DNA from: Marinobacter profundi
GTDB lineage: Bacteria > Pseudomonadota > Gammaproteobacteria > Pseudomonadales > Oleiphilaceae
DNA length: 64,000 nucleotides
Direction of reading: 5' to 3'
Assembly: GCF_002744715.1 (NCBI RefSeq)
Contig: NZ_KZ319372.1
Coordinates: 186,001-250,000 of the forward strand
Below are positions 1 to 64,000 of this stretch, one piece after another. A program made the position numbers and the translations under genes. The notes beneath the pieces are model-generated. The model saw nothing but the letters and a program-made list of their open reading frames with translations, searched no databases and was not told the DNA's origin. Position 1 is the first letter of the stretch. Each line of letters starts with the position of its first letter.

Positions 1-101
1 TAACCCGCTATTACAACCCCGGTATCCACCACGGTGCCCTTGCCATGCCACAGTTCATGGTTGATGCGCTGGACGACCAGGTACTGCCCGGCGAAGCCTG
101 A
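1..101 (+). CDS. speE: Spermidine synthase, C-terminal end (partial)
   Basis: Only the last 32 codons are inside the window; the reading frame starts at base 3 and stops with TGA at 99-101. The visible peptide begins TRYYNPGIHHGALAMPQF, which matches the conserved C-terminal end of polyamine aminopropyltransferases (E. coli SpeE ends with a similar RYYNP-IH-AAF-LPQ stretch). The enzyme transfers aminopropyl from decarboxylated SAM to putrescine. The active site lies upstream of the window and cannot be checked, so the family call rests on this short tail alone. Confidence 0.72.
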   Translation, partial: TRYYNPGIHHGALAMPQFMVDALDDQVLPGEA

Positions 102-138
102 TTGGGGTTCGCATTCTTGCCGGACTTGGCTAGACTGA

Positions 139-179
139 GGGTGATCAACCTTTGATCGACTGTTGATCACCCCCGTCTG
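139..179 (+). terminator. Possible speE terminator hairpin
   Basis: GGGTGATCAAC (139-149) pairs perfectly with GTTGATCACCC (162-172) around a 12-nt loop, 38 bases after the speE stop. The following tract (CCGTCTGTTT) is only weakly U-rich, so it may be a processing or regulatory hairpin rather than an efficient terminator. Confidence 0.38.
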
Positions 180-260
180 TTTGCCGGGGTAAGGTCGAGC
201 CCGATTTTGGGGCGGGTGAAAAAAGCAAAAATAACGCGTGCTGTCGCGAAGGAGCAGGAT

Positions 261-452
261 ATGGATGTTCGTAAGGGTGAGCAGGGCAAGCACTGGTTCC
301 GCAGTGACCGTTTTACCATGATTAACGGCCAGTGGTTTTTCCAGACTCGCGAAGGCTCCTTTGAGGGACCGTTTGATACGCTGGATGAGGCCCGTATGGA
401 GCTGCTGCTGTTCCTGCGCCACGCGGACGACGTGCTCTATTCAGCGGGCTGA
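261..452 (+). CDS. Small DUF6316-like protein, function unknown
   Basis: A 63-residue soluble protein starting MDVRKGEQGKHWFRSDRF, with aromatic-rich NGQWFFQTREG and GPFDTLDEA motifs. I recognise it as one of the small DUF6316-type proteins common in Pseudomonas and Marinobacter; no function is known to me. I chose the ATG at 261 because AAGGAG lies at 249-254 with good spacing. An upstream in-frame TTG at 207 would add 18 residues but lacks an obvious ribosome binding site. There are no membrane segments or signal peptide. It stands alone, convergent with amtB, with a strong hairpin terminator 110 bases downstream. Confidence 0.7.
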   Translation: MDVRKGEQGKHWFRSDRFTMINGQWFFQTREGSFEGPFDTLDEARMELLLFLRHADDVLYSAG

Positions 453-563
453 ACGATTGCCGAGCCTGGTTATGGTCAGACTGGTCAGGGTCCATAGTGC
501 GGCGGCTCATAGTTCTGACGGTAATAATGCAGACGTATAGCAGCCAACGAATACCGGAATCAG

Positions 564-595
564 GAAAGGGCGCCCGCGGGCGCCCTTTCTTTTTG
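564..595. terminator. Strong hairpin terminator between convergent genes
   Basis: GAAAGGGCGCCC and GGGCGCCCTTTC form a 12-bp stem with a 2-base centre, followed on the + strand by six T residues. It lies between the small rightward gene and the leftward amtB. The + strand has the better U-tract; on the - strand the tract after the stem is weak, so amtB termination here is an inference. Confidence 0.8.
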
Positions 596-612
596 CTGAA
601 CTTGCCGATGAA

Positions 613-1881
613 TTACTTGGAGCTGACGAACTCCGGGTAGGCTTCCATGCCGCATTCGGACAGGTCCACCCCTTCGTACTCGTCTTCCTCGCTGACTCGC
701 AGCCCCATCACGGCCTTGATGATACCCCAGACAACCAGGCTGGCAATGAACACCCAGACAAAGATGGTAAGGGCGCCGATGATCTGGCCGCTGAAGCTGA
801 CGTCGCTGTTGGTTACCGGTACCAGCAACAGGCCGAGCAGACCGCAGACACCGTGCACCGAGATGGCACCAACCGGGTCATCAATGCGCAGCTTGTCCAT
901 GGTCACCACGCTCAGCACAACCAGCACGCCACCGAAGGCACCGAAGATTGCTGCAGTCAGCGCGCTCGGGGTTGATGGCTCTGCCGTGATGACCACCAGA
1001 CCGGCCAGGGCACCGTTGATCAGCATGGTCAGGTCGGCCTTGCCGAACATCAGGCGGGCGGTAATCAGCGCGGCAATGGCACCGCCGGCAGCCGCGGCGT
1101 TAGTGTTCAGGAAGACCATCGCGACGGAGTGGGCGTTGGCGATATCACCAAGCTTGAGCACGGAGCCGCCGTTGAAGCCGAACCAGCCCATCCACAGGAT
1201 GAACATACCGATGGCGGCCAGGGGCATGTTGGCTCCGGGGAAGGCGCGAATCTCGCCGTTCGGGCCGTACTTGCCCTTACGGGCACCCAGCAGCAGGACA
1301 CCGGCCAGGGCTGCGGCCGCACCGGCCATGTGGACGATCCCGGAGCCGGCGAAGTCACTGAAGCCAAGGTCGCCCAGGTTGTACATGCCGAACACGTCCT
1401 TGCCGCCCCAGGTCCAGGCGCCTTCCAGCGGGTAGATGAAGCCGGTCATGAACACCGCAAACACCAGGAATGCCCATAGTTTCATGCGCTCGGCAACCGC
1501 ACCGGAGACGATGGACATGGCTGTGGCGACAAACACTACCTGGAAGAAGAAATCCGCCGCGCCGGAGTAGATGGAACCGCCGGTGAAGCCGTCTTCGCGA
1601 CCGGCAAACTCGCCGAGCACCGCGTCAACGTCCACGTCACCCATGCCGGACAGAACGATACTGCCACCGTACATGATCGCGTAGCCGCAGATCAGGTACA
1701 TGGTGCAGGCTACTGCGAACAGAGCCACGTTCTTGGTCAGGATCTCGGTGGTGTTCTTGGCGCGCACCAGGCCGGATTCCAGCATGGCGAAGCCGGCGGC
1801 CATCCACATGACTAATGCGCCGCATACAAGAAAATAGAAGGTATCTATAGCGTATTGCAGGTGAAAGAGATTGCTTTCCAT
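613..1881 (-). CDS. amtB: Ammonium transporter
   Basis: A 422-residue Amt/MEP/Rh-family inner-membrane channel that passes ammonium/ammonia into the cell. It is built of about 11 hydrophobic segments. The twin pore histidines are visible as H184 (in SGIVHMAG) and H343 (in ISVHGVCG), and the recruitment-site aspartate as D176 in GFSDFAGSG. Length is normal for the family. It begins MESNLFHL without a cleavable signal, unlike E. coli AmtB. It lies 72 bases downstream of glnK in the same direction, the near-universal glnK-amtB arrangement in which GlnK plugs the channel when nitrogen is plentiful. Expression probably comes from the sigma-54 promoter upstream of glnK. Confidence 0.96.
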   Translation of the reverse strand: MESNLFHLQYAIDTFYFLVCGALVMWMAAGFAMLESGLVRAKNTTEILTKNVALFAVACTMYLICGYAIMYGGSIVLSGMGDVDVDAVLGEFAGREDGFTGGSIYSGAADFFFQVVFVATAMSIVSGAVAERMKLWAFLVFAVFMTGFIYPLEGAWTWGGKDVFGMYNLGDLGFSDFAGSGIVHMAGAAAALAGVLLLGARKGKYGPNGEIRAFPGANMPLAAIGMFILWMGWFGFNGGSVLKLGDIANAHSVAMVFLNTNAAAAGGAIAALITARLMFGKADLTMLINGALAGLVVITAEPSTPSALTAAIFGAFGGVLVVLSVVTMDKLRIDDPVGAISVHGVCGLLGLLLVPVTNSDVSFSGQIIGALTIFVWVFIASLVVWGIIKAVMGLRVSEEDEYEGVDLSECGMEAYPEFVSSK

Positions 1882-1953
1882 ATGAAGCCCTCCGCACGAG
1901 GCTTTTCAGGTTATAAGTTTTTTTGCGTTGGCTGGTCAGTCAGTGGGGCAGCC

Positions 1954-2316
<363 letters not shown>

Positions 2317-2402
2317 TCAACGTCTTTGGCGTGCAAGCCGTTGGTTGAGGTCGGGATGCTGCCACCTCGCACACGAATTGTGCGGATTGCGTACGAGGCT
2401 TA

Positions 2403-2420
2403 AAGCATCGGGTGTGCCAA
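2403..2420 (-). promoter_or_regulatory. Sigma-54 promoter of glnK-amtB
   Basis: Read on the - strand the element is TTGGCACACCCGATGCTT: the -24 GG and -12 GC are separated by exactly 10 bases. The predicted start is near 2393, giving a leader of about 100 nt before glnK. A sigma-70-like TATAAT (- strand, 2489-2494) further upstream could add a second promoter. Confidence 0.75.
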
Positions 2421-2460
2421 CGCAAAAAATTAATTATAAAACAACAGGTTAATAGTCCGG

Positions 2461-2477
2461 TGCGCCAAATTGGGCTC
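2461..2477. promoter_or_regulatory. Candidate NtrC binding site
   Basis: TGCGCCAAATTGGGCTC resembles the NtrC operator (TGCACCA-N3-TGGTGCA) with the central CCA-N3-TGG intact and an imperfect right arm. It is centred about 76 bases upstream of the predicted glnK start. A second, perfect inverted repeat, TTGTGGTT-G-AACCACAA, lies at 2507-2523 and may be another operator. Confidence 0.42.
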
Positions 2478-2678
2478 CCGGGGCGCTTCATTATAGCGCA
2501 GCCCTTTTGTGGTTGAACCACAATGGTGCAGGGGTTCCGGTGGGCAAGCCGGGAGCTTGTCGACACCGGGAGGCCCCGGCGCACAGTATGGCAGCTGCGG
2601 CGATGTGTTACACTCGCCAAAATTGCCCAGCCGCCGGCCGACACAGCTGCCGGCGCCAGCCGACGATCGAGGTGTATA

Positions 2679-2933
2679 GTGAAAGGTCCCCAGGATTTTC
2701 TTGCCCAGCTTCAGGGTCAGTTTGGTCAGTTCGTTCCCGATATGGCAAAAGCCGCCCGGGAGGATTTTGAAACCCAGGCCCGGGCCACCGTCATGGCGGT
2801 ACTGGCGCGACTGGAGCTGGTTACCCGCGAGGAGTTCGATGCCCAGCAGGCCGTCTTGATGCGGACTCGCGAGAAAGTTGAAGCCCTCGAGGCCCGAGTT
2901 GCCGAGCTGGAAGCGCGGCTGCAGCAAGACTGA
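2679..2933 (+). CDS. ubiK: Ubiquinone biosynthesis accessory factor UbiK (YqiC/BMFP family)
   Basis: An 84-residue protein with the family pattern: an N-terminal amphipathic FLAQLQGQFGQFVPDMA segment, a middle KAAREDFETQARATVMAVLARLELVTREEFD, and a C-terminal trimerising coiled coil (REKVEALEARVAELEARL). UbiK binds UbiJ and supports aerobic ubiquinone synthesis in a soluble complex; BMFP relatives are membrane-fusogenic. I chose the GTG at 2679 because GAGGT lies 5-6 bases upstream and the peptide starts at the conserved region; an in-frame ATG at 2523 would add 52 residues unlike the family. It sits directly before comM, as in Pseudomonas. Confidence 0.86.
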   Translation: MKGPQDFLAQLQGQFGQFVPDMAKAAREDFETQARATVMAVLARLELVTREEFDAQQAVLMRTREKVEALEARVAELEARLQQD

Positions 2934-3008
2934 AGCCCGCCGGCGGCGAGGGTCTGCCGCCGGGCCCCCGGATCTTATCCGTGCCCCATTCAACCAGGGA
3001 AGGTTGTC

Positions 3009-4532
3009 ATGTTTGCCACTGTTCACACCCGCGCCAGTCTGGGCGTCGCGGCACCTGCCGTTACTGTTGAAATTCATCTCTCCAACGGGCTGCCTGCGCT
3101 GTCCATCGTCGGATTGCCGGAAACCGGCGTCCGCGAGAGCAAGGAGCGCGTCCGCAGTGCCCTGCTGACCGCCGGCTTCGAGTTTCCCGCCAAGCGCATC
3201 ACCATCAATCTGGCTCCCGCCGACCTGCCCAAGGAGGGGGGCCGCTTTGACCTGCCGATTGCCCTTGGCATTCTTGCAGCATCAGGCCAGCTCCCTGCGG
3301 ACAGCCTGCAGAGCTGTGAATGCGTCGGAGAGTTGTCGCTCGACGGCGCCCTGCGCCCTCTGAAAGGCATCCTGCCGGCGGTGGTGGCTGCCCGCAAAGC
3401 CGGGCGACGAATGCTGATTCCCCATGACAACCGGGACGAAGCCGCCCTTGCCGGAGGGGACGATGTGTTGTCGGCCCGTCACCTGCTGGAGATATGCGAG
3501 CACCTGACCGGGACTTCGCCACTGGCCCCGGTAACGCCGGCGCCACTGGAATGCGCGACCCGGTATATGCCGGACCTGGCTGATGTACGTGGTCAGGCCG
3601 TGCCCCGGCGCGCTCTGGAAGTGGCCGCGGCAGGTGGCCATAACTTGCTGTTATTCGGCCCCCCGGGTACCGGCAAAAGTATGCTGGCCAGTCGCTTGCC
3701 GGGCATATTGCCGCCGCTGGAGGATGAGGCTGCGCTGGAGGTGGCCAGTGTTCACTCGGTGGTCGGGCTGGCGGCCCGTGAGGGGGGCTGGCGTCAGCCA
3801 CCCTATCGGGCCCCGCACCACACCGCGTCGGCGGTAGCGCTGGTGGGCGGTGGCAGCAATCCGCGCCCCGGAGAAATTTCCCTCGCCCATCATGGTGTCC
3901 TGTTTCTCGATGAATTACCGGAGTTTGACCGCCGGGTGCTCGAGGTGCTGCGGGAGCCGATGGAGTCCGGCGAAATTGTGATCAGCCGGGCGGCACGGCA
4001 GGTAACCTATCCCGCCCGTTTCCAGGTAATTGCGGCAATGAATCCGTGCCCCTGCGGCTATCGTGGCCACCCGGCAATCGAGTGCCAGTGCACGCCGCAG
4101 CAGGTGATGCGTTACCAGGCCCGCTTGTCCGGCCCGCTGCTGGACCGCTTTGACCTGCACGTGGAGGTACCGGTGCAGGCAGCGGGCGTGCTGATGAAGC
4201 CGGCGGAGGGCGAGGTGAGCAGCCAGCGGGTCCGCGAGCGGGTCCTTGCGGCGCGTCAGCGTCAGCAGGCCCGGGGCTGCGTAAATGCCCGGCTGGCGGG
4301 CCCGGTGCTGCAGGAGGCATGCCGGCTGGATGCGGCAGGTGAAGCCCTGCTGGTCAGGGCGATGGAGCGGCTGGGGCTGTCGGCCCGGGCGTTGCACCGT
4401 ATCCTGCGGGTGGCGCGAACGCTCGCCGATCTTGAAGGCAGCGCCGAGCTGCAGCTGACTCACCTGACCGAGGCCCTGGGCTACCGCAAGCTGGATCGCC
4501 AGCCGGCACAGAACCCGATGGTTTCGGCCTGA
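3009..4532 (+). CDS. comM: ComM/YifB-family Mg-chelatase-like AAA+ helicase
   Basis: A 507-residue hexameric AAA+ ATPase. ComM promotes branch migration during integration of DNA in natural transformation. It shows an N-terminal ChlI-like domain (FATVHTRASLGV ... LPALSIVGLPETGVRESKERV), Walker A GPPGTGKS near residue 217, a Walker B VLFLDELPEF, and the Mg-chelatase signature with a cysteine cluster (NPCPCGYRGH ... IECQC) after the AAA core. Length matches the family. It starts at ATG 3009 with GGAAGG just upstream and follows ubiK by 75 bases. Whether this organism is naturally competent cannot be read here, but pilT and pilU occur later in the window. Confidence 0.94.
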   Translation: MFATVHTRASLGVAAPAVTVEIHLSNGLPALSIVGLPETGVRESKERVRSALLTAGFEFPAKRITINLAPADLPKEGGRFDLPIALGILAASGQLPADSLQSCECVGELSLDGALRPLKGILPAVVAARKAGRRMLIPHDNRDEAALAGGDDVLSARHLLEICEHLTGTSPLAPVTPAPLECATRYMPDLADVRGQAVPRRALEVAAAGGHNLLLFGPPGTGKSMLASRLPGILPPLEDEAALEVASVHSVVGLAAREGGWRQPPYRAPHHTASAVALVGGGSNPRPGEISLAHHGVLFLDELPEFDRRVLEVLREPMESGEIVISRAARQVTYPARFQVIAAMNPCPCGYRGHPAIECQCTPQQVMRYQARLSGPLLDRFDLHVEVPVQAAGVLMKPAEGEVSSQRVRERVLAARQRQQARGCVNARLAGPVLQEACRLDAAGEALLVRAMERLGLSARALHRILRVARTLADLEGSAELQLTHLTEALGYRKLDRQPAQNPMVSA

Positions 4533-4653
4533 CCGCCGGGCAGGCAGCGGGGGATGGAAGACGTCATCCGGCGGCGGTCTCTGGTAAACTGTGGGCCAAT
4601 CTTGTTGATCCGCATCCGCAGTATGCGGACGGCCAAATTCAGAAGGAAGCCAG

Positions 4654-5370
4654 ATGACTGACCAGACCAATTCCGCCGGCGATTCCCCGGTGACCACCCG
4701 TCGCGGCATTCGTAGCTTTGTCCTGCGTCAGGGCCGCATGACCGAGGGGCAGAAGAAAGCCTACGAGCGCAGCTGGCCGAAATTCGGCCTGACCCGTGAG
4801 CAGGGCATGATCGATCCCCGCGAGGTATTCGGGCGCGATGCGCTGCTCAACCTGGAAATCGGCTTCGGCATGGGGAAGTCCCTTGCAGACATGGCCGAGG
4901 CCGCGCCGGAACAGGATTTTATCGGTGTTGAAGTGCATCTGCCGGGGGTGGGTGCCCTGCTCAAGGAGATCGAGGACCGCGGTCTGGAAAACGTTCGTGT
5001 CTATGCCATTGATGCCAACGACGTGATAGATCTGTGCCTGCCGGATGCCGCTGTTGACCGGGTGATGGTGTTCTTCCCGGATCCCTGGCATAAAAAGAAG
5101 CACAACAAGCGTCGCCTGGTGCAGCCGGAGTTTGTCCAGCGCATCCGTCACAAGTTGCGGGTGGGGGGTATCCTGCACCTGGCAACCGACTGGGAGAACT
5201 ACGCCGAGCACATGATGGAAGTGATGACGGCCTCCGAAGGCTTCGCCAACACCCAGGCGGACGGTCAGTATTCACCCCGCCCGGAGCACCGGCCGATTAC
5301 CAAATTCGAGAAACGGGGAGAGCGTCTCGGGCACGGCGTCTGGGATCTGCTGTTCCGCCGTACCAATTGA
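4654..5370 (+). CDS. trmB: tRNA (guanine-N7-)-methyltransferase
   Basis: A 238-residue SAM-dependent enzyme that makes m7G46 in the variable loop of tRNAs. The characteristic N-terminal [17 protein letters not shown], the SAM-binding [11 protein letters not shown], the [16 protein letters not shown] motif and the C-terminal [19 protein letters not shown] are all present. The start has GAAGGAAG upstream. It lies alone between comM and a convergent membrane-protein gene. Confidence 0.96.
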
Positions 5371-5381
5371 CCTGCACCCTG

Positions 5382-5909
5382 TCAGGAACTCAGTGGGTGG
5401 CGCCGGGCAGCACGAATGACCACCAGCCCGGCGGCGCCCAGCAACAGGGTCGCAAACTTGACCAGCGCGCAGACCGCCGCTGCGCCGCCGATGGCGTCGG
5501 TCGGCGTTTCCAGATTATTCATCAGCAACACATTTTCCGCCACGTCACTCACTCCGGCGGTCACAAACAGCAACCGTACCCAGCGCGCCACCTTGCGCTC
5601 CCGAATGCCGGGGCGATCCGCGGTCAGGTACGTGGTCAGCAACAGCAGGGTGAGCAGGTAAACCGGGATGAAGATGAAATCCACCAGCAGGGCGGCCCAG
5701 GCCCGGTTAACGCCAGTATCGCCCCAACTGGCCAGAATGGCGGCGGCCTGTTGCGCGGAGCCGGCCAGCTGGAAGCTGATCATGCCCTGCGGGGCGGCGC
5801 CGGTCTGCAGTGGCTGATTGAGTATGACCAGTACCACAAAGAGCAGCGGCATCAGTACCATGCCCCATTTCAGGCCCCGCGGCAGGGGGGGTAAGGTCGA
5901 GCTGTGCAT
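5382..5909 (-). CDS. Four-segment membrane protein, function unknown
   Basis: A 175-residue protein with hydrophobic stretches at about residues 15-31 (GMVLMPLLFVVLVIL), 70-90 (AALLVDFIFIPVYLLTLLLL), 107-120 and 140-162, and a basic C-terminus, consistent with four inner-membrane helices. I do not recognise a named family; similar proteins turn up as hypothetical genes in gammaproteobacteria. The start codon overlaps the hemW stop (TGATG), so translation is probably coupled to hemW. It ends 11 bases from the convergent trmB. Confidence 0.72.
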   Translation of the reverse strand: MHSSTLPPLPRGLKWGMVLMPLLFVVLVILNQPLQTGAAPQGMISFQLAGSAQQAAAILASWGDTGVNRAWAALLVDFIFIPVYLLTLLLLTTYLTADRPGIRERKVARWVRLLFVTAGVSDVAENVLLMNNLETPTDAIGGAAAVCALVKFATLLLGAAGLVVIRAARRHPLSS

Positions 5910-7039
5910 CAGAGGAATCGCTCCAGCAAACTGTTGAGGTAACGCTGCCCGTGTTCCGTGGCCTGCAGGCGTCCGGGGTGGAGCAGGTTTTCCTGGCGTA
6001 ACTGACCGAGTATTGCAGTTAGCCGGCTCAGAGGTAAACCTGTACGTTCCGTAAACAGGTGTTCATCAACGCCGTTCGTCAGACGCAGGGCGTTCATCAT
6101 GAATTCCAGCGGCAGTTCGGCGTCCTCGATGGTCTGGCTACCGGCGGTGCGTGAGCCAATCCGGTTCAGGTAGGCATCGGGCTGGCGGGTTTTCCAGTAA
6201 CGGCGAATCTCCCCGCTGGCAAAGGTTATCTTGCCGTGTGCCCCCGCACCAAGCGCCAGGTAGTCGCCAAAGCTCCAGTAATTCAGGTTGTGGCGGGATG
6301 CCCGCCCGGGCTGGCTCCAGGCCGATACTTCGTAGTCCTGGTAGCCGTGACCGCGCAAAAGGGTGGCACCGGCCTCGAAAATGTCCCACAGTCGGTCGTC
6401 GTCCGGCAATTGCGGTGGCCGGCTGTAAAATTCGGTATTGGGCTCTACCGTGAGCTGGTACCAGGACAGGTGGGGTGGCTGCCACGACAGCGCGGCTTCC
6501 AGGTCGGCGACCGCCTCGGCCGGCGTCTGTCCGGGCAGGCCGTGCATCAGGTCCAGGTTGAAATTGTCGAAACCGGCCCTGAGCGCGGCTTCAATTGCGC
6601 GGTGGGCGCTGCTGCTGTCATGAATGCGGCCCAGAATAGCCAGCTGGCGCGGGTTGAAGCTCTGGATGCCGAGGGAGAGCCGGTTAATGCCGGCTTCGAG
6701 ATAGTCTTCGAAGCGGCCATGCTCGACGGTACCCGGATTGGCTTCGAGGGTGATCTCAGCGTCCGCGGCAAAGCGCAGGTAGCTGCCCATCGCCCGGAAC
6801 AGTTGCTGGTAGAAGTGCCCCGGTAACAGCGATGGTGTGCCGCCACCGATAAACACGGTGGCGATGTCACGACCCTGGATCAGCGCAAGATCCTCCCGCA
6901 GGTCGTCCAGCAACGCGGCGAGATAGGCTTCTTGCGGCAAGGTCCCACTGGCAGCGTGGGAATTGAAATCGCAGTACGGGCACTTGCGCACGCACCAGGG
7001 TACGTGGATGTAGAGACTGAGGGGAGGGAGTGAGGACAT
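5909..7039 (-). CDS. hemW: Heme chaperone HemW, radical SAM family
   Basis: A 376-residue HemN-like protein. HemW binds heme and delivers it to respiratory proteins; it is not a coproporphyrinogen oxidase. The radical-SAM cluster motif CVRKCPYC (CxxxCxxC) lies near residue 16, followed by FIGGGTPSLL. I start it at ATG 7039 (MSSLPPLSLYIHVPWC), which is where the family begins. A longer in-frame opening at 7111 would overlap rdgB by more than 50 bases. A run of eight G residues directly precedes the start and probably serves as the ribosome binding site. It follows rdgB and is coupled to the next gene by a TGATG overlap. Confidence 0.93.
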   Translation of the reverse strand: MSSLPPLSLYIHVPWCVRKCPYCDFNSHAASGTLPQEAYLAALLDDLREDLALIQGRDIATVFIGGGTPSLLPGHFYQQLFRAMGSYLRFAADAEITLEANPGTVEHGRFEDYLEAGINRLSLGIQSFNPRQLAILGRIHDSSSAHRAIEAALRAGFDNFNLDLMHGLPGQTPAEAVADLEAALSWQPPHLSWYQLTVEPNTEFYSRPPQLPDDDRLWDIFEAGATLLRGHGYQDYEVSAWSQPGRASRHNLNYWSFGDYLALGAGAHGKITFASGEIRRYWKTRQPDAYLNRIGSRTAGSQTIEDAELPLEFMMNALRLTNGVDEHLFTERTGLPLSRLTAILGQLRQENLLHPGRLQATEHGQRYLNSLLERFL

Positions 7040-7055
7040 CCCCCCCCGGGGATCG

Positions 7056-7676
7056 CTAGCAGTCACTGCTGAGCTGGCCGCCAAGCCGGGCAACCAGGGC
7101 CTGCAGGGCACGGCCGCGGTGACTGATCCGGCCTTTCTGCTCGCGGCTCAGTTCGGCTGCGCTGACCGCCAGTTCAGGCACCAGGAATATCGGGTCGTAG
7201 CCGAAACCGCCGTCCCCGCGAGGGGCCCGCAGCACACTGCCGGGCCAGACGCCGTGGCAAACGATGGGGGTGGGGTCATCCGCATGGCGCAGGTACACCA
7301 GCACACAGTGGAACTGGGCGGCGCGCTGCTCATCCGGCACCCCGGCCATGGCCGCCAGCAGGGCTTCGAGGTTTTCCCGGTCGGTGGCATTGTCGCCGGC
7401 GTAGCGCGCCGAGCGCACCCCGGGTTGGCCGCCCAGGGCATCCACCGCCAGTCCGGAGTCGTCCGCCAGTGCCGGCAAGCCGGTCACCTGTGCGGCATGG
7501 CGGGCCTTGATCAGGGCATTCTCGATGAAGGTAACCGCCGGCTCCTCCACTTCGTCCACGCCCAGTTCGCCCTGGGCCACCGGCTCGAACCCCAGTGGTG
7601 TCAGTAATCCGGTCAGTTCGGCAATCTTGCCGCGGTTATTGCTGGCAATGACGAGCTTCTGCACGGTAAGGCTCAC
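7056..7676 (-). CDS. rdgB: XTP/dITP pyrophosphatase
   Basis: A 206-residue house-cleaning NTPase of the Ham1/RdgB family that hydrolyses ITP, dITP and XTP to keep deaminated purines out of nucleic acids. The substrate-binding motif [10 protein letters not shown] and the catalytic [18 protein letters not shown] are intact, as are [11 protein letters not shown] and SHRGRAL. The GTG at 7676 overlaps the DUF4426 stop (GTGA, 4 bases). A second in-frame GTG at 7664 gives [10 protein letters not shown], closer to the E. coli start, with GAGGAG 11 bases upstream; either is possible. It is the middle gene of a tight leftward operon. Confidence 0.94.
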
Positions 7677-8137
7677 TCCTCGTTGAACAGCGTCTGGGCA
7701 AAGCGGATCGGCAACTCCCGGCTTGCCCCGGTGGGGCGCGCGGTGACCTGGAAGGTCAGCAGTTCGCCGGAGCTGTACTGGAATTCGGAGATGAAATACA
7801 CCGCGTCACCTTCCTGGATGCGGCGGAACGCGAGGAACTTCGCCTGCTGGATATCGTTCAGTACCTTGCCTTCAACCTGGCCGCTGACCGTCGCCAGTCC
7901 GCCATCTGCGGTCTTGCGCATAATCGCGATGTTGACGATACCAATGGCCCGGCTGCGCTGCAGGTTGTTCTGCTTCGCCACTTCCGGGGTCAGGTAGGTG
8001 CTGGGAAAGGTGCTGTAGTGGACTTGGTACTCGCCGAAATCCACGGACGAGGCGTGGGCGCGACCACCGGCGAGGGCCAGTGCAAGCAGGCTGGCAAGCA
8101 GTGTCAGGGTTGTCAGGTGTCGGGTCAGCGTTGTCAT
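7673..8137 (-). CDS. DUF4426 periplasmic protein
   Basis: A 154-residue secreted protein. An N-terminal signal peptide is clear (hydrophobic [15 protein letters not shown], cleavage probably after AHA near residue 29). The mature part begins [20 protein letters not shown], typical of the DUF4426 family found between metW and rdgB in Pseudomonas (the PA0388 position). The function is unknown. It lies 2 bases after metW and overlaps rdgB by 4 bases, so it belongs to the metX-metW-DUF4426-rdgB-hemW transcription unit. Confidence 0.86.
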
Positions 8138-8139
8138 GT

Positions 8140-8742
8140 TCAGTTCTCCTGCCGGCTGATACGGTAAATGGCGATCTGTCCCAGCATATTCGGCCAGAGG
8201 CGATGAAACCAGCGATCCCGGTGCTGGCCGTCAACCACCGCGCGGTTCATGATGCGGAAGTTTTTCTGGTAGCACAGCGCCTCGAAGTCCCGGAAAGTGC
8301 ACAGGCGTATGTTGGGAGTGTCATACCACTTATACGGCAGGGTCTCCGATTCGGGCATCCGGCCATGGCTCATCAGGTACCAGCGCAGGCGCCAGTAAGC
8401 AAAATTGGGGAAGGTGACAATGCCCTCCCGGCCCAGGCGCAGCATTTCATCCAGCATCAGGTCGGGCCGGCGCACGGCCTGCAGGGCCTGGGTCATCAGC
8501 ACCACGTCAAACGTCTGGTTTTCGAAATTGCCCAGCCCCTGGGTGTCGAGGTTCTGCTCGATCACCGAGACGCCTTTGCTCATACAGGTGGTGATGTGGT
8601 CCGGGTTGATCTCCAGACCATAGCCGCTGGCCTGTTTTTCCCGCTGCAGCCTGTCAAGCAGGGTGCCGTCGCCACAGCCCAGGTCCAGCACCCGGCTGCC
8701 GGGGCGGATCCATTGTTCGATAATTTCGAGGTCTGGTCTCAT
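8140..8742 (-). CDS. metW: Methionine biosynthesis protein MetW
   Basis: A 200-residue SAM-methyltransferase-like protein with motif [13 protein letters not shown] at about residues 18-29 and the MetW-typical [20 protein letters not shown]. MetW is needed with MetX for efficient O-acyl-homoserine formation in many proteobacteria; its exact chemistry is not settled. Its start overlaps the metX stop (ATGA), indicating translational coupling and probably complex formation. Confidence 0.93.
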
Positions 8743-9887
8743 GCGCCGGCCTCCCGTGCGACCCGGTCCATATAGGCCGTGAAGATGTCCATGTACCGTG
8801 GGGTGGGAATCAGGAACGAATCATGTCCCCAGGGTGACTCGATCTCGGCGTAGCTGACCTTGCGCCGGGCGGAAATCATGGCGTTGACCATCTCTTCCGA
8901 GCGCGCTGGCGTGAAGCGCCAGTCGGTACTGAACGACAGGACCAGGAACTCGCAGCTGGCCTGCGCCAGCGCCTTTGCCAGATCGTTGTCAGTGTCATAG
9001 GCCGGGTCGAAGTAGTCCAGCGCCCGGGTCATCAGCAGGTAGGTGTTGGCGTCGAACGACTCGGAAAAACGTTCGCCCTGGTAGCGCAGGTAGCTCTCAA
9101 CCTGGAATTCGGCGTCATAACCGAACTTGTAGGCCTGGTCCCGCAGTTCGCGGCCGAATTTCTCGCCCATGGAGGCATCGGACAGATAGGTGATGTGACC
9201 CACCATGCGTGCCAGCATCAGGCCGCGGCGGGGCACTACATCAAAGTCGTAGTAACGGCCGTCGTGGAATTCCCGGTCTGAGGTGATGGCCTGGCGTGCC
9301 ACTTCGTTGAAGGCGATGTTCTGGGCGGTCAATCGCGGCGTGGAGGCGATAACGACCGCATGCTTCAGCCGGTCCGGGTAATCGAGGCTCCACTGCAGGG
9401 CCTGCATGCCACCGAGGGATCCGCCAACCACGGCCGCCCAGCACCGGACGCCGAGGCGGTCGGCCAGCAGCGCCTGGCTGTGGACCCAGTCCCGTACCGT
9501 CACCACCGGGAAGTCCGGGCCGTATTGCTGGCCGGTTTGCGGATTGATGGAGTTGGGGCCGGTACTGCCGTGGCAGCCACCCAGATTGTTCAGGCTGACG
9601 ACATAGAACCTGTTGGTGTCGATGGGCTTGCCCGGACCGATACAGCTGTCCCACCAGCCGGGCTTGCGGTCTTCCGGGTGGTGATAGCCGGCGGCATGGT
9701 GATGGCCGCTGAGTGCATGGCAGATCAGCACTGCGTTACTGGCATCCGCGTTCAGCTCGCCGTAGGTCTCGACCACCAGGTCGTAACTGTCCAGGGTCTG
9801 CCCGCAGGCCAGGGTGATGGGAGCATCAAAGTGCAGTGTCTGCGGGGTGACTATCCCAACAGAATCCGTGGGCAGGGAATCGGGCAT
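8739..9887 (-). CDS. metX: Homoserine O-succinyltransferase (MetX type)
   Basis: A 382-residue alpha/beta-hydrolase-fold acyltransferase that activates homoserine for methionine synthesis. The nucleophile is S157 in [14 protein letters not shown]; the triad is completed by the aspartate in [10 protein letters not shown] and the histidine in WGHDSFL. MetX enzymes of the Pseudomonas/Marinobacter group are reported to use succinyl-CoA (MetXS) although older annotation says acetyl; the acyl donor cannot be fixed from sequence alone. It is the first gene of the leftward metX-metW operon. I saw no SAM riboswitch in the 150 bases before it. Confidence 0.92.
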
Positions 9888-10007
9888 CGGCGCGACAGTT
9901 TCCTGGTTCGGTCCTAAAAAGATCTGGAGCTTCGTGGTGGCAGCCGGAACGGATGCCAGCCCAGCAGTTTAAAGGCCGCCACCCGTGGCTGCAACCGGTG
10001 AGGGAGG

Positions 10008-10028
10008 GGCGCCCGCCTGGCGGGCGCC
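10008..10028. terminator. GC-rich hairpin after the dynamin-like gene
   Basis: GGCGCCCGCC and GGCGGGCGCC form a perfect 10-bp stem around a single T, starting 8 bases beyond the dynamin-like stop codon. There is no U-tract on either strand, so it is either a Rho-type or RNA-stabilising hairpin. It lies between this gene and metX. Confidence 0.5.
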
Positions 10029-10035
10029 GGATTAC

Positions 10036-12000
10036 TCAGGCAATGCCGGTTATGTTAACGACTTTTTGCTGGATCAGGGTGGGTGCCGGCTTGCGGATCT
10101 GGCGCTGCATGGTGTCGGCCAGTTCCAGCTGGCGTTGCAGGTCGGCAATGCTGGCCTGCAGGCGCTCCCGTTCTGCCCGGCTGTCGCGGTCGCCACGTAC
10201 GGTATCCCGCAGGCGGCGGATCTGGTGTTCCAGCAACTGCTTCTGTTCCATGGAGTACTGCATGATCGGCAGCAGGGCTTCGGAGGGCCAGCGCTCCACA
10301 TCAGACCGTACGCGCTGGTGCAGGGTGCGGGCCTCGCCCACCATAACGTTGAAGAAGCGGCGGATCAGCAGGTTCTGTTCGGTCAGCAGGTTTTTCGGGC
10401 TGACGCGGAAACGGTTCGCCTTCTTGCGCAATTCCCGGATGGCGATTACGTGGCGACCGGCCCGCAACGGGATGGGCTCCAGATGGCGGGCCCGGGTGTC
10501 CTCGTTATAACGGCGGTAGATGGCCTCGACCATTTTCTCCGCCAGCTGTCCTTCTGCCATCAGATTGCTCAGGTCGCTCTCCAGGGCTTCAAAGAAATAG
10601 AACATCCCGCGGTTGATGCCGACGGTGGTCCAGCTCTTGGCCATGATAGCCCGTGCCTTGGCGGCATGGGCTTCGAACCGGTCCTCGCTGACCAGGGCGT
10701 TCAGGGATTCGCCCTGGGACTGCATCAGGCGGCGGCTGGAGCGCAGGGTAATCAGTTTTTTGTAGTAGAAGTCGTAATCGCGCTGGGCCCGGTCGGCCAG
10801 GCGCTTGAGCGCATCCTTGTCTATGCGGGTTTCGGAGCAGGCATCCAGCTCCTCGGACATCGCATCGAGGCGGCTCTGCATGGCTGCCTGGCTGTTCTGC
10901 AGCATTCCCAGCAGATCGTTGATCAGGCTCTGGGTGATGAGCTGTTCCTTGTGCATCAGGATGCGATTGATGATCAGCTGCTCAAGGCCGCCGAGATTGG
11001 AACGTTCGAACAGCGCGGAATTGTTGCGGATCCGGGCCAGCAGGCCCTGCTTGGCGGATACCGGAATGACGTCGTGATGGCGGATGCCAAGGTGGTCGGC
11101 GGTGTACGCCTGCACCCGCTTGATAGCGTCACTGGTGTGGTCGTCGCCCTGAAGGTCATCCCACAACACGTCGATCTTGTTCAGCACCGCGAAGCGGCCG
11201 GCACGGTGGTCGGCATGCTCGGTATCGATGTGGTCCTGCCAGATGGTCATGTCACTGGCGGTTACCCCGGTATCGGCACTGAGCAGGAAGATCACGGCGT
11301 GCGCGCTGGGTAACATGCTGATGGTGAGTTCGGGTTCGGAACCGAGCGCGTTGAGGCCGGGAGTATCGAGGATGCGCAGCCCGCGCTCGAACAGCGGATG
11401 GCGGATACTGACCTGGGCATTTCGCCACGCCGGAATAAGCACGTTGCCGGGCAGCTGCCGGTCATGTTCCAGCATGTCTTCCTCGAAACCGAGCTTGCGG
11501 GCCTCGTCCGTGGTGACGCTCTTGACCCGGGCGACCTCGCCGAGCACTTCGCGCATGACCTCCGGGTTGTGCTCGTCCAGCTCGTGGCGGATCCAGTGGT
11601 CCGGTTTCTTGCGCAGCTGCTGCAGCGAGAGATCACCGCAGCGGGTTTCGATGGGCAGCAGGAGCAGGTAGTTACGGTTTTCAGCCCGGTCAAAGAACAG
11701 CTCGGTCGGACACATGGTGGTCCGGCCGGCCTGGGAAGGCAGCATGCGCTGGCCGTAATCCGAGAAGAACAGCGCGTTGATCAGCTCGGTCTTGCCCCGG
11801 GAATACTCACCCACAAAGGCAATGGTGAGCTCATCCTCGATCAGCAGTTCCAGGCCGTGCCGTATGCGGTTGCTGATGTCATCCGAGAACAGATCGTTGT
11901 CCTGGAGCCAGAGACGGTAACGGCTGATTTGCCGGATCAGTTCTTTTTTCCATGCGTGATACGCCTCGACCTGTTGTGACAGGCTGCCAACTTTGCTCAT
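10036..12000 (-). CDS. Bacterial dynamin-like GTPase
   Basis: A 654-residue protein with a dynamin-type GTPase domain in the N-terminal 320 residues: P-loop GEYSRGKTEL at residues 64-73, switch threonines in AGRTTMCPTEL, DTPGLNALG (G3) and LNKIDVLWDD (G4). Long helical, charged regions follow (about 360-650), with a final coiled coil (RAERERLQASIADLQRQLELADTMQRQI), as expected for the stalk. There is no clear transmembrane helix, so membrane contact would be peripheral. Bacterial dynamin-like proteins remodel or protect membranes; the role of this subgroup is unknown. It lies alone between metX and yggT, with a hairpin on each side. Confidence 0.88.
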   Translation of the reverse strand: MSKVGSLSQQVEAYHAWKKELIRQISRYRLWLQDNDLFSDDISNRIRHGLELLIEDELTIAFVGEYSRGKTELINALFFSDYGQRMLPSQAGRTTMCPTELFFDRAENRNYLLLLPIETRCGDLSLQQLRKKPDHWIRHELDEHNPEVMREVLGEVARVKSVTTDEARKLGFEEDMLEHDRQLPGNVLIPAWRNAQVSIRHPLFERGLRILDTPGLNALGSEPELTISMLPSAHAVIFLLSADTGVTASDMTIWQDHIDTEHADHRAGRFAVLNKIDVLWDDLQGDDHTSDAIKRVQAYTADHLGIRHHDVIPVSAKQGLLARIRNNSALFERSNLGGLEQLIINRILMHKEQLITQSLINDLLGMLQNSQAAMQSRLDAMSEELDACSETRIDKDALKRLADRAQRDYDFYYKKLITLRSSRRLMQSQGESLNALVSEDRFEAHAAKARAIMAKSWTTVGINRGMFYFFEALESDLSNLMAEGQLAEKMVEAIYRRYNEDTRARHLEPIPLRAGRHVIAIRELRKKANRFRVSPKNLLTEQNLLIRRFFNVMVGEARTLHQRVRSDVERWPSEALLPIMQYSMEQKQLLEHQIRRLRDTVRGDRDSRAERERLQASIADLQRQLELADTMQRQIRKPAPTLIQQKVVNITGIA

Positions 12001-12136
12001 CGCACTGACCTTTTCCTGACTGCGGAATAATTATTAACTGGCGTTAATGCAGGACTATAGCGGGAGTTTCCTGCGGGGCCTACGGAGCCCGGGTGGGCCA
12101 GGGTGGTTTTTTATAGCAGCGAGGCCGGGTAAGGTC

Positions 12137-12174
12137 AAAAAAAAGCCGCTGAATCAATGATCTGAGTCAGCGGC
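12137..12174 (-). terminator. Rho-independent terminator of proC-yggT
   Basis: On the - strand GCCGCTGA pairs with TCAGCGGC and is followed by eight T residues. It lies about 80 bases past the yggT stop and ends the leftward transcript before the dynamin-like gene. Confidence 0.88.
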
Positions 12175-12255
12175 GTGGGCCGTGGGTGACCCTGTGAGTG
12201 TTTGTAAAGAATTGTGAATTTGTGATCCGGCCTGCGTTCTTTGCGTGACGTCCGG

Positions 12256-12840
12256 TCAGAGCCCCAGGCCGATGGCGCCGAGGCCTGCGGCAATCTTCAT
12301 GTGGTTGATGATCACTGAAATCACATTGAGGATCAGGAACACTATGATCGGGGACAGATCCAGCCCCCCCATGGACGGCATCAGGTTGCGTACCGGACGC
12401 ATGACCGGTTCGGTGATCTGGGCGACCAGCTGAATCGCCGGGTGATGGCTGCCGGGGGCAATCCAGCTCACCACGACTACGGCGATGACCGACCAGAAAT
12501 AGATCTTGACGATCAGTCCCAGCACATTCAGTACCGACCAGACCAGCAGGGTGATCGGGTTGATTGCCGGAATGCCCTGGTTGAGGGTGATCAGGATCAG
12601 GAAGAAGGTGAGGGCCTGGATGATAACCGCCAGCACCAGGGCGGCGCCGTCAATGCCACCCCAGCCCGGAATAAAGCGGCGTAGCGGGCGCAGCAGCGGG
12701 TTGGTGGCCTTGACCACGAACTGGCAGATCGGATTGTAGAAATCCGCTCTCGCCAGTTGCAGCAGAAAGCGCAGCAGCACCACGGTCAGGTAGAACGTCG
12801 AGGCAATGAGCAGGATGGTAATCAGGATATCCGCCAGCAT
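12256..12840 (-). CDS. yggT: YggT family membrane protein
   Basis: A 194-residue inner-membrane protein with two YGGT repeats, each holding a pair of hydrophobic helices and the conserved NPICQFVVKATNPLLRPLRRFIPG and HPAIQLVAQITEPVMRPVRNLMPS segments. The family is linked with osmotic tolerance and with membrane-protein assembly, but the mechanism is not defined. Its position right after proC and yggS is conserved across gammaproteobacteria. Confidence 0.9.
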   Translation of the reverse strand: MLADILITILLIASTFYLTVVLLRFLLQLARADFYNPICQFVVKATNPLLRPLRRFIPGWGGIDGAALVLAVIIQALTFFLILITLNQGIPAINPITLLVWSVLNVLGLIVKIYFWSVIAVVVVSWIAPGSHHPAIQLVAQITEPVMRPVRNLMPSMGGLDLSPIIVFLILNVISVIINHMKIAAGLGAIGLGL

Positions 12841-12920
12841 GAAGCCGTTTCTCCATTTATCAATCGGTTTCCCGGATCAGATGGGGGCATCCGGGGTGGT
12901 AAACAACCCTGGCCGGGTGA

Positions 12921-13754
12921 TCAGGACTTGCCGGCCAGTTCCCTTGCCATTTCTTCCGAGCGTTCGCAGGCCGCACGGTAGGCCTTGCCCACCAGTTGCC
13001 GCAGGCCGCCGTCCTCGAAACTCTGGATCGCCCGCTCGGTGGTACCCCCGGGAGACATGACGTTGCGCTTGAGCTGGGCCGGATCATGCTCACTGCGGGC
13101 CGCCATTTCCGCAGCACCGGCCATGGTCTGGATGGCCAGCTGACGGGCGGTGGAGGCTTCAATGCCGGCGGCGGTGGCGGCCTCCTCGAGGGCTTCGAGC
13201 ATCAGGAAGAAATAGGCCGGGCCGCTGCCGGAGAGTGCGGTTACCGCGTGCAGCTGGTCTTCGTCGGCCACCCACAGTGCGGTTCCTATGCTGCTGAACA
13301 CCGACTCGGCGGTCTGGCGCTGTTGCTCGGTGACCTGCTTGTTGGCAAACAGACCGGCCGCGCCCTTGCCGACCAGGGAAGGGGTATTGGGCATGACCCG
13401 CACCAGTGGCAGGCCACCGCCGAGCCAGCTATCGAGGGTGGCGGCTTCCAGTCCGGCCGCGATCGAGATCATCAGCGGGCGGGTGTTCTGCACCACCGGC
13501 GCGATATCACGACAGACGTCGGCCATGACCTGGGGCTTCACCGCAAGGATGACCACATCCGCCTGTTGCGCGCAGTAGCGGTTCTCGGTGGTTACACTGA
13601 CACCGAAACGCTTGCGAATGCTCTGCAGGTGGTCGTCGTCCGGCGCGCTGACCCAGATGTCTGCCGCCCGGAACCCGCTATCGAGCATGCCGCCGATGAT
13701 GGCGCTGGCCATGTTGCCGGCGCCGATGAACGAGATGGTTGGTGATTTACTCAA
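12921..13754 (-). CDS. proC: Pyrroline-5-carboxylate reductase
   Basis: A 277-residue NAD(P)H enzyme that makes proline from 1-pyrroline-5-carboxylate. The N-terminal Rossmann motif FIGAGNMASAIIGGML and the P5CR signature region GSGPAYFFLMLEALEEAA are intact, as is GGTTERAI near the C-terminus. It lies between yggS (59 bases upstream) and yggT (80 bases downstream), in one leftward unit. Confidence 0.95.
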   Translation of the reverse strand: MSKSPTISFIGAGNMASAIIGGMLDSGFRAADIWVSAPDDDHLQSIRKRFGVSVTTENRYCAQQADVVILAVKPQVMADVCRDIAPVVQNTRPLMISIAAGLEAATLDSWLGGGLPLVRVMPNTPSLVGKGAAGLFANKQVTEQQRQTAESVFSSIGTALWVADEDQLHAVTALSGSGPAYFFLMLEALEEAATAAGIEASTARQLAIQTMAGAAEMAARSEHDPAQLKRNVMSPGGTTERAIQSFEDGGLRQLVGKAYRAACERSEEMARELAGKS

Positions 13755-13813
13755 AATTTGCTCCGCCTGGCGTGGTTGATTCGATTGTGACCGATGATAG
13801 CAGGATCGGTTGG

Positions 13814-14509
13814 TCAGTTCCTTGCGCCGAACAGGGCGGTACCTACCCGAACCCAGGTGGCACCTTCAGCAATGGCCAGCTCGAGATCGTCGGACATGCC
13901 CATGGACAGGGTATCCAGCGGGCCCGCATCGGGAAAGCGGTGGCGCAGTTCCGCCAGGGCGTCGGCGAGGCGGTGAAAGCTGCTGCGCAGGCCTTGGTCA
14001 TCCTGCTGTGGGTCCGGAATGGCCATCAACCCCCTCAGGCGCAGGTTAGCCAGTTGACCAACCCCGGCGACCAGTTCTGGAAGCTCTTCCAGGCGACAGC
14101 CGGACTTGCTCGCTTCGTTATCGATGTTGACCTGCAGGCAAATGTTGAGTGGCGGCAGTTGCGGCTCCCGCTGCTCACTGAGCCGGCGGGCGATCTTCAG
14201 CCGGTCCACGCCATGGACCCAGTCAAAACTGGCCGCAATCTGGCGGGTCTTGTTGGACTGGATAGGGCCGATAAAATGCCATTCCAGCCCGTCGAGGTCC
14301 GCCAGGGCCGCAATCTTGTCGAGTGCTTCCTGCAGGTAGCTTTCGCCAAAGGCCCGTTGTCCGGCCGCGAACGCCTCCCGCAGGTCGGCGGCAGGCCGGG
14401 TCTTGCTGACTGCGAGCAAGTGCACAGATTCCACGGGCCGTCCGGCGGCCAATGTTGCTTTTTGTATGCGTCGGGTTACGCTCTCGATGTTGTCTGCTAT
14501 GCTGCTCAT
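13814..14509 (-). CDS. yggS: PLP homeostasis protein (YggS/PLPBP family)
   Basis: A 231-residue fold-type III PLP-binding protein without enzymatic activity, which keeps free pyridoxal phosphate in balance. The PLP lysine lies in HLLAVSKTRPA near residue 36; WHFIGPIQSNKTR and LMAIPDP are further family motifs, and the C-terminal LSMGMSDDLELAIAEGATWVRVGTALFG holds the phosphate-binding site. It is divergent from pilT, the classical yggS/pilT arrangement. Confidence 0.95.
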   Translation of the reverse strand: MSSIADNIESVTRRIQKATLAAGRPVESVHLLAVSKTRPAADLREAFAAGQRAFGESYLQEALDKIAALADLDGLEWHFIGPIQSNKTRQIAASFDWVHGVDRLKIARRLSEQREPQLPPLNICLQVNIDNEASKSGCRLEELPELVAGVGQLANLRLRGLMAIPDPQQDDQGLRSSFHRLADALAELRHRFPDAGPLDTLSMGMSDDLELAIAEGATWVRVGTALFGARN

Positions 14510-14655
14510 TGTGTTAATCCGGCGGTACTGGGTCTGTCATTGCTACGCTGACACGTTACCCGCAGGTCACTGAAAAGCCAAGTGATACGCCACCCTGGTC
14601 AGCGGCAACCGGCCGCGGCACCGGGAAAAAAGAAAAACGCCTTCCGAGGACCCCT

Positions 14656-15690
14656 ATGGATATTACCGAACTGCTTGCCTTCTCGGCGAAACAGGGTGCG
14701 TCTGACTTGCACCTGTCTGCCGGACTCCCTCCCATGATTCGTGTTGACGGCGATGTACGCCGTATCAATCTGCCGCCCATGGAACACAAGGAAGTTCACG
14801 GGCTGATTTACGACATCATGAACGACAAGCAGCGCAAGGACTACGAAGAGTTCCTCGAGACCGACTTTTCGTTTGAGGTGCCCGGGGTTGCCCGCTTCCG
14901 GGTGAATGCCTTCAACCAGAACCGCGGCGCCGGTGCGGTCTTCCGGACCATTCCGTCGAAGGTGCTGACCATGGAAGACCTGGGCATGGGCCAGGTGTTC
15001 AAGGATATCTCCTCGGTGCCCCGTGGTCTGGTGCTGGTCACCGGGCCGACCGGTTCGGGTAAGTCCACCACGCTGGCGGCGATGATGGATTACATTAACG
15101 ACAGTCGTTACGAGCACATCCTCACCATCGAGGACCCTATCGAATTCGTCCACGAATCCAAGAAATGCCTGGTGAACCAGCGGGAAGTCCACCGGGACAC
15201 GCTCGGCTTCAACGAAGCCCTGCGCTCGGCCCTGCGGGAAGACCCCGATATCATCCTGGTGGGTGAGCTGCGGGATCTCGAAACCATTCGCCTGGCCCTG
15301 ACCGCGGCGGAAACCGGTCACCTGGTGTTCGGCACCCTGCACACCACCTCGGCGGCCAAGACCATCGACCGGGTCGTTGACGTATTCCCGGCGGAAGAAA
15401 AGTCCATGGTTCGTTCGATGCTGTCCGAGTCACTGCAGGCGGTAATTTCCCAGACGCTGATGAAGAAGGTGGGCGGCGGCCGGATTGCGGCCCACGAGAT
15501 CATGATCGGCACGGCGGCCATTCGTAACCTGATTCGTGAAGACAAAGTGGCCCAGATGTATTCCGCCATCCAGACCGGTGGCTCCCTCGGTATGCAGACC
15601 CTCGACCAGTGCCTTGAGCGGCTGTTGCAGAAGGGCCTGATTTCCCGCGAGGCGGCCCGTTCCAAGGCCAAGATGCCGGATAATTTCTGA
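14656..15690 (+). CDS. pilT: Type IV pilus retraction ATPase PilT
   Basis: A 344-residue secretion-superfamily ATPase that powers pilus retraction, twitching and DNA uptake. Walker A GPTGSGKST starts near residue 130, an Asp box and EDPIEFVH follow, the Walker B region is ILVGELRDLETIRLAL, and the PilT-specific AIRNLIRE motif near residue 290 is present. CGAGGA-type ribosome binding lies 8-9 bases upstream of the ATG. It is followed 42 bases later by pilU, as in Pseudomonas. Confidence 0.97.
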   Translation: MDITELLAFSAKQGASDLHLSAGLPPMIRVDGDVRRINLPPMEHKEVHGLIYDIMNDKQRKDYEEFLETDFSFEVPGVARFRVNAFNQNRGAGAVFRTIPSKVLTMEDLGMGQVFKDISSVPRGLVLVTGPTGSGKSTTLAAMMDYINDSRYEHILTIEDPIEFVHESKKCLVNQREVHRDTLGFNEALRSALREDPDIILVGELRDLETIRLALTAAETGHLVFGTLHTTSAAKTIDRVVDVFPAEEKSMVRSMLSESLQAVISQTLMKKVGGGRIAAHEIMIGTAAIRNLIREDKVAQMYSAIQTGGSLGMQTLDQCLERLLQKGLISREAARSKAKMPDNF

Positions 15691-15732
15691 CCGTCCCGCA
15701 GTCACGGCAACTGACAGAATAAAGGTAGAGCA

Positions 15733-16854
15733 ATGGAATTTGAAAAGCTGTTACGGCTGATGGTCGAGAAAGGTGGTTCGGACCTGTTTATCACCGCAGG
15801 GGTGCCGCCGAGCATGAAGGTGAACGGCAAGGTGCTTCCGGTCACCAAGAATGCCCTGACGCCGGAGCAGACCCGGGAGTTTGTCTACGGCTCGATGAAC
15901 GACAAGCAGCGGGCCGAGTTCGAAGCCTCCCACGAGTGCAACTTCGCCATCAGTGCCCGCGGTATTGGCCGCTTCCGGGTCAGTGCTTTTTTCCAGCGCA
16001 ACCTCTGCGGCATGGTGCTGCGGCGAATCGAGATCAAGATTCCGCAAATTGACGACCTGTCGCTGCCCGACATCGTCAAGGACCTGGCGATGACCAAGCG
16101 CGGACTGATCATGTTTGTCGGCGCGACCGGCACCGGTAAGTCCACCTCGCTGGCCGCGATGCTGGGGTACCGTAACCGCAACAGTCGTGGTCATATCATT
16201 TCCATTGAGGATCCCATCGAATTTGTCCACCAGCACCAGGGTTGCATTGTCACCCAGCGGGAAGTGGGCATCGATACCGAGAGCTTTGAGGTGGCCCTGA
16301 AGAACACCCTGCGACAGGCGCCGGACGTTATTCTGATTGGTGAGGTACGGACCCGCCAGACCATGGAGTATGCGGTGCAGTTCGCTGAAACCGGCCACCT
16401 GTGCCTGGCGACCCTGCACGCCAACAACGCGAACCAGGCGCTGGACCGGATTATCCAGTTCTTCCCGCCGGAACAGCACAACCAGATCTGGATGGACCTG
16501 TCCCTCAACCTGCGGGCCATCGTGGCCCAGCAACTGATCCCGACCCCGGATGGCAAGGGGCGGCGGGCCGTTATCGAAGTTCTGATCAATACGCCGCTGG
16601 TGGCCGACCTGATCCGCAAGGCCGAGGTCCACAAGCTCAAGGAGCTGATGGCCAAGTCTGGCGAAGCCGGCATGCAGACCTTTGACCAGGCCCTCTACCG
16701 GCTGTATTCGGAAGGTGCGATCACCTATGAGGATGCATTGGCCCACGCGGACTCTGCCAACGACCTGCGACTGATGATCAAGCTCGGTGCGGATGCGCCA
16801 GGCTCGGACAAGCTGTCGTCCACGGTCGACAAGCTGTCGATCCAGGGTGATTGA
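15733..16854 (+). CDS. pilU: Type IV pilus accessory retraction ATPase PilU
   Basis: A 373-residue PilT paralogue that assists retraction in a PilT-dependent way. It has Walker A GATGTGKST, the ISIEDPIEFVHQHQGC Asp box, Walker B ILIGEVRTRQTMEYA and TLHANNANQALDRI. It lacks the AIRNLIRE motif of PilT and has the longer C-terminal tail typical of PilU. An AAAGGTAGAGCA leader precedes the ATG. No terminator is obvious after it. Confidence 0.96.
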   Translation: MEFEKLLRLMVEKGGSDLFITAGVPPSMKVNGKVLPVTKNALTPEQTREFVYGSMNDKQRAEFEASHECNFAISARGIGRFRVSAFFQRNLCGMVLRRIEIKIPQIDDLSLPDIVKDLAMTKRGLIMFVGATGTGKSTSLAAMLGYRNRNSRGHIISIEDPIEFVHQHQGCIVTQREVGIDTESFEVALKNTLRQAPDVILIGEVRTRQTMEYAVQFAETGHLCLATLHANNANQALDRIIQFFPPEQHNQIWMDLSLNLRAIVAQQLIPTPDGKGRRAVIEVLINTPLVADLIRKAEVHKLKELMAKSGEAGMQTFDQALYRLYSEGAITYEDALAHADSANDLRLMIKLGADAPGSDKLSSTVDKLSIQGD

Positions 16855-16932
16855 ATAAGGTGACCGAACTAGGTCGGATGCTTACGACTTTAGTCTAAAA
16901 CGATTAGTGTCCTGAATCTGTAGGGATGGCAT

Positions 16933-16962
16933 TTGAGGCCGTTGGCCTGTGCTGCGTATACT
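16933..16962 (+). promoter_or_regulatory. Sigma-70 promoter before the FadL-type gene
   Basis: TTGAGG at 16933-16938 and TATACT at 16957-16962 are separated by 18 bases, 27 bases before the start codon. Upstream, TTTAG-T-CTAAA forms a short inverted repeat (about 16891-16901) that could be an operator. Confidence 0.6.
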
Positions 16963-16988
16963 CCGCGCCGACTTAACAAGGAGATACC

Positions 16989-18374
16989 ATGCACAACAAT
17001 CCCTCCCGTCTCAGCCTTGCCATTCGCCTCGCTGCGCTGGCGGCCATCACGGCGCCCGCCAGCGTTTTCGCCGGAGGCTTTGCCCTCAACGAACAGAGTG
17101 CGTCCGCCATGGGTGTGGCCAACGCCGGCGCTGCCGCCAACCCTGAAAACGCCACCACGGTGCTGTTTAACCCGGCCGGCATGAGCCAGTTGTCCGGTAC
17201 CAACCTCTCGTTTGGTGCGGCGGTGCTGGATATCGATGCCGAGGCGAAGGCCGAAAGCATCTCGACGACCCGCAACAATCCCGCGGTTCCGGTTCAGCCG
17301 TCCAGCAATGGTGGAGATATTGCTGATCCGGCCGTGCTGCCTAACCTCTATGTGACGAAAGAGCTCAGTGAGCATGTGGATATCGGCTTCGGTATTCATG
17401 CCCCCTACGGCCTCGCCGCAGATTACGACAATGAGTTTGCCGGTCGGTTCTTTGCCGACAAGACCGAGTTGACTGCCATCGCCTTTACGCCGGCCATCGC
17501 CGTGAATAACGGCCAGGGGCTGTCCATGGGGCTCGGTCTCAACGTGATCTATGCAGAAGGGCGGCTGACCCGGTACCAGGATCTCAGCGACCAGGCCGGT
17601 GCCGCGGCGCTGGTGCTGGATGAACCCTACGCCGATGTGGAAGGCGACGATGTCGGCATGACGGTCCGCTTCGGTTTCCTGTACGAGCTTTCCGACAAGA
17701 CCCAGTTTGGCCTCAGCGCGCAGACCGGAACCGAGCTGGAGCTGAAGGGCGATCTGGAAGTATCGAATGTGCCGGTCCCGCCGACCTTTGCCCAGACTAC
17801 GACCCTGACCGAAAAAGTCAGGGTGCCACTGGCCATTCCGGAGAGTGTCAGCTTCGGTGCGCGTCACCGGTTCAATGATGACATTACCCTGCTGGCAGGG
17901 GCCACTTACGCCAAGTGGAGTCGCTTTGAGGAGCTGGATATCGTGAGTCGCGAGGTTGGCGGTGAGGTGGCTGGTGCGCCGTTTACCGGTGCCGTCATCA
18001 CTCACATTACCGAGCAGTGGGAAAACACCTGGCAGTTCAACTTCGGCGCCATCTGGCAGGCAACGCCGGCCTGGGCGTTCAAGGCCGGGTATGCGTTTGA
18101 TGAGTCGCCGGTGAACGAAAGCAACGTTACCGCCCGCATTCCTTCCGAGGACCGTCACTGGCTGACCCTCGGCACTCAATGGAAAGATGCCGGCTCGGGC
18201 TGGGCGGTGGATGTTGCGGTCGGCACCCTGATCTTCTCGGATGACGCCGAAGTGGATGACCGGGAATATAGCCACGAGGACCCGACCGGGGCACCGGTCA
18301 GTGCGGCCAACTATCAGGCAACCTATGACCTGAGCGCCTGGAGTGCCTCGGTCCAGGTCAGCAAGGCCTTCTGA
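16989..18374 (+). CDS. FadL/OmpP1-family outer-membrane transporter
   Basis: A 461-residue outer-membrane barrel of the FadL family, which carries long-chain fatty acids or other hydrophobic substrates across the outer membrane. A signal peptide ends at about residue 28 (APASVFAGGFALNEQS). The mature N-terminus has the plug-domain pattern SASAMGVANAGAAA and NPAGMSQLSGTNLSFGAA, and the chain ends in an aromatic residue (VSKAF). AAGGAGATACC gives a strong ribosome binding site, and ACAACAA lies at codons 2-4, a partial match to the A-rich Hfq/Crc motif. It stands alone after pilU. Confidence 0.92.
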   Translation: MHNNPSRLSLAIRLAALAAITAPASVFAGGFALNEQSASAMGVANAGAAANPENATTVLFNPAGMSQLSGTNLSFGAAVLDIDAEAKAESISTTRNNPAVPVQPSSNGGDIADPAVLPNLYVTKELSEHVDIGFGIHAPYGLAADYDNEFAGRFFADKTELTAIAFTPAIAVNNGQGLSMGLGLNVIYAEGRLTRYQDLSDQAGAAALVLDEPYADVEGDDVGMTVRFGFLYELSDKTQFGLSAQTGTELELKGDLEVSNVPVPPTFAQTTTLTEKVRVPLAIPESVSFGARHRFNDDITLLAGATYAKWSRFEELDIVSREVGGEVAGAPFTGAVITHITEQWENTWQFNFGAIWQATPAWAFKAGYAFDESPVNESNVTARIPSEDRHWLTLGTQWKDAGSGWAVDVAVGTLIFSDDAEVDDREYSHEDPTGAPVSAANYQATYDLSAWSASVQVSKAF

Positions 18375-18413
18375 CCCTGTTGTGACTGAAAAGGGCGGGC
18401 CTGCAATCGCGGG

Positions 18414-18782
18414 TCAGCCGACTTCCCGGCCCCGGTAGATGACTTTTTTCTTCCGGGGCCGGCTCTCATCTGCCGCTGTTTCCCGTTCTCCCGCAATCCC
18501 TGTCCCGTCATCGGCGATAACCTGCCCGCGGTAGGTGCGCTGGTGGCCGTCACCTTCCTCGATGTTGAGCTGGGGCACCTGCGCCCTGAGGGTTTCCCAG
18601 GTTCGGGTCAGGTGGCTTGAGCGGGTTTTCCTGGCGTAGTCCGCCAGCTGCTGCTCCAGATGCTCTTCGGTGAGATGGAGTTTGACGCCGAATTCGGAAT
18701 GAATCAGCCGGCGACATTGATGGACCAGTTTCAGCAAACCTGGATCCAGTAACCAACTGCGTTCGGATGCCAGAAAAGTCAT
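18414..18782 (-). CDS. Hypothetical protein with two YRG motifs
   Basis: A 122-residue soluble protein I do not recognise. The N-terminal 70 residues look helical (SWLLDPGLLKLVHQCRRLIH, then HLTEEHLEQQLADYARKT). The C-terminal part holds two related short motifs, RTYRGQVI near residue 83 and VIYRGREVG at the very end, separated by a charged, disordered-looking linker. The YRG motif recalls DUF4278, but this is only a resemblance. It is the sole gene between the FadL-type gene and polA, both of which face it or run alongside it. Codon use looks like its neighbours. Confidence 0.6.
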   Translation of the reverse strand: MTFLASERSWLLDPGLLKLVHQCRRLIHSEFGVKLHLTEEHLEQQLADYARKTRSSHLTRTWETLRAQVPQLNIEEGDGHQRTYRGQVIADDGTGIAGERETAADESRPRKKKVIYRGREVG

Positions 18783-19096
18783 GGTAGCGAGCCTCGGAAT
18801 GGAGTGTCACAACAGGGCGCGGCCCCGGATACAGGTCCGGGTGTGCGTCAGACATGCTTTCTAAAGCGAATTCCGTGCCGGTTTGCCGGTAAGTTGCGCC
18901 GAGGGTACGGTTTGCCCCGTCGGCGGCGGCAAAAACGGTTGTCGCGTGGCTGAAGACGCTGGGAAGTGCTTTTTTTCAGTGCGTTACCGAAAAGCGGCGC
19001 CCCGTTATGGCGCTCAGGTGTGAGGCGTTAGCCCGCCTGGCCGCAAGGCCCGCCGGAACCCTGGTATCCGGCGGGTGATTGCAGCAGGGCGGGTTG
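18783..19096. other. Intergenic stretch between polA and the YRG gene
   Basis: No convincing reading frame is seen in these 314 bases. CCCGCCGG (19049-19056) pairs with CCGGCGGG (19068-19075) just after polA, but no U-tract follows. A T-run (GCTTTTTTTC) lies near 18967. I could not identify a promoter with confidence. Confidence 0.4.
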
Positions 19097-21814
19097 TCAG
19101 TGTGCCTCGTCCCAGTTGTTGCCCACGCCGGCTTCCACCAGCAGCGGAACGTCAAGGGAGGCTGCTGCGGACATCCGTTTGACCAGGCCGTCGCGGATGG
19201 GCTCGAGAACATCCTCGCGGACCTCCAGGATCAGTTCGTCGTGGACCTGCATGATCATCCGTGCGGTCTCCGGATGCTCGGTCAGCAGCCAGTTTTCCAC
19301 CTCCAGCATCGCCCGCTTGATGATGTCTGCGGCGGTGCCCTGCATCGGGGCGTTGATGGCGGTCCGTTCGGCGGCCTGCTGCAGCTGCTTGTTGCGGGCA
19401 TTGATCTCCGGCAGGTAGAGGCGACGGCCAAACAGGGTTTCCACAAAGCCGTCGTCGTGGGCCTGCTTGCGGATGTTGTCCATGTATTTCAGCACGCCCG
19501 GGTAGCGGTCGAAATAGCGGTCGATGTATTCCTGAGCGACGCCGCGGGCTACATCCAGCTGGCGGGCCAGGCCGAAGGCGGACATGCCGTAGATCAGTCC
19601 AAAGTTGATGGCCTTGGCGCTGCGGCGCTGGTCGCTGGTCACTGCGTCAAGGGCAACGCCAAACACTTCGGCAGCGGTGGCCTTATGGATGTCCTCGCCG
19701 TTGGCAAACGCGGTCAGTAACCCGGGATCGCCCGACAGGTGGGCCATGATCCGCAGTTCGATCTGCGAGTAATCCGCCGCCACCAACTTGTAGCCTGCGG
19801 GCGCAATGAAGGCCTGGCGGATGCGCCGACCCTGCTCGGTACGGATCGGAATATTCTGCAGGTTCGGCTCGGAGGAGGACAGCCGTCCGGTGGCGGTGAC
19901 CGCCTGGTGATAGGAGGTGTGGATGCGCCCGGTGCGGTGATGGATCAGCTCCGGCAGGGTATCGGTGTAGGTGGACTTGAGCTTGCTCAGGCTGCGGTGC
20001 TCCAGCAGCAGGCGGGGCAGTTCGTGCTCGTGGGCCAGCTCCTGGAGGACCGGTTCGGCGGTGGACGGGGCGCCCTTGGGGGTTTTCTTGATAACCGGCA
20101 GGCCCAGCTTGTCGTAGAAAATGGCTTGCAGCTGCTTGGTGGAGCCAAGGTTGAATTTCTCACCGGCGACCTCGTGGGCCTCCTGCTCCAGCTCGGCCAT
20201 GCGCTCGGCCAGCTCCTGGCTGTGCTGGCGCAGGGTGCTGGCGCTTACCATCGCTCCCCGTTGCTCCATGCGGGACAGTACGGGCACCAGCGGCAGGTCG
20301 ATCTCCTCATAGACGGACTTCAGGCGGCCGGTCTCTGCCAGTTTCGGGCGCAGGACCTGATGCAGGCGCAGGGTGATGTCGGCATCTTCCGCGGCATAGG
20401 GCCCGGCCTTGTCCAGTTCGATCTGGTTGAAGGTGAGCTGTTTGGCGCCCTTGCCGGCAATGGACTCGAAGGTGATGGTGCTCTCGCCAAGGTATTCCCG
20501 TGCCAGGCTGTCCATGTCATGGCGGGTGGCCACGGAGTTCAGCACGTATGACTCCAGCATGGTGTCTTCGGCAATGCCTTCCAGGTGGATGCCATGGTTG
20601 GCGAGTACGTTCTTGTCATATTTCAGGTTCTGGCCGAGCTTGGCCTTGTCCGGGTCTTCCAGCAACGGTTTCAGTTGGGCAAGTGCCTGGTCCCGGTCGA
20701 GCTGGTCCGGCGCCCCCATGTAATCGTGGGCCAGAGGAAGGTACGCGGCCTCGCCCGGTTCAATGGCGAACGACACCCCCACTATTTCGGCGTCCATATA
20801 ACGCAGGCTGGTGGTCTCTGTGTCGAAGGCAAACAGCGGCGCCTTGGCGAGCCGTTCCAGCCAGCGGTCCAGTTCGGCCTGGCTGGTGATAATGCTGTAG
20901 CGTTTGTCGGCCGGTGCGTCGGCTTGCGGCGCATCCGGGGTGGCCGCGTCGTCCTTGCTCTCGAGCTCATTGATCCAGGAGCGGAATTCATACTCGCGGA
21001 ACAGGTCGAGCAGCCGGGTGTCGTCCTGGTGAGGCAGCGGCAGGTCTTCGAGGCTGAAGTCCAGCTCGACATCGGTCTTGATGGTGGCCAGCTCGCGGGA
21101 GAGCGGCAGGGTATCCAGGGCCTCCCGCAGGTATTCGCCGATCTTGCCTTTCACCTCATCGGCACGGGCCATGATGGTATCGAGGTTGTGGTGTTCCTCC
21201 AGCCACTTCACCGCTGTCTTGGGGCCGCATTTGGTGACGCCGGGGATGTTGTCCACCTTGTCACCCACCAGGGCCAGGTAGTCGATGATCTGATCCGGGG
21301 TAACTCCGAACTTTTCCACCACGCCGTCGCGATCCATTCGTGTTTCGGTCATGGTATTGATCAGGGTGACATGGTCGCTCACCAGCTGGGCCATGTCCTT
21401 GTCACCGGTGGAAATGACGACGTCGATGCCCTTGCGGGTGGCCTCATGGGCCAGGGTGCCAATGACATCGTCCGCCTCCACCTCCGGAATGATCAGCAGC
21501 GGCAGCCCCATGGCACGGACAATGTCATGGATCGGCTGGATCTGGCTGGCCAGGTCTTCCGGCATCGGTGGCCGGTTGGCCTTGTATTCGGCGAACATGG
21601 CGTGACGAAAGGTTTTGCCTTTGGCATCGAAGACCACCACCACTTTCGAGCCGGGAAAATCCTGTTCCAGCCGCCGCAGCATGCTGATGACCCCCTTGAT
21701 CGCTCCGGTCGGCTGGTTCTTGCTGGTCGTCAGCGGGGGAAGGGCATGATATGCCCGGAACAGGTAGGAGGAACCGTCCACAAGGACGACCGGCGGGGTC
21801 TGCTGCTGACTCAT
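19097..21814 (-). CDS. polA: DNA polymerase I
   Basis: A 905-residue three-domain repair and Okazaki-processing polymerase. The N-terminal 5'-3' exonuclease (LVDGSSYLFRAYHA, STGDKDMAQLV, GDKVDNIPGV), the 3'-5' exonuclease with the intact DxE in FAFDTETTSLRYMD, and the polymerase palm motifs (AADYSQIELRIMAHLSGD, RRSAKAINFGLIYGMS, VHDELILEV) are all present, so proofreading should be active. I start at ATG 21814 (MSQQQTPPVVLVDGSSY); an upstream in-frame opening at 21874 adds 20 residues unlike the family. It is divergent from a DUF2782 gene, as in Pseudomonas. Confidence 0.96.
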   Translation of the reverse strand: MSQQQTPPVVLVDGSSYLFRAYHALPPLTTSKNQPTGAIKGVISMLRRLEQDFPGSKVVVVFDAKGKTFRHAMFAEYKANRPPMPEDLASQIQPIHDIVRAMGLPLLIIPEVEADDVIGTLAHEATRKGIDVVISTGDKDMAQLVSDHVTLINTMTETRMDRDGVVEKFGVTPDQIIDYLALVGDKVDNIPGVTKCGPKTAVKWLEEHHNLDTIMARADEVKGKIGEYLREALDTLPLSRELATIKTDVELDFSLEDLPLPHQDDTRLLDLFREYEFRSWINELESKDDAATPDAPQADAPADKRYSIITSQAELDRWLERLAKAPLFAFDTETTSLRYMDAEIVGVSFAIEPGEAAYLPLAHDYMGAPDQLDRDQALAQLKPLLEDPDKAKLGQNLKYDKNVLANHGIHLEGIAEDTMLESYVLNSVATRHDMDSLAREYLGESTITFESIAGKGAKQLTFNQIELDKAGPYAAEDADITLRLHQVLRPKLAETGRLKSVYEEIDLPLVPVLSRMEQRGAMVSASTLRQHSQELAERMAELEQEAHEVAGEKFNLGSTKQLQAIFYDKLGLPVIKKTPKGAPSTAEPVLQELAHEHELPRLLLEHRSLSKLKSTYTDTLPELIHHRTGRIHTSYHQAVTATGRLSSSEPNLQNIPIRTEQGRRIRQAFIAPAGYKLVAADYSQIELRIMAHLSGDPGLLTAFANGEDIHKATAAEVFGVALDAVTSDQRRSAKAINFGLIYGMSAFGLARQLDVARGVAQEYIDRYFDRYPGVLKYMDNIRKQAHDDGFVETLFGRRLYLPEINARNKQLQQAAERTAINAPMQGTAADIIKRAMLEVENWLLTEHPETARMIMQVHDELILEVREDVLEPIRDGLVKRMSAAASLDVPLLVEAGVGNNWDEAH

Positions 21815-21921
21815 ATCAAATCGGGTCCGATATATAGATTGAAGCCTGTCGGCGCATGTGCAACTCTTTAGCAAAGCGCACGCGCACGGTGGTTGCGTTG
21901 TTCAATGCCCTGAAGAGTAAC

Positions 21922-22257
21922 ATGAAAATGAAACGATTCCCCGGTCTGCCCCTGCTGTTGTGTGTCCTGCCACTGACGGCTGCTGCCCAGCAGTCGGAGC
22001 CGCCAATTGTTGTTGAAACACCGAAAGAGCCGGTAGTGATTTCTGACTACCAGTCATCGCCGGATGCCCCCCAGATTATCATTCGCCCGGGCGACAACGA
22101 GGTGTTCTATGAGTACCGGGTCAACGGTGAGCTGGTTGAGATCAAGGTGGTACCCGCGGTCGGTCCCTCTTATTACCTGGTGCCTGCCGAAGGCGGCTGG
22201 ATCCGGGAGGACCAGTCGCAGACCCTGATCCCGAGCTGGGTCATTTTCCGCTGGTAG
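21922..22257 (+). CDS. DUF2782 exported protein
   Basis: A 111-residue secreted protein with a signal peptide (MKMKRFPGLPLLLCVLPLTA, cleavage near AAA-Q). The mature part shows IIIRPGDNEVFYEYRVNGELVEIKVVPAVGPSYYLVP, the DUF2782 signature. These genes are usually divergent from polA and often precede thrB; the function is unknown. I took ATG 21922 because it begins the signal peptide; an upstream ATG at 21856 would add 22 residues overlapping the polA leader. Confidence 0.85.
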   Translation: MKMKRFPGLPLLLCVLPLTAAAQQSEPPIVVETPKEPVVISDYQSSPDAPQIIIRPGDNEVFYEYRVNGELVEIKVVPAVGPSYYLVPAEGGWIREDQSQTLIPSWVIFRW

Positions 22258-22286
22258 CCCGGGCTCCCGCCGGGCTGCCGGCTTTT
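22256..22286 (+). terminator. Weak terminator after DUF2782 gene
   Basis: AGCCCGG (22256-22262, overlapping the stop codon) pairs with CCGGGCT (22270-22276), followed by GCCGGCTTTT. The U-tract is short and offset, so efficiency is doubtful. Confidence 0.4.
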
Positions 22287-22403
22287 AGTATGAACACTCT
22301 AATTTTTAGTCGTAACCTGAGCCTGTCTTAGAGCTCCGGCATGGATGTGCCGGCCAATTGCGGATGTGTTTGTCATCCATCAGTCAGGATCAGGAGAGTT
22401 ATC

Positions 22404-22817
22404 ATGGGTAAGCTCAAAACCTATCAGGAACAACTGCAGGAAATCGTCGACAAGGGCATCAATGCAGCGGAAGAGCAGCAGAAGAAACTGGCGGCCAAGC
22501 CGTTCGAGTATGCCGAGAAGCTGGAAGCCGAGGCCCGTGAATACAGCGTCAAGAACCTGCGCAAGCGTTACAACGGTTATAGCGACAGCCTGTTCGAGCA
22601 GCTGCGCACTCTGAACAGCCGTTTCGGTAATTTTGCTGCCGATCTGGTGGCGAAAATCGAGAAGGAAGCGGCCGAAGGTGCGGATGCGGTTTCCGAGGTT
22701 GCTGAAGAGGTTGCCGAGGCTGCGCAGGACGCCAAGGGTCTTGTCGCCGAGAAGAAGCCGGCAGCCCGCAAGAGCACTGCCCGCAAGCCTGCTGCCAAGA
22801 AGGCGACGACGGCCTGA
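22404..22817 (+). CDS. Phasin-like protein with histone H1-like Ala/Lys tail
   Basis: A 137-residue protein. The first 95 residues are helical and charged (QEQLQEIVDKGINAAEEQQKKLAAKPFEYAEKLEAEAREY ... is one continuous heptad-like region), resembling phasin or PhaI/PhaF N-terminal domains. The end, AEKKPAARKSTARKPAAKK, is a basic AK-rich tail like that of PhaF or H1-type nucleoid proteins. In Pseudomonas, PhaF coats polyhydroxyalkanoate granules and binds DNA with such a tail. No pha genes are nearby, so granule binding is an inference. ATG 22404 has CAGGAGAG 5 bases upstream; an in-frame ATG at 22341 lacks one. A strong terminator follows. Confidence 0.72.
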   Translation: MGKLKTYQEQLQEIVDKGINAAEEQQKKLAAKPFEYAEKLEAEAREYSVKNLRKRYNGYSDSLFEQLRTLNSRFGNFAADLVAKIEKEAAEGADAVSEVAEEVAEAAQDAKGLVAEKKPAARKSTARKPAAKKATTA

Positions 22818-22840
22818 TGGGCGTCACTTGCTGAAACCAA

Positions 22841-22870
22841 AAGCCCCGGCACACTGCCGGGGCTTTTTTT
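22841..22870 (+). terminator. Rho-independent terminator
   Basis: AAGCCCCGGC, a 5-base loop, GCCGGGGCTT and a run of T residues form a textbook terminator 24 bases after the phasin-like gene. The AAAA before the stem allows some activity for the convergent DUF4124 gene. Confidence 0.92.
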
Positions 22871-22895
22871 CGGCCGGTTAGCGCGCGTTGCGGGA

Positions 22896-23564
22896 TCAGT
22901 CCTGGCTCTGCTGGTCGCTGTTTTCGGCCTGGGGTTTTTCCAGTGGCAGGGTGCGCTTTTTGCCGGTAACCATTTCAAGGCGCTCGATATCCCCGACGAA
23001 CTCCGCTTTCAGGTTTTCGATGGCCTGGTTCTGCGTCTCGATTTCCGCTTCAATATCCTGGATCTGGTTCTGCAACCGGTCTATTTTCTTGCGGGTGGGT
23101 TCCGGAATCTCGCGTCCGGAACGTTCGAGGTCTGCGGCCCGGCTCTGTTCATTGTTGAGCTGGCTGGTCACCAGGGTGATATTGCCCTGCTTGAGCTGGT
23201 TCAGGCTCTGCATTTCCTGGATCTTGCGGTGCATTGCCCGGACCGCGTCATCGGGGTGACTGTAGCGCTTCAGTAGCAGTTCATCCTGCTCGCGCTGACG
23301 CAGGGCGGCTTCTTCCCGCGCCTTTTCGGCTTTTCTGGCAGCGATTTCTTCGGCACTGGGGGCAGGGGGAACGGTGTCCACAACCCGGCCCTTGCTGTTG
23401 AGAATGTCGTAACCGCGTTTGGACGCCTCGTGGGGGACGGTGTTACTGATCACGGTCCGGCCATTGTCGTCCTTATAGCGGTACATCTGGGCTTCGGCTG
23501 TTGCAGCGGCCAGCATCAGGGCTGTAATCGCAGCAGCTACGGGAAGTCGGGTCAGGCGTTTCAT
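22896..23564 (-). CDS. DUF4124 domain exported coiled-coil protein
   Basis: A 222-residue secreted protein with a signal peptide ending near TAEA-Q (residue 25). The short DUF4124 domain follows (MYRYKDDNGRTVISNTVPHEASKRGYDIL). Residues about 70-205 form long charged helices with coiled-coil character, including KIDRLQNQIQDIEAEIE and NQAIENLKAEF. The family is common in gammaproteobacterial periplasm and has no established role. It lies 91 bases downstream of pyrE in the same direction. Confidence 0.85.
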   Translation of the reverse strand: MKRLTRLPVAAAITALMLAAATAEAQMYRYKDDNGRTVISNTVPHEASKRGYDILNSKGRVVDTVPPAPSAEEIAARKAEKAREEAALRQREQDELLLKRYSHPDDAVRAMHRKIQEMQSLNQLKQGNITLVTSQLNNEQSRAADLERSGREIPEPTRKKIDRLQNQIQDIEAEIETQNQAIENLKAEFVGDIERLEMVTGKKRTLPLEKPQAENSDQQSQD

Positions 23565-23655
23565 GGCGTCTACAGCTTACTCCGGTTAAAGCGGGCAAAT
23601 GACCTGGCTAGCATAGCAAAACCGGCTGCCAGTTCCATGCCCGGTTTCACAGGCC

Positions 23656-24294
23656 TCAGATTCCGTAGGTTGACCGGTAGTCGGCGACTTTGCGGGCATG
23701 CTCGTCAAAGCCCGGCTGGGACTTGAGGTAGTCCAGTACCTGGTTGAGCTGGATGATGCTGACCACGGGAATGCCGAACTCCGCCTCGACTTCCTGTATC
23801 GCAGACAACTCGCCGTTGCCCCGTTCCTGGCGGTCCAGCGCAATGAGGACGCCGGCAGGTTCGGCGCCGGCGGCGCGGATCAGTTCGATGGATTCGCGAA
23901 TGGCGGTGCCTGCGGTGATGACATCATCGACAATCAGCACCTTGCCCTGCAGGGCGGCGCCGACAATGTTGCCGCCCTCGCCATGATCCTTCTTTTCCTT
24001 GCGGTTGAAGGCAAAGGGGCGGCTGTCGCCGGTTTCCGCAAGGGCCATCGCGGTGGCGGTGGCCAAGGGAATGCCCTTATAGGCGGGGCCGAAAATGATG
24101 TCATAATTCAGGCCGCTGCGCCGGAGTGCTGAGGCGTAGGCGCGGCTGAGCTGCACCAGGTCGTCACCGGTATTGAACAGCCCGGCATTGAAAAAATACG
24201 GGCTGGTGCGACCGGATTTCAGGGTGAACTCGCCAAAACGAAGGACGTTCCGGCTGATGGCAAATTCGATAAAATCGTGCTGATAGTCGTGCAT
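23656..24294 (-). CDS. pyrE: Orotate phosphoribosyltransferase
   Basis: A 212-residue type I PRTase that joins orotate and PRPP to form OMP in pyrimidine synthesis. The start [34 protein letters not shown]... has the family N-terminus, and the PRPP loop [15 protein letters not shown] is intact; [13 protein letters not shown] is the catalytic flexible loop. I start at 24294; an upstream in-frame ATG at 24348 would run into the promoter of the divergent crc gene. The pyrE/crc divergence matches Pseudomonas. Confidence 0.96.
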
Positions 24295-24319
24295 GGCAAG
24301 GTTTCTGGCGGGTCCGGTT

Positions 24320-24348
24320 CTTTCAAAAGCGCGTAAAAACGGTATCAT
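24320..24348 (+). promoter_or_regulatory. Possible promoter of crc
   Basis: TATCAT at 24343-24348 could be the -10 element, 28 bases before the crc start; the matching -35 (TTTCAA, 16 bases upstream) is weak. Confidence 0.38.
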
Positions 24349-24375
24349 ACACTCAAACCGAATCAGGGAACATGT

Positions 24376-25182
24376 ATGCGGGTAGTATCAATCAGCGTCA
24401 ATGGCCTGGCTCAGGCCGTTGAAAAGGGCTTTTTTGACTGGCTGGCCGCGCAGGATGCCGACGTGGTCTGTGTCCAGGATCACCGCATGCGCGCCTATGA
24501 GATCGAAGATTACAATCTCATCCCCAAAGGCTACGAAGCCTATTTTATTGACGGCGAAAAGAACGAGGACGGCGGTGTCGGTATCTACACCCGTCATTTC
24601 CCGAAAGCCATCATGTACGGATTTGCCAATGAGCAGGCGGATCGTGAAGGTCGATTCATCCAGGCCGATTTCGACAAGGTCAGTGTTGCGTGTGTCCTTG
24701 CGCCCTGTGCCCTGGGCAAGGAAGACGATCCCATCGGTGATAATGACCTGACCGCGCTGGACCATAAAGATGACTTTATGGAGGCGTTTGGCCTGCACAT
24801 GCAGAAAACCCTGCGCAAGCGCCGCCAGTTCATCTTCTGCGCCAACCTGCAAACCGCACACCACGTTACTGACGCCAGTTCCCGCTACCACAAGCTGGAC
24901 GTATCCGGTTTTCTGCCCCACGAGCGTGCGTGGCTCGACCGGCTGTTCGACGAGATGGGTTGCATCGACGCCTTCCGCGAGATCAACAAGCAAAGCAATC
25001 AGTTCACCTGGTGGCCGGAGTGGGCCGAAGGCTGGCGCAAGAATGCGGGTATTCGCGTTGATTACCAGTTGCTGACGCCTGGCATCCGCAAGACCATTCT
25101 TGATGGCTGGATCGACGATGGCACCCGGTTTTCCGATCATGCGCCGGTAGTGATGGATTACGACATCGAAATCGGCTTCTGA
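24376..25182 (+). CDS. crc: Catabolite repression control protein Crc (degenerate ExoIII fold)
   Basis: A 268-residue member of the exonuclease III/AP endonuclease fold. It sits between pyrE and rph exactly where Pseudomonas has crc and begins [23 protein letters not shown], close to Pseudomonas Crc. Of the ExoIII catalytic set, N9, D229 and H255 (SDHAPV) remain, but the metal-binding Glu is replaced (VCVQD, D35) and the Asp of GDxN is Ala (FCANL, A156). Pseudomonas Crc is likewise catalytically dead and works by stabilising Hfq on A-rich mRNA leaders. I infer the same here, supported by the CrcZ-like RNA at 56941-57321. A weakly active nuclease cannot be excluded from sequence. Confidence 0.82.
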
Positions 25183-25199
25183 TAATCTGCAGTGAAATA

Positions 25200-25234
25200 A
25201 GCGTGTCCGGAGCCGGTCGGTTGCCGGACACGCT
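25200..25234. terminator. Hairpin between convergent crc and rph
   Basis: AGCGTGTCCGG (25200-25210) pairs with CCGGACACGCT (25224-25234). On the - strand TTATTT follows the stem, so it probably ends rph transcription; on the + strand there is no U-tract. Confidence 0.6.
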
Positions 25235-25248
25235 CTAGAATCCGCGGG

Positions 25249-25965
25249 TCAGGCTGACAGCGCTTCCTGCTGGATCTCGAACAGTCTCGTAATGCCCTGC
25301 CTGGCCAGTGTCAGCATGCTGTCCAGCTCCTCCTGGACGAACGGCGCACCTTCGGCGGTGCCCTGAATCTCAATGAAGCCACCCTGATCCGTCATGATCA
25401 CGTTCATGTCCGTCTCGGCCTCGGAGTCTTCCGGGTAGTCCAGGTCCACCACCGGAGTTCCCTTGTAGACACCCACTGACACTGCGGCAACCATCTGCTT
25501 CAGCGGTGATTTCTTCAGGCGTTTTTCCGCGACCAGATGGTTCAGGGCATCCACCAGCGCGACGCAGCCGCCGGTGATGGCGGCGGTCCGGGTGCCACCA
25601 TCGGCCTGGATGACGTCACAATCCACCGTAATGGTGTGCTCGCCAAGGGCGCTCAGGTCCACCGCGGCCCGCAGCGAACGGCCGATCAGGCGCTGGATTT
25701 CGACGGTACGGCCGCCCTGCTTGCCACGGGCGGCTTCCCGCCCCATGCGACTGCCGGTGGAGCGCGGCAACATGCCGTATTCTGCGGTAATCCAGCCTTT
25801 GCCTTCGCCGCGCAGGAATGGCGGCACCTTGTTTTCCACCGAAGCGGTGCAGATGACCTTGGTGTCGCCGAACTCGATCAGTACGGAACCCTCGGCGTGA
25901 CGGGTGTAATGGCGGGTAATTCGGATATCTCTCGGTTGTTCCGGAGTTCTTCCGCTGGGTCGCAT
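25249..25965 (-). CDS. rph: Ribonuclease PH
   Basis: A 238-residue phosphorolytic 3'-5' exoribonuclease that trims tRNA 3' ends. The N-terminus [20 protein letters not shown], the RNase PH motif [19 protein letters not shown] and the [18 protein letters not shown] catalytic region are intact. I start at ATG 25965, which gives the same length as E. coli Rph; longer in-frame openings to 26259 run through the yicC promoter. It is divergent from yicC. Confidence 0.96.
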
Positions 25966-26156
25966 AAAAGGTCCTGGTGTCTGTGGTGAGTGTCCGGGAA
26001 TGGTCCCGGCCGAAAGTATGAAGTGAGGGCGGAGTATAGCATGGTCGGCGGCTTGTCCGGGGATGCCCCGGCGAGGCTTTGGTCGGGTTCGCCGCCGGGG
26101 GCGGGTGCCTGCTAAACTGTAGGTCTTTGTCACCAAGCCTCGATTGGGGAGCTGAA

Positions 26157-27023
26157 ATGATCCGGAGCATGACCGCCTTTGCCCGCCAGGACACCCAGGA
26201 TGACTGGGGAACGTTGACCTGCGAGATCCGTACCGTGAATCACCGTTACCTGGAGCCATCCTTCCGCCTGCCCGAGGCCCTGCGAGAGCTGGAGAACAGC
26301 TTCCGTGAAACCCTTCGCCAACAGCTCAAGCGAGGCAAGGTGGACGTTGCCATGCGCCTGCAGGCAAGGGAGGGCGCCGATGCCCGGTTCGAGATCAGTG
26401 ATGAGATGGCCCGCGCAGTCAACGACGCCGCAAACCACATCAATCGCTTGCTGGATAACCCCGCGCACATCAACGCGCTGGATGTCCTGCGCTGGCCCGG
26501 CGTGTTATCCGTGGCAGAGCAGGACTACGGTCCGGCCCGGGAAGCTGCCAATGAGCTGTTTCGCCGCACCCTGGAGGAGCTTGTGATTGTCCGTGAGCGG
26601 GAGGGCGAGCGTTTGCGCCCGCTGTTTGAGGATCGCCTCGAGGCCATGGCCCACGGGGTTGAAGAGGTCCGCACGCGGATGCCGGAATTGCTGACAGCCC
26701 AGGAACATGCGCTGCGGGAACGCTTCGAGAAGGCCAGGGTGGAGCTTGACAGTGATCGCATTGCCCAGGAGATGGTGATGCTGGCGCAGAAGAGCGATGT
26801 GGCGGAGGAACTGGATCGCCTGCAGACCCACATCCACGAGGTCCGGGATACCCTGCAAAGCGATGAGGCGATCGGCCGTCGCCTGGATTTCCTGATGCAG
26901 GAGCTGAACCGCGAGGCCAATACCCTGAGCAGCAAGAGTATTGATGCCCGGGTGACGAAAGTGGCGGTGGACCTCAAGGTGCTCATCGAACAGATGCGCG
27001 AGCAGGTGCAGAACCTGGAATAA
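26157..27023 (+). CDS. yicC: YicC family endoribonuclease
   Basis: A 288-residue protein with the family N-terminus [11 protein letters not shown], then [18 protein letters not shown], and the C-terminal DUF1732 part ([22 protein letters not shown]). YicC proteins have been shown to be endoribonucleases that influence small-RNA levels in E. coli. I start at ATG 26157 with GGGGAGCTGAA upstream; the longer in-frame opening at 26079 adds 26 residues not seen in the family. It runs in the same direction as gmk, 119 bases ahead. Confidence 0.94.
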
Positions 27024-27034
27024 GCCGGACCTGA

Positions 27035-27775
<741 letters not shown>

Positions 27776-27921
27776 TCAGGCGTTTAGTTGTATACAAATT
27801 GAGCCGATCACAGTAAACTGTGCGGTCTGCTGATTTCTGCGCCTGCTGGCCGGCTGCGTTTCACCGACGCAAGGCTGGCGGGCGCGCCTCAAGCTATTTG
27901 ATCATTACAGTCGGGGAAGTT

Positions 27922-28134
27922 ATGGCACGAGTTACCGTTGAAGATTGCCTGGAGAACGTGGACAACCGGTTTCAGCTGGTCATGCTGGCCACCAAGCGTG
28001 CACGCCAGATTGCCACCAAGGGTTACGAGCCGCTGGTGCCGGAAGAAAATGACAAGCCTACGGTTATTGCTCTGCGTGAAATTGCCGAAGGCAAGATCAC
28101 TCGCAGTCTGCTGACTCAGGATGATGATGAGTAA
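27922..28134 (+). CDS. rpoZ: RNA polymerase omega subunit
   Basis: A 70-residue subunit that folds around the beta-prime C-terminus. It begins [20 protein letters not shown] and has the conserved [14 protein letters not shown]. In E. coli, omega forms part of ppGpp site 1, which suits its position just before spoT. GGGGAAG lies 8 bases upstream of ATG 27922. An intergenic terminator separates it from spoT. Confidence 0.96.
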
Positions 28135-28212
28135 AAACCGATTCAGTGCCGGCTGAGGCATTGAAATCTGTCCTGACGGTTTTATAGTGTAACTGTACAG
28201 GACATCGGAAGG

Positions 28213-28240
28213 ACCCGAATGCTTGCATTCGGGTTTTTTT
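28213..28240 (+). terminator. Terminator between rpoZ and spoT
   Basis: ACCCGAATGC, TT, GCATTCGGGT and then TTTTTT form a near-perfect terminator 80 bases past rpoZ and 36 bases before the chosen spoT start. spoT must rely on readthrough or on a promoter inside this gap, which I could not identify. Confidence 0.9.
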
Positions 28241-28275
28241 GTCCCTCAATTTCACAGACTGTCTGCGGAGGCGCG

Positions 28276-30432
28276 GTGTCGGCAGAGGCTACGGCGGAAA
28301 CAGTGGAAGGGCTGGCAGAAGAGCTCAGCACTTATCTGGATACCAGTCGCATCAACCAGGTGCGCAGGGCCTACTATTACGCCGAGCAAGCCCATGAAGG
28401 CCAGATGCGTCGCAGCGGCGACCACTACATTACCCACCCCCTGGCGGTGGCACGGATTCTTGCCGAGCTGAAACTGGACCACCAGAGCCTGATGGCTGCC
28501 ATGCTCCATGACGTCATCGAGGATACCGGCATCCCCAAGGATGCCCTGGCAGACCAGTTTGGTGAGGACGTTGCTGAACTGGTGGATGGCGTCAGCAAAC
28601 TGACCCAGATCGAATTCCGGTCCCGTGCCGAAGCGCAGGCAGAGAACTTCCAGAAGATGACCCTCGCCATGGCCCGGGATATCCGCGTCATTCTGGTGAA
28701 ACTGGCGGACCGTCTGCACAACATGCGCACCCTGGGGCCGATGCCCTATGAGAAACGCCTGCGGATTGCCACCGAGACCCTGGATATCTACGCCCCGATT
28801 GCCAACCGGCTGGGTATGCACTCGATCTTTACCGAGCTGGAAGATCTGGGGTTCTCGTCCCTTTACCCGATGCGCTCCCGCTACATCTCCCAGGCGGTCA
28901 GCAAGCTTCGGGGCAGCCACCAGCAGATCATTGAGGAAATCCGCTCCAGGCTGGAAGACAAGCTGGAGGAGCGAGGGCTTCCGGGGCGGATCATCGGGCG
29001 CGAGAAACATCTGAACAGCATCTATAACAAGATGAAGTTCAAACAGAAATCCTTCCATGAAATCATGGATGTCTACGCCTTCCGCATCATTACCGACACC
29101 GAGGACGACTGCTACCGCATCCTCGGTGCGGTTCACAGTCTCTACAAGCCGCTGCCGGGTCGCTTCAAGGACTACATTGCGATGCCCAAGGCCAATGGCT
29201 ACCAGTCGCTGCACACCACCTTGTTCGGTATGCACGTAAACATTGAGATCCAGATCCGTACCGAGGAAATGGAGCACATCGCCAATAACGGTATCGCGGC
29301 GCACTGGATGTACAAGAACGAGTCGTCAGATACGCTCACGGTGCACCAGAAACGGGTCGATCGCTGGGTTCAGGGGCTGATGGAAATGCGCGAGCGTGCC
29401 GATGACTCCCTGGAGTTTATCGAGCACGTCAAGGTCGACCTGTTCCCCGATGAGATCTACGTGTTTACCCCCAAGGGTAAGATCATGGAGCTGCCCCGAG
29501 GTGCAACGCCGATCGATTTTGCCTACGCGATCCACACCGATATCGGTAATGCCTGTGTGGCGTGCCGGATCAATCGCAATCTCGGTTCGCTGAGCCAGCC
29601 GCTGCAGAGTGGCCAGACGGTGGAAGTGATTACCGCACCCGGTGCCCGCCCCAATCCGGCGTGGCTCAGTTTCGTGGTGACCGGCAAGGCTCGCAGCAGC
29701 ATCCGTCATGTCCTGAAACATCAGAAGCGCACCGAATCCATTGAACTGGGCAAGACGTTGCTGAAAAAGTCACTCAACGGTTTTGGTTTCAAGCTGTCCC
29801 TCATCGCCGACGAACAGGTGGCCGCCGTGGTACGCCACAACCAGGTGCAGAGCTTTGACGACCTGCTCAGCGAAATTGGCCTTGGTAATCGCATGGCTTA
29901 CCTGGTGGCCCGTCAACTGGCGATGTCCGGAGAAGGTGTGCTGGAGGAAGCGGACCAGGACCAGCCCCAGGCGGACGCAGGGTCGCGGGCGCCGGTCACA
30001 ATTCGCGGTACCGAAGGATTGGTGGTCCGGTTTGCCAGCTGCTGCAAGCCGATTCCCGGAGATCCGGTGGTCGGGGTGATGGATTCCGGCAAGGGTATGG
30101 TGATCCACAGCGATACCTGCTCGAGACTACCGGAAGGGGACGAGGCGCGCGCCCGGCTTACCCACCTTAAGTGGGCCAAGGACATCACCGACGAGTTCTC
30201 TGTGGAGCTGCGAGTCGAACTGGAACGCCAGCGCGGTGTCATTGCCGAGGTGGCCAATGCCGTCGCCATGGCGGACGGCAACATCGAACGTATCAGCGTG
30301 GAAGAACAGAACGCCCGCCTGGGCATTGTCAGCCTGGTCATCCATGTTAACGGCCGTCGTCACCTGGCCCGGGTTATGCGGCGCATCAAAAATATCCGTG
30401 CGGTTACCAATATCAGCCGGGTCCGGCACTGA
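28276..30432 (+). CDS. spoT: Bifunctional (p)ppGpp synthetase/hydrolase
   Basis: A 718-residue RSH protein. The HD hydrolase domain is intact (ITHPLAVARIL, MLHDVIEDT, LVKLADRLHNMRT), followed by the synthetase domain (GREKHLNSIYNKM, FRIITDTEDDCY, RFKDYIAMPKANGYQSLHT), then TGS (IYVFTPKGKIMELPRGATPIDFAYAIH) and a C-terminal ACT domain. The RFKD motif is the RXKD version of bifunctional SpoT/Rel enzymes rather than the EXDD of RelA. I start at GTG 28276, with GGAGG 4-5 bases upstream. The longer frame from ATG 28219 begins inside the rpoZ terminator stem, so it is unlikely. Confidence 0.94.
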   Translation: MSAEATAETVEGLAEELSTYLDTSRINQVRRAYYYAEQAHEGQMRRSGDHYITHPLAVARILAELKLDHQSLMAAMLHDVIEDTGIPKDALADQFGEDVAELVDGVSKLTQIEFRSRAEAQAENFQKMTLAMARDIRVILVKLADRLHNMRTLGPMPYEKRLRIATETLDIYAPIANRLGMHSIFTELEDLGFSSLYPMRSRYISQAVSKLRGSHQQIIEEIRSRLEDKLEERGLPGRIIGREKHLNSIYNKMKFKQKSFHEIMDVYAFRIITDTEDDCYRILGAVHSLYKPLPGRFKDYIAMPKANGYQSLHTTLFGMHVNIEIQIRTEEMEHIANNGIAAHWMYKNESSDTLTVHQKRVDRWVQGLMEMRERADDSLEFIEHVKVDLFPDEIYVFTPKGKIMELPRGATPIDFAYAIHTDIGNACVACRINRNLGSLSQPLQSGQTVEVITAPGARPNPAWLSFVVTGKARSSIRHVLKHQKRTESIELGKTLLKKSLNGFGFKLSLIADEQVAAVVRHNQVQSFDDLLSEIGLGNRMAYLVARQLAMSGEGVLEEADQDQPQADAGSRAPVTIRGTEGLVVRFASCCKPIPGDPVVGVMDSGKGMVIHSDTCSRLPEGDEARARLTHLKWAKDITDEFSVELRVELERQRGVIAEVANAVAMADGNIERISVEEQNARLGIVSLVIHVNGRRHLARVMRRIKNIRAVTNISRVRH

Positions 30433-30534
30433 GGCTGGCCGCAGGTCTGGTTGACACAGCTGCCGGCGAGGGGTGACGATTGCGGTTTTCCCCGTGCGGA
30501 TATTACCGTTACCAAAGAGAGGACCCGGAAGGTC

Positions 30535-30921
30535 ATGACCAACAAATCCGTAATCCAGACCGATAAAGCACCCCAGGCCATCGGTACCTATTCCCAGGCT
30601 GTAAAGGCCGGCGACACCGTTTACCTGTCAGGCCAGATCCCTCTGGTGCCGGAAACCATGGAAGTGGTTGCCGGAGATTTCGCCGCCAAGACACGCCAGG
30701 TCTTCGAGAACCTCAAAGCGGTGTGTGAGGCTGCCGGTGGTGATCTGAAAGACATCGTCAAACTCAACATCTATATGACGGACCTGGCCAACTTTGCCAC
30801 CGTCAACGAAGTGATGGCGACCTATTTCCAGGAGCCCTACCCGGCCCGCGCGGCAGTTGGCGTGGCGGAGCTGCCCAAGGGCGTGCCCGTGGAGATGGAA
30901 GCGGTGATGGTACTCAGCTGA
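30535..30921 (+). CDS. ridA: Reactive intermediate/imine deaminase RidA
   Basis: A 128-residue YjgF/YER057c protein that hydrolyses reactive enamines and imines such as 2-aminoacrylate. It has [20 protein letters not shown], the arginine-bearing [24 protein letters not shown] and a normal length. ATG 30535 follows CGGAAGGTC. It lies just after spoT as in Pseudomonas and ends at a strong terminator. Confidence 0.95.
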
Positions 30922-30939
30922 GTTCCCCGGTTACCTCGT

Positions 30940-30974
30940 AACAACAAGGGGCGCCACTGGCGCCCCTTGTTGTT
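30940..30974. terminator. Bidirectional terminator between ridA and the YeeZ-like gene
   Basis: AACAACAAGGGGCGCC pairs with GGCGCCCCTTGTTGTT around a 3-base loop. The A/T-rich outer stem provides a U-tract in both directions for these convergent genes. Confidence 0.82.
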
Positions 30975-31014
30975 GATGACGGTTGTTCCTGGCGGGTTGT
31001 TCCTGGTGAATGGC

Positions 31015-31905
31015 TTAAGCCGGTCCGCTTTGCCGGCGGATCATCTCGCCGTAGCCCGCCCGGTAATCCGGATAGCGGAAGCGGAACCCGGTATCCAGCA
31101 GGCGCCGGTTCCGGCATTGCTTGCTGCCGGCCCGCCCTGCAGTGCGGGCGCCGGCGGCCGGGGCACTGCAAGGCACCTGCTGGCGAACCCACTCCACCAC
31201 TTCGTCGAGCCGCACCGGTTCGCAGTCGCTGACAACATAGCAATTGTCCAGCGGCCTGCCGTCCAGGGCTCGTTCGGTAAGGTGCGCCACCGCGGCGACT
31301 GCGTCGGCCTCGTGAATCCGGTTGCTGTAGGGGCCGGGACTGGCCGGGTTCATTTCGCCGCGGCGTACCGCGTCGAGGAAGCGCCTGCGGGTCGGTCCGT
31401 AAATTCCGCTGAATCGTACGATCGTTGCAGGGATGCCGCTGTTCAGGGCCAGCTGTTCCCCTGCCAGGATCTGCTGGCCGCTGAACTTCACCGGTCGGGT
31501 CGGGCTGAGCTCGTCCACCCAGCTGTCATCGTCCTGGTGGTAAACGCTGGTACTGCTGATAAACAGCAGGCGGGTGGTTGGCTTGCCGTGCAGCGCCGCA
31601 AGCAGGTTCTGCAGTCCCGCCACGTAAGCATCGCGGTAACCCTGCACGTCATAGCTGGACGGCGTCAGGCAGTAGATAATGATGTCGAGGTCGGCGGGCA
31701 GGGTATCCCGCAGCTGGTCAGGCTGGCGCAGATCGGCGCCGATGCCGTGAACGCCGGGTGGCACCCGGTCGGGATTTCGGCGCAGGCCGAACACGTCGGC
31801 GGCCGGCAGCAGGGCGCTGGCGATGGCGCCACCCAGGGCACCGCAACCGGCGACAAGAATGCGGGGGCGGTTTTCTGGCGGTTGGGGGTTTGCAGTGATT
31901 GCCAT
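31015..31905 (-). CDS. YeeZ-like NAD(P)-dependent epimerase/dehydratase family protein
   Basis: A 296-residue protein of the extended SDR group. The dinucleotide motif VAGCGALGGAIASAL lies near residue 21, and the mid-region has YCLTPSSYDVQGYRDAYVAGLQNLLAAL, FISSTSVY and IVRFSGIYGP, close to E. coli YeeZ and related Pseudomonas proteins. The canonical YxxxK is replaced by a Q-containing FSGQQILAGE stretch, so ordinary SDR catalysis is uncertain. I chose ATG 31905, although AAGGA is 12 bases upstream; a TTG at 31917 is too close to that site. It is divergent from oxyR across 60 bases, which suggests possible OxyR influence. Confidence 0.8.
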   Translation of the reverse strand: MAITANPQPPENRPRILVAGCGALGGAIASALLPAADVFGLRRNPDRVPPGVHGIGADLRQPDQLRDTLPADLDIIIYCLTPSSYDVQGYRDAYVAGLQNLLAALHGKPTTRLLFISSTSVYHQDDDSWVDELSPTRPVKFSGQQILAGEQLALNSGIPATIVRFSGIYGPTRRRFLDAVRRGEMNPASPGPYSNRIHEADAVAAVAHLTERALDGRPLDNCYVVSDCEPVRLDEVVEWVRQQVPCSAPAAGARTAGRAGSKQCRNRRLLDTGFRFRYPDYRAGYGEMIRRQSGPA

Positions 31906-31965
31906 AGACAATTTCAATCCTTATGCTTTAGCTCATAAATTAGTAAACGCTGACCGGAGCTCACC

Positions 31966-32928
31966 ATGACCCTCACCGAGTTACGTTACGTCGTTACCCT
32001 GGCCCGGGAAAAGCATTTTGGCCGTGCTGCAGAACGTTGTCACGTCAGCCAGCCTACTCTCAGTGTCGCGGTAAAGAAACTGGAGGACGAGCTGGGTATT
32101 CCGCTGTTCGAGCGCAGCAAGAGCAGCATCCGGGTGACAGAAACCGGCCAGCGTATCATCGAGCAGGCCCAGCGGGTGCTGGATCAGGTGGGGGTCATCA
32201 AAGACATGGCCCAGGACGGAAAGAACCAGCTGAATTCGCCGCTGAAAGTGGGCGCCATCTACACCATCGGGCCTTACCTGTTTCCCCACCTGTTGCCGGA
32301 ATTGCGCCGTGCCGCGCCGGAAATGCCGCTGTACATTGAAGAAAATTATACTGCGAGCCTGCGCCAGAAGCTGCGTCAGTCGGAACTCGATGCCATCATT
32401 ATCGCCCTGCCGTTCGAGGAGCCGGAAGTGGTGACACTGCCGCTTTACGATGAGCCGTTCGTGGTGCTGCTGCCAGCGGGCCATCCACTGGCGGCAAAGG
32501 ACAGCCTGACCGCCGAGGAAATTGCCCGGGAGCAGCTGTTGTTGCTGGGCCCCGGCCATTGCTTCCGCGACCAGGTGCTGGAGTCCTGCCCACCGCTGGT
32601 GGAGGCGGTGACCCAGCATGCCGGTAACAACACCAGCGGGCCTGCCCTGGTAACGGAGGGCAGTTCACTGGAAACCATCCGTCACATGGTGGCGTCGGGG
32701 CTGGGTATTACGGTATTGCCGTTGTCGGCGGCTACCAGCATGCAGTATCACCAGGACATCCTGGCAGTCCGGCCGTTTGCGCCGCCGGTACCCTTCCGCA
32801 CCGTTGCGCTGGCCTGGCGGGTGACCTTCCCCCGGCCGAAGGCCATCGATGTCCTTTCGCTGGCAGCCAGCCAGTGTCGGGTGATCGAAAAGGCCAGCAG
32901 GGACACGCCGGCTGTTGCCGGGGCCTGA
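31966..32928 (+). CDS. oxyR: Hydrogen peroxide-sensing LysR regulator OxyR
   Basis: A 320-residue LysR-family activator. The N-terminal winged HTH (MTLTELRYVVTLAREKHFGRAA, HVSQPTLSVAVKKLE) is followed by the redox sensor. The peroxidatic cysteine C199 lies in GPGHCFRDQ and the resolving C208 in VLESC, the same numbers as in E. coli OxyR, so the disulfide switch should work. Peroxide activates catalase and peroxiredoxin genes elsewhere. recG begins 7 bases after the oxyR stop, the same oxyR-recG linkage as in Pseudomonas. Confidence 0.96.
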   Translation: MTLTELRYVVTLAREKHFGRAAERCHVSQPTLSVAVKKLEDELGIPLFERSKSSIRVTETGQRIIEQAQRVLDQVGVIKDMAQDGKNQLNSPLKVGAIYTIGPYLFPHLLPELRRAAPEMPLYIEENYTASLRQKLRQSELDAIIIALPFEEPEVVTLPLYDEPFVVLLPAGHPLAAKDSLTAEEIAREQLLLLGPGHCFRDQVLESCPPLVEAVTQHAGNNTSGPALVTEGSSLETIRHMVASGLGITVLPLSAATSMQYHQDILAVRPFAPPVPFRTVALAWRVTFPRPKAIDVLSLAASQCRVIEKASRDTPAVAGA

Positions 32929-32935
32929 GTACCCC

Positions 32936-35011
32936 ATGACGGCCCTGGAAGATATCCCGGTTACCACCCTCAAAGGGGTTGGCCATGCGCTTGCCGGTAC
33001 CCTCGCCAAACTGGGCATTCATTCCCTGCAGGACTTGCTGTTCCATCTTCCGCACCGCTACGAAGACCGTACCCGGATTATCCCCATGGGCAGCCTGCGG
33101 GTGGGGGATGTCGGGGTAGCAGAAGGGGAAGTGGTCAAAACCGACCTGGTGATGGGCCGGCGTCGCAGCCTGCAGGTCACCTTGCGGGACAGCAGTGGCT
33201 TCCTGGTGCTGCGGTTTTTCCATTTCAATGCCGCCCAGAAGAATCAGCTGGCGGAGGGAGTCCGGGTTCGTTGCTACGGCGAGGTCCGGCCCGGGCGGGC
33301 CGGCTACGAGTTCTATCATCCCGAGTACCAGGTGAATCCTCCGCCGATGCCGGCGACAGGCGAAGCCACCCTGACCCCCGTTTACCCGCTCACCGAAGGC
33401 ATCCAGCAGCCGCGGGTGCGCAGTCTGTGCCAGCAGGCACTGGGCTATCTGAAGCGGTATCCGATTCGCGACTGGCTGCCGCCTACCCTTTTGGCGGACT
33501 ACCAGTTACCGGCAATCACCGAGGCAGTGGCACTGGTACACTCACCACCGGCCAGCGCATCGGTGACTTTGCTGATGGAGGGCCGCCATCCGGCGCAGCA
33601 GCGGCTGGTCATGGAGGAATTGCTGGCCCACCAGCTCAGCCTGTTGCAGGTGCGGGAGCAGATTCAGGCCCGGGAGGCGCTGCCGCTGTTGCCGACCGGT
33701 GAGCTGGCGGAGAGTTTCCTGGACAGTCTGCCTTTCCGGCTGACCGGTGCCCAGGGCCATGTCCTGGCGGAGATCCGCCAGGATCTCAGTCAGCCGTTAC
33801 CGATGTTGCGACTGGTGCAGGGCGACGTGGGCTCCGGCAAGACAGTGGTTGCTGCCATGGCGGCCATCCAGGCCATCTCGGCAGGTGGCCAGGTGGCACT
33901 GATGGCGCCGACCGAGATTCTGGCGGAGCAGCATTTCCAGAACTTTCGCAATTGGCTGGAACCGCTGGGCGTCGAACTGGCCTGGCTGTCCGGCAAGGTC
34001 AAGGGTCGGTCCCGGGCCGGGGCGCTGGAACGGGTCGCGTCCGGGCAGGCCTCAGTTGTCATCGGTACCCATGCGCTGTTCCAGGACGATGTGCATTTCC
34101 AGAGACTGGCACTGGTGATCGTGGACGAGCAACACCGGTTTGGCGTGCACCAGCGGCTGGCACTCCGGGAGAAAGGCGTGGAGGGCCGGCTGGCACCGCA
34201 TCAGCTGATCATGACGGCCACGCCGATCCCGCGGACACTGGCTATGAGTGCCTACGCCGACCTGGACACCTCGGTGATTGACGAGTTGCCCCCCGGCCGC
34301 AAGCCCATCGAAACCATCGCCATTCCGGACAGTCGCCGCGACGATGTGATTGAGCGGGTGCGCAGTGCCTGCGAGGCCGGTCGCCAGGCCTACTGGGTCT
34401 GTACGCTCATCGAGGAGTCCGAAGCCTTGCAGTGCCAGGCGGCAGAAGTGACCGCACAGTCCCTGCTGGAACGTTTGCCGGGATTGCGGGTGGGCCTGGT
34501 TCATGGTCGCCTGAAGGCAGCTGAGAAGGCGGCGGTGATGGACAGTTTCAAACGCGGCGAGCTGGACCTGCTGGTGGCAACAACGGTGATCGAAGTGGGG
34601 GTGGATGTTCCCAATGCCTCACTGATCATCATTGAGAACCCGGAACGGCTGGGCCTGGCCCAGCTTCACCAGTTGCGGGGCCGGGTGGGGCGGGGTGAGG
34701 AAGCCAGTTATTGTGTGCTGATGTATCACCCGCCGTTGTCCCTCAACGGCAAGGCCCGCCTGCAGGCGCTGCGGGAAAGTCAGGACGGCTTTTTTATTGC
34801 GGAAAAGGACCTGGAAATCCGCGGTCCGGGGGAAGTTCTCGGTACCCGGCAGACCGGCATGATGCAATTTCGGCTGGCGGATTTCGAGCGCGACAAGGGC
34901 TGGATCGAGCCGGTTCGGGAGATGGCGCCCGCGCTGTTGAAAGACCGTGCCTGTGTGGAGGGCCTGGTGCGCCGCTGGCTGGGCGAGCGGACCCGTTACG
35001 GGGATGTTTGA
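32936..35011 (+). CDS. recG: ATP-dependent DNA helicase RecG
   Basis: A 691-residue branch-migrating helicase for replication-fork repair. The N-terminal wedge/OB domain (about 60-160) is followed by the helicase motifs: I GDVGSGKTVVA, II VDEQHRFG, III MTATPIPRT, and V-VI TVIEVGVDVPNA and QLRGRVGRGEEASYC. I start at ATG 32936 (MTALEDIPVTTLKGVG), where the family begins; the upstream in-frame ATG at 32915 is inside oxyR. Length equals that of E. coli RecG. Confidence 0.97.
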   Translation: MTALEDIPVTTLKGVGHALAGTLAKLGIHSLQDLLFHLPHRYEDRTRIIPMGSLRVGDVGVAEGEVVKTDLVMGRRRSLQVTLRDSSGFLVLRFFHFNAAQKNQLAEGVRVRCYGEVRPGRAGYEFYHPEYQVNPPPMPATGEATLTPVYPLTEGIQQPRVRSLCQQALGYLKRYPIRDWLPPTLLADYQLPAITEAVALVHSPPASASVTLLMEGRHPAQQRLVMEELLAHQLSLLQVREQIQAREALPLLPTGELAESFLDSLPFRLTGAQGHVLAEIRQDLSQPLPMLRLVQGDVGSGKTVVAAMAAIQAISAGGQVALMAPTEILAEQHFQNFRNWLEPLGVELAWLSGKVKGRSRAGALERVASGQASVVIGTHALFQDDVHFQRLALVIVDEQHRFGVHQRLALREKGVEGRLAPHQLIMTATPIPRTLAMSAYADLDTSVIDELPPGRKPIETIAIPDSRRDDVIERVRSACEAGRQAYWVCTLIEESEALQCQAAEVTAQSLLERLPGLRVGLVHGRLKAAEKAAVMDSFKRGELDLLVATTVIEVGVDVPNASLIIIENPERLGLAQLHQLRGRVGRGEEASYCVLMYHPPLSLNGKARLQALRESQDGFFIAEKDLEIRGPGEVLGTRQTGMMQFRLADFERDKGWIEPVREMAPALLKDRACVEGLVRRWLGERTRYGDV

Positions 35012-35025
35012 CGGCCACCGAACCC

Positions 35026-35049
35026 AAAAAAGCCGGCCCGAAGGCCGGC
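35026..35049 (-). terminator. Terminator for the leftward DUF2489 operon
   Basis: On the - strand GCCGGCC, TTCG, GGCCGGC and TTTTTT make a compact tetraloop terminator. It lies just past recG, so it also marks the boundary of that convergent gene, though the + strand has no U-tract. Confidence 0.85.
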
Positions 35050-35345
35050 AGGCTCACCCGCTTGTTGCAGATCTTTCCCGGGAATCGCTCAGGGTGTCAG
35101 GAGAAAACAACGATTGGGCTGTCATCAGGTCCGAATCAAATGACGGCCTGATTTAAATTTAGCCAAAGCCGCGGGAAAGAAAAGGTTGCTGTTGCAAAGG
35201 ATTTTGCCGGCAGGACAGTGGTCGGCTAACCCGTTGCAGAACGAATTGATTTACAACGCGATTTAATTTGCCCGGCGGGACGCCCCGTTACAAAAATTTA
35301 CAAAAGTGTCGCGCGCGGTTGGGTTCACGCAGATTCGACGCCGGA
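35050..35345. other. AT-rich non-coding stretch after recG
   Basis: These 296 bases hold no supported gene. They are more AT-rich than their surroundings (for example TGATTTAAATTTAGCC) and contain repeated short words: GTTGCA three times and TTTACAA twice. The leftward DUF2489 transcript must cross it before reaching the terminator at 35026-35049, so it may form a long 3' untranslated region or hold a small RNA. Confidence 0.4.
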
Positions 35346-35801
35346 TCAGAAGCGGTGGAGGCGAATGGCGGTGGCGGCCCGGCGAATGGCGTCGGCATGT
35401 TCGCTTTCCACTTCCCGCCGTTCCTTATCCATCTTGCGGATAAAGCGGTTATCGGTGGCTTGCCGGGCGCGATGGGTCGGCATGTGCTGAATGCGTTCAT
35501 GCACCTCACGGAACACGCGGAACGGGGATTCCTCGAGCAGTTCCGGTGCCAGGTGATCGAGCAGGCCCTTGATGCGCAGGCAGGCTTCGGAGTATTCCAC
35601 CTGATCTTCCTCGATGGCCAGGGCAAGCACGCGGATGCTTTCGACCATGCTGGCGCGACGCTCCTGCTGAAATTGCCGAGCCCTGGCCTGGTGCCGCTTG
35701 TGGGTCTGCAGGGTGTGCCAGTGGCGTCGGATCACCGTAACCAGCACGGTAATGGCAACCAGCCCGGCAACAATCAGCGTCCACTGCAACCACTGGGACA
35801 T
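35346..35801 (-). CDS. DUF2489-like membrane-anchored protein
   Basis: A 151-residue protein with one N-terminal membrane anchor (WTLIVAGLVAITVLVTVI) followed by a basic, helical cytoplasmic part (RRHWHTLQTHKRHQARARQF) and the segment ALAIEEDQVEYSEACLRIKGLLDHL. The last is typical of the DUF2489 family as I remember it. The start at 35801 has GGAGG 6 bases upstream. It begins 22 bases after the molybdopterin oxidoreductase stop, so the two are probably co-transcribed. The function is unknown. Confidence 0.7.
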   Translation of the reverse strand: MSQWLQWTLIVAGLVAITVLVTVIRRHWHTLQTHKRHQARARQFQQERRASMVESIRVLALAIEEDQVEYSEACLRIKGLLDHLAPELLEESPFRVFREVHERIQHMPTHRARQATDNRFIRKMDKERREVESEHADAIRRAATAIRLHRF

Positions 35802-35823
35802 AATTTCCTCCATCGATAGCAGG

Positions 35824-38118
35824 TCAGGCCTGTTTGCGGGTGCGTTCGGTGCGCCATACTTTAACACGCACCGGCTGCCCGTTGAGTACGGAGGTACCTG
35901 CCAGCGGATCAATCTCCTGGTCGCCGAGCACATCGTTGATGCTGGCACCGGCGTGGCGGGACGCCACCGACTGACGGGTACCCTCACGCTGATGACCCCA
36001 GCCGTGGGGAATCGACACCACGCCGGGCATCAGGTCTTCGGTGATTTCCACCGGCAGCACTACCTGGCCGGCGGCGCCGGTAACCTCGGCGCAGTCCCCG
36101 GCCTGCAGCCCGACACGGGTGGCATCCTTGGGATGGATCATCAGGGTACAGCGGTCCTTGCCTTTGACCAGCCGGCGACTGTTATGCAGCCACGAATTGT
36201 TGCTGCGAATGTGGCGGCGGCCGATCAGCAGAAGGTTGTCGGCGGGTCCGCTCGCCAGCAGGGCGTGGAGCCGTTGCAGATCCTGCAGATAGCGGCGGGG
36301 CGCCAGGTTGATCATGCCGTCGCGGGTATACAGCCGCTCCGGCAGCGCCGGCTGCAGCGGGCCGAGGTCCACGCCGTGGGGAAGGTGTCGCAGGTTGCTG
36401 AGGGACAGGCCCTTGGGAAGATCCCGCCAGTGCCGGTTCAGCGGGCTGAGGCGGGCGAGTCCGCGCAGCGGATGGCGTTCCGGAAGGATGTCCAGCACCA
36501 GGTCGGTCAAAGGCTGGGCGAGCCCGCGCAGCTTGCCGACATCGCTGCCGTAGGGGCCGCTGCGCAACAACAGGTCAAGGATCGGGTCCGGCCCCAGCTG
36601 TTTGAAGGCCCGCCAACCGAGCTCCTTGCGCAGGGGCAGGCGACCGCCATTGCGGCGTTGCTCGAGCCGGTGTGCCAGCTCCAGCAGGATCTGCCAGTCA
36701 TGGCGACTGTCGTCCTCCGGCGTAAACAGCGCATCGCTGAACTTTGCCGTGTTCCGTACCGCGAACATACTGAAGATCAGGTCATAGTGGCTGCGCTCGA
36801 GGGCCGCGGTGGGCGGCAGGATCACATCGGCATGGCGGGTAGTCTCGTTCAGGTAGTAATCCACCGACACCATGAAATCGAGACCCGACAGTGCCTGGTC
36901 CAGGCGTCCACCGTTGGGGCTGGACAGCACCGGATTGCCGGCCACGGTGACAAAGGCACGGATCTGGCCGTCACCGGGGGTGAGCATTTCGTCCGCCATG
37001 GTGCTGGCCGGATATTCGCCGGCAAATTCCGGTAGCTTGCGCACCCGGCTGAAGCGCTTGCCGAAGTGGCCCTGCTGGCCGGACAGTGCACCGAGAGCGA
37101 CCAGGTCGATCGCCGGTTGGGTGAACATCATGCCGCCGGGCACATCGAGTTTGCCGGTGAGGATGTTGATCACATAGATCAGCCAGGTGGCAACGCCGCC
37201 GTGGGCCTGGGTGCTGGTGCCCATGCGGCCGTATAGTGCGGCTTTGCGGGTACCTGCCAGCTGGCGGGCCAGGTCGCGGATGGCACTGGCTGCGATGCCG
37301 GTGTGGGCGCTCACCGCGGCCGGGCTGAAGGGCAGGGCGGCGAGGCGCACGAGGTCGATATCCTTCGTCCACTGCTCGGCGTGGCCTGCATCCACCAGGT
37401 CCTCGTCAAACAAGGTGTGGACCATGGCCAGCAGCAGCAAGGCGTCGCTGCCTGGGCGGATAAAGTGGAACTCGTCGGCCAGCTTGCCGGTTTCGGTCCG
37501 GCGCGGGTCGATGACCACCAGTTTGCCGCCCCGTGCCTGCAGCGCCTTGAGCCGGCCGCGGAAGTCCGGCACGGTCATCAGGCTGCCGTTGGAGGCCATG
37601 GGGTTTGCGCCAATGCAGACAAACAGGTCGGTGTGGTCAATATCCGGAATTGGAAACAGGACCTGGTGGCCGAACATTTCCAGGCTAGCCAGCATGTGGG
37701 GCAGCTGGTCGTTGGAAGTGGCGGAGAAACGGTTCTGGCTGCCAATCGCCCGCAGGAACGGCAAGGTGGTAATCAGGGCTCCGTGGTTATGAACGTTGGG
37801 GTTACCCAGATAGACGCCGATACTGTTGCGGCCATGCTCCTTTCGTACCCGGTGCAGACGGTCGGCCACCAGTTCGAAGGCATCGTCCCATTCCATTTCC
37901 TGCCAGCCTTCTGCGGTGCGCCGCAGGGGTTTGCGTAGCCGTTCCGGGTCTTCATGAAGGTCCTGCAGAGCGGTGGCCTTGGGGCAGATGTGACCGCGGC
38001 TGAAAGGGTCATTGGCATCGCCCTTGATGGAGGCAATCCGGCCATCCTTTACCTCAATGGCAACGCCACACATGGCTTCACACAGGTGGCAGGTGCGGTA
38101 ATGGGTGCCGTTTTCCAT
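35824..38118 (-). CDS. Molybdopterin-dependent oxidoreductase with N-terminal 4Fe-4S site
   Basis: A 764-residue enzyme of the DMSO-reductase superfamily. The N-terminal cluster motif CHLCEAMC (C10, C13, C17) with HICPKA (about C45) binds a 4Fe-4S cluster. YLGNPNVHNHG, DPRRTETGKLADEFHFIRPGSD and the C-terminal molybdopterin dinucleotide-binding part (RRHIRSNNSWLHNSRRL, SIPHGWGH) follow. There is no twin-arginine signal, so it is probably cytoplasmic. No dedicated electron-transfer subunit is encoded beside it, and the substrate cannot be assigned; formate-dehydrogenase-like and nitrate-reductase-like relatives look similar at this level. Confidence 0.87.
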   Translation of the reverse strand: MENGTHYRTCHLCEAMCGVAIEVKDGRIASIKGDANDPFSRGHICPKATALQDLHEDPERLRKPLRRTAEGWQEMEWDDAFELVADRLHRVRKEHGRNSIGVYLGNPNVHNHGALITTLPFLRAIGSQNRFSATSNDQLPHMLASLEMFGHQVLFPIPDIDHTDLFVCIGANPMASNGSLMTVPDFRGRLKALQARGGKLVVIDPRRTETGKLADEFHFIRPGSDALLLLAMVHTLFDEDLVDAGHAEQWTKDIDLVRLAALPFSPAAVSAHTGIAASAIRDLARQLAGTRKAALYGRMGTSTQAHGGVATWLIYVINILTGKLDVPGGMMFTQPAIDLVALGALSGQQGHFGKRFSRVRKLPEFAGEYPASTMADEMLTPGDGQIRAFVTVAGNPVLSSPNGGRLDQALSGLDFMVSVDYYLNETTRHADVILPPTAALERSHYDLIFSMFAVRNTAKFSDALFTPEDDSRHDWQILLELAHRLEQRRNGGRLPLRKELGWRAFKQLGPDPILDLLLRSGPYGSDVGKLRGLAQPLTDLVLDILPERHPLRGLARLSPLNRHWRDLPKGLSLSNLRHLPHGVDLGPLQPALPERLYTRDGMINLAPRRYLQDLQRLHALLASGPADNLLLIGRRHIRSNNSWLHNSRRLVKGKDRCTLMIHPKDATRVGLQAGDCAEVTGAAGQVVLPVEITEDLMPGVVSIPHGWGHQREGTRQSVASRHAGASINDVLGDQEIDPLAGTSVLNGQPVRVKVWRTERTRKQA

Positions 38119-38222
38119 GGATTCTCTCCGTCGTCGTGGCCGGTCCGGCCGGTTTCATCAGGCAACCAGATTAGCAGGATTCATCGGGTTGGGGAAAACA
38201 CCTCCTTGGCAGATCCGGCCAT

Positions 38223-38248
38223 AAAAAAGGCCAGCCCGGAGGCTGGCC
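38223..38248 (-). terminator. Terminator of the aupA-aupB-like operon
   Basis: On the - strand GGCCAGCC, TCCG, GGCTGGCC and TTTTTT form a clean terminator 20 bases past the lipoprotein gene. Confidence 0.9.
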
Positions 38249-38268
38249 TGATCATCAGATCGCCCGGC

Positions 38269-41200
38269 TCAGTACTGGGCCGGAATCTCCTTGATGGGGT
38301 TGGAGAGGAAGTTGAGGTAGACGCCGTCGGCCGGGATTGCCAGTGGAATGGCTACCGTTGAGACGTCTGATGAATCGCCGCTGACCAGGGCTTCGCAGGC
38401 CGTCAGATCGAATGACAACAAGCCTCCGAAACAACTCGCCAGGTCAAGTACCGGCTCAAGCAATACGTTACTGCTCGATACCAGCACATTGATGGAAGGC
38501 GCGTTGGTGTTGCGCTGCACCACCTGCATGCGGCCATCGTCGAAGAATACGATCGGGCCTTTCAGTTCCAGGGTGATCGGATAGCTGTACAGGTTGTGTT
38601 GCAGCACGGTGCCGCCATCCGGCAGGGCAAGGTTGGGCGCATCGAGGGTCAGATTTGCTGTGGTCATGAAGGTGGGTTGGCCATCCTCGCCCTCGACAAT
38701 GATGCCTTCCACCAGGCCCATCGGGTTGTCTTCCGTGGGTTCGCCATAGGTCATGCGCAGCACCTGCGGTCCCGTTGCCTGCTCCCCCAGAAGGTCGAGA
38801 AAGACACTGGCCGACGTGGTAGCCAGCATGGTCGGGTAGAGCAGCACTCGTACACCAATCTGCTCGCCCGCCTCATTGAGTGCCGGGCCCATGATCTCGG
38901 TATTGAGAGCATAGGTCTGGTAGATGAACTTGTTTTCCGGGCAGTCGGCTCCTGGCGCACAGCCGACGTTAGCGCCCAGGCTTTCGGCACCAAGAAGCGT
39001 TGCATTGCCTGTCACCTCAAGCTTTGCTGCGTTAGCAGAGGGCAGGAACTCACCCGGATTCGCCGGATCCTCTTCGTGATTGAAGGGTTCCAGGCAGGTC
39101 GCGGAACCGTCGCAGTCAATCACGTAGTTGGCATTGGTATCCCGGATCGGCAGGTTGCGCAGCGGGGTGAACACGGTAGTGGCGGCTTCGGCGCCCTCGA
39201 AGTAGATCGTCATATCGGGACCACCGACCCCTGCGGCCGAGGTATCGACCAGCAGGTCCGTTTGCAGCGGGAAGCCCTTGGCAGAGCAGATGGCCTGGCT
39301 CGGGCTCTGGCTGCACTGGCTGGCGTTGGTCGCCGATCTCATGGTGTAGCGGTAGAAGCTGCCCACTTGCCAGGGCTGGTCCGGGTAGAAGCGGATGCGC
39401 TGGTTATTCTTCTCCAGCCGGCCGGATACCGCACCGGCAACGCTGCCGTCCGGATTGACCTGTTCAACGACGAACGTCTCACCGGCGCGGATGCTGTCCA
39501 GGTTCATTGACTGGGAGAACACCACGACGATTGGCCGGTCTTCTGGGAGGGTGGTGATTGGCAGGATCTGACCCTGGGGACCGTTTGCTGCAGCGTCCTG
39601 GCAGCGACCGTGGGTTTTGTTCGCCAGGTCAACCGCCGTGGTGGTGCAGGGGTAACCCGGGTAGGTGGTCAGTGCCAGTGGCGACACGACCTCGGGGTTG
39701 GTGGCGTCGGTGATTGCCGGCAGTGCGAACGCCAGGGTTTGGCTGGTCGCGCCGTTGCCGGCAAGATCGGTCAGGGTGCTGCCGATCTGCAGGGCGTAGG
39801 CCACCCCGTGCTGCAGGCCCCCTACCGGATTGATCACAACCGCGGTGCCGTCGAGCCTGGTGCGGAGGTTCTCGGCGGCGACCGGATTGTTATCTGCCAG
39901 CAAAGTCAGGCCGCCGGCCAGGGTTTTGCCATCCAGGGGCTCGTCAAAGTTCAGCACAATCGGGTCACCCGGGCGCTGCATCTGGTCGCGGTTGCCGGGA
40001 ATCGCGTCGTCCGGGCCCGGCATCCAGCTCACCAGTTGCGGCCCCGTGGTATCCAGCGGTCGGTTATCCAGGGCATCCAGCTGCACGTCCGCATTGGTAT
40101 CGGCTTCAATGCGGAAGGCGATGGTGGAATCCGTAAACTCCTGACCCAGCAGATTTGGCTCGACCACGCCAATGGCATCAATGGTCAGTACGCCGTTCTT
40201 CACAATCGCGATGCCACTCAGCTCAACCCCCAGCAGATCCTGTGACAGGGAGGCATTGGGCTGGGCTTCCGCGGTGTTCATCGACACATCCATGAACAGC
40301 TTGACGTGGCGGGGCGCCTCGGCCGACTCACTGTAGGGGTTGGGATACAGGTAGCCGGTGGCGTCGGACAGCATGGTGACCTTGATCTCACCGGTTTGCT
40401 GGATGGAGTTGGTGGCCGGATCGATGATCGGTACGAAGCCGTTGACCCTCACATCGAGGCTGCTGCTGAGCAGCTCGCTGCCCTTGGGCACCCGCAGGGG
40501 AACCGGCTGGTCGCCGGGAAAGCTCGGGGCATAGGCCAGCTCTGCATAGAGCCCGCCGGTTTGCTGGGACGGCCCGGCCACGCCTTGCAGCACCGAGTTG
40601 AGGGTGACGCCATTGATAATCTGGCCATTGAGTACCGAGCGTTGCGGTTCGGTACCCGCCAGCAATCCGGAATCAATGGTTTCCTGGAACAGGGTCACCG
40701 TCGGGCTGGTTTCGCGGGGTGTGAAGGCCGCACTGAAATCCAGGCTGTCGCCGCCCAGGGCCGGCAGGCTGCTGATCCTGAGTGTGTAGGTCTCGCCCGG
40801 GGTCAGGGCATCCTGCTGGAGGCCGCAGGATGCCGGGTCATCCACTGTGCAGGGATCGACGGTGATATAACGGCCTTTCACCAGGATGGTTGCCGGAACG
40901 GTTTCTCCGGCACTGTCGACCAGGGTGATGGCGCCGCCCAAGGTCTGCCATTGCGGATGTACGGGCTGGGTCAGCCGCAGGCGGAAGGTGGAGAAATCCA
41001 TTGGCTGGAAAAAACCGTCAGCGGACGGAATCATCTTGGCAACGGCGAAGGTATCGCTGGTGTTGTCCAGCCCTGCGATACCGCTCAGACCGCCACGGGT
41101 ACTGAACTGGATGCCGGCCGGACCGAAGGCATTCGGGGTAGCAATCTCCCGGTTGCCTTCGGCCAACAAAGGCGCGGCAAATTCGATGGTGTAATCGGTG

Positions 41201-41505
41201 CCCAGCGAAAGGCCCGCGTTGGGGGTCAGTTCCAGGCTTCGACCGCCGTCAACCAAAGTGACGCTGGCCTGGTTTGCCTGGCCGTTAATCAGGATCTTGC
41301 CGGCAAGTGTGGCTTCGTCTTCGGTCAGGGCATTGGCGAAGCGCAAGACCGGCTTCGCTTTCGGGCTGACTTCGGCCTGGCCGTCCGCCGGGAACGAATA
41401 GATCAGCGAGCCGGGCAGGGCAGGTTGGTTCATGATCTGCTCGTCGCCACCGCAGGCCGCGAGAATCAAGGCAGGCAGCAATGCCAGGGTGTTTTTGTAG
41501 TTCAT
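38269..41505 (-). CDS. Large Ig-like lipoprotein, AupB-like
   Basis: A 1078-residue lipoprotein: signal peptide with lipobox LAAC (C18), followed by GGD. The chain holds Big_5-type Ig-like repeats, recognisable by motifs such as YSFPADGQAEVSPKAKPVLRF, YTIEFAAPLL, RPGDPIVLNFDEPLDG and YALQIGSTLTDLAGNG. Several cysteine pairs occur (for example CTVDDPASC). It directly follows a FadL-type porin by 14 bases, with AGGAGAG as its ribosome binding site. In Marinobacter hydrocarbonoclasticus a FadL-like protein and a partner lipoprotein (AupA and AupB) are needed for alkane uptake and growth on hydrocarbons; the pairing here matches that. Orthology is an inference from architecture and genus. Confidence 0.78.
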   Translation of the reverse strand: MNYKNTLALLPALILAACGGDEQIMNQPALPGSLIYSFPADGQAEVSPKAKPVLRFANALTEDEATLAGKILINGQANQASVTLVDGGRSLELTPNAGLSLGTDYTIEFAAPLLAEGNREIATPNAFGPAGIQFSTRGGLSGIAGLDNTSDTFAVAKMIPSADGFFQPMDFSTFRLRLTQPVHPQWQTLGGAITLVDSAGETVPATILVKGRYITVDPCTVDDPASCGLQQDALTPGETYTLRISSLPALGGDSLDFSAAFTPRETSPTVTLFQETIDSGLLAGTEPQRSVLNGQIINGVTLNSVLQGVAGPSQQTGGLYAELAYAPSFPGDQPVPLRVPKGSELLSSSLDVRVNGFVPIIDPATNSIQQTGEIKVTMLSDATGYLYPNPYSESAEAPRHVKLFMDVSMNTAEAQPNASLSQDLLGVELSGIAIVKNGVLTIDAIGVVEPNLLGQEFTDSTIAFRIEADTNADVQLDALDNRPLDTTGPQLVSWMPGPDDAIPGNRDQMQRPGDPIVLNFDEPLDGKTLAGGLTLLADNNPVAAENLRTRLDGTAVVINPVGGLQHGVAYALQIGSTLTDLAGNGATSQTLAFALPAITDATNPEVVSPLALTTYPGYPCTTTAVDLANKTHGRCQDAAANGPQGQILPITTLPEDRPIVVVFSQSMNLDSIRAGETFVVEQVNPDGSVAGAVSGRLEKNNQRIRFYPDQPWQVGSFYRYTMRSATNASQCSQSPSQAICSAKGFPLQTDLLVDTSAAGVGGPDMTIYFEGAEAATTVFTPLRNLPIRDTNANYVIDCDGSATCLEPFNHEEDPANPGEFLPSANAAKLEVTGNATLLGAESLGANVGCAPGADCPENKFIYQTYALNTEIMGPALNEAGEQIGVRVLLYPTMLATTSASVFLDLLGEQATGPQVLRMTYGEPTEDNPMGLVEGIIVEGEDGQPTFMTTANLTLDAPNLALPDGGTVLQHNLYSYPITLELKGPIVFFDDGRMQVVQRNTNAPSINVLVSSSNVLLEPVLDLASCFGGLLSFDLTACEALVSGDSSDVSTVAIPLAIPADGVYLNFLSNPIKEIPAQY

Positions 41506-41519
41506 GGCAGCGTCTCTCC

Positions 41520-42854
41520 TCAGAACTTCAGCGTGATGGAGCCGCTGATCACATCCACGTCACCGTCGGTGCTGATCACGGTGCCGTTGTTGGTTGCGTC
41601 AGGGTTGGAGGTGCTGATGGTAAAGTCCCGGTCCTGCAGCATCTGCCGCTGGTAGCCGATGTCCAGGCGAACCGGGTAGGCGAGCAGGCGGGTGCGTGTG
41701 TATTCTGCACTCAGACCGAGGCCGACGATGTACTTGTCGTTGTCAAAATAATTGACGTCCAGGGTACTGTCGCTTTTAAGGGCGGACTCCTGGTAGGCCA
41801 GGCCGGCGGTTACTGCAAAGTGTTCACCGAGTTTCATCTCGCCGCCAATTCGCGGTATCAGAATGTCATCAAACTCTGCCATGGCCTGGTTCTTGACGGT
41901 GTCGCCGGCAAACTCGTCCTCGAGGTCGGACCAGTTCTGCTGCTCCAGGGTCAGGCCGACGCGCCAGCGCTCAGCTTTGTACTGCATGCCGAAGGCATAG
42001 ACCGACGGCTGGTAGGAGTCGTAGGTGGTAATGGCGAACACCAGTGGATCACTGGCCGGAATCAGACCGGGAATCACCGTGTTGGCACTGACCGTGGTGC
42101 GGGTATTGGAACTGGTGCGGTAGGCGAAGGCGGTCTCGAAGCCGGACAGGAAGCAGCTGGAATCCGGGCAGAAGGTATCGCCCAGGTTAATGCTGGTGCT
42201 CAGAATGGACCGGATCGACGGTTTTGCATTGACTGAAAGCGACTCGTACTCGGTGTTGCCGGCCAGGTCGGTGGTGGTTTTCAGGGCTGCCTCGGAGTGC
42301 AGGGTAATCCGGGTGGAAAAGCCGGCATCGATGCCCCGCCACAGCGTAGTCGCCCCGCCGAGGTTGAGAAACAGCGGCTGGCGGTCATAGGTCAGGAACT
42401 GGCCGGTATCGGAGGTCTCGGATCCAAAAGCCAGCAGCTCCTTGCCAAATTTTTCGACACCAGCGACAAAACCAAGGTAGATCGGGTGCTTGACCCGGGT
42501 CAGCGACGACAGATTGGTCTTCATGCCAATCAGCACATGCTGGCTGGGGCGATCTGACAGCACTTCCCCGGTGCGGTCTGACCCGGTTGCCCGGAGTTCC
42601 GGCTCGGCATGCAGGATGCCGCCGGTAAGCTCGCCTCTTTCGTCTGCTGCCAGGTACGCCGGGTTGTAGTAGGTGGCGGATACCTGGGTGTTGAACATGG
42701 ACAGGGCCTGGGCGGAGGCGATGTCAGAAGGCAGTATGCCGTAGGTAGTACCGATGTTACCCATGCTGGCGGCAACATTCATCGAGAGGCCGGCTGATGC
42801 GGCGGCAATTGCGAGAGACAGTGCCCGGACAGAAGAGCGGGAAGAAACGACCAT
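41520..42854 (-). CDS. FadL-type outer-membrane protein, AupA-like
   Basis: A 444-residue outer-membrane protein. The signal peptide (SVRALSLAIAAASAGLSMNVAAS) is followed by MGNIGTTYGILPSDIASAQALSMFN and NPAYLAADERGE, a divergent form of the FadL plug. Alternating aromatic/polar strands and a terminal phenylalanine (SGSITLKF) indicate a beta barrel. One cysteine pair (CPDSSC) is present. ATG 42854 is preceded by GGAG. The second gene of the operon is the Ig-like lipoprotein. I infer hydrophobic substrate (alkane) uptake. The A-rich sequence before the ribosome binding site suggests Hfq/Crc control. Confidence 0.8.
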   Translation of the reverse strand: MVVSSRSSVRALSLAIAAASAGLSMNVAASMGNIGTTYGILPSDIASAQALSMFNTQVSATYYNPAYLAADERGELTGGILHAEPELRATGSDRTGEVLSDRPSQHVLIGMKTNLSSLTRVKHPIYLGFVAGVEKFGKELLAFGSETSDTGQFLTYDRQPLFLNLGGATTLWRGIDAGFSTRITLHSEAALKTTTDLAGNTEYESLSVNAKPSIRSILSTSINLGDTFCPDSSCFLSGFETAFAYRTSSNTRTTVSANTVIPGLIPASDPLVFAITTYDSYQPSVYAFGMQYKAERWRVGLTLEQQNWSDLEDEFAGDTVKNQAMAEFDDILIPRIGGEMKLGEHFAVTAGLAYQESALKSDSTLDVNYFDNDKYIVGLGLSAEYTRTRLLAYPVRLDIGYQRQMLQDRDFTISTSNPDATNNGTVISTDGDVDVISGSITLKF

Positions 42855-42868
42855 GAATATGACTCCAG

Positions 42869-42876
42869 TTATTTTT
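42869..42876 (-). promoter_or_regulatory. Candidate Hfq/Crc target (CA motif) before the aupA-like gene
   Basis: On the - strand the leader reads GACAAAAATAACTGGAG; AAAAATAA fits the AAnAAnAA pattern bound by Hfq with Crc in Pseudomonas. It ends 3-4 bases before the GGAG ribosome binding site, an ideal place to block initiation. One motif of eight bases can arise by chance in an A-rich leader. Confidence 0.42.
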
Positions 42877-43237
42877 GTCTTTCCATCTGCCGGTGCCCGC
42901 GACAAAGCCCGAGGCACCAGGAATTCAGAACGTGTACTTTTGTTCTATTTCGGAGTGTAACCACCTTGTCTTTTTAGGACGTTGGCCACCATGACACCGG
43001 CTGACGTCTGAATAACCACCCCGGCTCATTACGGAGGGGCCCGGGGCGAACGGAGCCGCGGGATTCTTCCGGAAGCACGCCGGGTCCAGTAGATGGGGCG
43101 ACCTCCCTATTGTTGACCGCGTTGCTCGGATATTTCCCGCCGAGATTTGTTGGAGATTTGTCAGTAAAACCGGGAGTTTGGTGAACCTGAACACGTCGTG
43201 GTGCGGGCGGTGGGCTATTGGGGGGGGCTTGCGGAAG
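42877..43237. other. Upstream region of the aupA-like operon
   Basis: About 360 bases without a supported gene. It should contain the promoter of the leftward aupA-like operon, but I found no convincing sigma-70 or sigma-54 element. The sequence is GC-rich, with a run of eight G residues near 43220. Confidence 0.4.
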
Positions 43238-43270
43238 GGAAAAAACAAAGGGGCGCCATTATGGCGCCCC
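43238..43270 (-). terminator. Terminator of the PEP-CTERM gene
   Basis: On the - strand GGGGCGCC, 5-base loop, GGCGCCCC and TTTGTTTTTT form a strong terminator about 50 bases past the gene. Confidence 0.9.
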
Positions 43271-43322
43271 GAATCAGCCGGTCAGCTTTCTGTAAAGAAA
43301 ACTGACGGCCTTTTAGTAACGA

Positions 43323-43841
43323 TCAGGATGCTTGTTTTTTGCGACGCTGGAGACCGAGTCCGATCAGGCCAAGGCCCAGCAGGGCCAGGGTTCCCGGCTC
43401 GGGTACGGTCACTGTGCCGCCGTTAAACTCGGTTACGTGACTGAGCTGGAGCTCTTCCAGCTTGTGGGTACCGAAGTAGTCCAGCAGGCTGAACACTGCC
43501 CAGTCCAGGCTGGGATTGTTCAGGAACAGGATCGTGGTCTGGGCGTCTTTGACCAGGTACCAGCCCGGGCTGGTCAACAGCTCGATGGCAATGACGTTCG
43601 GATCCTCATCGGTAACCTGGAAAACTGCCGGGTCTGACTTGGATGTCAGCGTGACGTCGAAGCCCAGAACCCCCGAAACCCAATCGGTTTCGGCCTGTTC
43701 ACCACTGAGTACGCCGGTTTGGTCGACATAATCATCGAGCCCACCAACGTCGGTACTGCCGACAGAATATGCGAAGGCTGTACCGCTGATGCCCAGTGCA
43801 GCCGCCGCTCCCATACTTAAAAGCAGATTTTTCATTTTCAT
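43323..43841 (-). CDS. PEP-CTERM sorting domain protein
   Basis: A 172-residue exported protein. A signal peptide (LLLSMGAAAALGISGTAFA) precedes a mature region of unknown fold. The C-terminus has the tripartite sorting tag: VPEPGTLALLG, a short hydrophobic helix and the basic RRKK tail. Such proteins are processed by an exosortase and tied to extracellular polysaccharide or biofilm. No exosortase is in the window. I start at ATG 43841, with AAAGGAG 8 bases upstream; a GTG at 43850 would overlap that site. A sigma-54 promoter lies about 100 bases upstream. Confidence 0.88.
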   Translation of the reverse strand: MKMKNLLLSMGAAAALGISGTAFAYSVGSTDVGGLDDYVDQTGVLSGEQAETDWVSGVLGFDVTLTSKSDPAVFQVTDEDPNVIAIELLTSPGWYLVKDAQTTILFLNNPSLDWAVFSLLDYFGTHKLEELQLSHVTEFNGGTVTVPEPGTLALLGLGLIGLGLQRRKKQAS

Positions 43842-43938
43842 AAGCGACACTCCTTTACCCCTTCAGCGGCACCGTGCCACTGCAATCTCTCGAGTACTTC
43901 CCGTTATCGAGACGCTCTGAGACTTCCAAAGTGGGTGA

Positions 43939-43954
43939 AGCAAGGCGGATGCCA
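43939..43954 (-). promoter_or_regulatory. Sigma-54 promoter of the PEP-CTERM gene
   Basis: On the - strand TGGCATCCGCCTTGCT matches the -24/-12 consensus with exact GG-N10-GC spacing and a perfect TTGCT. The predicted start is near 43928, giving a leader of about 87 nt. Sigma-54 (RpoN) with PrsK/PrsR is reported to drive PEP-CTERM genes in other bacteria. Confidence 0.75.
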
Positions 43955-43981
43955 CATTTGTAATGGTCTGAAATAGCGAGG

Positions 43982-44035
43982 GAAATTCCGCCGACGGATG
44001 CCGTGGATGGCGAGGGGTGTAAGAAATTCCGACGG
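43982..44035. repeat. Paired GAAATTCCG-CGACGG elements, possible activator sites
   Basis: GAAATTCCGCCGACGG at 43982-43997 and GAAATTCCGACGG at 44023-44035 are direct repeats 41 bases apart (about four helical turns). They lie 28-80 bases upstream of the sigma-54 promoter, where an enhancer-binding regulator would bind. Confidence 0.45.
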
Positions 44036-44056
44036 CCCGAGAGGGTGGTGGAGGGG

Positions 44057-44078
44057 AAGGAGTGGTGGGCCCGGCTGG
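44057..44078 (-). repeat. Duplicated 3' end of tRNA-Ile2
   Basis: AAGGAGTGGTGGGCCCGGCT (+ strand, then GG) matches 44178-44199 with one mismatch. It reproduces the 3' CCA end, acceptor strand and the edge of the T-arm of the tRNA gene plus the flanking AAGGAG, 121 bases away. It looks like a tandem duplication or an old att-type scar. Confidence 0.6.
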
Positions 44079-44183
44079 GCGGAACAGGAAATTGCGGAAG
44101 CGAAGCTTGCGCCCTGTGGAGCGACAAAAATCCGTGATTTTTGGCTGGAATAGTGCGCTGTGGTTCAGCACGACTGAAAGGAG

Positions 44184-44260
<77 letters not shown>

Positions 44261-44338
44261 GGAAGACGCGTTTCTGTATGAAGAAAGCGGGCGCCATTAT
44301 ACCCATGAGGGTAGGCGCCCGCTACTGATGCTGCAGAG

Positions 44339-46189
44339 TTATGAGCCCTGGTCGTCGATAAAGCCGCGCAGGTGATCGGAGCGGGACGGGTGGCGCAGTT
44401 TGCGCAATGCCTTGGCTTCGATCTGCCGGATTCGTTCGCGGGTCACGTCGAACTGCTTGCCCACTTCTTCCAGGGTGTGGTCGGTGTTCATCTCGATGCC
44501 GAAGCGCATCCGCAATACCTTGGACTCGCGGGCGGTAAGGCCGGCCAGCACGGAGCGCGTGGCTTCGCGCAGGCCCTCGGCAGTGGCAGAGTCCACCGGA
44601 GACAGCGCCTGGATGTCCTCAATGAAATCGCCCAGATGGCTGTCTTCGTCGTCGCCGATCGGGGTTTCCATGGAGATCGGCTCTTTGGCGATCTTCAGCA
44701 CCTTGCGGATCTTGTCCTCGGGCATTTCCATGCGCTCACCAAGCTCTTCCGGCGTCGGCTCACGGCCCATTTCCTGCAACATCTGGCGGGAGATGCGGTT
44801 GAGCTTGTTGATGGTTTCAATCATATGCACCGGAATACGGATGGTGCGGGCCTGGTCCGCAATGGAGCGGGTAATGGCCTGACGAATCCACCAGGTGGCA
44901 TAGGTGGAGAACTTGTAGCCGCGACGGTATTCGAACTTGTCCACCGCCTTCATCAGGCCGATGTTGCCTTCCTGGATCAGGTCGAGGAACTGCAGGCCGC
45001 GGTTGGTGTATTTCTTGGCGATGGAAATAACCAGGCGCAGGTTGGCCTCGACCATTTCCTTCTTCGCACGGCGGGCCTTGGCTTCGCCAATAGACACGCG
45101 GCGATTGATTTCCTTGATGTCAGCCACATCCAGGTCGACTTCGGCCTGAATGTTGTGGATGCGCTTCTGCAGGCGCACGATTTCATCCGCGCGCTCGACG
45201 ATCGCTGCGGCATATGGCTTCTTGCTGCTGGCGAAACTGGTGGCCCATTCCAGGTCGGTTTCGTTGCCCGGGAACCACTTGATAAAGTCCTTGCGCGGCA
45301 TCTTGCAGTCTTTGATGCAGATCTGCATGATCGCCCGTTCGTTCTCCCGCACCATGTCGTTGGTGGAGCGAACCACGTTTACCAGCTCGTCGAACGCCTT
45401 GTTGGCCAGCTTGAAGGGCGCGAAGACCAGGCCAAGTTCGTTCAGTGCTTCCTGGGTACGCTTGTCTGAGCGACCATGAGCGGCCAGCGCCTTGTCAGCG
45501 GCATCAAGCTTTTCTTTCAGCAGCTCGAAACGCAGCCGGGTCTCTTCCGGATCCGGACCGTTATCATTGTCGTCTTCGGTGGTGGTGCTGTCGTCGTCAT
45601 CGTCATCACTGTCGGCGGCAGTGTCATCACTGGTGTCTTCCGTGGTGTCCTCACCCATAAACGGTTCGGCGTCATCGGGGTCGAGGAAGCCGGTCACGAT
45701 GTCGCTGATGCGGCCTTCGTTTTCGAGAATACGCTCGTAGGCCTGGATTACGGTGCCCGCGGTACCCGGGAAGTGGGCGACGGCGGCCATGACATCCCGG
45801 ATGCCTTCTTCGATGCGCTTGGCGATGACAATTTCGCCTTCGCGGGTCAGCAGTTCAACCGTACCCATCTCGCGCATGTACATGCGAACCGGATCGGTCG
45901 TGCGGCCAGCATCGGATTCCACGGCGGCAAGGGCGGCGGCAGCTTCGGCGGCGGCGGCTTCGTCAGCGGTGGAATCGCCTTCGGTCATGAGCAGGGTGTC
46001 GGCGTCGGGCGTTTCCTCGCACACCTGAATGCCCATGTCGTTAATCATGCGAATGATATCTTCGACCTGGTCCGGGTCGGCAATGTCTTCCGGGAGGTGG
46101 TCGTTAACCTCGGCGTAAGTCAGGTAACCTTGTTCCTTGCCTCGTGCAATGAGGTCTTTCAAACGTGATTTTTGCGAATTGCCTGACAT
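44339..46189 (-). CDS. rpoD: RNA polymerase primary sigma factor RpoD (sigma-70)
   Basis: A 616-residue housekeeping sigma factor. Region 1.1 (about 1-80), 1.2 ([21 protein letters not shown]), the non-conserved region with an acidic stretch at 171-216 (six consecutive D), region 2 ([20 protein letters not shown]), 3 and 4 ([31 protein letters not shown]) are all present. I start at ATG 46189 ([17 protein letters not shown]), as in Pseudomonas; a GTG six bases earlier is in frame. It is the last gene of the rpsU-dnaG-rpoD macromolecular synthesis operon. Confidence 0.97.
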
Positions 46190-46235
46190 AGACACCCTGT
46201 GAACTCGCTTATAAAAGGAAAAAAGTTAAACAGCC

Positions 46236-46264
46236 ATTATAGCTGTCGCCCGGTTGCTCTGCCA
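46236..46264 (-). promoter_or_regulatory. Possible internal promoter before rpoD
   Basis: On the - strand a perfect TATAAT (46236-46241) lies 47 bases before rpoD, but the -35 (TGGCAG, 17-bp spacing) is poor. Extra rpoD promoters are usual in this operon. Confidence 0.42.
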
Positions 46265-46376
46265 CCGATTGGTTAGATGGTGATCAACCCTTCAAGTTTC
46301 AAGTGGGCAAGGGAATTTTCTCCCTTGTCGCTGGTTTTCGTTGTCCGTCCGGGCCCCGGAATCCGACCCGCCAAAT

Positions 46377-48146
46377 TCACTCTTCGCTCTGCCGGCTCAG
46401 GGCGCGCAACTCGTTGCGCTCCGCTTCGGTGAGGTCCGCCAGGCTGCGCTTTTCCGTGAGCAGGGCGCCTAGCCGCTGCTTGCGGCTGGCTTCCTGGTCG
46501 GGCGTCAGCAGTTCACGGGCGCCGGCGAGGGTTTTCTCCCGGGCCGGCACGTGTTCGATGCCATCAAACAGGCGGTAGAACCGCGTCCTCGCAGCATCGT
46601 CCGTTGCCAGGGTGTGCAGCAGCTGGCGTTGCCCCGCAATCTGCTGGCCGAGGATCCACTCGGCGAAGCTGCGGGCCTGGTGGAGCTGGCGGTCGCTGCG
46701 GCACAGTTCGGCCACTTCCGCGGCCAGGTCCGGTGCTTCCAGTAGCGCCAGGCACAGCATGCTGTCCTTGCTCAGCCGGACGTCGATCCGCTCTTCGCGG
46801 ATCCGCTCCCTGCGGTCGCCAAACCTGCCTCGGTCGCCCCGGCCAAAATTGCCGGCACCCCTGTTATCGCGTGTGTTATCACGGGGCTGCCACTCCCGGC
46901 GTCCGCCACAGAGCCGCAACATTTCGTGCCACATGGCATCCCGCAGGGTGCTCTTGGGCATCTTGTTGAGCAGCGGCTCGGCGCGGGCGCGCAATTCACC
47001 GCGGTGTTCCGGCAAGGACAGGTCAAGCCCTTCGCTTTGCCTGTTGAACAGGTAGCGGGACAGGGGCGTGGCGCCGTCAATCCGCTGGCGGAACGCCTCG
47101 GGGCCTTCCTTGCGCACCAGCGTGTCGGGATCCTCGCCGTCCGGAAGCATCAGGAACTGCAAGTGAAGCCCGTCAGTGAGTAGCTCGAGTGCATTTTCCA
47201 TGGCCCGGTCTGCGGCGCGGTAACCGGCAGCATCACCGTCAAAACAGAACACCAGGTGGCGCACCTGCTTGAGCAATGCGCTGAGGTTATCCTGGTTGGT
47301 TGCCGTGCCGAGTGTCGCGACGGCAAAATCAATGCCGTACTGCGCCAGGGCAATCACGTCCATGTAGCCTTCGACCACCAGCAGGCGGTCCAGTTGCCGC
47401 AGTGCCTGCTTCGCCTCATACAGGCCGTAGATCTCGCGGCTCTTGTGGAAGACATCCGATTCCGGGGAATTGATGTACTTCGCCTTGTCGTCGCCCAGGG
47501 TGCGCCCGCCAAAGGCAACGGTCCGTCCCCGGGTATTGCGGATCGGGAACATTACCCGGTTGCGGAACAGATCCCGCGGCCGGCCATAGCGATCCGAGAC
47601 CGTGCCGGTTTCCAGCAGGGGGCCGCGCAGGTCTGCCGGCGCACTGTCAAACAGCGCAGTGCCTGTGCCGGGGGCGTATCCCAGCTGGTAGCGTTCGATG
47701 ATGCCCTGGTCCAGCCCGCGCTGGTTCAGGTAATCCCGGGCGATGGCTCCCTGGCTGCCCAGCAGTGCCTGACGATAGAACTGGCTGGCGTAGTCCAGCG
47801 CATCGGTCAGGGTTCTGGCCTGCTGGATCTCCTGGCGTGCCGTCTTGTCATAGGGCACTTCGAGCCCGGCCCGCTTGGCCAGTTCCTCCACCGCGTCGGT
47901 AAATCCGAGGCCGTCGAACTCCCGGACAAAACTGATGGCATCACCATGGGCTCCGCAGCCGAAGCAGTGGTAAAAGCCCTTGTCGGGACGAACATTGAAG
48001 GACGGGGTCTTTTCATCGTGGAAAGGGCAGCAGGCCTTGTAGTTGCCACCAGCTTTCTTGAGCGTGATACGTGATCCAATCAGCTCTGCCAGATCAATGC
48101 GATCAAGCAGGTCTTCTACAAAACGTTGCGGGATCAGTCCGCTCAT
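46377..48146 (-). CDS. dnaG: DNA primase
   Basis: A 589-residue primase. The zinc-binding domain (CCPFHDEKTPSFNVRPDKG with C, H, then HCFGCG) starts near residue 39, the RNA polymerase core has the Toprim motifs VVEGYMDVIALA and FCFDGDAAGYRAA, and the C-terminal helicase-binding domain ends the protein. Between the last two lies an unusual arginine/glycine/aspartate-rich linker at about residues 417-450 (GNFGRGDRGRFGDRRERIRE). I start at ATG 48146; upstream in-frame sequence to 48242 runs into the rpsU terminator. Confidence 0.96.
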   Translation of the reverse strand: MSGLIPQRFVEDLLDRIDLAELIGSRITLKKAGGNYKACCPFHDEKTPSFNVRPDKGFYHCFGCGAHGDAISFVREFDGLGFTDAVEELAKRAGLEVPYDKTARQEIQQARTLTDALDYASQFYRQALLGSQGAIARDYLNQRGLDQGIIERYQLGYAPGTGTALFDSAPADLRGPLLETGTVSDRYGRPRDLFRNRVMFPIRNTRGRTVAFGGRTLGDDKAKYINSPESDVFHKSREIYGLYEAKQALRQLDRLLVVEGYMDVIALAQYGIDFAVATLGTATNQDNLSALLKQVRHLVFCFDGDAAGYRAADRAMENALELLTDGLHLQFLMLPDGEDPDTLVRKEGPEAFRQRIDGATPLSRYLFNRQSEGLDLSLPEHRGELRARAEPLLNKMPKSTLRDAMWHEMLRLCGGRREWQPRDNTRDNRGAGNFGRGDRGRFGDRRERIREERIDVRLSKDSMLCLALLEAPDLAAEVAELCRSDRQLHQARSFAEWILGQQIAGQRQLLHTLATDDAARTRFYRLFDGIEHVPAREKTLAGARELLTPDQEASRKQRLGALLTEKRSLADLTEAERNELRALSRQSEE

Positions 48147-48207
48147 GATGTCTCCGGTACCGCCAAATAGTGCCTCAGAGATCGTGGCTGCGTGTCGGAC
48201 GCAATAG

Positions 48208-48248
48208 CCAAAAATGCCGCCGAAGCCAGGCCCCGGCGGCATTTTTGG
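48208..48248. terminator. rpsU-dnaG intergenic terminator
   Basis: CCAAAAATGCCGCCG (48208-48222) pairs perfectly with CGGCGGCATTTTTGG (48234-48248); on the - strand the 3' arm supplies a T5 tract. It sits between rpsU and dnaG, the place of the E. coli T1 attenuator, and should let rpsU be made in excess over dnaG. Confidence 0.88.
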
Positions 48249-48318
48249 TCGTAGTCACCCGGCGCAGGCCAGGCGATACGGCTTGGAGCTTTCAGTCAAG
48301 TGAGGTCTGGCTAAAAAC

Positions 48319-48534
48319 TTAGTACAGACGCTCGAACTTGCGCTGTTCCCGCTGAAGCTTCTTGAGATGACGCTTAACGGCAGCGGCTGCTTTGCGCTTA
48401 CGTACGGAAGTCGGCTTCTCGTAGTGCTCACGACGACGGACTTCGGACAGGACGCCTGCTTTCTCGCAGGAGCGCTTGAAGCGACGCAGTGCTACGTCAA
48501 ACGGTTCATTCTCTTTCACTTTAACAGCTGGCAT
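48319..48534 (-). CDS. rpsU: Ribosomal protein bS21
   Basis: A 71-residue basic small-subunit protein: [31 protein letters not shown] with the typical Arg/Lys-rich tail. AGGTGATT lies upstream of the start. It heads the leftward rpsU-dnaG-rpoD operon, is divergent from tsaD, and has its own promoter at 48651-48680. Confidence 0.98.
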
Positions 48535-48650
48535 TCGAAAATCACCTACCTGATAGATTCGGTTTCTGTGTTGTCCGATCGACCGAGTCGGACCGGCTCA
48601 TACCTGGTCAGATTGGCTAAAACTCGACCAGTGCGTATTTAAGGCCGGCA

Positions 48651-48680
48651 ATGATAGCGCCTGCCTGTAGCCGAGGTCAA
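48651..48680 (-). promoter_or_regulatory. Sigma-70 promoter of rpsU-dnaG-rpoD
   Basis: On the - strand TTGACC (48675-48680) and TATCAT (48651-48656) are spaced by 18 bases, giving a leader of about 110 nt before rpsU. On the + strand an extended -10 (TGCTAAACT, about 48718-48726) could serve the divergent tsaD. Confidence 0.65.
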
Positions 48681-48769
48681 TGTTTGTTCGATGAATCTGC
48701 CGTTGGCTTTCGGGTTTCTGCTAAACTGCCGCCCAGTTTTTAAACCGATCCGAATCGTGGCCCGAATCT

Positions 48770-49825
48770 ATGCTGATCCTTGGTATTGAAACTTCCTGTG
48801 ATGAAACCGGCATCGCCCTCTATGACAGCGAGCGCGGCCTGCGGGCCCATGCCCTGTTCAGCCAGATCGATATGCACGCGGACTATGGCGGGGTAGTTCC
48901 TGAGCTGGCCTCGAGGGACCATGTCCGCAAGCTGTTGCCGCTGTGTGACCAGGTTCTGGCGGACGCGGGTTGCGGTCGCGCTGATATCGATGGCATTGCC
49001 TATACCGCAGGCCCCGGTCTGGTGGGTGCGCTGATGGTGGGCGGCTCGGTCGCCCATGCCCTTGGCTTCGCCCTGGGTGTGCCGGTGCTGGGTGTCCACC
49101 ATATGGAGGGGCATCTGCTGGCCCCGATGCTGGAGCCCGAGCCGCCGGCCTTTCCGTTTGTGGCGCTGCTGGTCTCCGGTGGGCACACCCAGCTGGTGCG
49201 GGTGGACGGTATCGGTGAGTATGAAATGCTGGGCGAGTCGGTGGATGATGCCGCCGGCGAGGCGTTCGACAAGACTGCCAAAATGCTGGGGCTCGACTAC
49301 CCCGGTGGGCCGCGGGTTGCCGCCCTTGCTGAACAGGGACGTGAAGGCCGTTACCGGTTTCCTCGCCCGATGACAGACCGGCCGGGTCTGGATTTCAGTT
49401 TCAGTGGCCTGAAAACGTTCACCCTGAACACGGTGACTGCGGCGGAGGAGGCCGGTGAGCTGGATGATCAGGTTCGGGCCGACATCGCCCTTGCCTTCGA
49501 AACTGCAGTCGTCGACACCCTGGTTATCAAGTGCCGGCGCGCGCTCCAGCAAACCGGCTGCAAGCGCCTGGTCATTGCCGGGGGTGTCAGTGCCAACAAG
49601 CGCCTGCGACATGCCCTCGAAGCGATGACCGGTAAACTGGGCGCAGGGGTGTTCTATGCCCGTCCTGAGTTCTGTACCGATAACGGCGCGATGATTGCCT
49701 ATGCCGGCTGTCAGCGGTTGCTGGCGGGGCAACGGGACGGCGAACGGATTGTGGCAGTGCCCCGGTGGCCGATGAATACCCTGCCGCCGGTTGCGGAGCC
49801 CCGTACCAACGGCCTGGCAGACTGA
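48770..49825 (+). CDS. tsaD: tRNA N6-threonylcarbamoyladenosine transferase TsaD
   Basis: A 351-residue ASKHA-fold protein that, with TsaB, TsaC and TsaE, makes t6A37 in ANN-decoding tRNAs. [19 protein letters not shown], the metal-binding HHMEGHL (two His), [17 protein letters not shown] and [10 protein letters not shown] are intact. It is divergent from rpsU, as in E. coli and Pseudomonas. Confidence 0.97.
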
Positions 49826-49849
49826 CCACGCGCCGTTGCCCGGGGCAGC

Positions 49850-50443
49850 TCAGAAGCGGGCCTCGCGCCCCTGGGCGAGGCGAATCAGGTTGTTGCGATG
49901 GCGCACCACGATCAGGATGGCAAGCAGGCCGAACAGCGGCAGCGTTTCGGGATCAAGCAGGGCGCTGAGCACCGGCCCGCTGACAATGGCGACGATGGAC
50001 GCCAGCGCGGAAATCCGCCAGCGCCACATCACCAGGGACCAGATGGCCGCCAGTAACAGGGTCGTCACCGGGGCCAGTGCCAGGCCGCCCCCGAGGGCCG
50101 TAGCCACGCCTTTGCCGCCCTGGAACCGGTAAAACAGCGGGACCATGTGGCCGGTGACGGCGCACAGCGCCACCATCGCCTGGCTCAGGATTGACAGCTG
50201 GGCATGATGGGCCAGCCAGACCGGTAACCAGCCTTTGGCGGCATCGAGGACCAGGGTGACCAGGGCTGGCAGCCAGCCGCCGGTGCGATACACATTGGTG
50301 GCGCCTGGATTACCTGAACCCTGGGCCCTGGGGTCTGGCAGTTGCCATAGCTGGCATACCGGCAAGGCAAACAGGATCGAGCCCAGCAGGTAGGCCAGCG
50401 CGCACAGCATAACGGTCAGCAGCGGGGCGGGGATCAGATCCAT
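49850..50443 (-). CDS. plsY: Acyl-phosphate:glycerol-3-phosphate acyltransferase PlsY
   Basis: A 197-residue inner-membrane enzyme with about five helices that makes lysophosphatidate from acyl-phosphate. The family motifs SGNPGATNVYRTGG, FRFQGGKGVATALGG and LVMWRWRISALASIVA are visible. It is convergent with tsaD (24-base gap) and divergent from folB. Confidence 0.94.
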   Translation of the reverse strand: MDLIPAPLLTVMLCALAYLLGSILFALPVCQLWQLPDPRAQGSGNPGATNVYRTGGWLPALVTLVLDAAKGWLPVWLAHHAQLSILSQAMVALCAVTGHMVPLFYRFQGGKGVATALGGGLALAPVTTLLLAAIWSLVMWRWRISALASIVAIVSGPVLSALLDPETLPLFGLLAILIVVRHRNNLIRLAQGREARF

Positions 50444-50572
50444 GACAAAGACGTACGCCAGTAAATTGTGAGAAAATGCCGGACCGCAAAGCAGCGGCGG
50501 AAGGCTTCACACTAGCCGCTGGACGAAATGCAATCAATCATCAATGAGTCGCAACCCGGGAGACGAAAGCCG

Positions 50573-50929
50573 TTGACAGACAGTGTCCTGATCGAAGGTT
50601 TGGCTGTGGAGGCAGTCATCGGTGTCTATGACTGGGAGCGAGAGGTGTGCCAGCGTCTGTTGGTCGACCTCGAAATGGCCTGGGATAACCGCAAGCCGGC
50701 AGGCTCCGACGATGTCGCCGACGCACTGGACTATGCCCGGGTCAGTGAACGGGTAACCCACTATCTGCAGGGGGCGTGTCCGCAGTTGCTGGAAACCGCA
50801 GCGGAAGGCATTGCGGCGTTGCTGCGGGATGAATTCAATGTCCGCTGGTTGCGGCTCACCCTGCGCAAGCCCGGTGCGGTTCCCCAGGCACAGGCGGTGG
50901 GTGTGCGTATCGAGCGGGGTGACCGGTGA
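50573..50929 (+). CDS. folB: Dihydroneopterin aldolase
   Basis: A 118-residue folate enzyme; the octamer cleaves dihydroneopterin to 6-hydroxymethyl-dihydropterin. (M)TDSVLIEGLAVEAVIGVYDWEREV is the usual N-terminus, and the conserved lysine lies in RLTLRKPGAVPQA. I use TTG at 50573 because it starts exactly where the family does, with GGGAG upstream. An ATG at 50528 would add 15 atypical residues. Its stop overlaps the next gene's start (TGATG), so the two are coupled. Confidence 0.9.
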   Translation: MTDSVLIEGLAVEAVIGVYDWEREVCQRLLVDLEMAWDNRKPAGSDDVADALDYARVSERVTHYLQGACPQLLETAAEGIAALLRDEFNVRWLRLTLRKPGAVPQAQAVGVRIERGDR

Positions 50930-51459
50930 TGGTTGCGGGCAAGCGGGTGTACATCAGTATCGGCAGCAATGTGGACCGTGAGCACTATGTTCGCGCGGCA
51001 CTGGATGCCCTGGCCGACTGGTTTGGCGAGCTGACCGTTTCGTCGGTGTACGAGAGTGAGGCTGTGGGCTTTGATGGCGAGCCGTTCCTCAACCTGGTGG
51101 TCGGCGTCACAACCTCGCTGTCCGTGGCGGAACTCAGTCGTCGCTTCAAGCAGTTGGAGGCGGATAACGGCCGCCGTCGTGATGTTCCGAAGTTCAGTGC
51201 CCGGACGCTCGACCTGGATATCCTGACCTACGGGGACGCCACCGGACCGGTGGATGGTGTTGAGTTGCCGCGCGGGGAAATCCTGAAGAACGCCTTTGTG
51301 TTGCGCCCGCTGGCGGAGATTGCCCCCACCGAACGGCACCCGCTGTGCGGCCAAACCTACGCCGATCTCTGGCTCGCGTATGATCGTGACCAGAAGCTCT
51401 GGCCGGTGGATTTCGACTGGCGTGGCCAGCGGGTGTCCCGTGCACAAGGCGTCGTCTGA
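50929..51459 (+). CDS. HPPK-family protein (second folK-like gene)
   Basis: A 176-residue 7,8-dihydro-6-hydroxymethylpterin pyrophosphokinase homologue. It has the start VYISIGSNVDRE, the Mg-binding ARTLDLDILTYGD, and FVLRPLAEIAP. The pterin/ATP loop is changed: the usual RPVGPQDQPDF(IN) reads AVGFDGEPFLNLVV. It is coupled to folB, like PA0583 of Pseudomonas. A canonical folK lies at 54944-55459, so this copy may have a specialised or redundant role. Confidence 0.82.
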   Translation: MVAGKRVYISIGSNVDREHYVRAALDALADWFGELTVSSVYESEAVGFDGEPFLNLVVGVTTSLSVAELSRRFKQLEADNGRRRDVPKFSARTLDLDILTYGDATGPVDGVELPRGEILKNAFVLRPLAEIAPTERHPLCGQTYADLWLAYDRDQKLWPVDFDWRGQRVSRAQGVV

Positions 51460-51496
51460 CGCCTCGTGCAATGCTCTTCGCAGTTGGTGCTGGCTG

Positions 51497-53164
51497 TCAG
51501 CTGCCGTTGTGATGGCGGGAGCGGAACAGCTCGATCAGTCCGTCTGTTGAGCTGTCGTTGGCACCGGGCAGCGCATCCCGGCTGAGCAGCCGATCCAGAA
51601 TGTCCTTGCCCAGCTGCTTGCCCAGCTCCACGCCCCACTGGTCGAACGAATCCACGTCCCAGATCACGCCCTGGGCAAAGGTCTTGTGCTCATAGAGGGC
51701 GATCAAGGCCCCCACGGTACGCGGGGTGCCTCGTTCGAACAACAGGGTGTTGCTCGGCTTGTTGCCCGGAATGACCTTGTGGGGCGCCAGTCGGGCCACT
51801 TCCTCCGGTGGCAGTCCCTGGGCTTCCAGCTCCGCACGGGCCTCGGCCTCGGTCTTGCCTTGCATCAGTGCCTGGGTCTGGCTCAGGCAGTTGGCAAACA
51901 GGATGGCGTGGTGATTGGCCACCGGATTGTGTGTGTGCAGGGGGATAATGAAATCTGCCGGTGACAGTTTGGTGCCCTGGTGGAGCAGCTGGTGGTAAGC
52001 GTGCTGGCCATTGGCACCGGCGCCCCCCCAGATGATCGGACCGGTCTGGTAATCCACGGGCTCGCCCGCCTGGGTGACGCATTTCCCGTTACTTTCCATG
52101 TCGAGCTGCTGCAGGTGTGCCGGCAGGCCCCGCAGGTAGTGGTCGTAGGGCAGGATGGCATGGGCATCTGCCTGCCAGAAGTTGCCATACCAGATACCCA
52201 GCAAGGCCAGGATCACCGGCAGGTTGTCTTCCAGTGGGGCGGTGCGGAAGTGCTGGTCCATGGCGTGGGCGCCGGACAGCAAGGCGCGGAAGTTCTCCAT
52301 ACCAATAGTCAGGGCGGTGGGCAGCCCGATGGCGGACCACAGGGAGTAGCGGCCACCCACCCAGTCCCACATCGGGAAGATGTTCTCCTCGGTGATGCCG
52401 AAGTCAATAGCTTCCCGGGTATTGGCGGTGACCGCCACAAAGTGCTTGCTGATCAGTTCCTCATTGCCACCGTTATGGAGGAACCACTCCCGCGCTACCT
52501 TGGTATTCTCCAGGGTTTCCTGGGTCTTGAAGGATTTGGACTGGATCAGGAACAGTGTGGTTTCCGGGTTGATGTGGCGCAATACTTCTGTGATGTGGCT
52601 GCCGTCGATGTTGGCGACATAATGGCAGTTCAGGCGCCCGTGCCAGTACGGCTTGAGCGATGCGGACACCAGTTTCGGGCCGAGAAAAGAGCCGCCAATG
52701 CCAATACTGACCACGTCGGTGAATGGCTTGTTGGTGAAGCCGCGCCATTGAGTGCTGCGTACCCGCCAGACAAACTCTTCCATCCGTGCCAGGGTGCCGC
52801 GAACCTCGGGCATGATGTCTTCGCCGGCGACGGTGATCGGCTCACTACCCATGTTACGCAGTGCCACGTGAAGTGCCGGTCGATCCTCGCTGGCGTTGAT
52901 GTGCTCGCCGCGGAACATGGCCTCGATCCGGTCCGGCAACTGGCAGGCGCGGGCCAGGGCCATCAGCCGCGCCATGGTGTCCGTGGTAACCAGGTTCTTG
53001 GAGTAGTCCAGGGAAATACCGGCCGCTTCGGCGAAGAATCGACGGAAGCGGTCCGGGTCCTGGTGGAACAGGTCGCGCATGTGAACCTGCTGCATGCTGG
53101 CCTGATGCTCCGCCAGTGCCCGCCATTCCGGGCGCCGGCTGAGAAGGTCGTGAGCCTGGGGCAT
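51497..53164 (-). CDS. pgi: Glucose-6-phosphate isomerase
   Basis: A 555-residue enzyme interconverting glucose-6-phosphate and fructose-6-phosphate. [15 protein letters not shown], the phosphate loop [24 protein letters not shown] and the C-terminal catalytic lysine region [20 protein letters not shown] are present. It is convergent with the folK paralogue and follows panC by 25 bases in the same direction. Confidence 0.97.
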
Positions 53165-53189
53165 CGGTGATTCCTTTCGGGTAACGGGA

Positions 53190-54038
53190 TTAGCGGGTGA
53201 CTGAGAGATTGTCGATCAGTCGCGTCGTGCCCAGGTAAGCAGCTGCCAGAATGGTCAGCTCCCGGTCCTCGGGGCTGGCAGGCTTGAGAGTCAGGCTGTT
53301 CACAATGGTGTAGTAGTCTGGCCGGAATCCGGCATTTTTCAGCGTGTTGCTGGCAGCCTGTTCAAGGGCCGCATAATCGGTCTGGCCCCCGGTCAGCGCG
53401 CTGGCGGTGGTCTGCATGCTCTGATAGATCGCCGATGCCCGGTTGCGCTCCTCGGCGGACAGGTAGCCGTTGCGGGAACTTTTGGCCAGGCCATCCTCTT
53501 CCCGGACCGTCGGTGCACCAATGACGTCTACTGGCATGACCAGGTCTTTGACCAGCTTGCGGATGACCGCCAGTTGCTGGAAGTCCTTCTCGCCGAACAC
53601 GGCAACATCGGGTTGCACGATGTTGAACAGCATGGTGACGACCGTTGCCACGCCCTCAAAATGGCCGGGACGGCTGGCGCCGCAGTGGCCATCGCTGACT
53701 TCCGGTACCACCACCTTGGTGTGCCTGGCCAGTCCTTCCGGGTAGATCTCATCCGGTGCGGGAGCAAAGACCAGGGTATTGCCGGCGGCCTCGAGCTTTT
53801 CCTGATCATCCTGCAGAGTGCGGGGATAGGTATCCAGGTCTTCGCCGGCACCGAATTGCATGGGGTTGACGAAGATACTGGTGACTACCACGTCGGAGGC
53901 CTCCAGCGCCCGTCTCACCAGGGATATGTGGCCCTCGTGGAGGTTGCCCATGGTGGGCACCAGCCCGATGCGTTTACCCTGCTGGCGGTAGCCCTGGAGG
54001 ATGGCGCGAAGTTCTTTGAGTGTATGTACGGTTCTCAT
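53190..54038 (-). CDS. panC: Pantothenate synthetase
   Basis: A 282-residue ligase that joins pantoate and beta-alanine with [18 protein letters not shown] holds the HxGH nucleotide motif; [17 protein letters not shown] and the KSSRNGYLS loop are intact. Its ATG overlaps the panB stop (ATGA). Pseudomonas has panD between panC and pgi; here panD is absent, so aspartate decarboxylase must be elsewhere. Confidence 0.97.
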
Positions 54039-54829
54039 GCCTTGAACGTATGCTCCTCTGCCGGGAAGGAGCGCTCCCGGACAGCTTTGACGTAAGCCTC
54101 GACAGCGGCGGATACCGAGTCGGTCCCGGCCAGGAAGTTTTTCACGAAGCGCGGCTTGACGCCGGTGGAAATGCCCAGCATGTCATGCAGCACCAGTACC
54201 TGGCCATCGGTATCTGCGCCGGCGCCAATGCCGATCACCGGTGCCTTGACGGCCTGGGTAATGCGGGCGGCCAGCACTGCCGGAACGCACTCCAGCAGAA
54301 TGACGTCGGCACCCGCCGCTTCCAGTTCACAGGCATGCTCAATCATCATCTCGGCCGCATGCTCATCGCGGCCCTGGACCTTGTAGCCGCCGAACTTGTT
54401 GACGAACTGTGGTGTAAGGCCAAGGTGGGCGCAGACCGGAACGCCCCGTTCGCTCAGGGCGGCGATGGTGTCAGTCATCCAGTCGGTACCTTCCAGCTTG
54501 ACCATGTGGGCGCCGGCGCGCATCAGTTCGGCCGCGTTTTCCAGCGCGGCTTCGGTGGTGCCGTAGCTCATGAACGGCATGTCGGCCATGATCAGTGCCC
54601 CCTTGTTACCCTTGGCCACGCAGCTGGTATGGTAAATCATCTGGTCCATGGTGACGGGGAGGGTGCTGTCGTTGCCCTGCAGAACCATGCCGAGTGAGTC
54701 GCCAATCAGAATGATGTCAACACCGGCTTCACTGACAACCTGGGCAAAGGTCGCGTCATAGGAGGTGAGGGCGGCGAAGGCTTCGCCCTTTTGCTTGTAT
54801 TCCCGCAGGGTATTGATGGTAACAGCCAT
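54035..54829 (-). CDS. panB: 3-methyl-2-oxobutanoate hydroxymethyltransferase
   Basis: A 264-residue TIM-barrel enzyme making ketopantoate with methylene-tetrahydrofolate. [29 protein letters not shown], the Mg-binding [20 protein letters not shown] and [15 protein letters not shown] are typical. I start at 54829; a longer in-frame opening to 54883 adds 18 unrelated residues. The folate link explains its closeness to folK. Confidence 0.97.
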
Positions 54830-54943
54830 AGGATCCTTGCCTTTTGGGTGGATATGCCTGGACTGGGCCGGAGCTGCCGGCACGATCAGTGGTTAAGGTT
54901 AATCCCGGGCTGATCGTGAGGCAAGGCCACGGTCGGGTGTCGG

Positions 54944-55459
54944 TTATACGGGAGCTTGCGTTCCCCGGGGTAGCGGATTCAGTTTTCGCAGTGCGTTATC
55001 CGGGCACTGCGCCCTGGCGCTGGTCAGCGATGTGCCATCAGGCAGCGTGAGTTCCGGCTTGAGGTCCAGCAGGGGTTGCAGCGCGAAATCGCGGTTAACC
55101 AGTTCCGGGTGGGGAACCGTCAGTCGCTCATCGTTAATGACGTTGTCGCCGTAGATCAGCAAATCCAGGTCCAGCGTGCGTGGCCCCCAGTGCTGGATGC
55201 GCTCGCGGCCGTGGGCCAGTTCGATGGCCTGGAGATGGTCGAGCAGTGCCAGCGGTGGCAATTCGGTACGCAGCCAGACGGCGCCATTGATAAAGTCTGG
55301 CTGGTCCTGGGGGCCAACTGGCCTGCTGGCGTAAAACGGCGACTGGGCAACCAGGGTGGTCATGGGCAGGCTGGCGAGCTCGGTAACGGCCGCCGCCAAC
55401 TGGCGCTCCGGGTCGGCCAGGTTACTGCCCAGGCCGATAAAGGCGTCAACCGGGGTCAT
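54944..55459 (-). CDS. folK: HPPK, canonical folK
   Basis: A 171-residue 2-amino-4-hydroxy-6-hydroxymethyldihydropteridine pyrophosphokinase. It has AFIGLGSNLADPERQL, SRPVGPQDQPDFINGAV, WGPRTLDLDLLIYGD and LTVPHPELVNRDFALQPL, all matching E. coli FolK closely. Its start overlaps the pcnB stop (ATGA). Confidence 0.96.
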   Translation of the reverse strand: MTPVDAFIGLGSNLADPERQLAAAVTELASLPMTTLVAQSPFYASRPVGPQDQPDFINGAVWLRTELPPLALLDHLQAIELAHGRERIQHWGPRTLDLDLLIYGDNVINDERLTVPHPELVNRDFALQPLLDLKPELTLPDGTSLTSARAQCPDNALRKLNPLPRGTQAPV

Positions 55460-56808
55460 GACGGTTTCCTGGTTACAGGTTTGCGGCGCCGCCGGCGTTT
55501 GGCGGGCGCGGCGCTGCCGAGCTGGGTGAGCATACGTTCACGACCGCGGTCATCGGTGTTCTGGAAGTCGGTCCACCACTGGCCGAGCCCGGGTTCGATT
55601 TCCCCCGCGGCTTCCCGGACCAGCAGGAAATCATACGCGGCGCGGAAGCGGGGGTGCTCCATGGTAACCAGTGCCCGTTTGCCCTGACGGCGCGGCAGTC
55701 GCATCTGCAGTTCCCAGATTTCTTTCATCGGGCCAGAGAACCGCTTGGGAATGGCCGTAGCCTGGACCTGACGCCCGATCACTTTGCCTATTGCCTGGTG
55801 CAGAGCAAGCTGGACCGGCTCGCCGTTGTCCTGGCGCCGAAGCCATTCTGCCTGCAGCGCCGGCCACAGCATGGCGGCAAACAGGAAGTAGGGCGTTACG
55901 GATTTGCCCTGGGCGATCCGGGCGTCGGTATTCTGTAATGCCCGGCGGATCAGCTCGTCCGGTTCGCCGGCATCAATGGCCCGAACGGTTTCCGGGAACA
56001 GCGACTCCAGCAGACGGTAGGATTTGAGCAGGTCGTAGGTAGCTTCACCGTAACCTGCCGAAAACAGCTTCAGAACCTCGTCGAACAGCCGGGCAGAGGG
56101 AATATGGGTCAGCAGCGGGGCCAGGTCCCGAATCGGCGCCGCGGTTTCCGGTTCGATCTCGAAATCCAGCTTTGCCGCAAAGCGAATGGCCCGCAGCATT
56201 CTTACCGGGTCTTCGCGATAGCGGGTTTCCGGATCACCAATCAGCCTCAACTGGCGGTTGCGCAGGTCCTCGATACCGTTGGCAAAATCAATGACAGTAA
56301 AGTTGCGGATGCAGTAATAAAGGGCGTTGACCGTGAAGTCGCGCCGCAGGGCGTCTTCCTCAAGGTTGCCGTAGACGTTGTCCCGCAGCAGCAGGCCATG
56401 TTCACTGGTTTTGCGATCATCGTCGGCGCTGTCGACCTCGGTATCGCCGGCATTGCCGCGGAACGTGGTGACCTCGATTACTTCGCGGCCGAACAACACG
56501 TGGACAATACGGAAGCGCCGGCCAATCAGCCGGGAATTGCGGAACAGTTCATGCACCTCTTCCGGCGTGGCATCGGTGGCAATGTCGAAATCCTTGGGCT
56601 GGCCATCCAGCAGGATGTCACGGACGCCGCCGCCTACAAGGTAGGCCTCGTAGCCGGCCTTGTTGAGGCGGTTCAGCACTTTCTTGGCCGGCTCGCTGAT
56701 CATTGAGCGGGACACGGTGTGTTCTTCCCGGGGAATGTCCCGGCGCTTGTAAGTGCGGGGTTTGGGTTTCCCGGTACCGGGAATCAGGGACAGCAGTCGT
56801 TTTAGCAT
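55456..56808 (-). CDS. pcnB: Poly(A) polymerase I
   Basis: A 450-residue class II nucleotidyltransferase that adds poly(A) tails to RNA 3' ends for decay. GGGVRDILLDGQPKDFDIATDATPEEV carries the catalytic DxD, RRFRIVHVLFGREVIEVTTFRG and EEDALRRDFTVNAL follow, and the basic tail (AKRRRRRKPVTRK) is typical. It lies downstream of crcZ and cbrB in the same direction, as in Pseudomonas. Confidence 0.96.
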   Translation of the reverse strand: MLKRLLSLIPGTGKPKPRTYKRRDIPREEHTVSRSMISEPAKKVLNRLNKAGYEAYLVGGGVRDILLDGQPKDFDIATDATPEEVHELFRNSRLIGRRFRIVHVLFGREVIEVTTFRGNAGDTEVDSADDDRKTSEHGLLLRDNVYGNLEEDALRRDFTVNALYYCIRNFTVIDFANGIEDLRNRQLRLIGDPETRYREDPVRMLRAIRFAAKLDFEIEPETAAPIRDLAPLLTHIPSARLFDEVLKLFSAGYGEATYDLLKSYRLLESLFPETVRAIDAGEPDELIRRALQNTDARIAQGKSVTPYFLFAAMLWPALQAEWLRRQDNGEPVQLALHQAIGKVIGRQVQATAIPKRFSGPMKEIWELQMRLPRRQGKRALVTMEHPRFRAAYDFLLVREAAGEIEPGLGQWWTDFQNTDDRGRERMLTQLGSAAPAKRRRRRKPVTRKPS

Positions 56809-56850
56809 TTAAATCCGTGGATGCGTTGAGCAAAAACGAGAGTTTAACGG

Positions 56851-56869
56851 TTTGCACAGGATTTGCACA
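56851..56869. repeat. Tandem TTTGCACA repeat before pcnB
   Basis: TTTGCACA occurs at 56851-56858 and 56862-56869, one helical turn apart, next to a possible pcnB -10 (TAAACT on the - strand). It may be an operator. Confidence 0.35.
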
Positions 56870-56940
56870 CGTTAGACCGTGATTCCGTGCTGATGAGGGG
56901 CGCGGGGAGGTGTTCGGCAAGTTGCAGGGGCCAGATAATC

Positions 56941-56970
56941 AAAAGGCGGATCCGTTTTCACGAATCCGCC
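56941..56970 (-). terminator. Terminator of crcZ
   Basis: On the - strand GGCGGATTCG, a 6-base loop, CGGATCCGCC (one mismatch) and TTTTGATT end the RNA. Confidence 0.82.
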
Positions 56971-57321
56971 CTGAAAGCGTTGACGATCTGCATTATTTTT
57001 GTTGTTGCAGGGATTTTTTTGGTTTTTTTGCCCCTTGTGCTCCCCAAGACGGGGGCGTCCAGGAATGCAAACGGAAAGCTTTGAACACATTGAGCGGTCA
57101 GCGACATCGGGCGGATTCTTGAGCAAATGTAGTGGCGCCTGGAGGACGATTCTTCTCTACATCTACAACCCGCACGAGCCAAGGGACCACTAAAAAGCAT
57201 AGTACCCAAAACACTCAGTTCGCTTACGTTCTGTTCTTGTTTTTGTTGCCGAACGTTCTCTGCAGCTTTTTGTTTTTGTTGTTGCCGCTGCGTTGTCACT
57301 GTTGTTTTTGTTGTTGTGCGC
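56941..57321 (-). ncRNA. crcZ: CrcZ-like small RNA sequestering Hfq/Crc
   Basis: A predicted RNA of about 380 nt between cbrB and pcnB, the position of crcZ (407 nt) in P. aeruginosa. Its bounds are a sigma-54 promoter (57331-57346, start near 57321) and a terminator (56941-56970). It carries five A-rich CA motifs fitting AAnAAnAA on the - strand: 57299-57317 (ACAACAACAAAAACAACAG), 57266-57284, 57231-57249, 57011-57030 and 56990-57008. Three cluster at the 5' end and two near the 3' end. In Pseudomonas, such repeats titrate Hfq-Crc and relieve catabolite repression. No reading frame here looks like a real protein. The call is by synteny, promoter and motif content; it has not been folded or compared to a database. 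Confidence 0.83.
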
Positions 57322-57330
57322 TATATAGAG

Positions 57331-57346
57331 TGCACTGCCCGTGCCA
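57331..57346 (-). promoter_or_regulatory. Sigma-54 promoter of crcZ
   Basis: TGGCACGGGCAGTGCA on the - strand: perfect TGGCACG, GG-N10-GC spacing and TGCA at -12. The predicted RNA start, near 57321, gives GCACAACAACAA as the 5' end, which closely resembles the start of Pseudomonas CrcZ as I recall it. Confidence 0.85.
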
Positions 57347-57420
57347 GTTTTTAAAAAACCTTTATTAACAACACCTTGAAATTTTTTAACCTGGGGTGGC
57401 CTGGCGATATGAGACTAAGG

Positions 57421-57504
57421 TGTTACCCAGATCACAGTTTTCATTTTGATGGTGTTACCTGGGGGAACACCGGGTAACACGTATTGCGGGGAGGGGCGGT
57501 AACA
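57421..57504. promoter_or_regulatory. CbrB-type upstream activating sequences
   Basis: TGTTAC at 57421-57426 and 57453-57458 and GTAACA at 57474-57479 and 57499-57504. The inner pair forms TGTTAC-N15-GTAACA; the outer pair encloses it. The cluster begins 75 bases upstream of the sigma-54 promoter and ends 22 bases from the cbrB stop. TGTTAC/GTAACA subsites are reported for CbrB in Pseudomonas. Confidence 0.7.
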
Positions 57505-57526
57505 GTTCCCGGTCAAACCGGGAAAT

Positions 57527-58933
57527 TCAGCTGCCGGTGGTTTTCTTGCGGGGAATACCCAGGCGCTGACGACGCTCCCAGAGGGACTTGCGGCTAATGC
57601 CCAGCTTCTGCGCCAACTCGGTTTCGCTCATGCGGTCCTGGTTCTCGAGCACGAAGTGCTGGAAGTAATCCTCCAGTGAGAGATCGCTGGTGGCATCGTT
57701 ATCCCGCGGGCGCATTTGTTCGTTATTGCCCTCCACCAGGGTTTCGGGAATGTTGACGTCGCCGCCTTCGCTTTCCAGATCCAGCAGGCCGGGGGTAATG
57801 ACGTCAGTATCACAGAGAATGGTGGCACGTTCGATCGCATTCTCCAGTTCCCGGACGTTGCCGGGCCAGCGGTGTCGTTCCAGGGCACGCATTGCTTCCG
57901 GACTCAGGTTCAGCCCCGGCTTGCCCATCCGTTCTCCCTGCCGTTTAAGGAACCGGCTGGCCAGGCCCAGGATGTCGCCCTGGCGCTCACGCAATGGCGG
58001 AATCCGGATCTGCATGACGTTCAGGCGGTAATAAAGATCTTCCCGGAACTCTCCGGTACGGGTCATGGCCTTGAGGTTGCGGTGGGTAGCGGCAATCATC
58101 CGCACATCCACCTGGCGGCTCTGGGTGGAGCCGACCTTGCGGATTTCGCCTTCCTGCAGGACCCGTAGCAAGCGTGCCTGCGCTTCCGGAGGCAGTTCGC
58201 CGATTTCGTCGAGAAACAGGCTGCCACCGTCAGCGGCTTCGATCAGGCCGGTACGGGCAGAAACGGCACCGGTAAAGGCGCCTTTCTCGTGGCCAAACAG
58301 CTCCGATTCGATCAGGCTTTCCGGAATCGCAGCGCAGTTGACCGAAATCAGTGGTCGTGCCGCCCGTGGGCTGAGCAGGTGCAGGGCGCGGGCTGCCAGT
58401 TCCTTGCCAGTGCCGGATTCACCCTGGATCAGCACGGTGGTTTCGGTAGGTGCTACCTTGCGAATCAGGGTGAAGACCTTCTGCATGGCGTCGCACTTGC
58501 CATACATGATGGTCGACGGATCGATGGTGCCATCATTGCCGGCGGGCTCCTCAGGGGCATCCGCCGCGTGCTGGTCGGGGGCCTGGCGGCGTTGCAGAAT
58601 CGCCGCCACAGCAGCCAGCATTTCATCATGGTCGAACGGTTTGGCAATGTACTCAACGGCCCCCATTTTCATGGAGTCCACCGCAGAACGCAGGCTGGCA
58701 TAGCTGGTCATGATCAGTACCGGGGTGGCAGCTGCCCGGGTGATCAGTTCGGTACCGGGGGCGCCGGGCAGCCTCAGGTCGGAAATGATCAGATCAAAGT
58801 CGTTCAGTTCGTAGCCGCTGTCGGCCTCGTCGACCGAGCCGGCGACGGCCACCTCGTAGCCGGCGTGTTGCAGCAGTTTCCGCAAGGCGGAACGAATAAT
58901 CTCTTCGTCTTCTACGATCAGTATGCGGGGCAT
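57527..58933 (-). CDS. cbrB: NtrC-family response regulator CbrB
   Basis: A 468-residue sigma-54 activator. The receiver domain has D52 in [10 protein letters not shown] and K98 in IAKPF. The AAA+ domain has Walker A GESGTGKE (171-178), the sigma-54 contact loop GAFTGA (218-223) and Walker [17 protein letters not shown]. The Fis-type HTH ([20 protein letters not shown]) ends the chain. It lies 7 bases after cbrA. With CbrA it responds to carbon/nitrogen balance and switches on crcZ, whose predicted sites lie immediately downstream. Confidence 0.93.
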
Positions 58934-58940
58934 AGCTGTT

Positions 58941-61901
58941 TCATGACCTTTCGTTCTGGCTGAGGGCGGACTCGGTGTCGGCTTCGTAGGCTGGCAGAGT
59001 CAGTCGTACGCAGGTGCCGTGGTCAGTCGTGGGACTGGCCGGGCTGATGACCTGGATGTTGCCGTAATGTTCTTCGATGATGCTGTAGACCAGGGACAGG
59101 CCGAGTCCGGTGCCCTGGTTGGGTCCTTTGGTGGTATAGAAGGGCTCGAAAATATGATCGAGCTGGTCTTCGGGAATCCCGGAACCCTCGTCGGTGACCT
59201 CGATGATAGCGGAGTATCCCTCGCGGTTTCCACTGATGCGGATCAGCCCGCCCTCGGGGGAGGCGTCCCGGGCATTGGCCAGCAGGTTGACGAATACCTG
59301 TACCAGGCGTTGTTCGTCCCCCAGCACCATGAGATTGACCGGACAGTCGTTCTGGTAGTGGATGCCGGCGCCTTTGTCGCTCAGCGACAGCAGGTTGATG
59401 GACTCCTCCACGCAGCGCCGGATGGTCACCGGTTCGTAACGGTTGGCGGGGGCGTGGTTGCCGGAGCGGGCGAAATTCATCAGCGATTGCAGGATTGCGG
59501 AGATGCGGCGGGTCTGCTGCTGGATCTGCTCCGCGGTGGCAAGAATGTCCGGGTTGTCGGTTTCCAGCTTCAGGTTCTGTGCCAGCGACGAAATGCCGGT
59601 CACCGGGTTGCCGATTTCGTGGGCGACGCCGGCCGCCAGCCGGCCCACCGAGGCCAGTCGTTCGCTGTGCATCAGCTCGTCCTCGAGCAACCGGGTTTCG
59701 GTCTGGTCTTCTACCAGGATGATGCTGCCTCCTTCGGGATGGTCGGGGCCGCTGAGCGCCGCCTTGTGCAGGTTGAGCCAGTGGGGGCGGCCCTTTAGGT
59801 CGAGCCGGTGCTTGTAACGGTGCAGATCCGGACCATTAACGAAATCCTCGAACAGGGCGGCCCAGTGTTCGGGCAGGGCCATCAGCCGGGCCCCGACAAC
59901 GTCGTCCGCAGCAATCCCGGTCAGCTGCTCCATGGTGTGGTTCCACATCAGGATTTCGTCGTCATCCCCGACCGAAGCTGCCGGTATCGGCAGGTTCTGC
60001 AGGGTCTGGCGGTAGTGGCGGCGGAGGTTGTCCAGTTCGCCGGCAAGGCCGGTCAGCTGATTCTGGTATTCACCAAGAGTCCGTTCCACGTAGCGGATGT
60101 CCTGGGCGGTACCGCTGCTGGCCATGGGTTTAAAGCCCAGGTGCCGCTTGACGATATCGCTGGCCACGGAGGGGCCGAGCAGGCCTGACAGGTTGATCTC
60201 CACCTGATCGCGCAAGCGGCGTAACTGGTAGGGGCGGTACTCGACCTGAGGGAGTTTCAGCTGGCTGATGGCCCGCTCGACTTCCCGTCGGGCGACGCCA
60301 AGCCCGAGCGGGTCCGCCAGTTGCTGGACGAAATCCCGTGAGGAGGTGGCGACCAGTTCGCGGCGCTGGGGACGGGACAGGGCGCCGAGGGAGCAGGCCT
60401 GTGCCGAACTGCTTTCTTCAGCCGAACTGGCGCTCAGGACTGACGCAATGGCAAAAACGGTGACGTTGGCGGTCAGGCTGATAAAGGTGAACAGGTGCCA
60501 GTTGCCGTATTCGGGAATAATCGGGGCACCGAGCCATTCCAGCAGGTTGGCGGTGTGGGAAAACGGTAGCACCAGGGTGGCCACCCAGATCAGGGTGCCT
60601 GTTACCAGGCCGGCAATGAGACCGCGCCGGTTGCCTTCCGGCCAGTAGATGACCCCGAGCGCGCCGGGCAGCAATTGCAGGACGCCGGTGAGGGAAATGG
60701 CGCCTAGAATGGACAGGTCCAGGTTGTTGCCGACGGTGTCGTGGAACAGCAGGGCGGTCATGATGATCACGACAATCAGCAGACGCTTGGTCCAGCGCAG
60801 CCAGCGATAGATGTCGGCATGGTCTCGCGGCGTACGCAGTGGCAGAACCACGTGGTTCAGCACCATGCCCGCCAGCGCCAGGGTGCTGACGATCATCAGT
60901 CCGCTGGCGGCCGAGAGGCCTGCAATGTACATCAGCAGGGTAAGCAGGGGGCTGCCCAGCGCCTGCGCGATGCCGATGGCGAAGAAGTCGGGGCCGGTTG
61001 TCACGCCGAGTTCCTGGCCGCCCCACAGGATGACCGGCACTGGCAGTGCCAGCAGCAGCAGGTACAGTGGCAACCCCCAGCTGGCCTTTGCCAGGGCCTT
61101 AGGTGACGGGTTCTCGCTGAAAATCATGTGATACATGTGGGGCAGCACCAGTGCGCCGGCGAAAGACATCAGCATCAGCGCGCGCCAGCTGCCGTCGTCG
61201 ATGCTCATGGTCATCGCGCCGGCGGGCGAGGTGTTCAGGCTGAGCCACTGTTCCAGGCCGCCCATGCCGCCGAAAACGCTGAACAGCAGGATGCCACCGA
61301 GCAGCAGCAGGCTGGCCAGTTTGATCAGGGAGTCAAAGGCGATGGCGACAACCAGTCCCTGGTGGCTCTCCGAGCCCTGGTCACGGCGGGCGCCGAACAG
61401 CATGGTGAACAGCACGACGGTGAGGCTGAAGTAAATACTGACCACGCCGGGAGAGGCCTCCGGCGCCAGCAGGCTGGCGGATGTCGACACCGCCTGAATC
61501 TGCATGCTGAGCAGCGACAGGATGGCCGCTCCGGAGCACAGGGTAACCAGGGTGCCAGCCCACTGGCTTCGGTAACGGAACGCAAACAGGTCGGCCAGGG
61601 AGGTCAGCTGGTAGGCGCGACCGATACGCATGATCGGATTAAGCAGCACCGGTGCCAGCAAGAACGCGCCACTGATGCCCAGGTAGTAGGCGAGAAAGCC
61701 AAAGCCGGATTCTGCCGCCAGGCCAACTGCGGCGTACACTGCCCAGATGCCGGCATAGACGCCGAGGCTGAGTACATAAACCAGCGGGTGGCGGACCCAG
61801 CTGCGGGGGATCACCCCGCGTTCGGTGATGTGGGCGATGCCGAACAGCAGGATCAGGTAACAGAGGCTGCTGCCCAGCAGCGTCAGCAGGCTAAAACTCA
61901 T
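58941..61901 (-). CDS. cbrA: Sensor histidine kinase CbrA with transporter domain
   Basis: A 986-residue protein. The N-terminal half (to about 500) is an SLC5/solute:sodium symporter-like domain with about 13 helices. A short linker and a PAS domain (about 625-730: [19 protein letters not shown]) follow, then HisKA with H761 in [12 protein letters not shown] and the HATPase_c domain ([25 protein letters not shown]). This order is that of Pseudomonas CbrA, in which the symporter domain imports histidine. The start overlaps cbrX by 11 bases, implying translational coupling. Confidence 0.93.
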
Positions 61902-62067
61902 TGGGATCCCGACGCCATTCGAGCCAGAATCCCATGGCGATCAGCCCACCCCAGATCACGTAGGGGCTGTACCAGGCGTTCCCGGGGGAGATCCACCAGT
62001 CGAGAATGTTCGGGGAGAATATATAGATGGCCAGCACCAGCAGGAAAACAAGGCGGTAGATATACAT
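61891..62067 (-). CDS. cbrX: CbrX-like small membrane protein
   Basis: A 58-residue protein. It begins MYIYRLVFLLVLAIYIFSPN, a single hydrophobic helix, continues ILDWWISPGNAWYSPYVIWG with several Trp/Tyr, then a second short hydrophobic helix GLIAMGFWLEW, and ends RRDPNEF. Its stop TAG lies inside the cbrA start (ATGAGTTTTAG), an 11-base overlap. A small coding sequence of this kind, cbrX, is known before cbrA in Pseudomonas. The sequence is too short for ordinary gene finding. An overlapping longer frame on the same strand (61898-62125) has no plausible protein character. No strong ribosome binding site is seen. Confidence 0.85.
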   Translation of the reverse strand: MYIYRLVFLLVLAIYIFSPNILDWWISPGNAWYSPYVIWGGLIAMGFWLEWRRDPNEF

Positions 62068-62127
62068 CAGGCTTCAGGTCCGGGCTGTCAGTATGAACCG
62101 GTTTATACCACGTTGGGGGCGCCACTG

Positions 62128-63036
62128 TCAGTTGTGCTGACGGTCCGTCAGGCAGCCCGGTGCCTGGTGAGGGTGGCGCGGGATGGCATCGCGTCGCCAG
62201 TGGCGGACGGCCCAGGCGAGGATTTCGGCGGGCGTGCAGCTGCGCAATTCTGCAGGCGGCTGTTGGCCGAGCGCCTGCAGCGCATCAGTCAGGTTGGCAG
62301 CCGGGGTGGTGTCATCCAGTGCCGGAGCCTGATTCTGTTTGCTGAGCTTCTGGCCTGCGGCATTGAGGATGACGGGGATGTGCAGCCAGCGCGGTGGCTG
62401 ATGGCCGAGGGCACGGAATAGCTGCTGTTGTTGCGCGGTCATCCCCAGCAGGTCGGAGCCGCGGACGACGTCGGTGATGCCTTGGTCAATGTCATCCACC
62501 ACGACAGCGAGCTGATAGGCGAAAAACCCCTCCTTGCGCAGCAGAACCGGATCATCCAGCTCCCGGCGCACCCACTGGTGTTGCGGGCCAAGCAGTTCAT
62601 CCTGCCATTCACTGCGCTCGTCTTCCAGCGCAAAGCGGATAGCGCACGGGGTGCCGCTGTCACTGAGGTGCGCGGTCCGGCAGTGATCCGGATGACGGCC
62701 ACCATGGGCCAGCAACTGTTTGCGGGAGCAACGGCAACGGTAGGCCTTGTGTTGGCTGATCAGGCTGGCAATCGCGGCATGGTAGGCGGCGTGGCGCCGG
62801 GACTGGAAGCGAATCGGCTCGTCCGAAATGAGCTGGTGGACTTGCAGGCTATGAAGAATCCGGTCGGCGGCATCCGCGGGTTCCCGCAGCGGGTCGAGAT
62901 CCTCAATGCGAACCAGCCAGGTGCCGGATCGGATTCGGGCCTCGAGGAAGCTGGCCAGCGCTGTCACCAGGGAGCCGAAATGAAGCGGGCCGGTAGGAGA
63001 GGGCGCAAATCGGCCCCGGTAGGGATTCTCGGTCAT
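62128..63036 (-). CDS. gluQ: Glutamyl-Q tRNA(Asp) synthetase
   Basis: A 302-residue truncated GluRS that attaches glutamate to queuosine in tRNA-Asp. YRGRFAPSPTGPLHFGSL holds the HIGH-type motif, YRCRCSRKQL with HPDHC forms the zinc site and QKLSKQN replaces KMSKS. There is no anticodon-binding domain. I start at ATG 63036; a longer frame to 63201 runs into dksA. The dksA-gluQ pairing is conserved in gammaproteobacteria. Confidence 0.95.
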   Translation of the reverse strand: MTENPYRGRFAPSPTGPLHFGSLVTALASFLEARIRSGTWLVRIEDLDPLREPADAADRILHSLQVHQLISDEPIRFQSRRHAAYHAAIASLISQHKAYRCRCSRKQLLAHGGRHPDHCRTAHLSDSGTPCAIRFALEDERSEWQDELLGPQHQWVRRELDDPVLLRKEGFFAYQLAVVVDDIDQGITDVVRGSDLLGMTAQQQQLFRALGHQPPRWLHIPVILNAAGQKLSKQNQAPALDDTTPAANLTDALQALGQQPPAELRSCTPAEILAWAVRHWRRDAIPRHPHQAPGCLTDRQHN

Positions 63037-63085
63037 AGGTAGCCAGGTAACGGCCTCCGGGGAGGCCGGTACGGCAGGGCAGCGG

Positions 63086-63526
63086 TCAGATACCGGTCTG
63101 ACGCTCGCGGATTTCCGCCAGGGTTTTGCAGTCGATGCACAGAGTCGCCGTGGGACGGGCTTCCAGGCGGCGAATGCCGATCTCGACGCCACACTGGTCA
63201 CAGAAGCCGTAATCGTCCTTGTCGATACGGTCGATGGTCTGGTCGATTTTCTTGATCAGTTTGCGCTCACGATCGCGGGTGCGCAGTTCCAGGCTGAACT
63301 CTTCCTCCTGGGTGGCACGGTCGCTGGGATCCGCGTAGTTGGCTGCATCTTCCTGCATGTGATGCATGGTGCGGTCAACTTCTTCCATCAGCTCCTGCTT
63401 CCATTGCAGCAGCAGATTGCGGAAGTGCTCAAGCATGTCCGCGCTCATGTAATCTTCACCCTTCTTCATTTCATAGGGGGTGAAGTTTGAGAAACGCTCG
63501 CGTGGTTGTTCTGCAGTGTTTGCCAT
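63086..63526 (-). CDS. dksA: RNA polymerase-binding transcription factor DksA
   Basis: A 146-residue regulator that enters the RNAP secondary channel and acts with ppGpp. The coiled coil with the tip acidic residues (YADPSDRATQEEE) and the zinc finger FCDQCGVEIGIRRLEARPTA ... CIDC with four cysteines are present. The 270 bases to the divergent sfsA presumably hold both promoters; I saw no clear terminator or RNA there. Confidence 0.96.
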   Translation of the reverse strand: MANTAEQPRERFSNFTPYEMKKGEDYMSADMLEHFRNLLLQWKQELMEEVDRTMHHMQEDAANYADPSDRATQEEEFSLELRTRDRERKLIKKIDQTIDRIDKDDYGFCDQCGVEIGIRRLEARPTATLCIDCKTLAEIRERQTGI

Positions 63527-63796
63527 TGAACCCGGCCTCTTATTGGTACTTCGCTAGAACGCTTTTCTGTCGATGGCAGTGGCAATCCGCCACCGCCGCG
63601 TATTCGTTTTCCTTGCACCTGTACAGGGACAGGCACCTTCTCAGGGGCAGAAACGTTCGTCCTGAAACGGGAATTTGCGGAAAATAGCAGATAAGGCATG
63701 GGCGCGCCAGCCTTGTGATGGCACCTTTTACTCTGCGTTGGCCTCCGGCGGTCAGGATACGTATGATGCGGCAAACGAAAATCCGAGGATTTTGTC

Positions 63797-64000
63797 ATGG
63801 AGTTTCCGTCTCCCCTGATCGGTGGCCGGCTAATCCGGCGTTACAAGCGGTTTCTCGCCGACGTCCGGCTTGAGGATGGCTGCGAGGTGACGGCTCATTG
63901 TCCCAATACCGGATCGATGCTCGGTTGCCAGCCGGAAGACGCCAGGGTCTGGCTGAGTGAGAGTGATAACCCCAAGCGTAAGTTGCGCTATACCTGGGAA
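63797..64000 (+). CDS. sfsA: Sugar fermentation stimulation protein A, N-terminal part
   Basis: The first 68 codons, running off the window. [41 protein letters not shown] and LRYTWE match the start of SfsA, an OB-fold/nuclease-like protein of poorly defined function. sfsA lies near dksA in Pseudomonas and E. coli too. Only the start can be seen. Confidence 0.93.

Follow-up and report, generated by a model that had tools for sequence, protein, structure and literature searches.

A predicted relative of the Hfq decoy RNA CrcZ between cbrB and pcnB in Marinobacter

The intergenic gap between cbrB and pcnB in Marinobacter profundi holds, as judged from its sequence, a diverged and well-conserved relative of the Pseudomonas decoy RNA CrcZ. 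The gap lies in a 64,000-nucleotide stretch of contig NZ_KZ319372.1, hereafter called the window, to which all coordinates refer. Seen directly in the DNA are the place of the gene, its promoter and CbrB sites, the conservation and fold of the RNA, selection on its AAn triplets, its terminator, and the presence of CbrAB, Crc, Hfq and RpoN. From these features, and by analogy with the known system, we regard it as very probable that the gene specifies the Marinobacter form of CrcZ, a CbrB-induced decoy RNA for Hfq (with Crc); transcription by CbrB, binding of Hfq/Crc and relief of repression would then proceed as they do in Pseudomonas. The locus is organized as follows, all features being on the minus strand.

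58941–61901, minus strand: cbrA, SLC5-transporter/histidine kinase of 986 aa (PDB 10ed match, with PAS, HisKA and HATPase_c domains)
57527–58933, minus strand: cbrB, sigma-54-dependent response regulator of 468 aa (Response_reg and Sigma54_activat domains)
57499–57504, minus strand: extra copy of TGTTAC
57474–57479, minus strand: CbrB subsite F1, TGTTAC, perfect (subsite sequence from a passage of PMC6296734)
57453–57458, minus strand: CbrB subsite R1, GTAACA, perfect, 21 bp from F1
57421–57426, minus strand: CbrB subsite R2, GTAACA, perfect, 32 bp from R1
57331–57346, minus strand: sigma-54 (-24/-12) promoter, TGGCACG-N4-GTGCA
56936–57320, minus strand: CrcZ-type RNA gene, predicted transcript of about 385 nt (RF01675 match, conservation, covariation)
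55456–56808, minus strand: pcnB, poly(A) polymerase of 450 aa (TIGR01942, 527.5 bits)

With cbrB ending at 57527 and pcnB starting at 56808, the coordinates bear out the 718-base gap given in a preliminary description of this DNA, and the RNA gene sits in it on the strand of both neighbours, which is the location of CrcZ-class genes. The N-terminal part of CbrA has a sole PDB match, entry 10ed (‘histidine kinase’; 485.8 bits, E = 1.5e-144), which we infer to be the CbrA structure of a CbrA preprint, going by a passage of the latter (PMC13022988). CbrB is 62–67% identical to its relatives encoded upstream of pcnB in f20, the Pseudomonas-type family with over-threshold CrcZ matches. Directly 3′ of the cbrB stop lies an inverted repeat without a T run, TTCCCGG..CCGGGAA (57525–57505, minus strand), which might, or might not, restrict transcription running on from cbrB into the RNA gene.

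The Rfam covariance model of CrcZ (RF01675), a check that the preliminary description had proposed, aligns with the window from end to end (model positions 1–398, at 56910–57314) at 49.9 bits and E = 6.3e-12. The match was found with the cut-off lifted; it does not reach the curated gathering score of 95 bits yet is significant, and the RNA therefore stands outside curated RF01675 but is a significant relative of it. Because 49.9 bits lie under that cut-off, default Rfam scans miss the RNA (a default scan of the window returned tRNA only), in keeping with the earlier suspicion that searches could overlook it. The accompanying view that the RNA body, apart from its motifs, is unrelated to anything known does not hold, given the end-to-end alignment with the CrcZ model. 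Genome-wide, RF01675 has one significant match, the next best scoring 12.1 bits (E about 1), and this search revealed no second CrcZ-like copy (CrcY/CrcX-like) at significance in the genome. By sequence alone, the RNA body resembles Pseudomonas CrcZ weakly. A sequence-only profile built from the core of 15 f20 gaps, excluding the A-rich end blocks, did not find the window RNA (E = 9.7), and only one of 94 genus gaps fell below 1e-3 and six below 0.05. When six core sequences from the families f2 and f34 were added to the f20 core, the window RNA reached E = 0.046 and nine of the 94 genus gaps fell below 0.01; at E ≤ 10 the enlarged profile produced right-strand matches in 90 genus gaps and wrong-strand matches in three.

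Within the genus, RF01675 matches 98 of 100 genomes at E ≤ 0.01, and none of the 100 reaches 95 bits. The two non-matching genomes also possess the promoter, the CbrB hexamers and the A-rich 5′ portion. In one of these (G027) the contig ends within the RNA gene, while in the other (G087, locus L334) the gene passes after about 200 nt into a multi-copy repeat that is found at other contig ends and is probably a mobile or insertion element; the three 5′ A-rich blocks remain before the repeat. The alignment used below comprises 94 of the 98 matching genomes, the loci of G068, G075, G077 and G098 not having been fetched. Median pairwise identity of the cbrB-pcnB gaps among these 94 genomes is 72%, and the aligned RNA stretch measures 364–395 nt, which agrees with the roughly 380 nt stated previously and with the 385 nt predicted for the window.

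Upstream of the RNA, the sigma-54 site had been described as ‘perfect’. The site itself stands and is kept across the genus in the 94-row alignment, and a script found the promoter pattern in 91 of the 94 gaps, the remaining three having CGC in place of TGC. The usual sigma-54 element is TTGC, and since the window promoter departs from it by one base, ‘perfect’ overstates the match a little. The predicted +1, 12 bases on from the -12 element, falls at about 57320; no sigma-70-type promoter was detected by a promoter scan of the gap. Ahead of the sigma-54 promoter the CbrB subsites follow one another in F-R-R order, the arrangement of the CrcZ class. Every base of R2 is at least 99% conserved in the 94-row alignment, and 89 of the 91 genus gaps with the promoter pattern carry TGTTAC upstream of the promoter, followed within 60 bp by GTAACA. 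F1, R1 and R2 were defined by mutagenesis in P. putida, for which a passage of the original paper gives a spacing of 20–25 bp (PMC6296734); in the window the centres of F1 and R1 are 21 bp apart and those of R1 and R2 32 bp.

By sequence similarity, CbrA, CbrB, Hfq, Crc and RpoN are all encoded in the genome, which completes the protein set of a CrcZ-class system. The predicted protein partner Crc is encoded within the window.

24376–25182, plus strand: crc, 268 aa, predicted protein partner (best PDB match P. aeruginosa Crc, 4jg3)

A search with residues 18–255 gave 197 bits and E = 4e-57 against 4jg3, with 99 of 229 aligned residues identical between the two Crc proteins. The open reading frames flanking crc look by eye like pyrE and rph. 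Neither crc nor the three CbrB hexamers figured in the preliminary list of features. The best PF03372 match in the genome (L001), considered as a candidate for crc, was discarded as ExoIII, a separate protein; crc is the third match, the one in the window. NCBIfam labels this Crc ‘xth’, exodeoxyribonuclease III (172.4 bits versus a cut-off of 99.05), and automatic annotation may therefore hide Crc in such genomes. Among the 18 residues named in an excerpt of the Hfq-Crc-RNA structure paper (PMC6422490), Crc keeps seven (K135, R138, K139, R140, R141, E193 and R229), has Q for E142, K for R230 and K for R196, and also differs at R137, K155, M156, W161, R162, N184, F231 and R233. In the alignment, Hfq has F where the P. 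aeruginosa protein has Y25.

The predicted RNA is composed of the following elements, listed from its 5′ end.

57302–57315, minus strand: A-rich block 1, AAn triplets at the unpaired 5′ end
57267–57283, minus strand: A-rich block 2, in the loop of hairpin 57291–57287 / 57266–57262
57234–57247, minus strand: A-rich block 3, in the loop of hairpin 57256–57251 / 57231–57226
57067–57223, minus strand: long-range core stem, 57223–57202 with 57088–57067, around a covarying branch (helices 3–11)
57192–57196, minus strand: conserved U5 element, predicted to be unpaired
57014–57029, minus strand: degenerate A-rich block 4, two A7 runs in the window genome
56993–57006, minus strand: A-rich block 5
56943–56972, minus strand: intrinsic terminator stem-loop, followed by TTTT

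Five A-rich motifs had been reported, a 5′ group of three and two close to the 3′ end. Four of them are strict AAnAAnAA blocks (with 13 overlapping matches in all; three of the blocks are 5′ and one is 3′), whereas the fifth is degenerate, consisting of two A7 runs, and turns AARAARAA-like in relatives. Both strands of the 64 kb together carry 31 strict motifs, and 13 of them fall in the RNA stretch, which occupies 0.6% of the window; none of 2000 dinucleotide shuffles of the RNA attains 13 (mean 1.7, maximum 10). Among the 91 genus gaps with the promoter pattern, five blocks are present in 70, four in 13 and six in eight. Conservation of the motifs in related cbrB-pcnB gaps, on which the preliminary description had made its proposal depend, is borne out by the 94 aligned genomes, where the blocks are kept. 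Selection falls on the triplets: 30 of the 42 in-phase triplet As of the four strict blocks are without exception in the 94 RNAs, as against none of the 17 third positions, and the exceptions lie chiefly at block edges. Because the third positions of blocks 1–3 vary little in part (majority letter in 53–93 of 94 RNAs; those of block 5 are much less conserved), selection beyond the triplet As is possible. By its sequence the RNA has several AAn/ARN repeats suited to the distal face of Hfq, as RNAs of the CrcZ class do, and the triplet-A selection matches the A-R-N distal-face pattern described for P. aeruginosa CrcZ and amiE in a passage of PMC4063720.

The fold was assessed on 40 of the 94 rows, picked by hand. 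Standard pairs account for 94.8% of the cells, compared to 36–43% with the partners slid by 1–3 columns, a percentage biased by the fact that this alignment also served to derive the structure; two-sided changes are the stronger measure. These occur in 38 of 88 pairs (134 cells), against 11–17 pairs (15–40 cells) in slid and a mean of 37 cells in shuffled alignments, and none of 500 shuffles attains any of five fold measures. The hairpins that carry blocks 2 and 3 are both short and both show compensatory changes: helix 1, around block 2, has 99.5% of its cells paired, and helix 2, around block 3, has two-sided changes in four of six pairs. The five Us of the U5 element are invariant in the 40-row alignment, and all 94 genus gaps contain five or six Us, one base and then G, in 57 of them exactly as CTTTTTAGTGG. 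After the first core-stem arm a TTTTTA(A)GTGG element is found in all seven f2/f34 gaps (L056–L062) and in Marinobacter relatives, but in none of 15 f20 gaps, setting the CrcZ of f20 apart. Predicted to be unpaired, this element might offer Hfq a second contact or be a place of cleavage.

This conserved core bears on an alternative, namely that the RNA is a CbrB/sigma-54-controlled, Hfq-binding sRNA that acts mainly by base pairing, or titrates Hfq without Crc. The outer core stem, in which 12 of 20 pairs never vary, and the U5 element show about the same degree of conservation as the A-rich blocks, although a pure decoy has no obvious need for either, and part of the Crc interface residues are changed. 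On the other hand, most of the core is engaged in pairs of the covarying fold and hence not free for pairing with targets, the AAn triplets have invariant As, and crc is present in the same window. We consider this alternative unlikely, and favour a CbrB-induced decoy for Hfq with Crc.

The terminator reported in the preliminary description corresponds to helix 15 of the covarying fold (stem 56972–56943), and its pattern recurs in 93 of the 94 genus gaps; since the terminator scan expects 1.2 such sites by chance in the gap, its weight rests on this conservation. The position of the RNA gene, immediately 5′ of pcnB and in the same orientation, might suggest a leader or read-through product regulating pcnB and not a free-standing molecule. 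Against this, the conserved stem ends 135 bp before pcnB, and we deem this reading very improbable. The window also contains a 113-aa GTG open reading frame (57299–56958), but its reading frame is not kept in relatives, meeting a stop after 1–100 codons in the other 93 of 94 genus sequences (within 40 in 85 of 94), and RNA lengths modulo 3 are spread over all classes (23, 45 and 26), so that a small protein gene is rejected as having hardly any probability at all.

Outside Marinobacter the search was extended to the order, where 85 of 390 genomes, belonging to 34 of 142 genera, have an RF01675 match at E ≤ 0.01. Twenty further matching loci from other genera and families were inspected: 13 lie between cbrB and pcnB, four (all f8) beside pcnB only, one beside cbrB only and two beside neither gene. 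Crc-like proteins (E ≤ 1e-20) were found in 313 of the 390 genomes, a count that may mix Crc with ExoIII. A CbrB relative (E ≤ 1e-120, by similarity only) is present in 106 of 125 genomes, and the region downstream of cbrB was covered in 90 of these 106, with 16 left out; the 90 represent 40 families and include five Marinobacter. A sigma-54 site followed within 420 nt by at least four A-rich motifs was seen in 70 of the 90 regions and in 32 of the 40 families, while 20 regions lack this combination. As controls, 89 regions were used because L267 (f27) has no downstream sequence: the antisense strand gave 0 of 89, and shuffled gaps gave none in 50 rounds. CbrB hexamers number 267 in the 89 gaps, versus a shuffle mean of 37, and 84 of the 89 have at least one. 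That a non-functional A-rich stretch should match the CrcZ model through composition has therefore a vanishingly small probability and is rejected, for although the model matches weakly elsewhere, control genomes included (E ≤ 10), composition explains neither conservation over 94 genomes at 72% median identity with compensatory changes, nor the conserved promoter, CbrB sites and terminator, nor the zero counts of the antisense and shuffle controls.

Some of the negative families carry parts of the arrangement. Family f5, scored negative, has 11–13 A-rich motifs and a site ending in CGC, outside the pattern, and f43 has 11 A-rich motifs and no clear sigma-54 site; f8, f9, f10, f18, f27 and f42 are negative, in part from very short gaps or contig ends. 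Other families differ in architecture. In one f38 genome (G349, locus L077) the cbrB-pcnB gap extends to 1717 bases and shows, by eye, three tandem units between a single cbrB and a single pcnB; every unit has its own CbrB hexamers, A-rich motifs and sigma-54-like site. In f40 (L080, L082, L083) and f13 (L078), two or three A-rich motifs are followed by a hairpin of the CTGGATGGGGA type or a variant, a short motif-hairpin unit that occurs twice in the f40 gaps; the repeated GGAUG of these short forms might be a site for another RNA-binding protein. No core stem was seen by eye in f44. In f8, the RF01675 match of L067–L069 lies beside pcnB with no cbrB within 3 kb (L066 is cut by a contig end), and one f8 genome (G106) has a CbrB relative without an adjoining pcnB, suggesting that in this family the RNA has been parted from its regulator genes.

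These findings speak against the limits drawn in the literature. According to passages of a 2022 review, CbrAB is unique to the Pseudomonas family, and cbrA-cbrB-crcZ is described in the genera Pseudomonas and Azotobacter only (PMC8871633); likewise, a passage of a 2018 paper calls CbrAB exclusive to Pseudomonads (PMC6296734). The one open-access paper found to join CbrA or CbrB with Marinobacter is a seawater metatranscriptome study, an excerpt of which mentions community cbrAB transcripts, not assigned to Marinobacter (PMC5073097). Within the open-access literature, the terms Crc, ‘catabolite repression’ and Marinobacter co-occur, as do crcZ and Halomonas, and crcZ was not found joined with Marinobacter, Alcanivorax or Oceanospirillales, although an earlier report is possible in subscription journals, which lay beyond this coverage. 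The sequence evidence speaks against a restriction to Pseudomonas and Azotobacter for Marinobacter and for most of the families examined. Because RNA genes of like build adjoin cbrB in most of the related families, the carbon-preference switch is probably much older and wider than these two genera. The extension to hydrocarbon-degrading Marinobacter anticipated in the preliminary description is supported, but the spread over 32 of 40 families is wider than the hydrocarbon degraders.

With somewhat less confidence than for the Marinobacter RNA itself, we think it likely that the CbrAB-CrcZ switch is ancestral to the Pseudomonadales in their entirety, as GTDB broadly defines this order, and persists at the cbrB-pcnB site in most families, with an RNA that was remodelled many times. 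The remodelling would comprise tandem copies, short forms and loss of the core stem, while promoter, CbrB sites and AAn repeats were held. The sequence evidence also explains why the RNA escapes default Rfam scans, and it provides a natural series of architectures that shows which features an Hfq decoy seems to keep, namely AAn triplets, promoter and CbrB sites, and which it can do without.

As a working mechanism, exhaustion of good carbon sources would activate CbrA/CbrB, whereupon CbrB would bind the hexamers upstream of the promoter and sigma-54 RNA polymerase would make the terminated RNA of about 385 nt. Of its AAn blocks, the first lies at the free 5′ end, the next two are set in hairpin loops, and one or two follow close to the 3′ end; they would engage the distal face of Hfq hexamers, with Crc, and Hfq/Crc would thereby be drawn away from A-rich ribosome-binding regions in catabolic and uptake mRNAs, allowing their translation. 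If the switch is indeed ancestral to the order, an Hfq decoy would underlie carbon preference in marine hydrocarbon degraders; in oil-degrading and other marine bacteria this preference becomes testable with one defined gene.

Other decoy RNAs, RsmY/RsmZ and CsrB, differ from CrcZ in binding another protein through a GGA motif and in answering to another two-component system. They act on RsmA/CsrA by titration through many motif copies, a logic that a passage of PMC4063720 likens to CrcZ; the same paper gives P. aeruginosa CrcZ as an RNA of 407 nt that titrates Hfq and has six A-rich stretches, three of them within the first 151 nt. Pseudomonas also has CrcY and CrcX, which according to a passage of PMC8871633 are likewise CbrB-driven Hfq/Crc decoys with A-rich motifs; they are extra copies in some Pseudomonas and Azotobacter, in contrast to the window genome, where none was found at significance. 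The closest counterpart is CrcZ (RF01675) of Pseudomonas and Azotobacter, with which the Marinobacter RNA shares the cbrB-pcnB location, the sigma-54 promoter with CbrB hexamers in F-R-R order, a size of about 400 nt, three 5′ A-rich stretches with more near the 3′ end, the long-range core stem and the terminator. The Marinobacter body, in contrast, is hardly alignable by sequence alone, and the window RNA stays at 49.9 bits against the cut-off of 95. Place, promoter, CbrB sites, AAn blocks, terminator, length and a significant sub-threshold Rfam match all agree with the CrcZ-like identity first proposed.

Candidate targets were sought in 827 kb of the window genome (649 genes from a crude gene finder). 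Strict A-rich motifs peak at -45 to -15 of the predicted starts, with 22 of 649 genes against four in a within-gene control interval. The same script applied to 300 kb of E. coli K-12, an organism not known to have Crc, gave eight of 221 genes against two, and the excess at mRNA starts is therefore suggestive only and partly general A-richness. A strict motif at -40 to -10 was present in 21 genes, ten of which, picked by hand, were put to Pfam and six of these also to NCBIfam. Pfam returned an acyl-CoA synthetase, a 3HB-oligomer hydrolase, a DctP-type uptake protein, a short-chain dehydrogenase (3-hydroxybutyrate dehydrogenase by NCBIfam), an enoyl-CoA hydratase, an NMT1-like protein, a FadL-type protein, an AraC-type regulator and two response regulators. 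The genes for the 3HB-oligomer hydrolase, the DctP-type uptake protein and the 3-hydroxybutyrate dehydrogenase lie within about 8 kb (contig C4, 176488–184516), and each has AAnAAnAAnAA about 20 bases before its predicted start, which makes the three, by sequence, good candidate targets. The genome also contains PF00487 matches, which are possible alkane hydroxylases.
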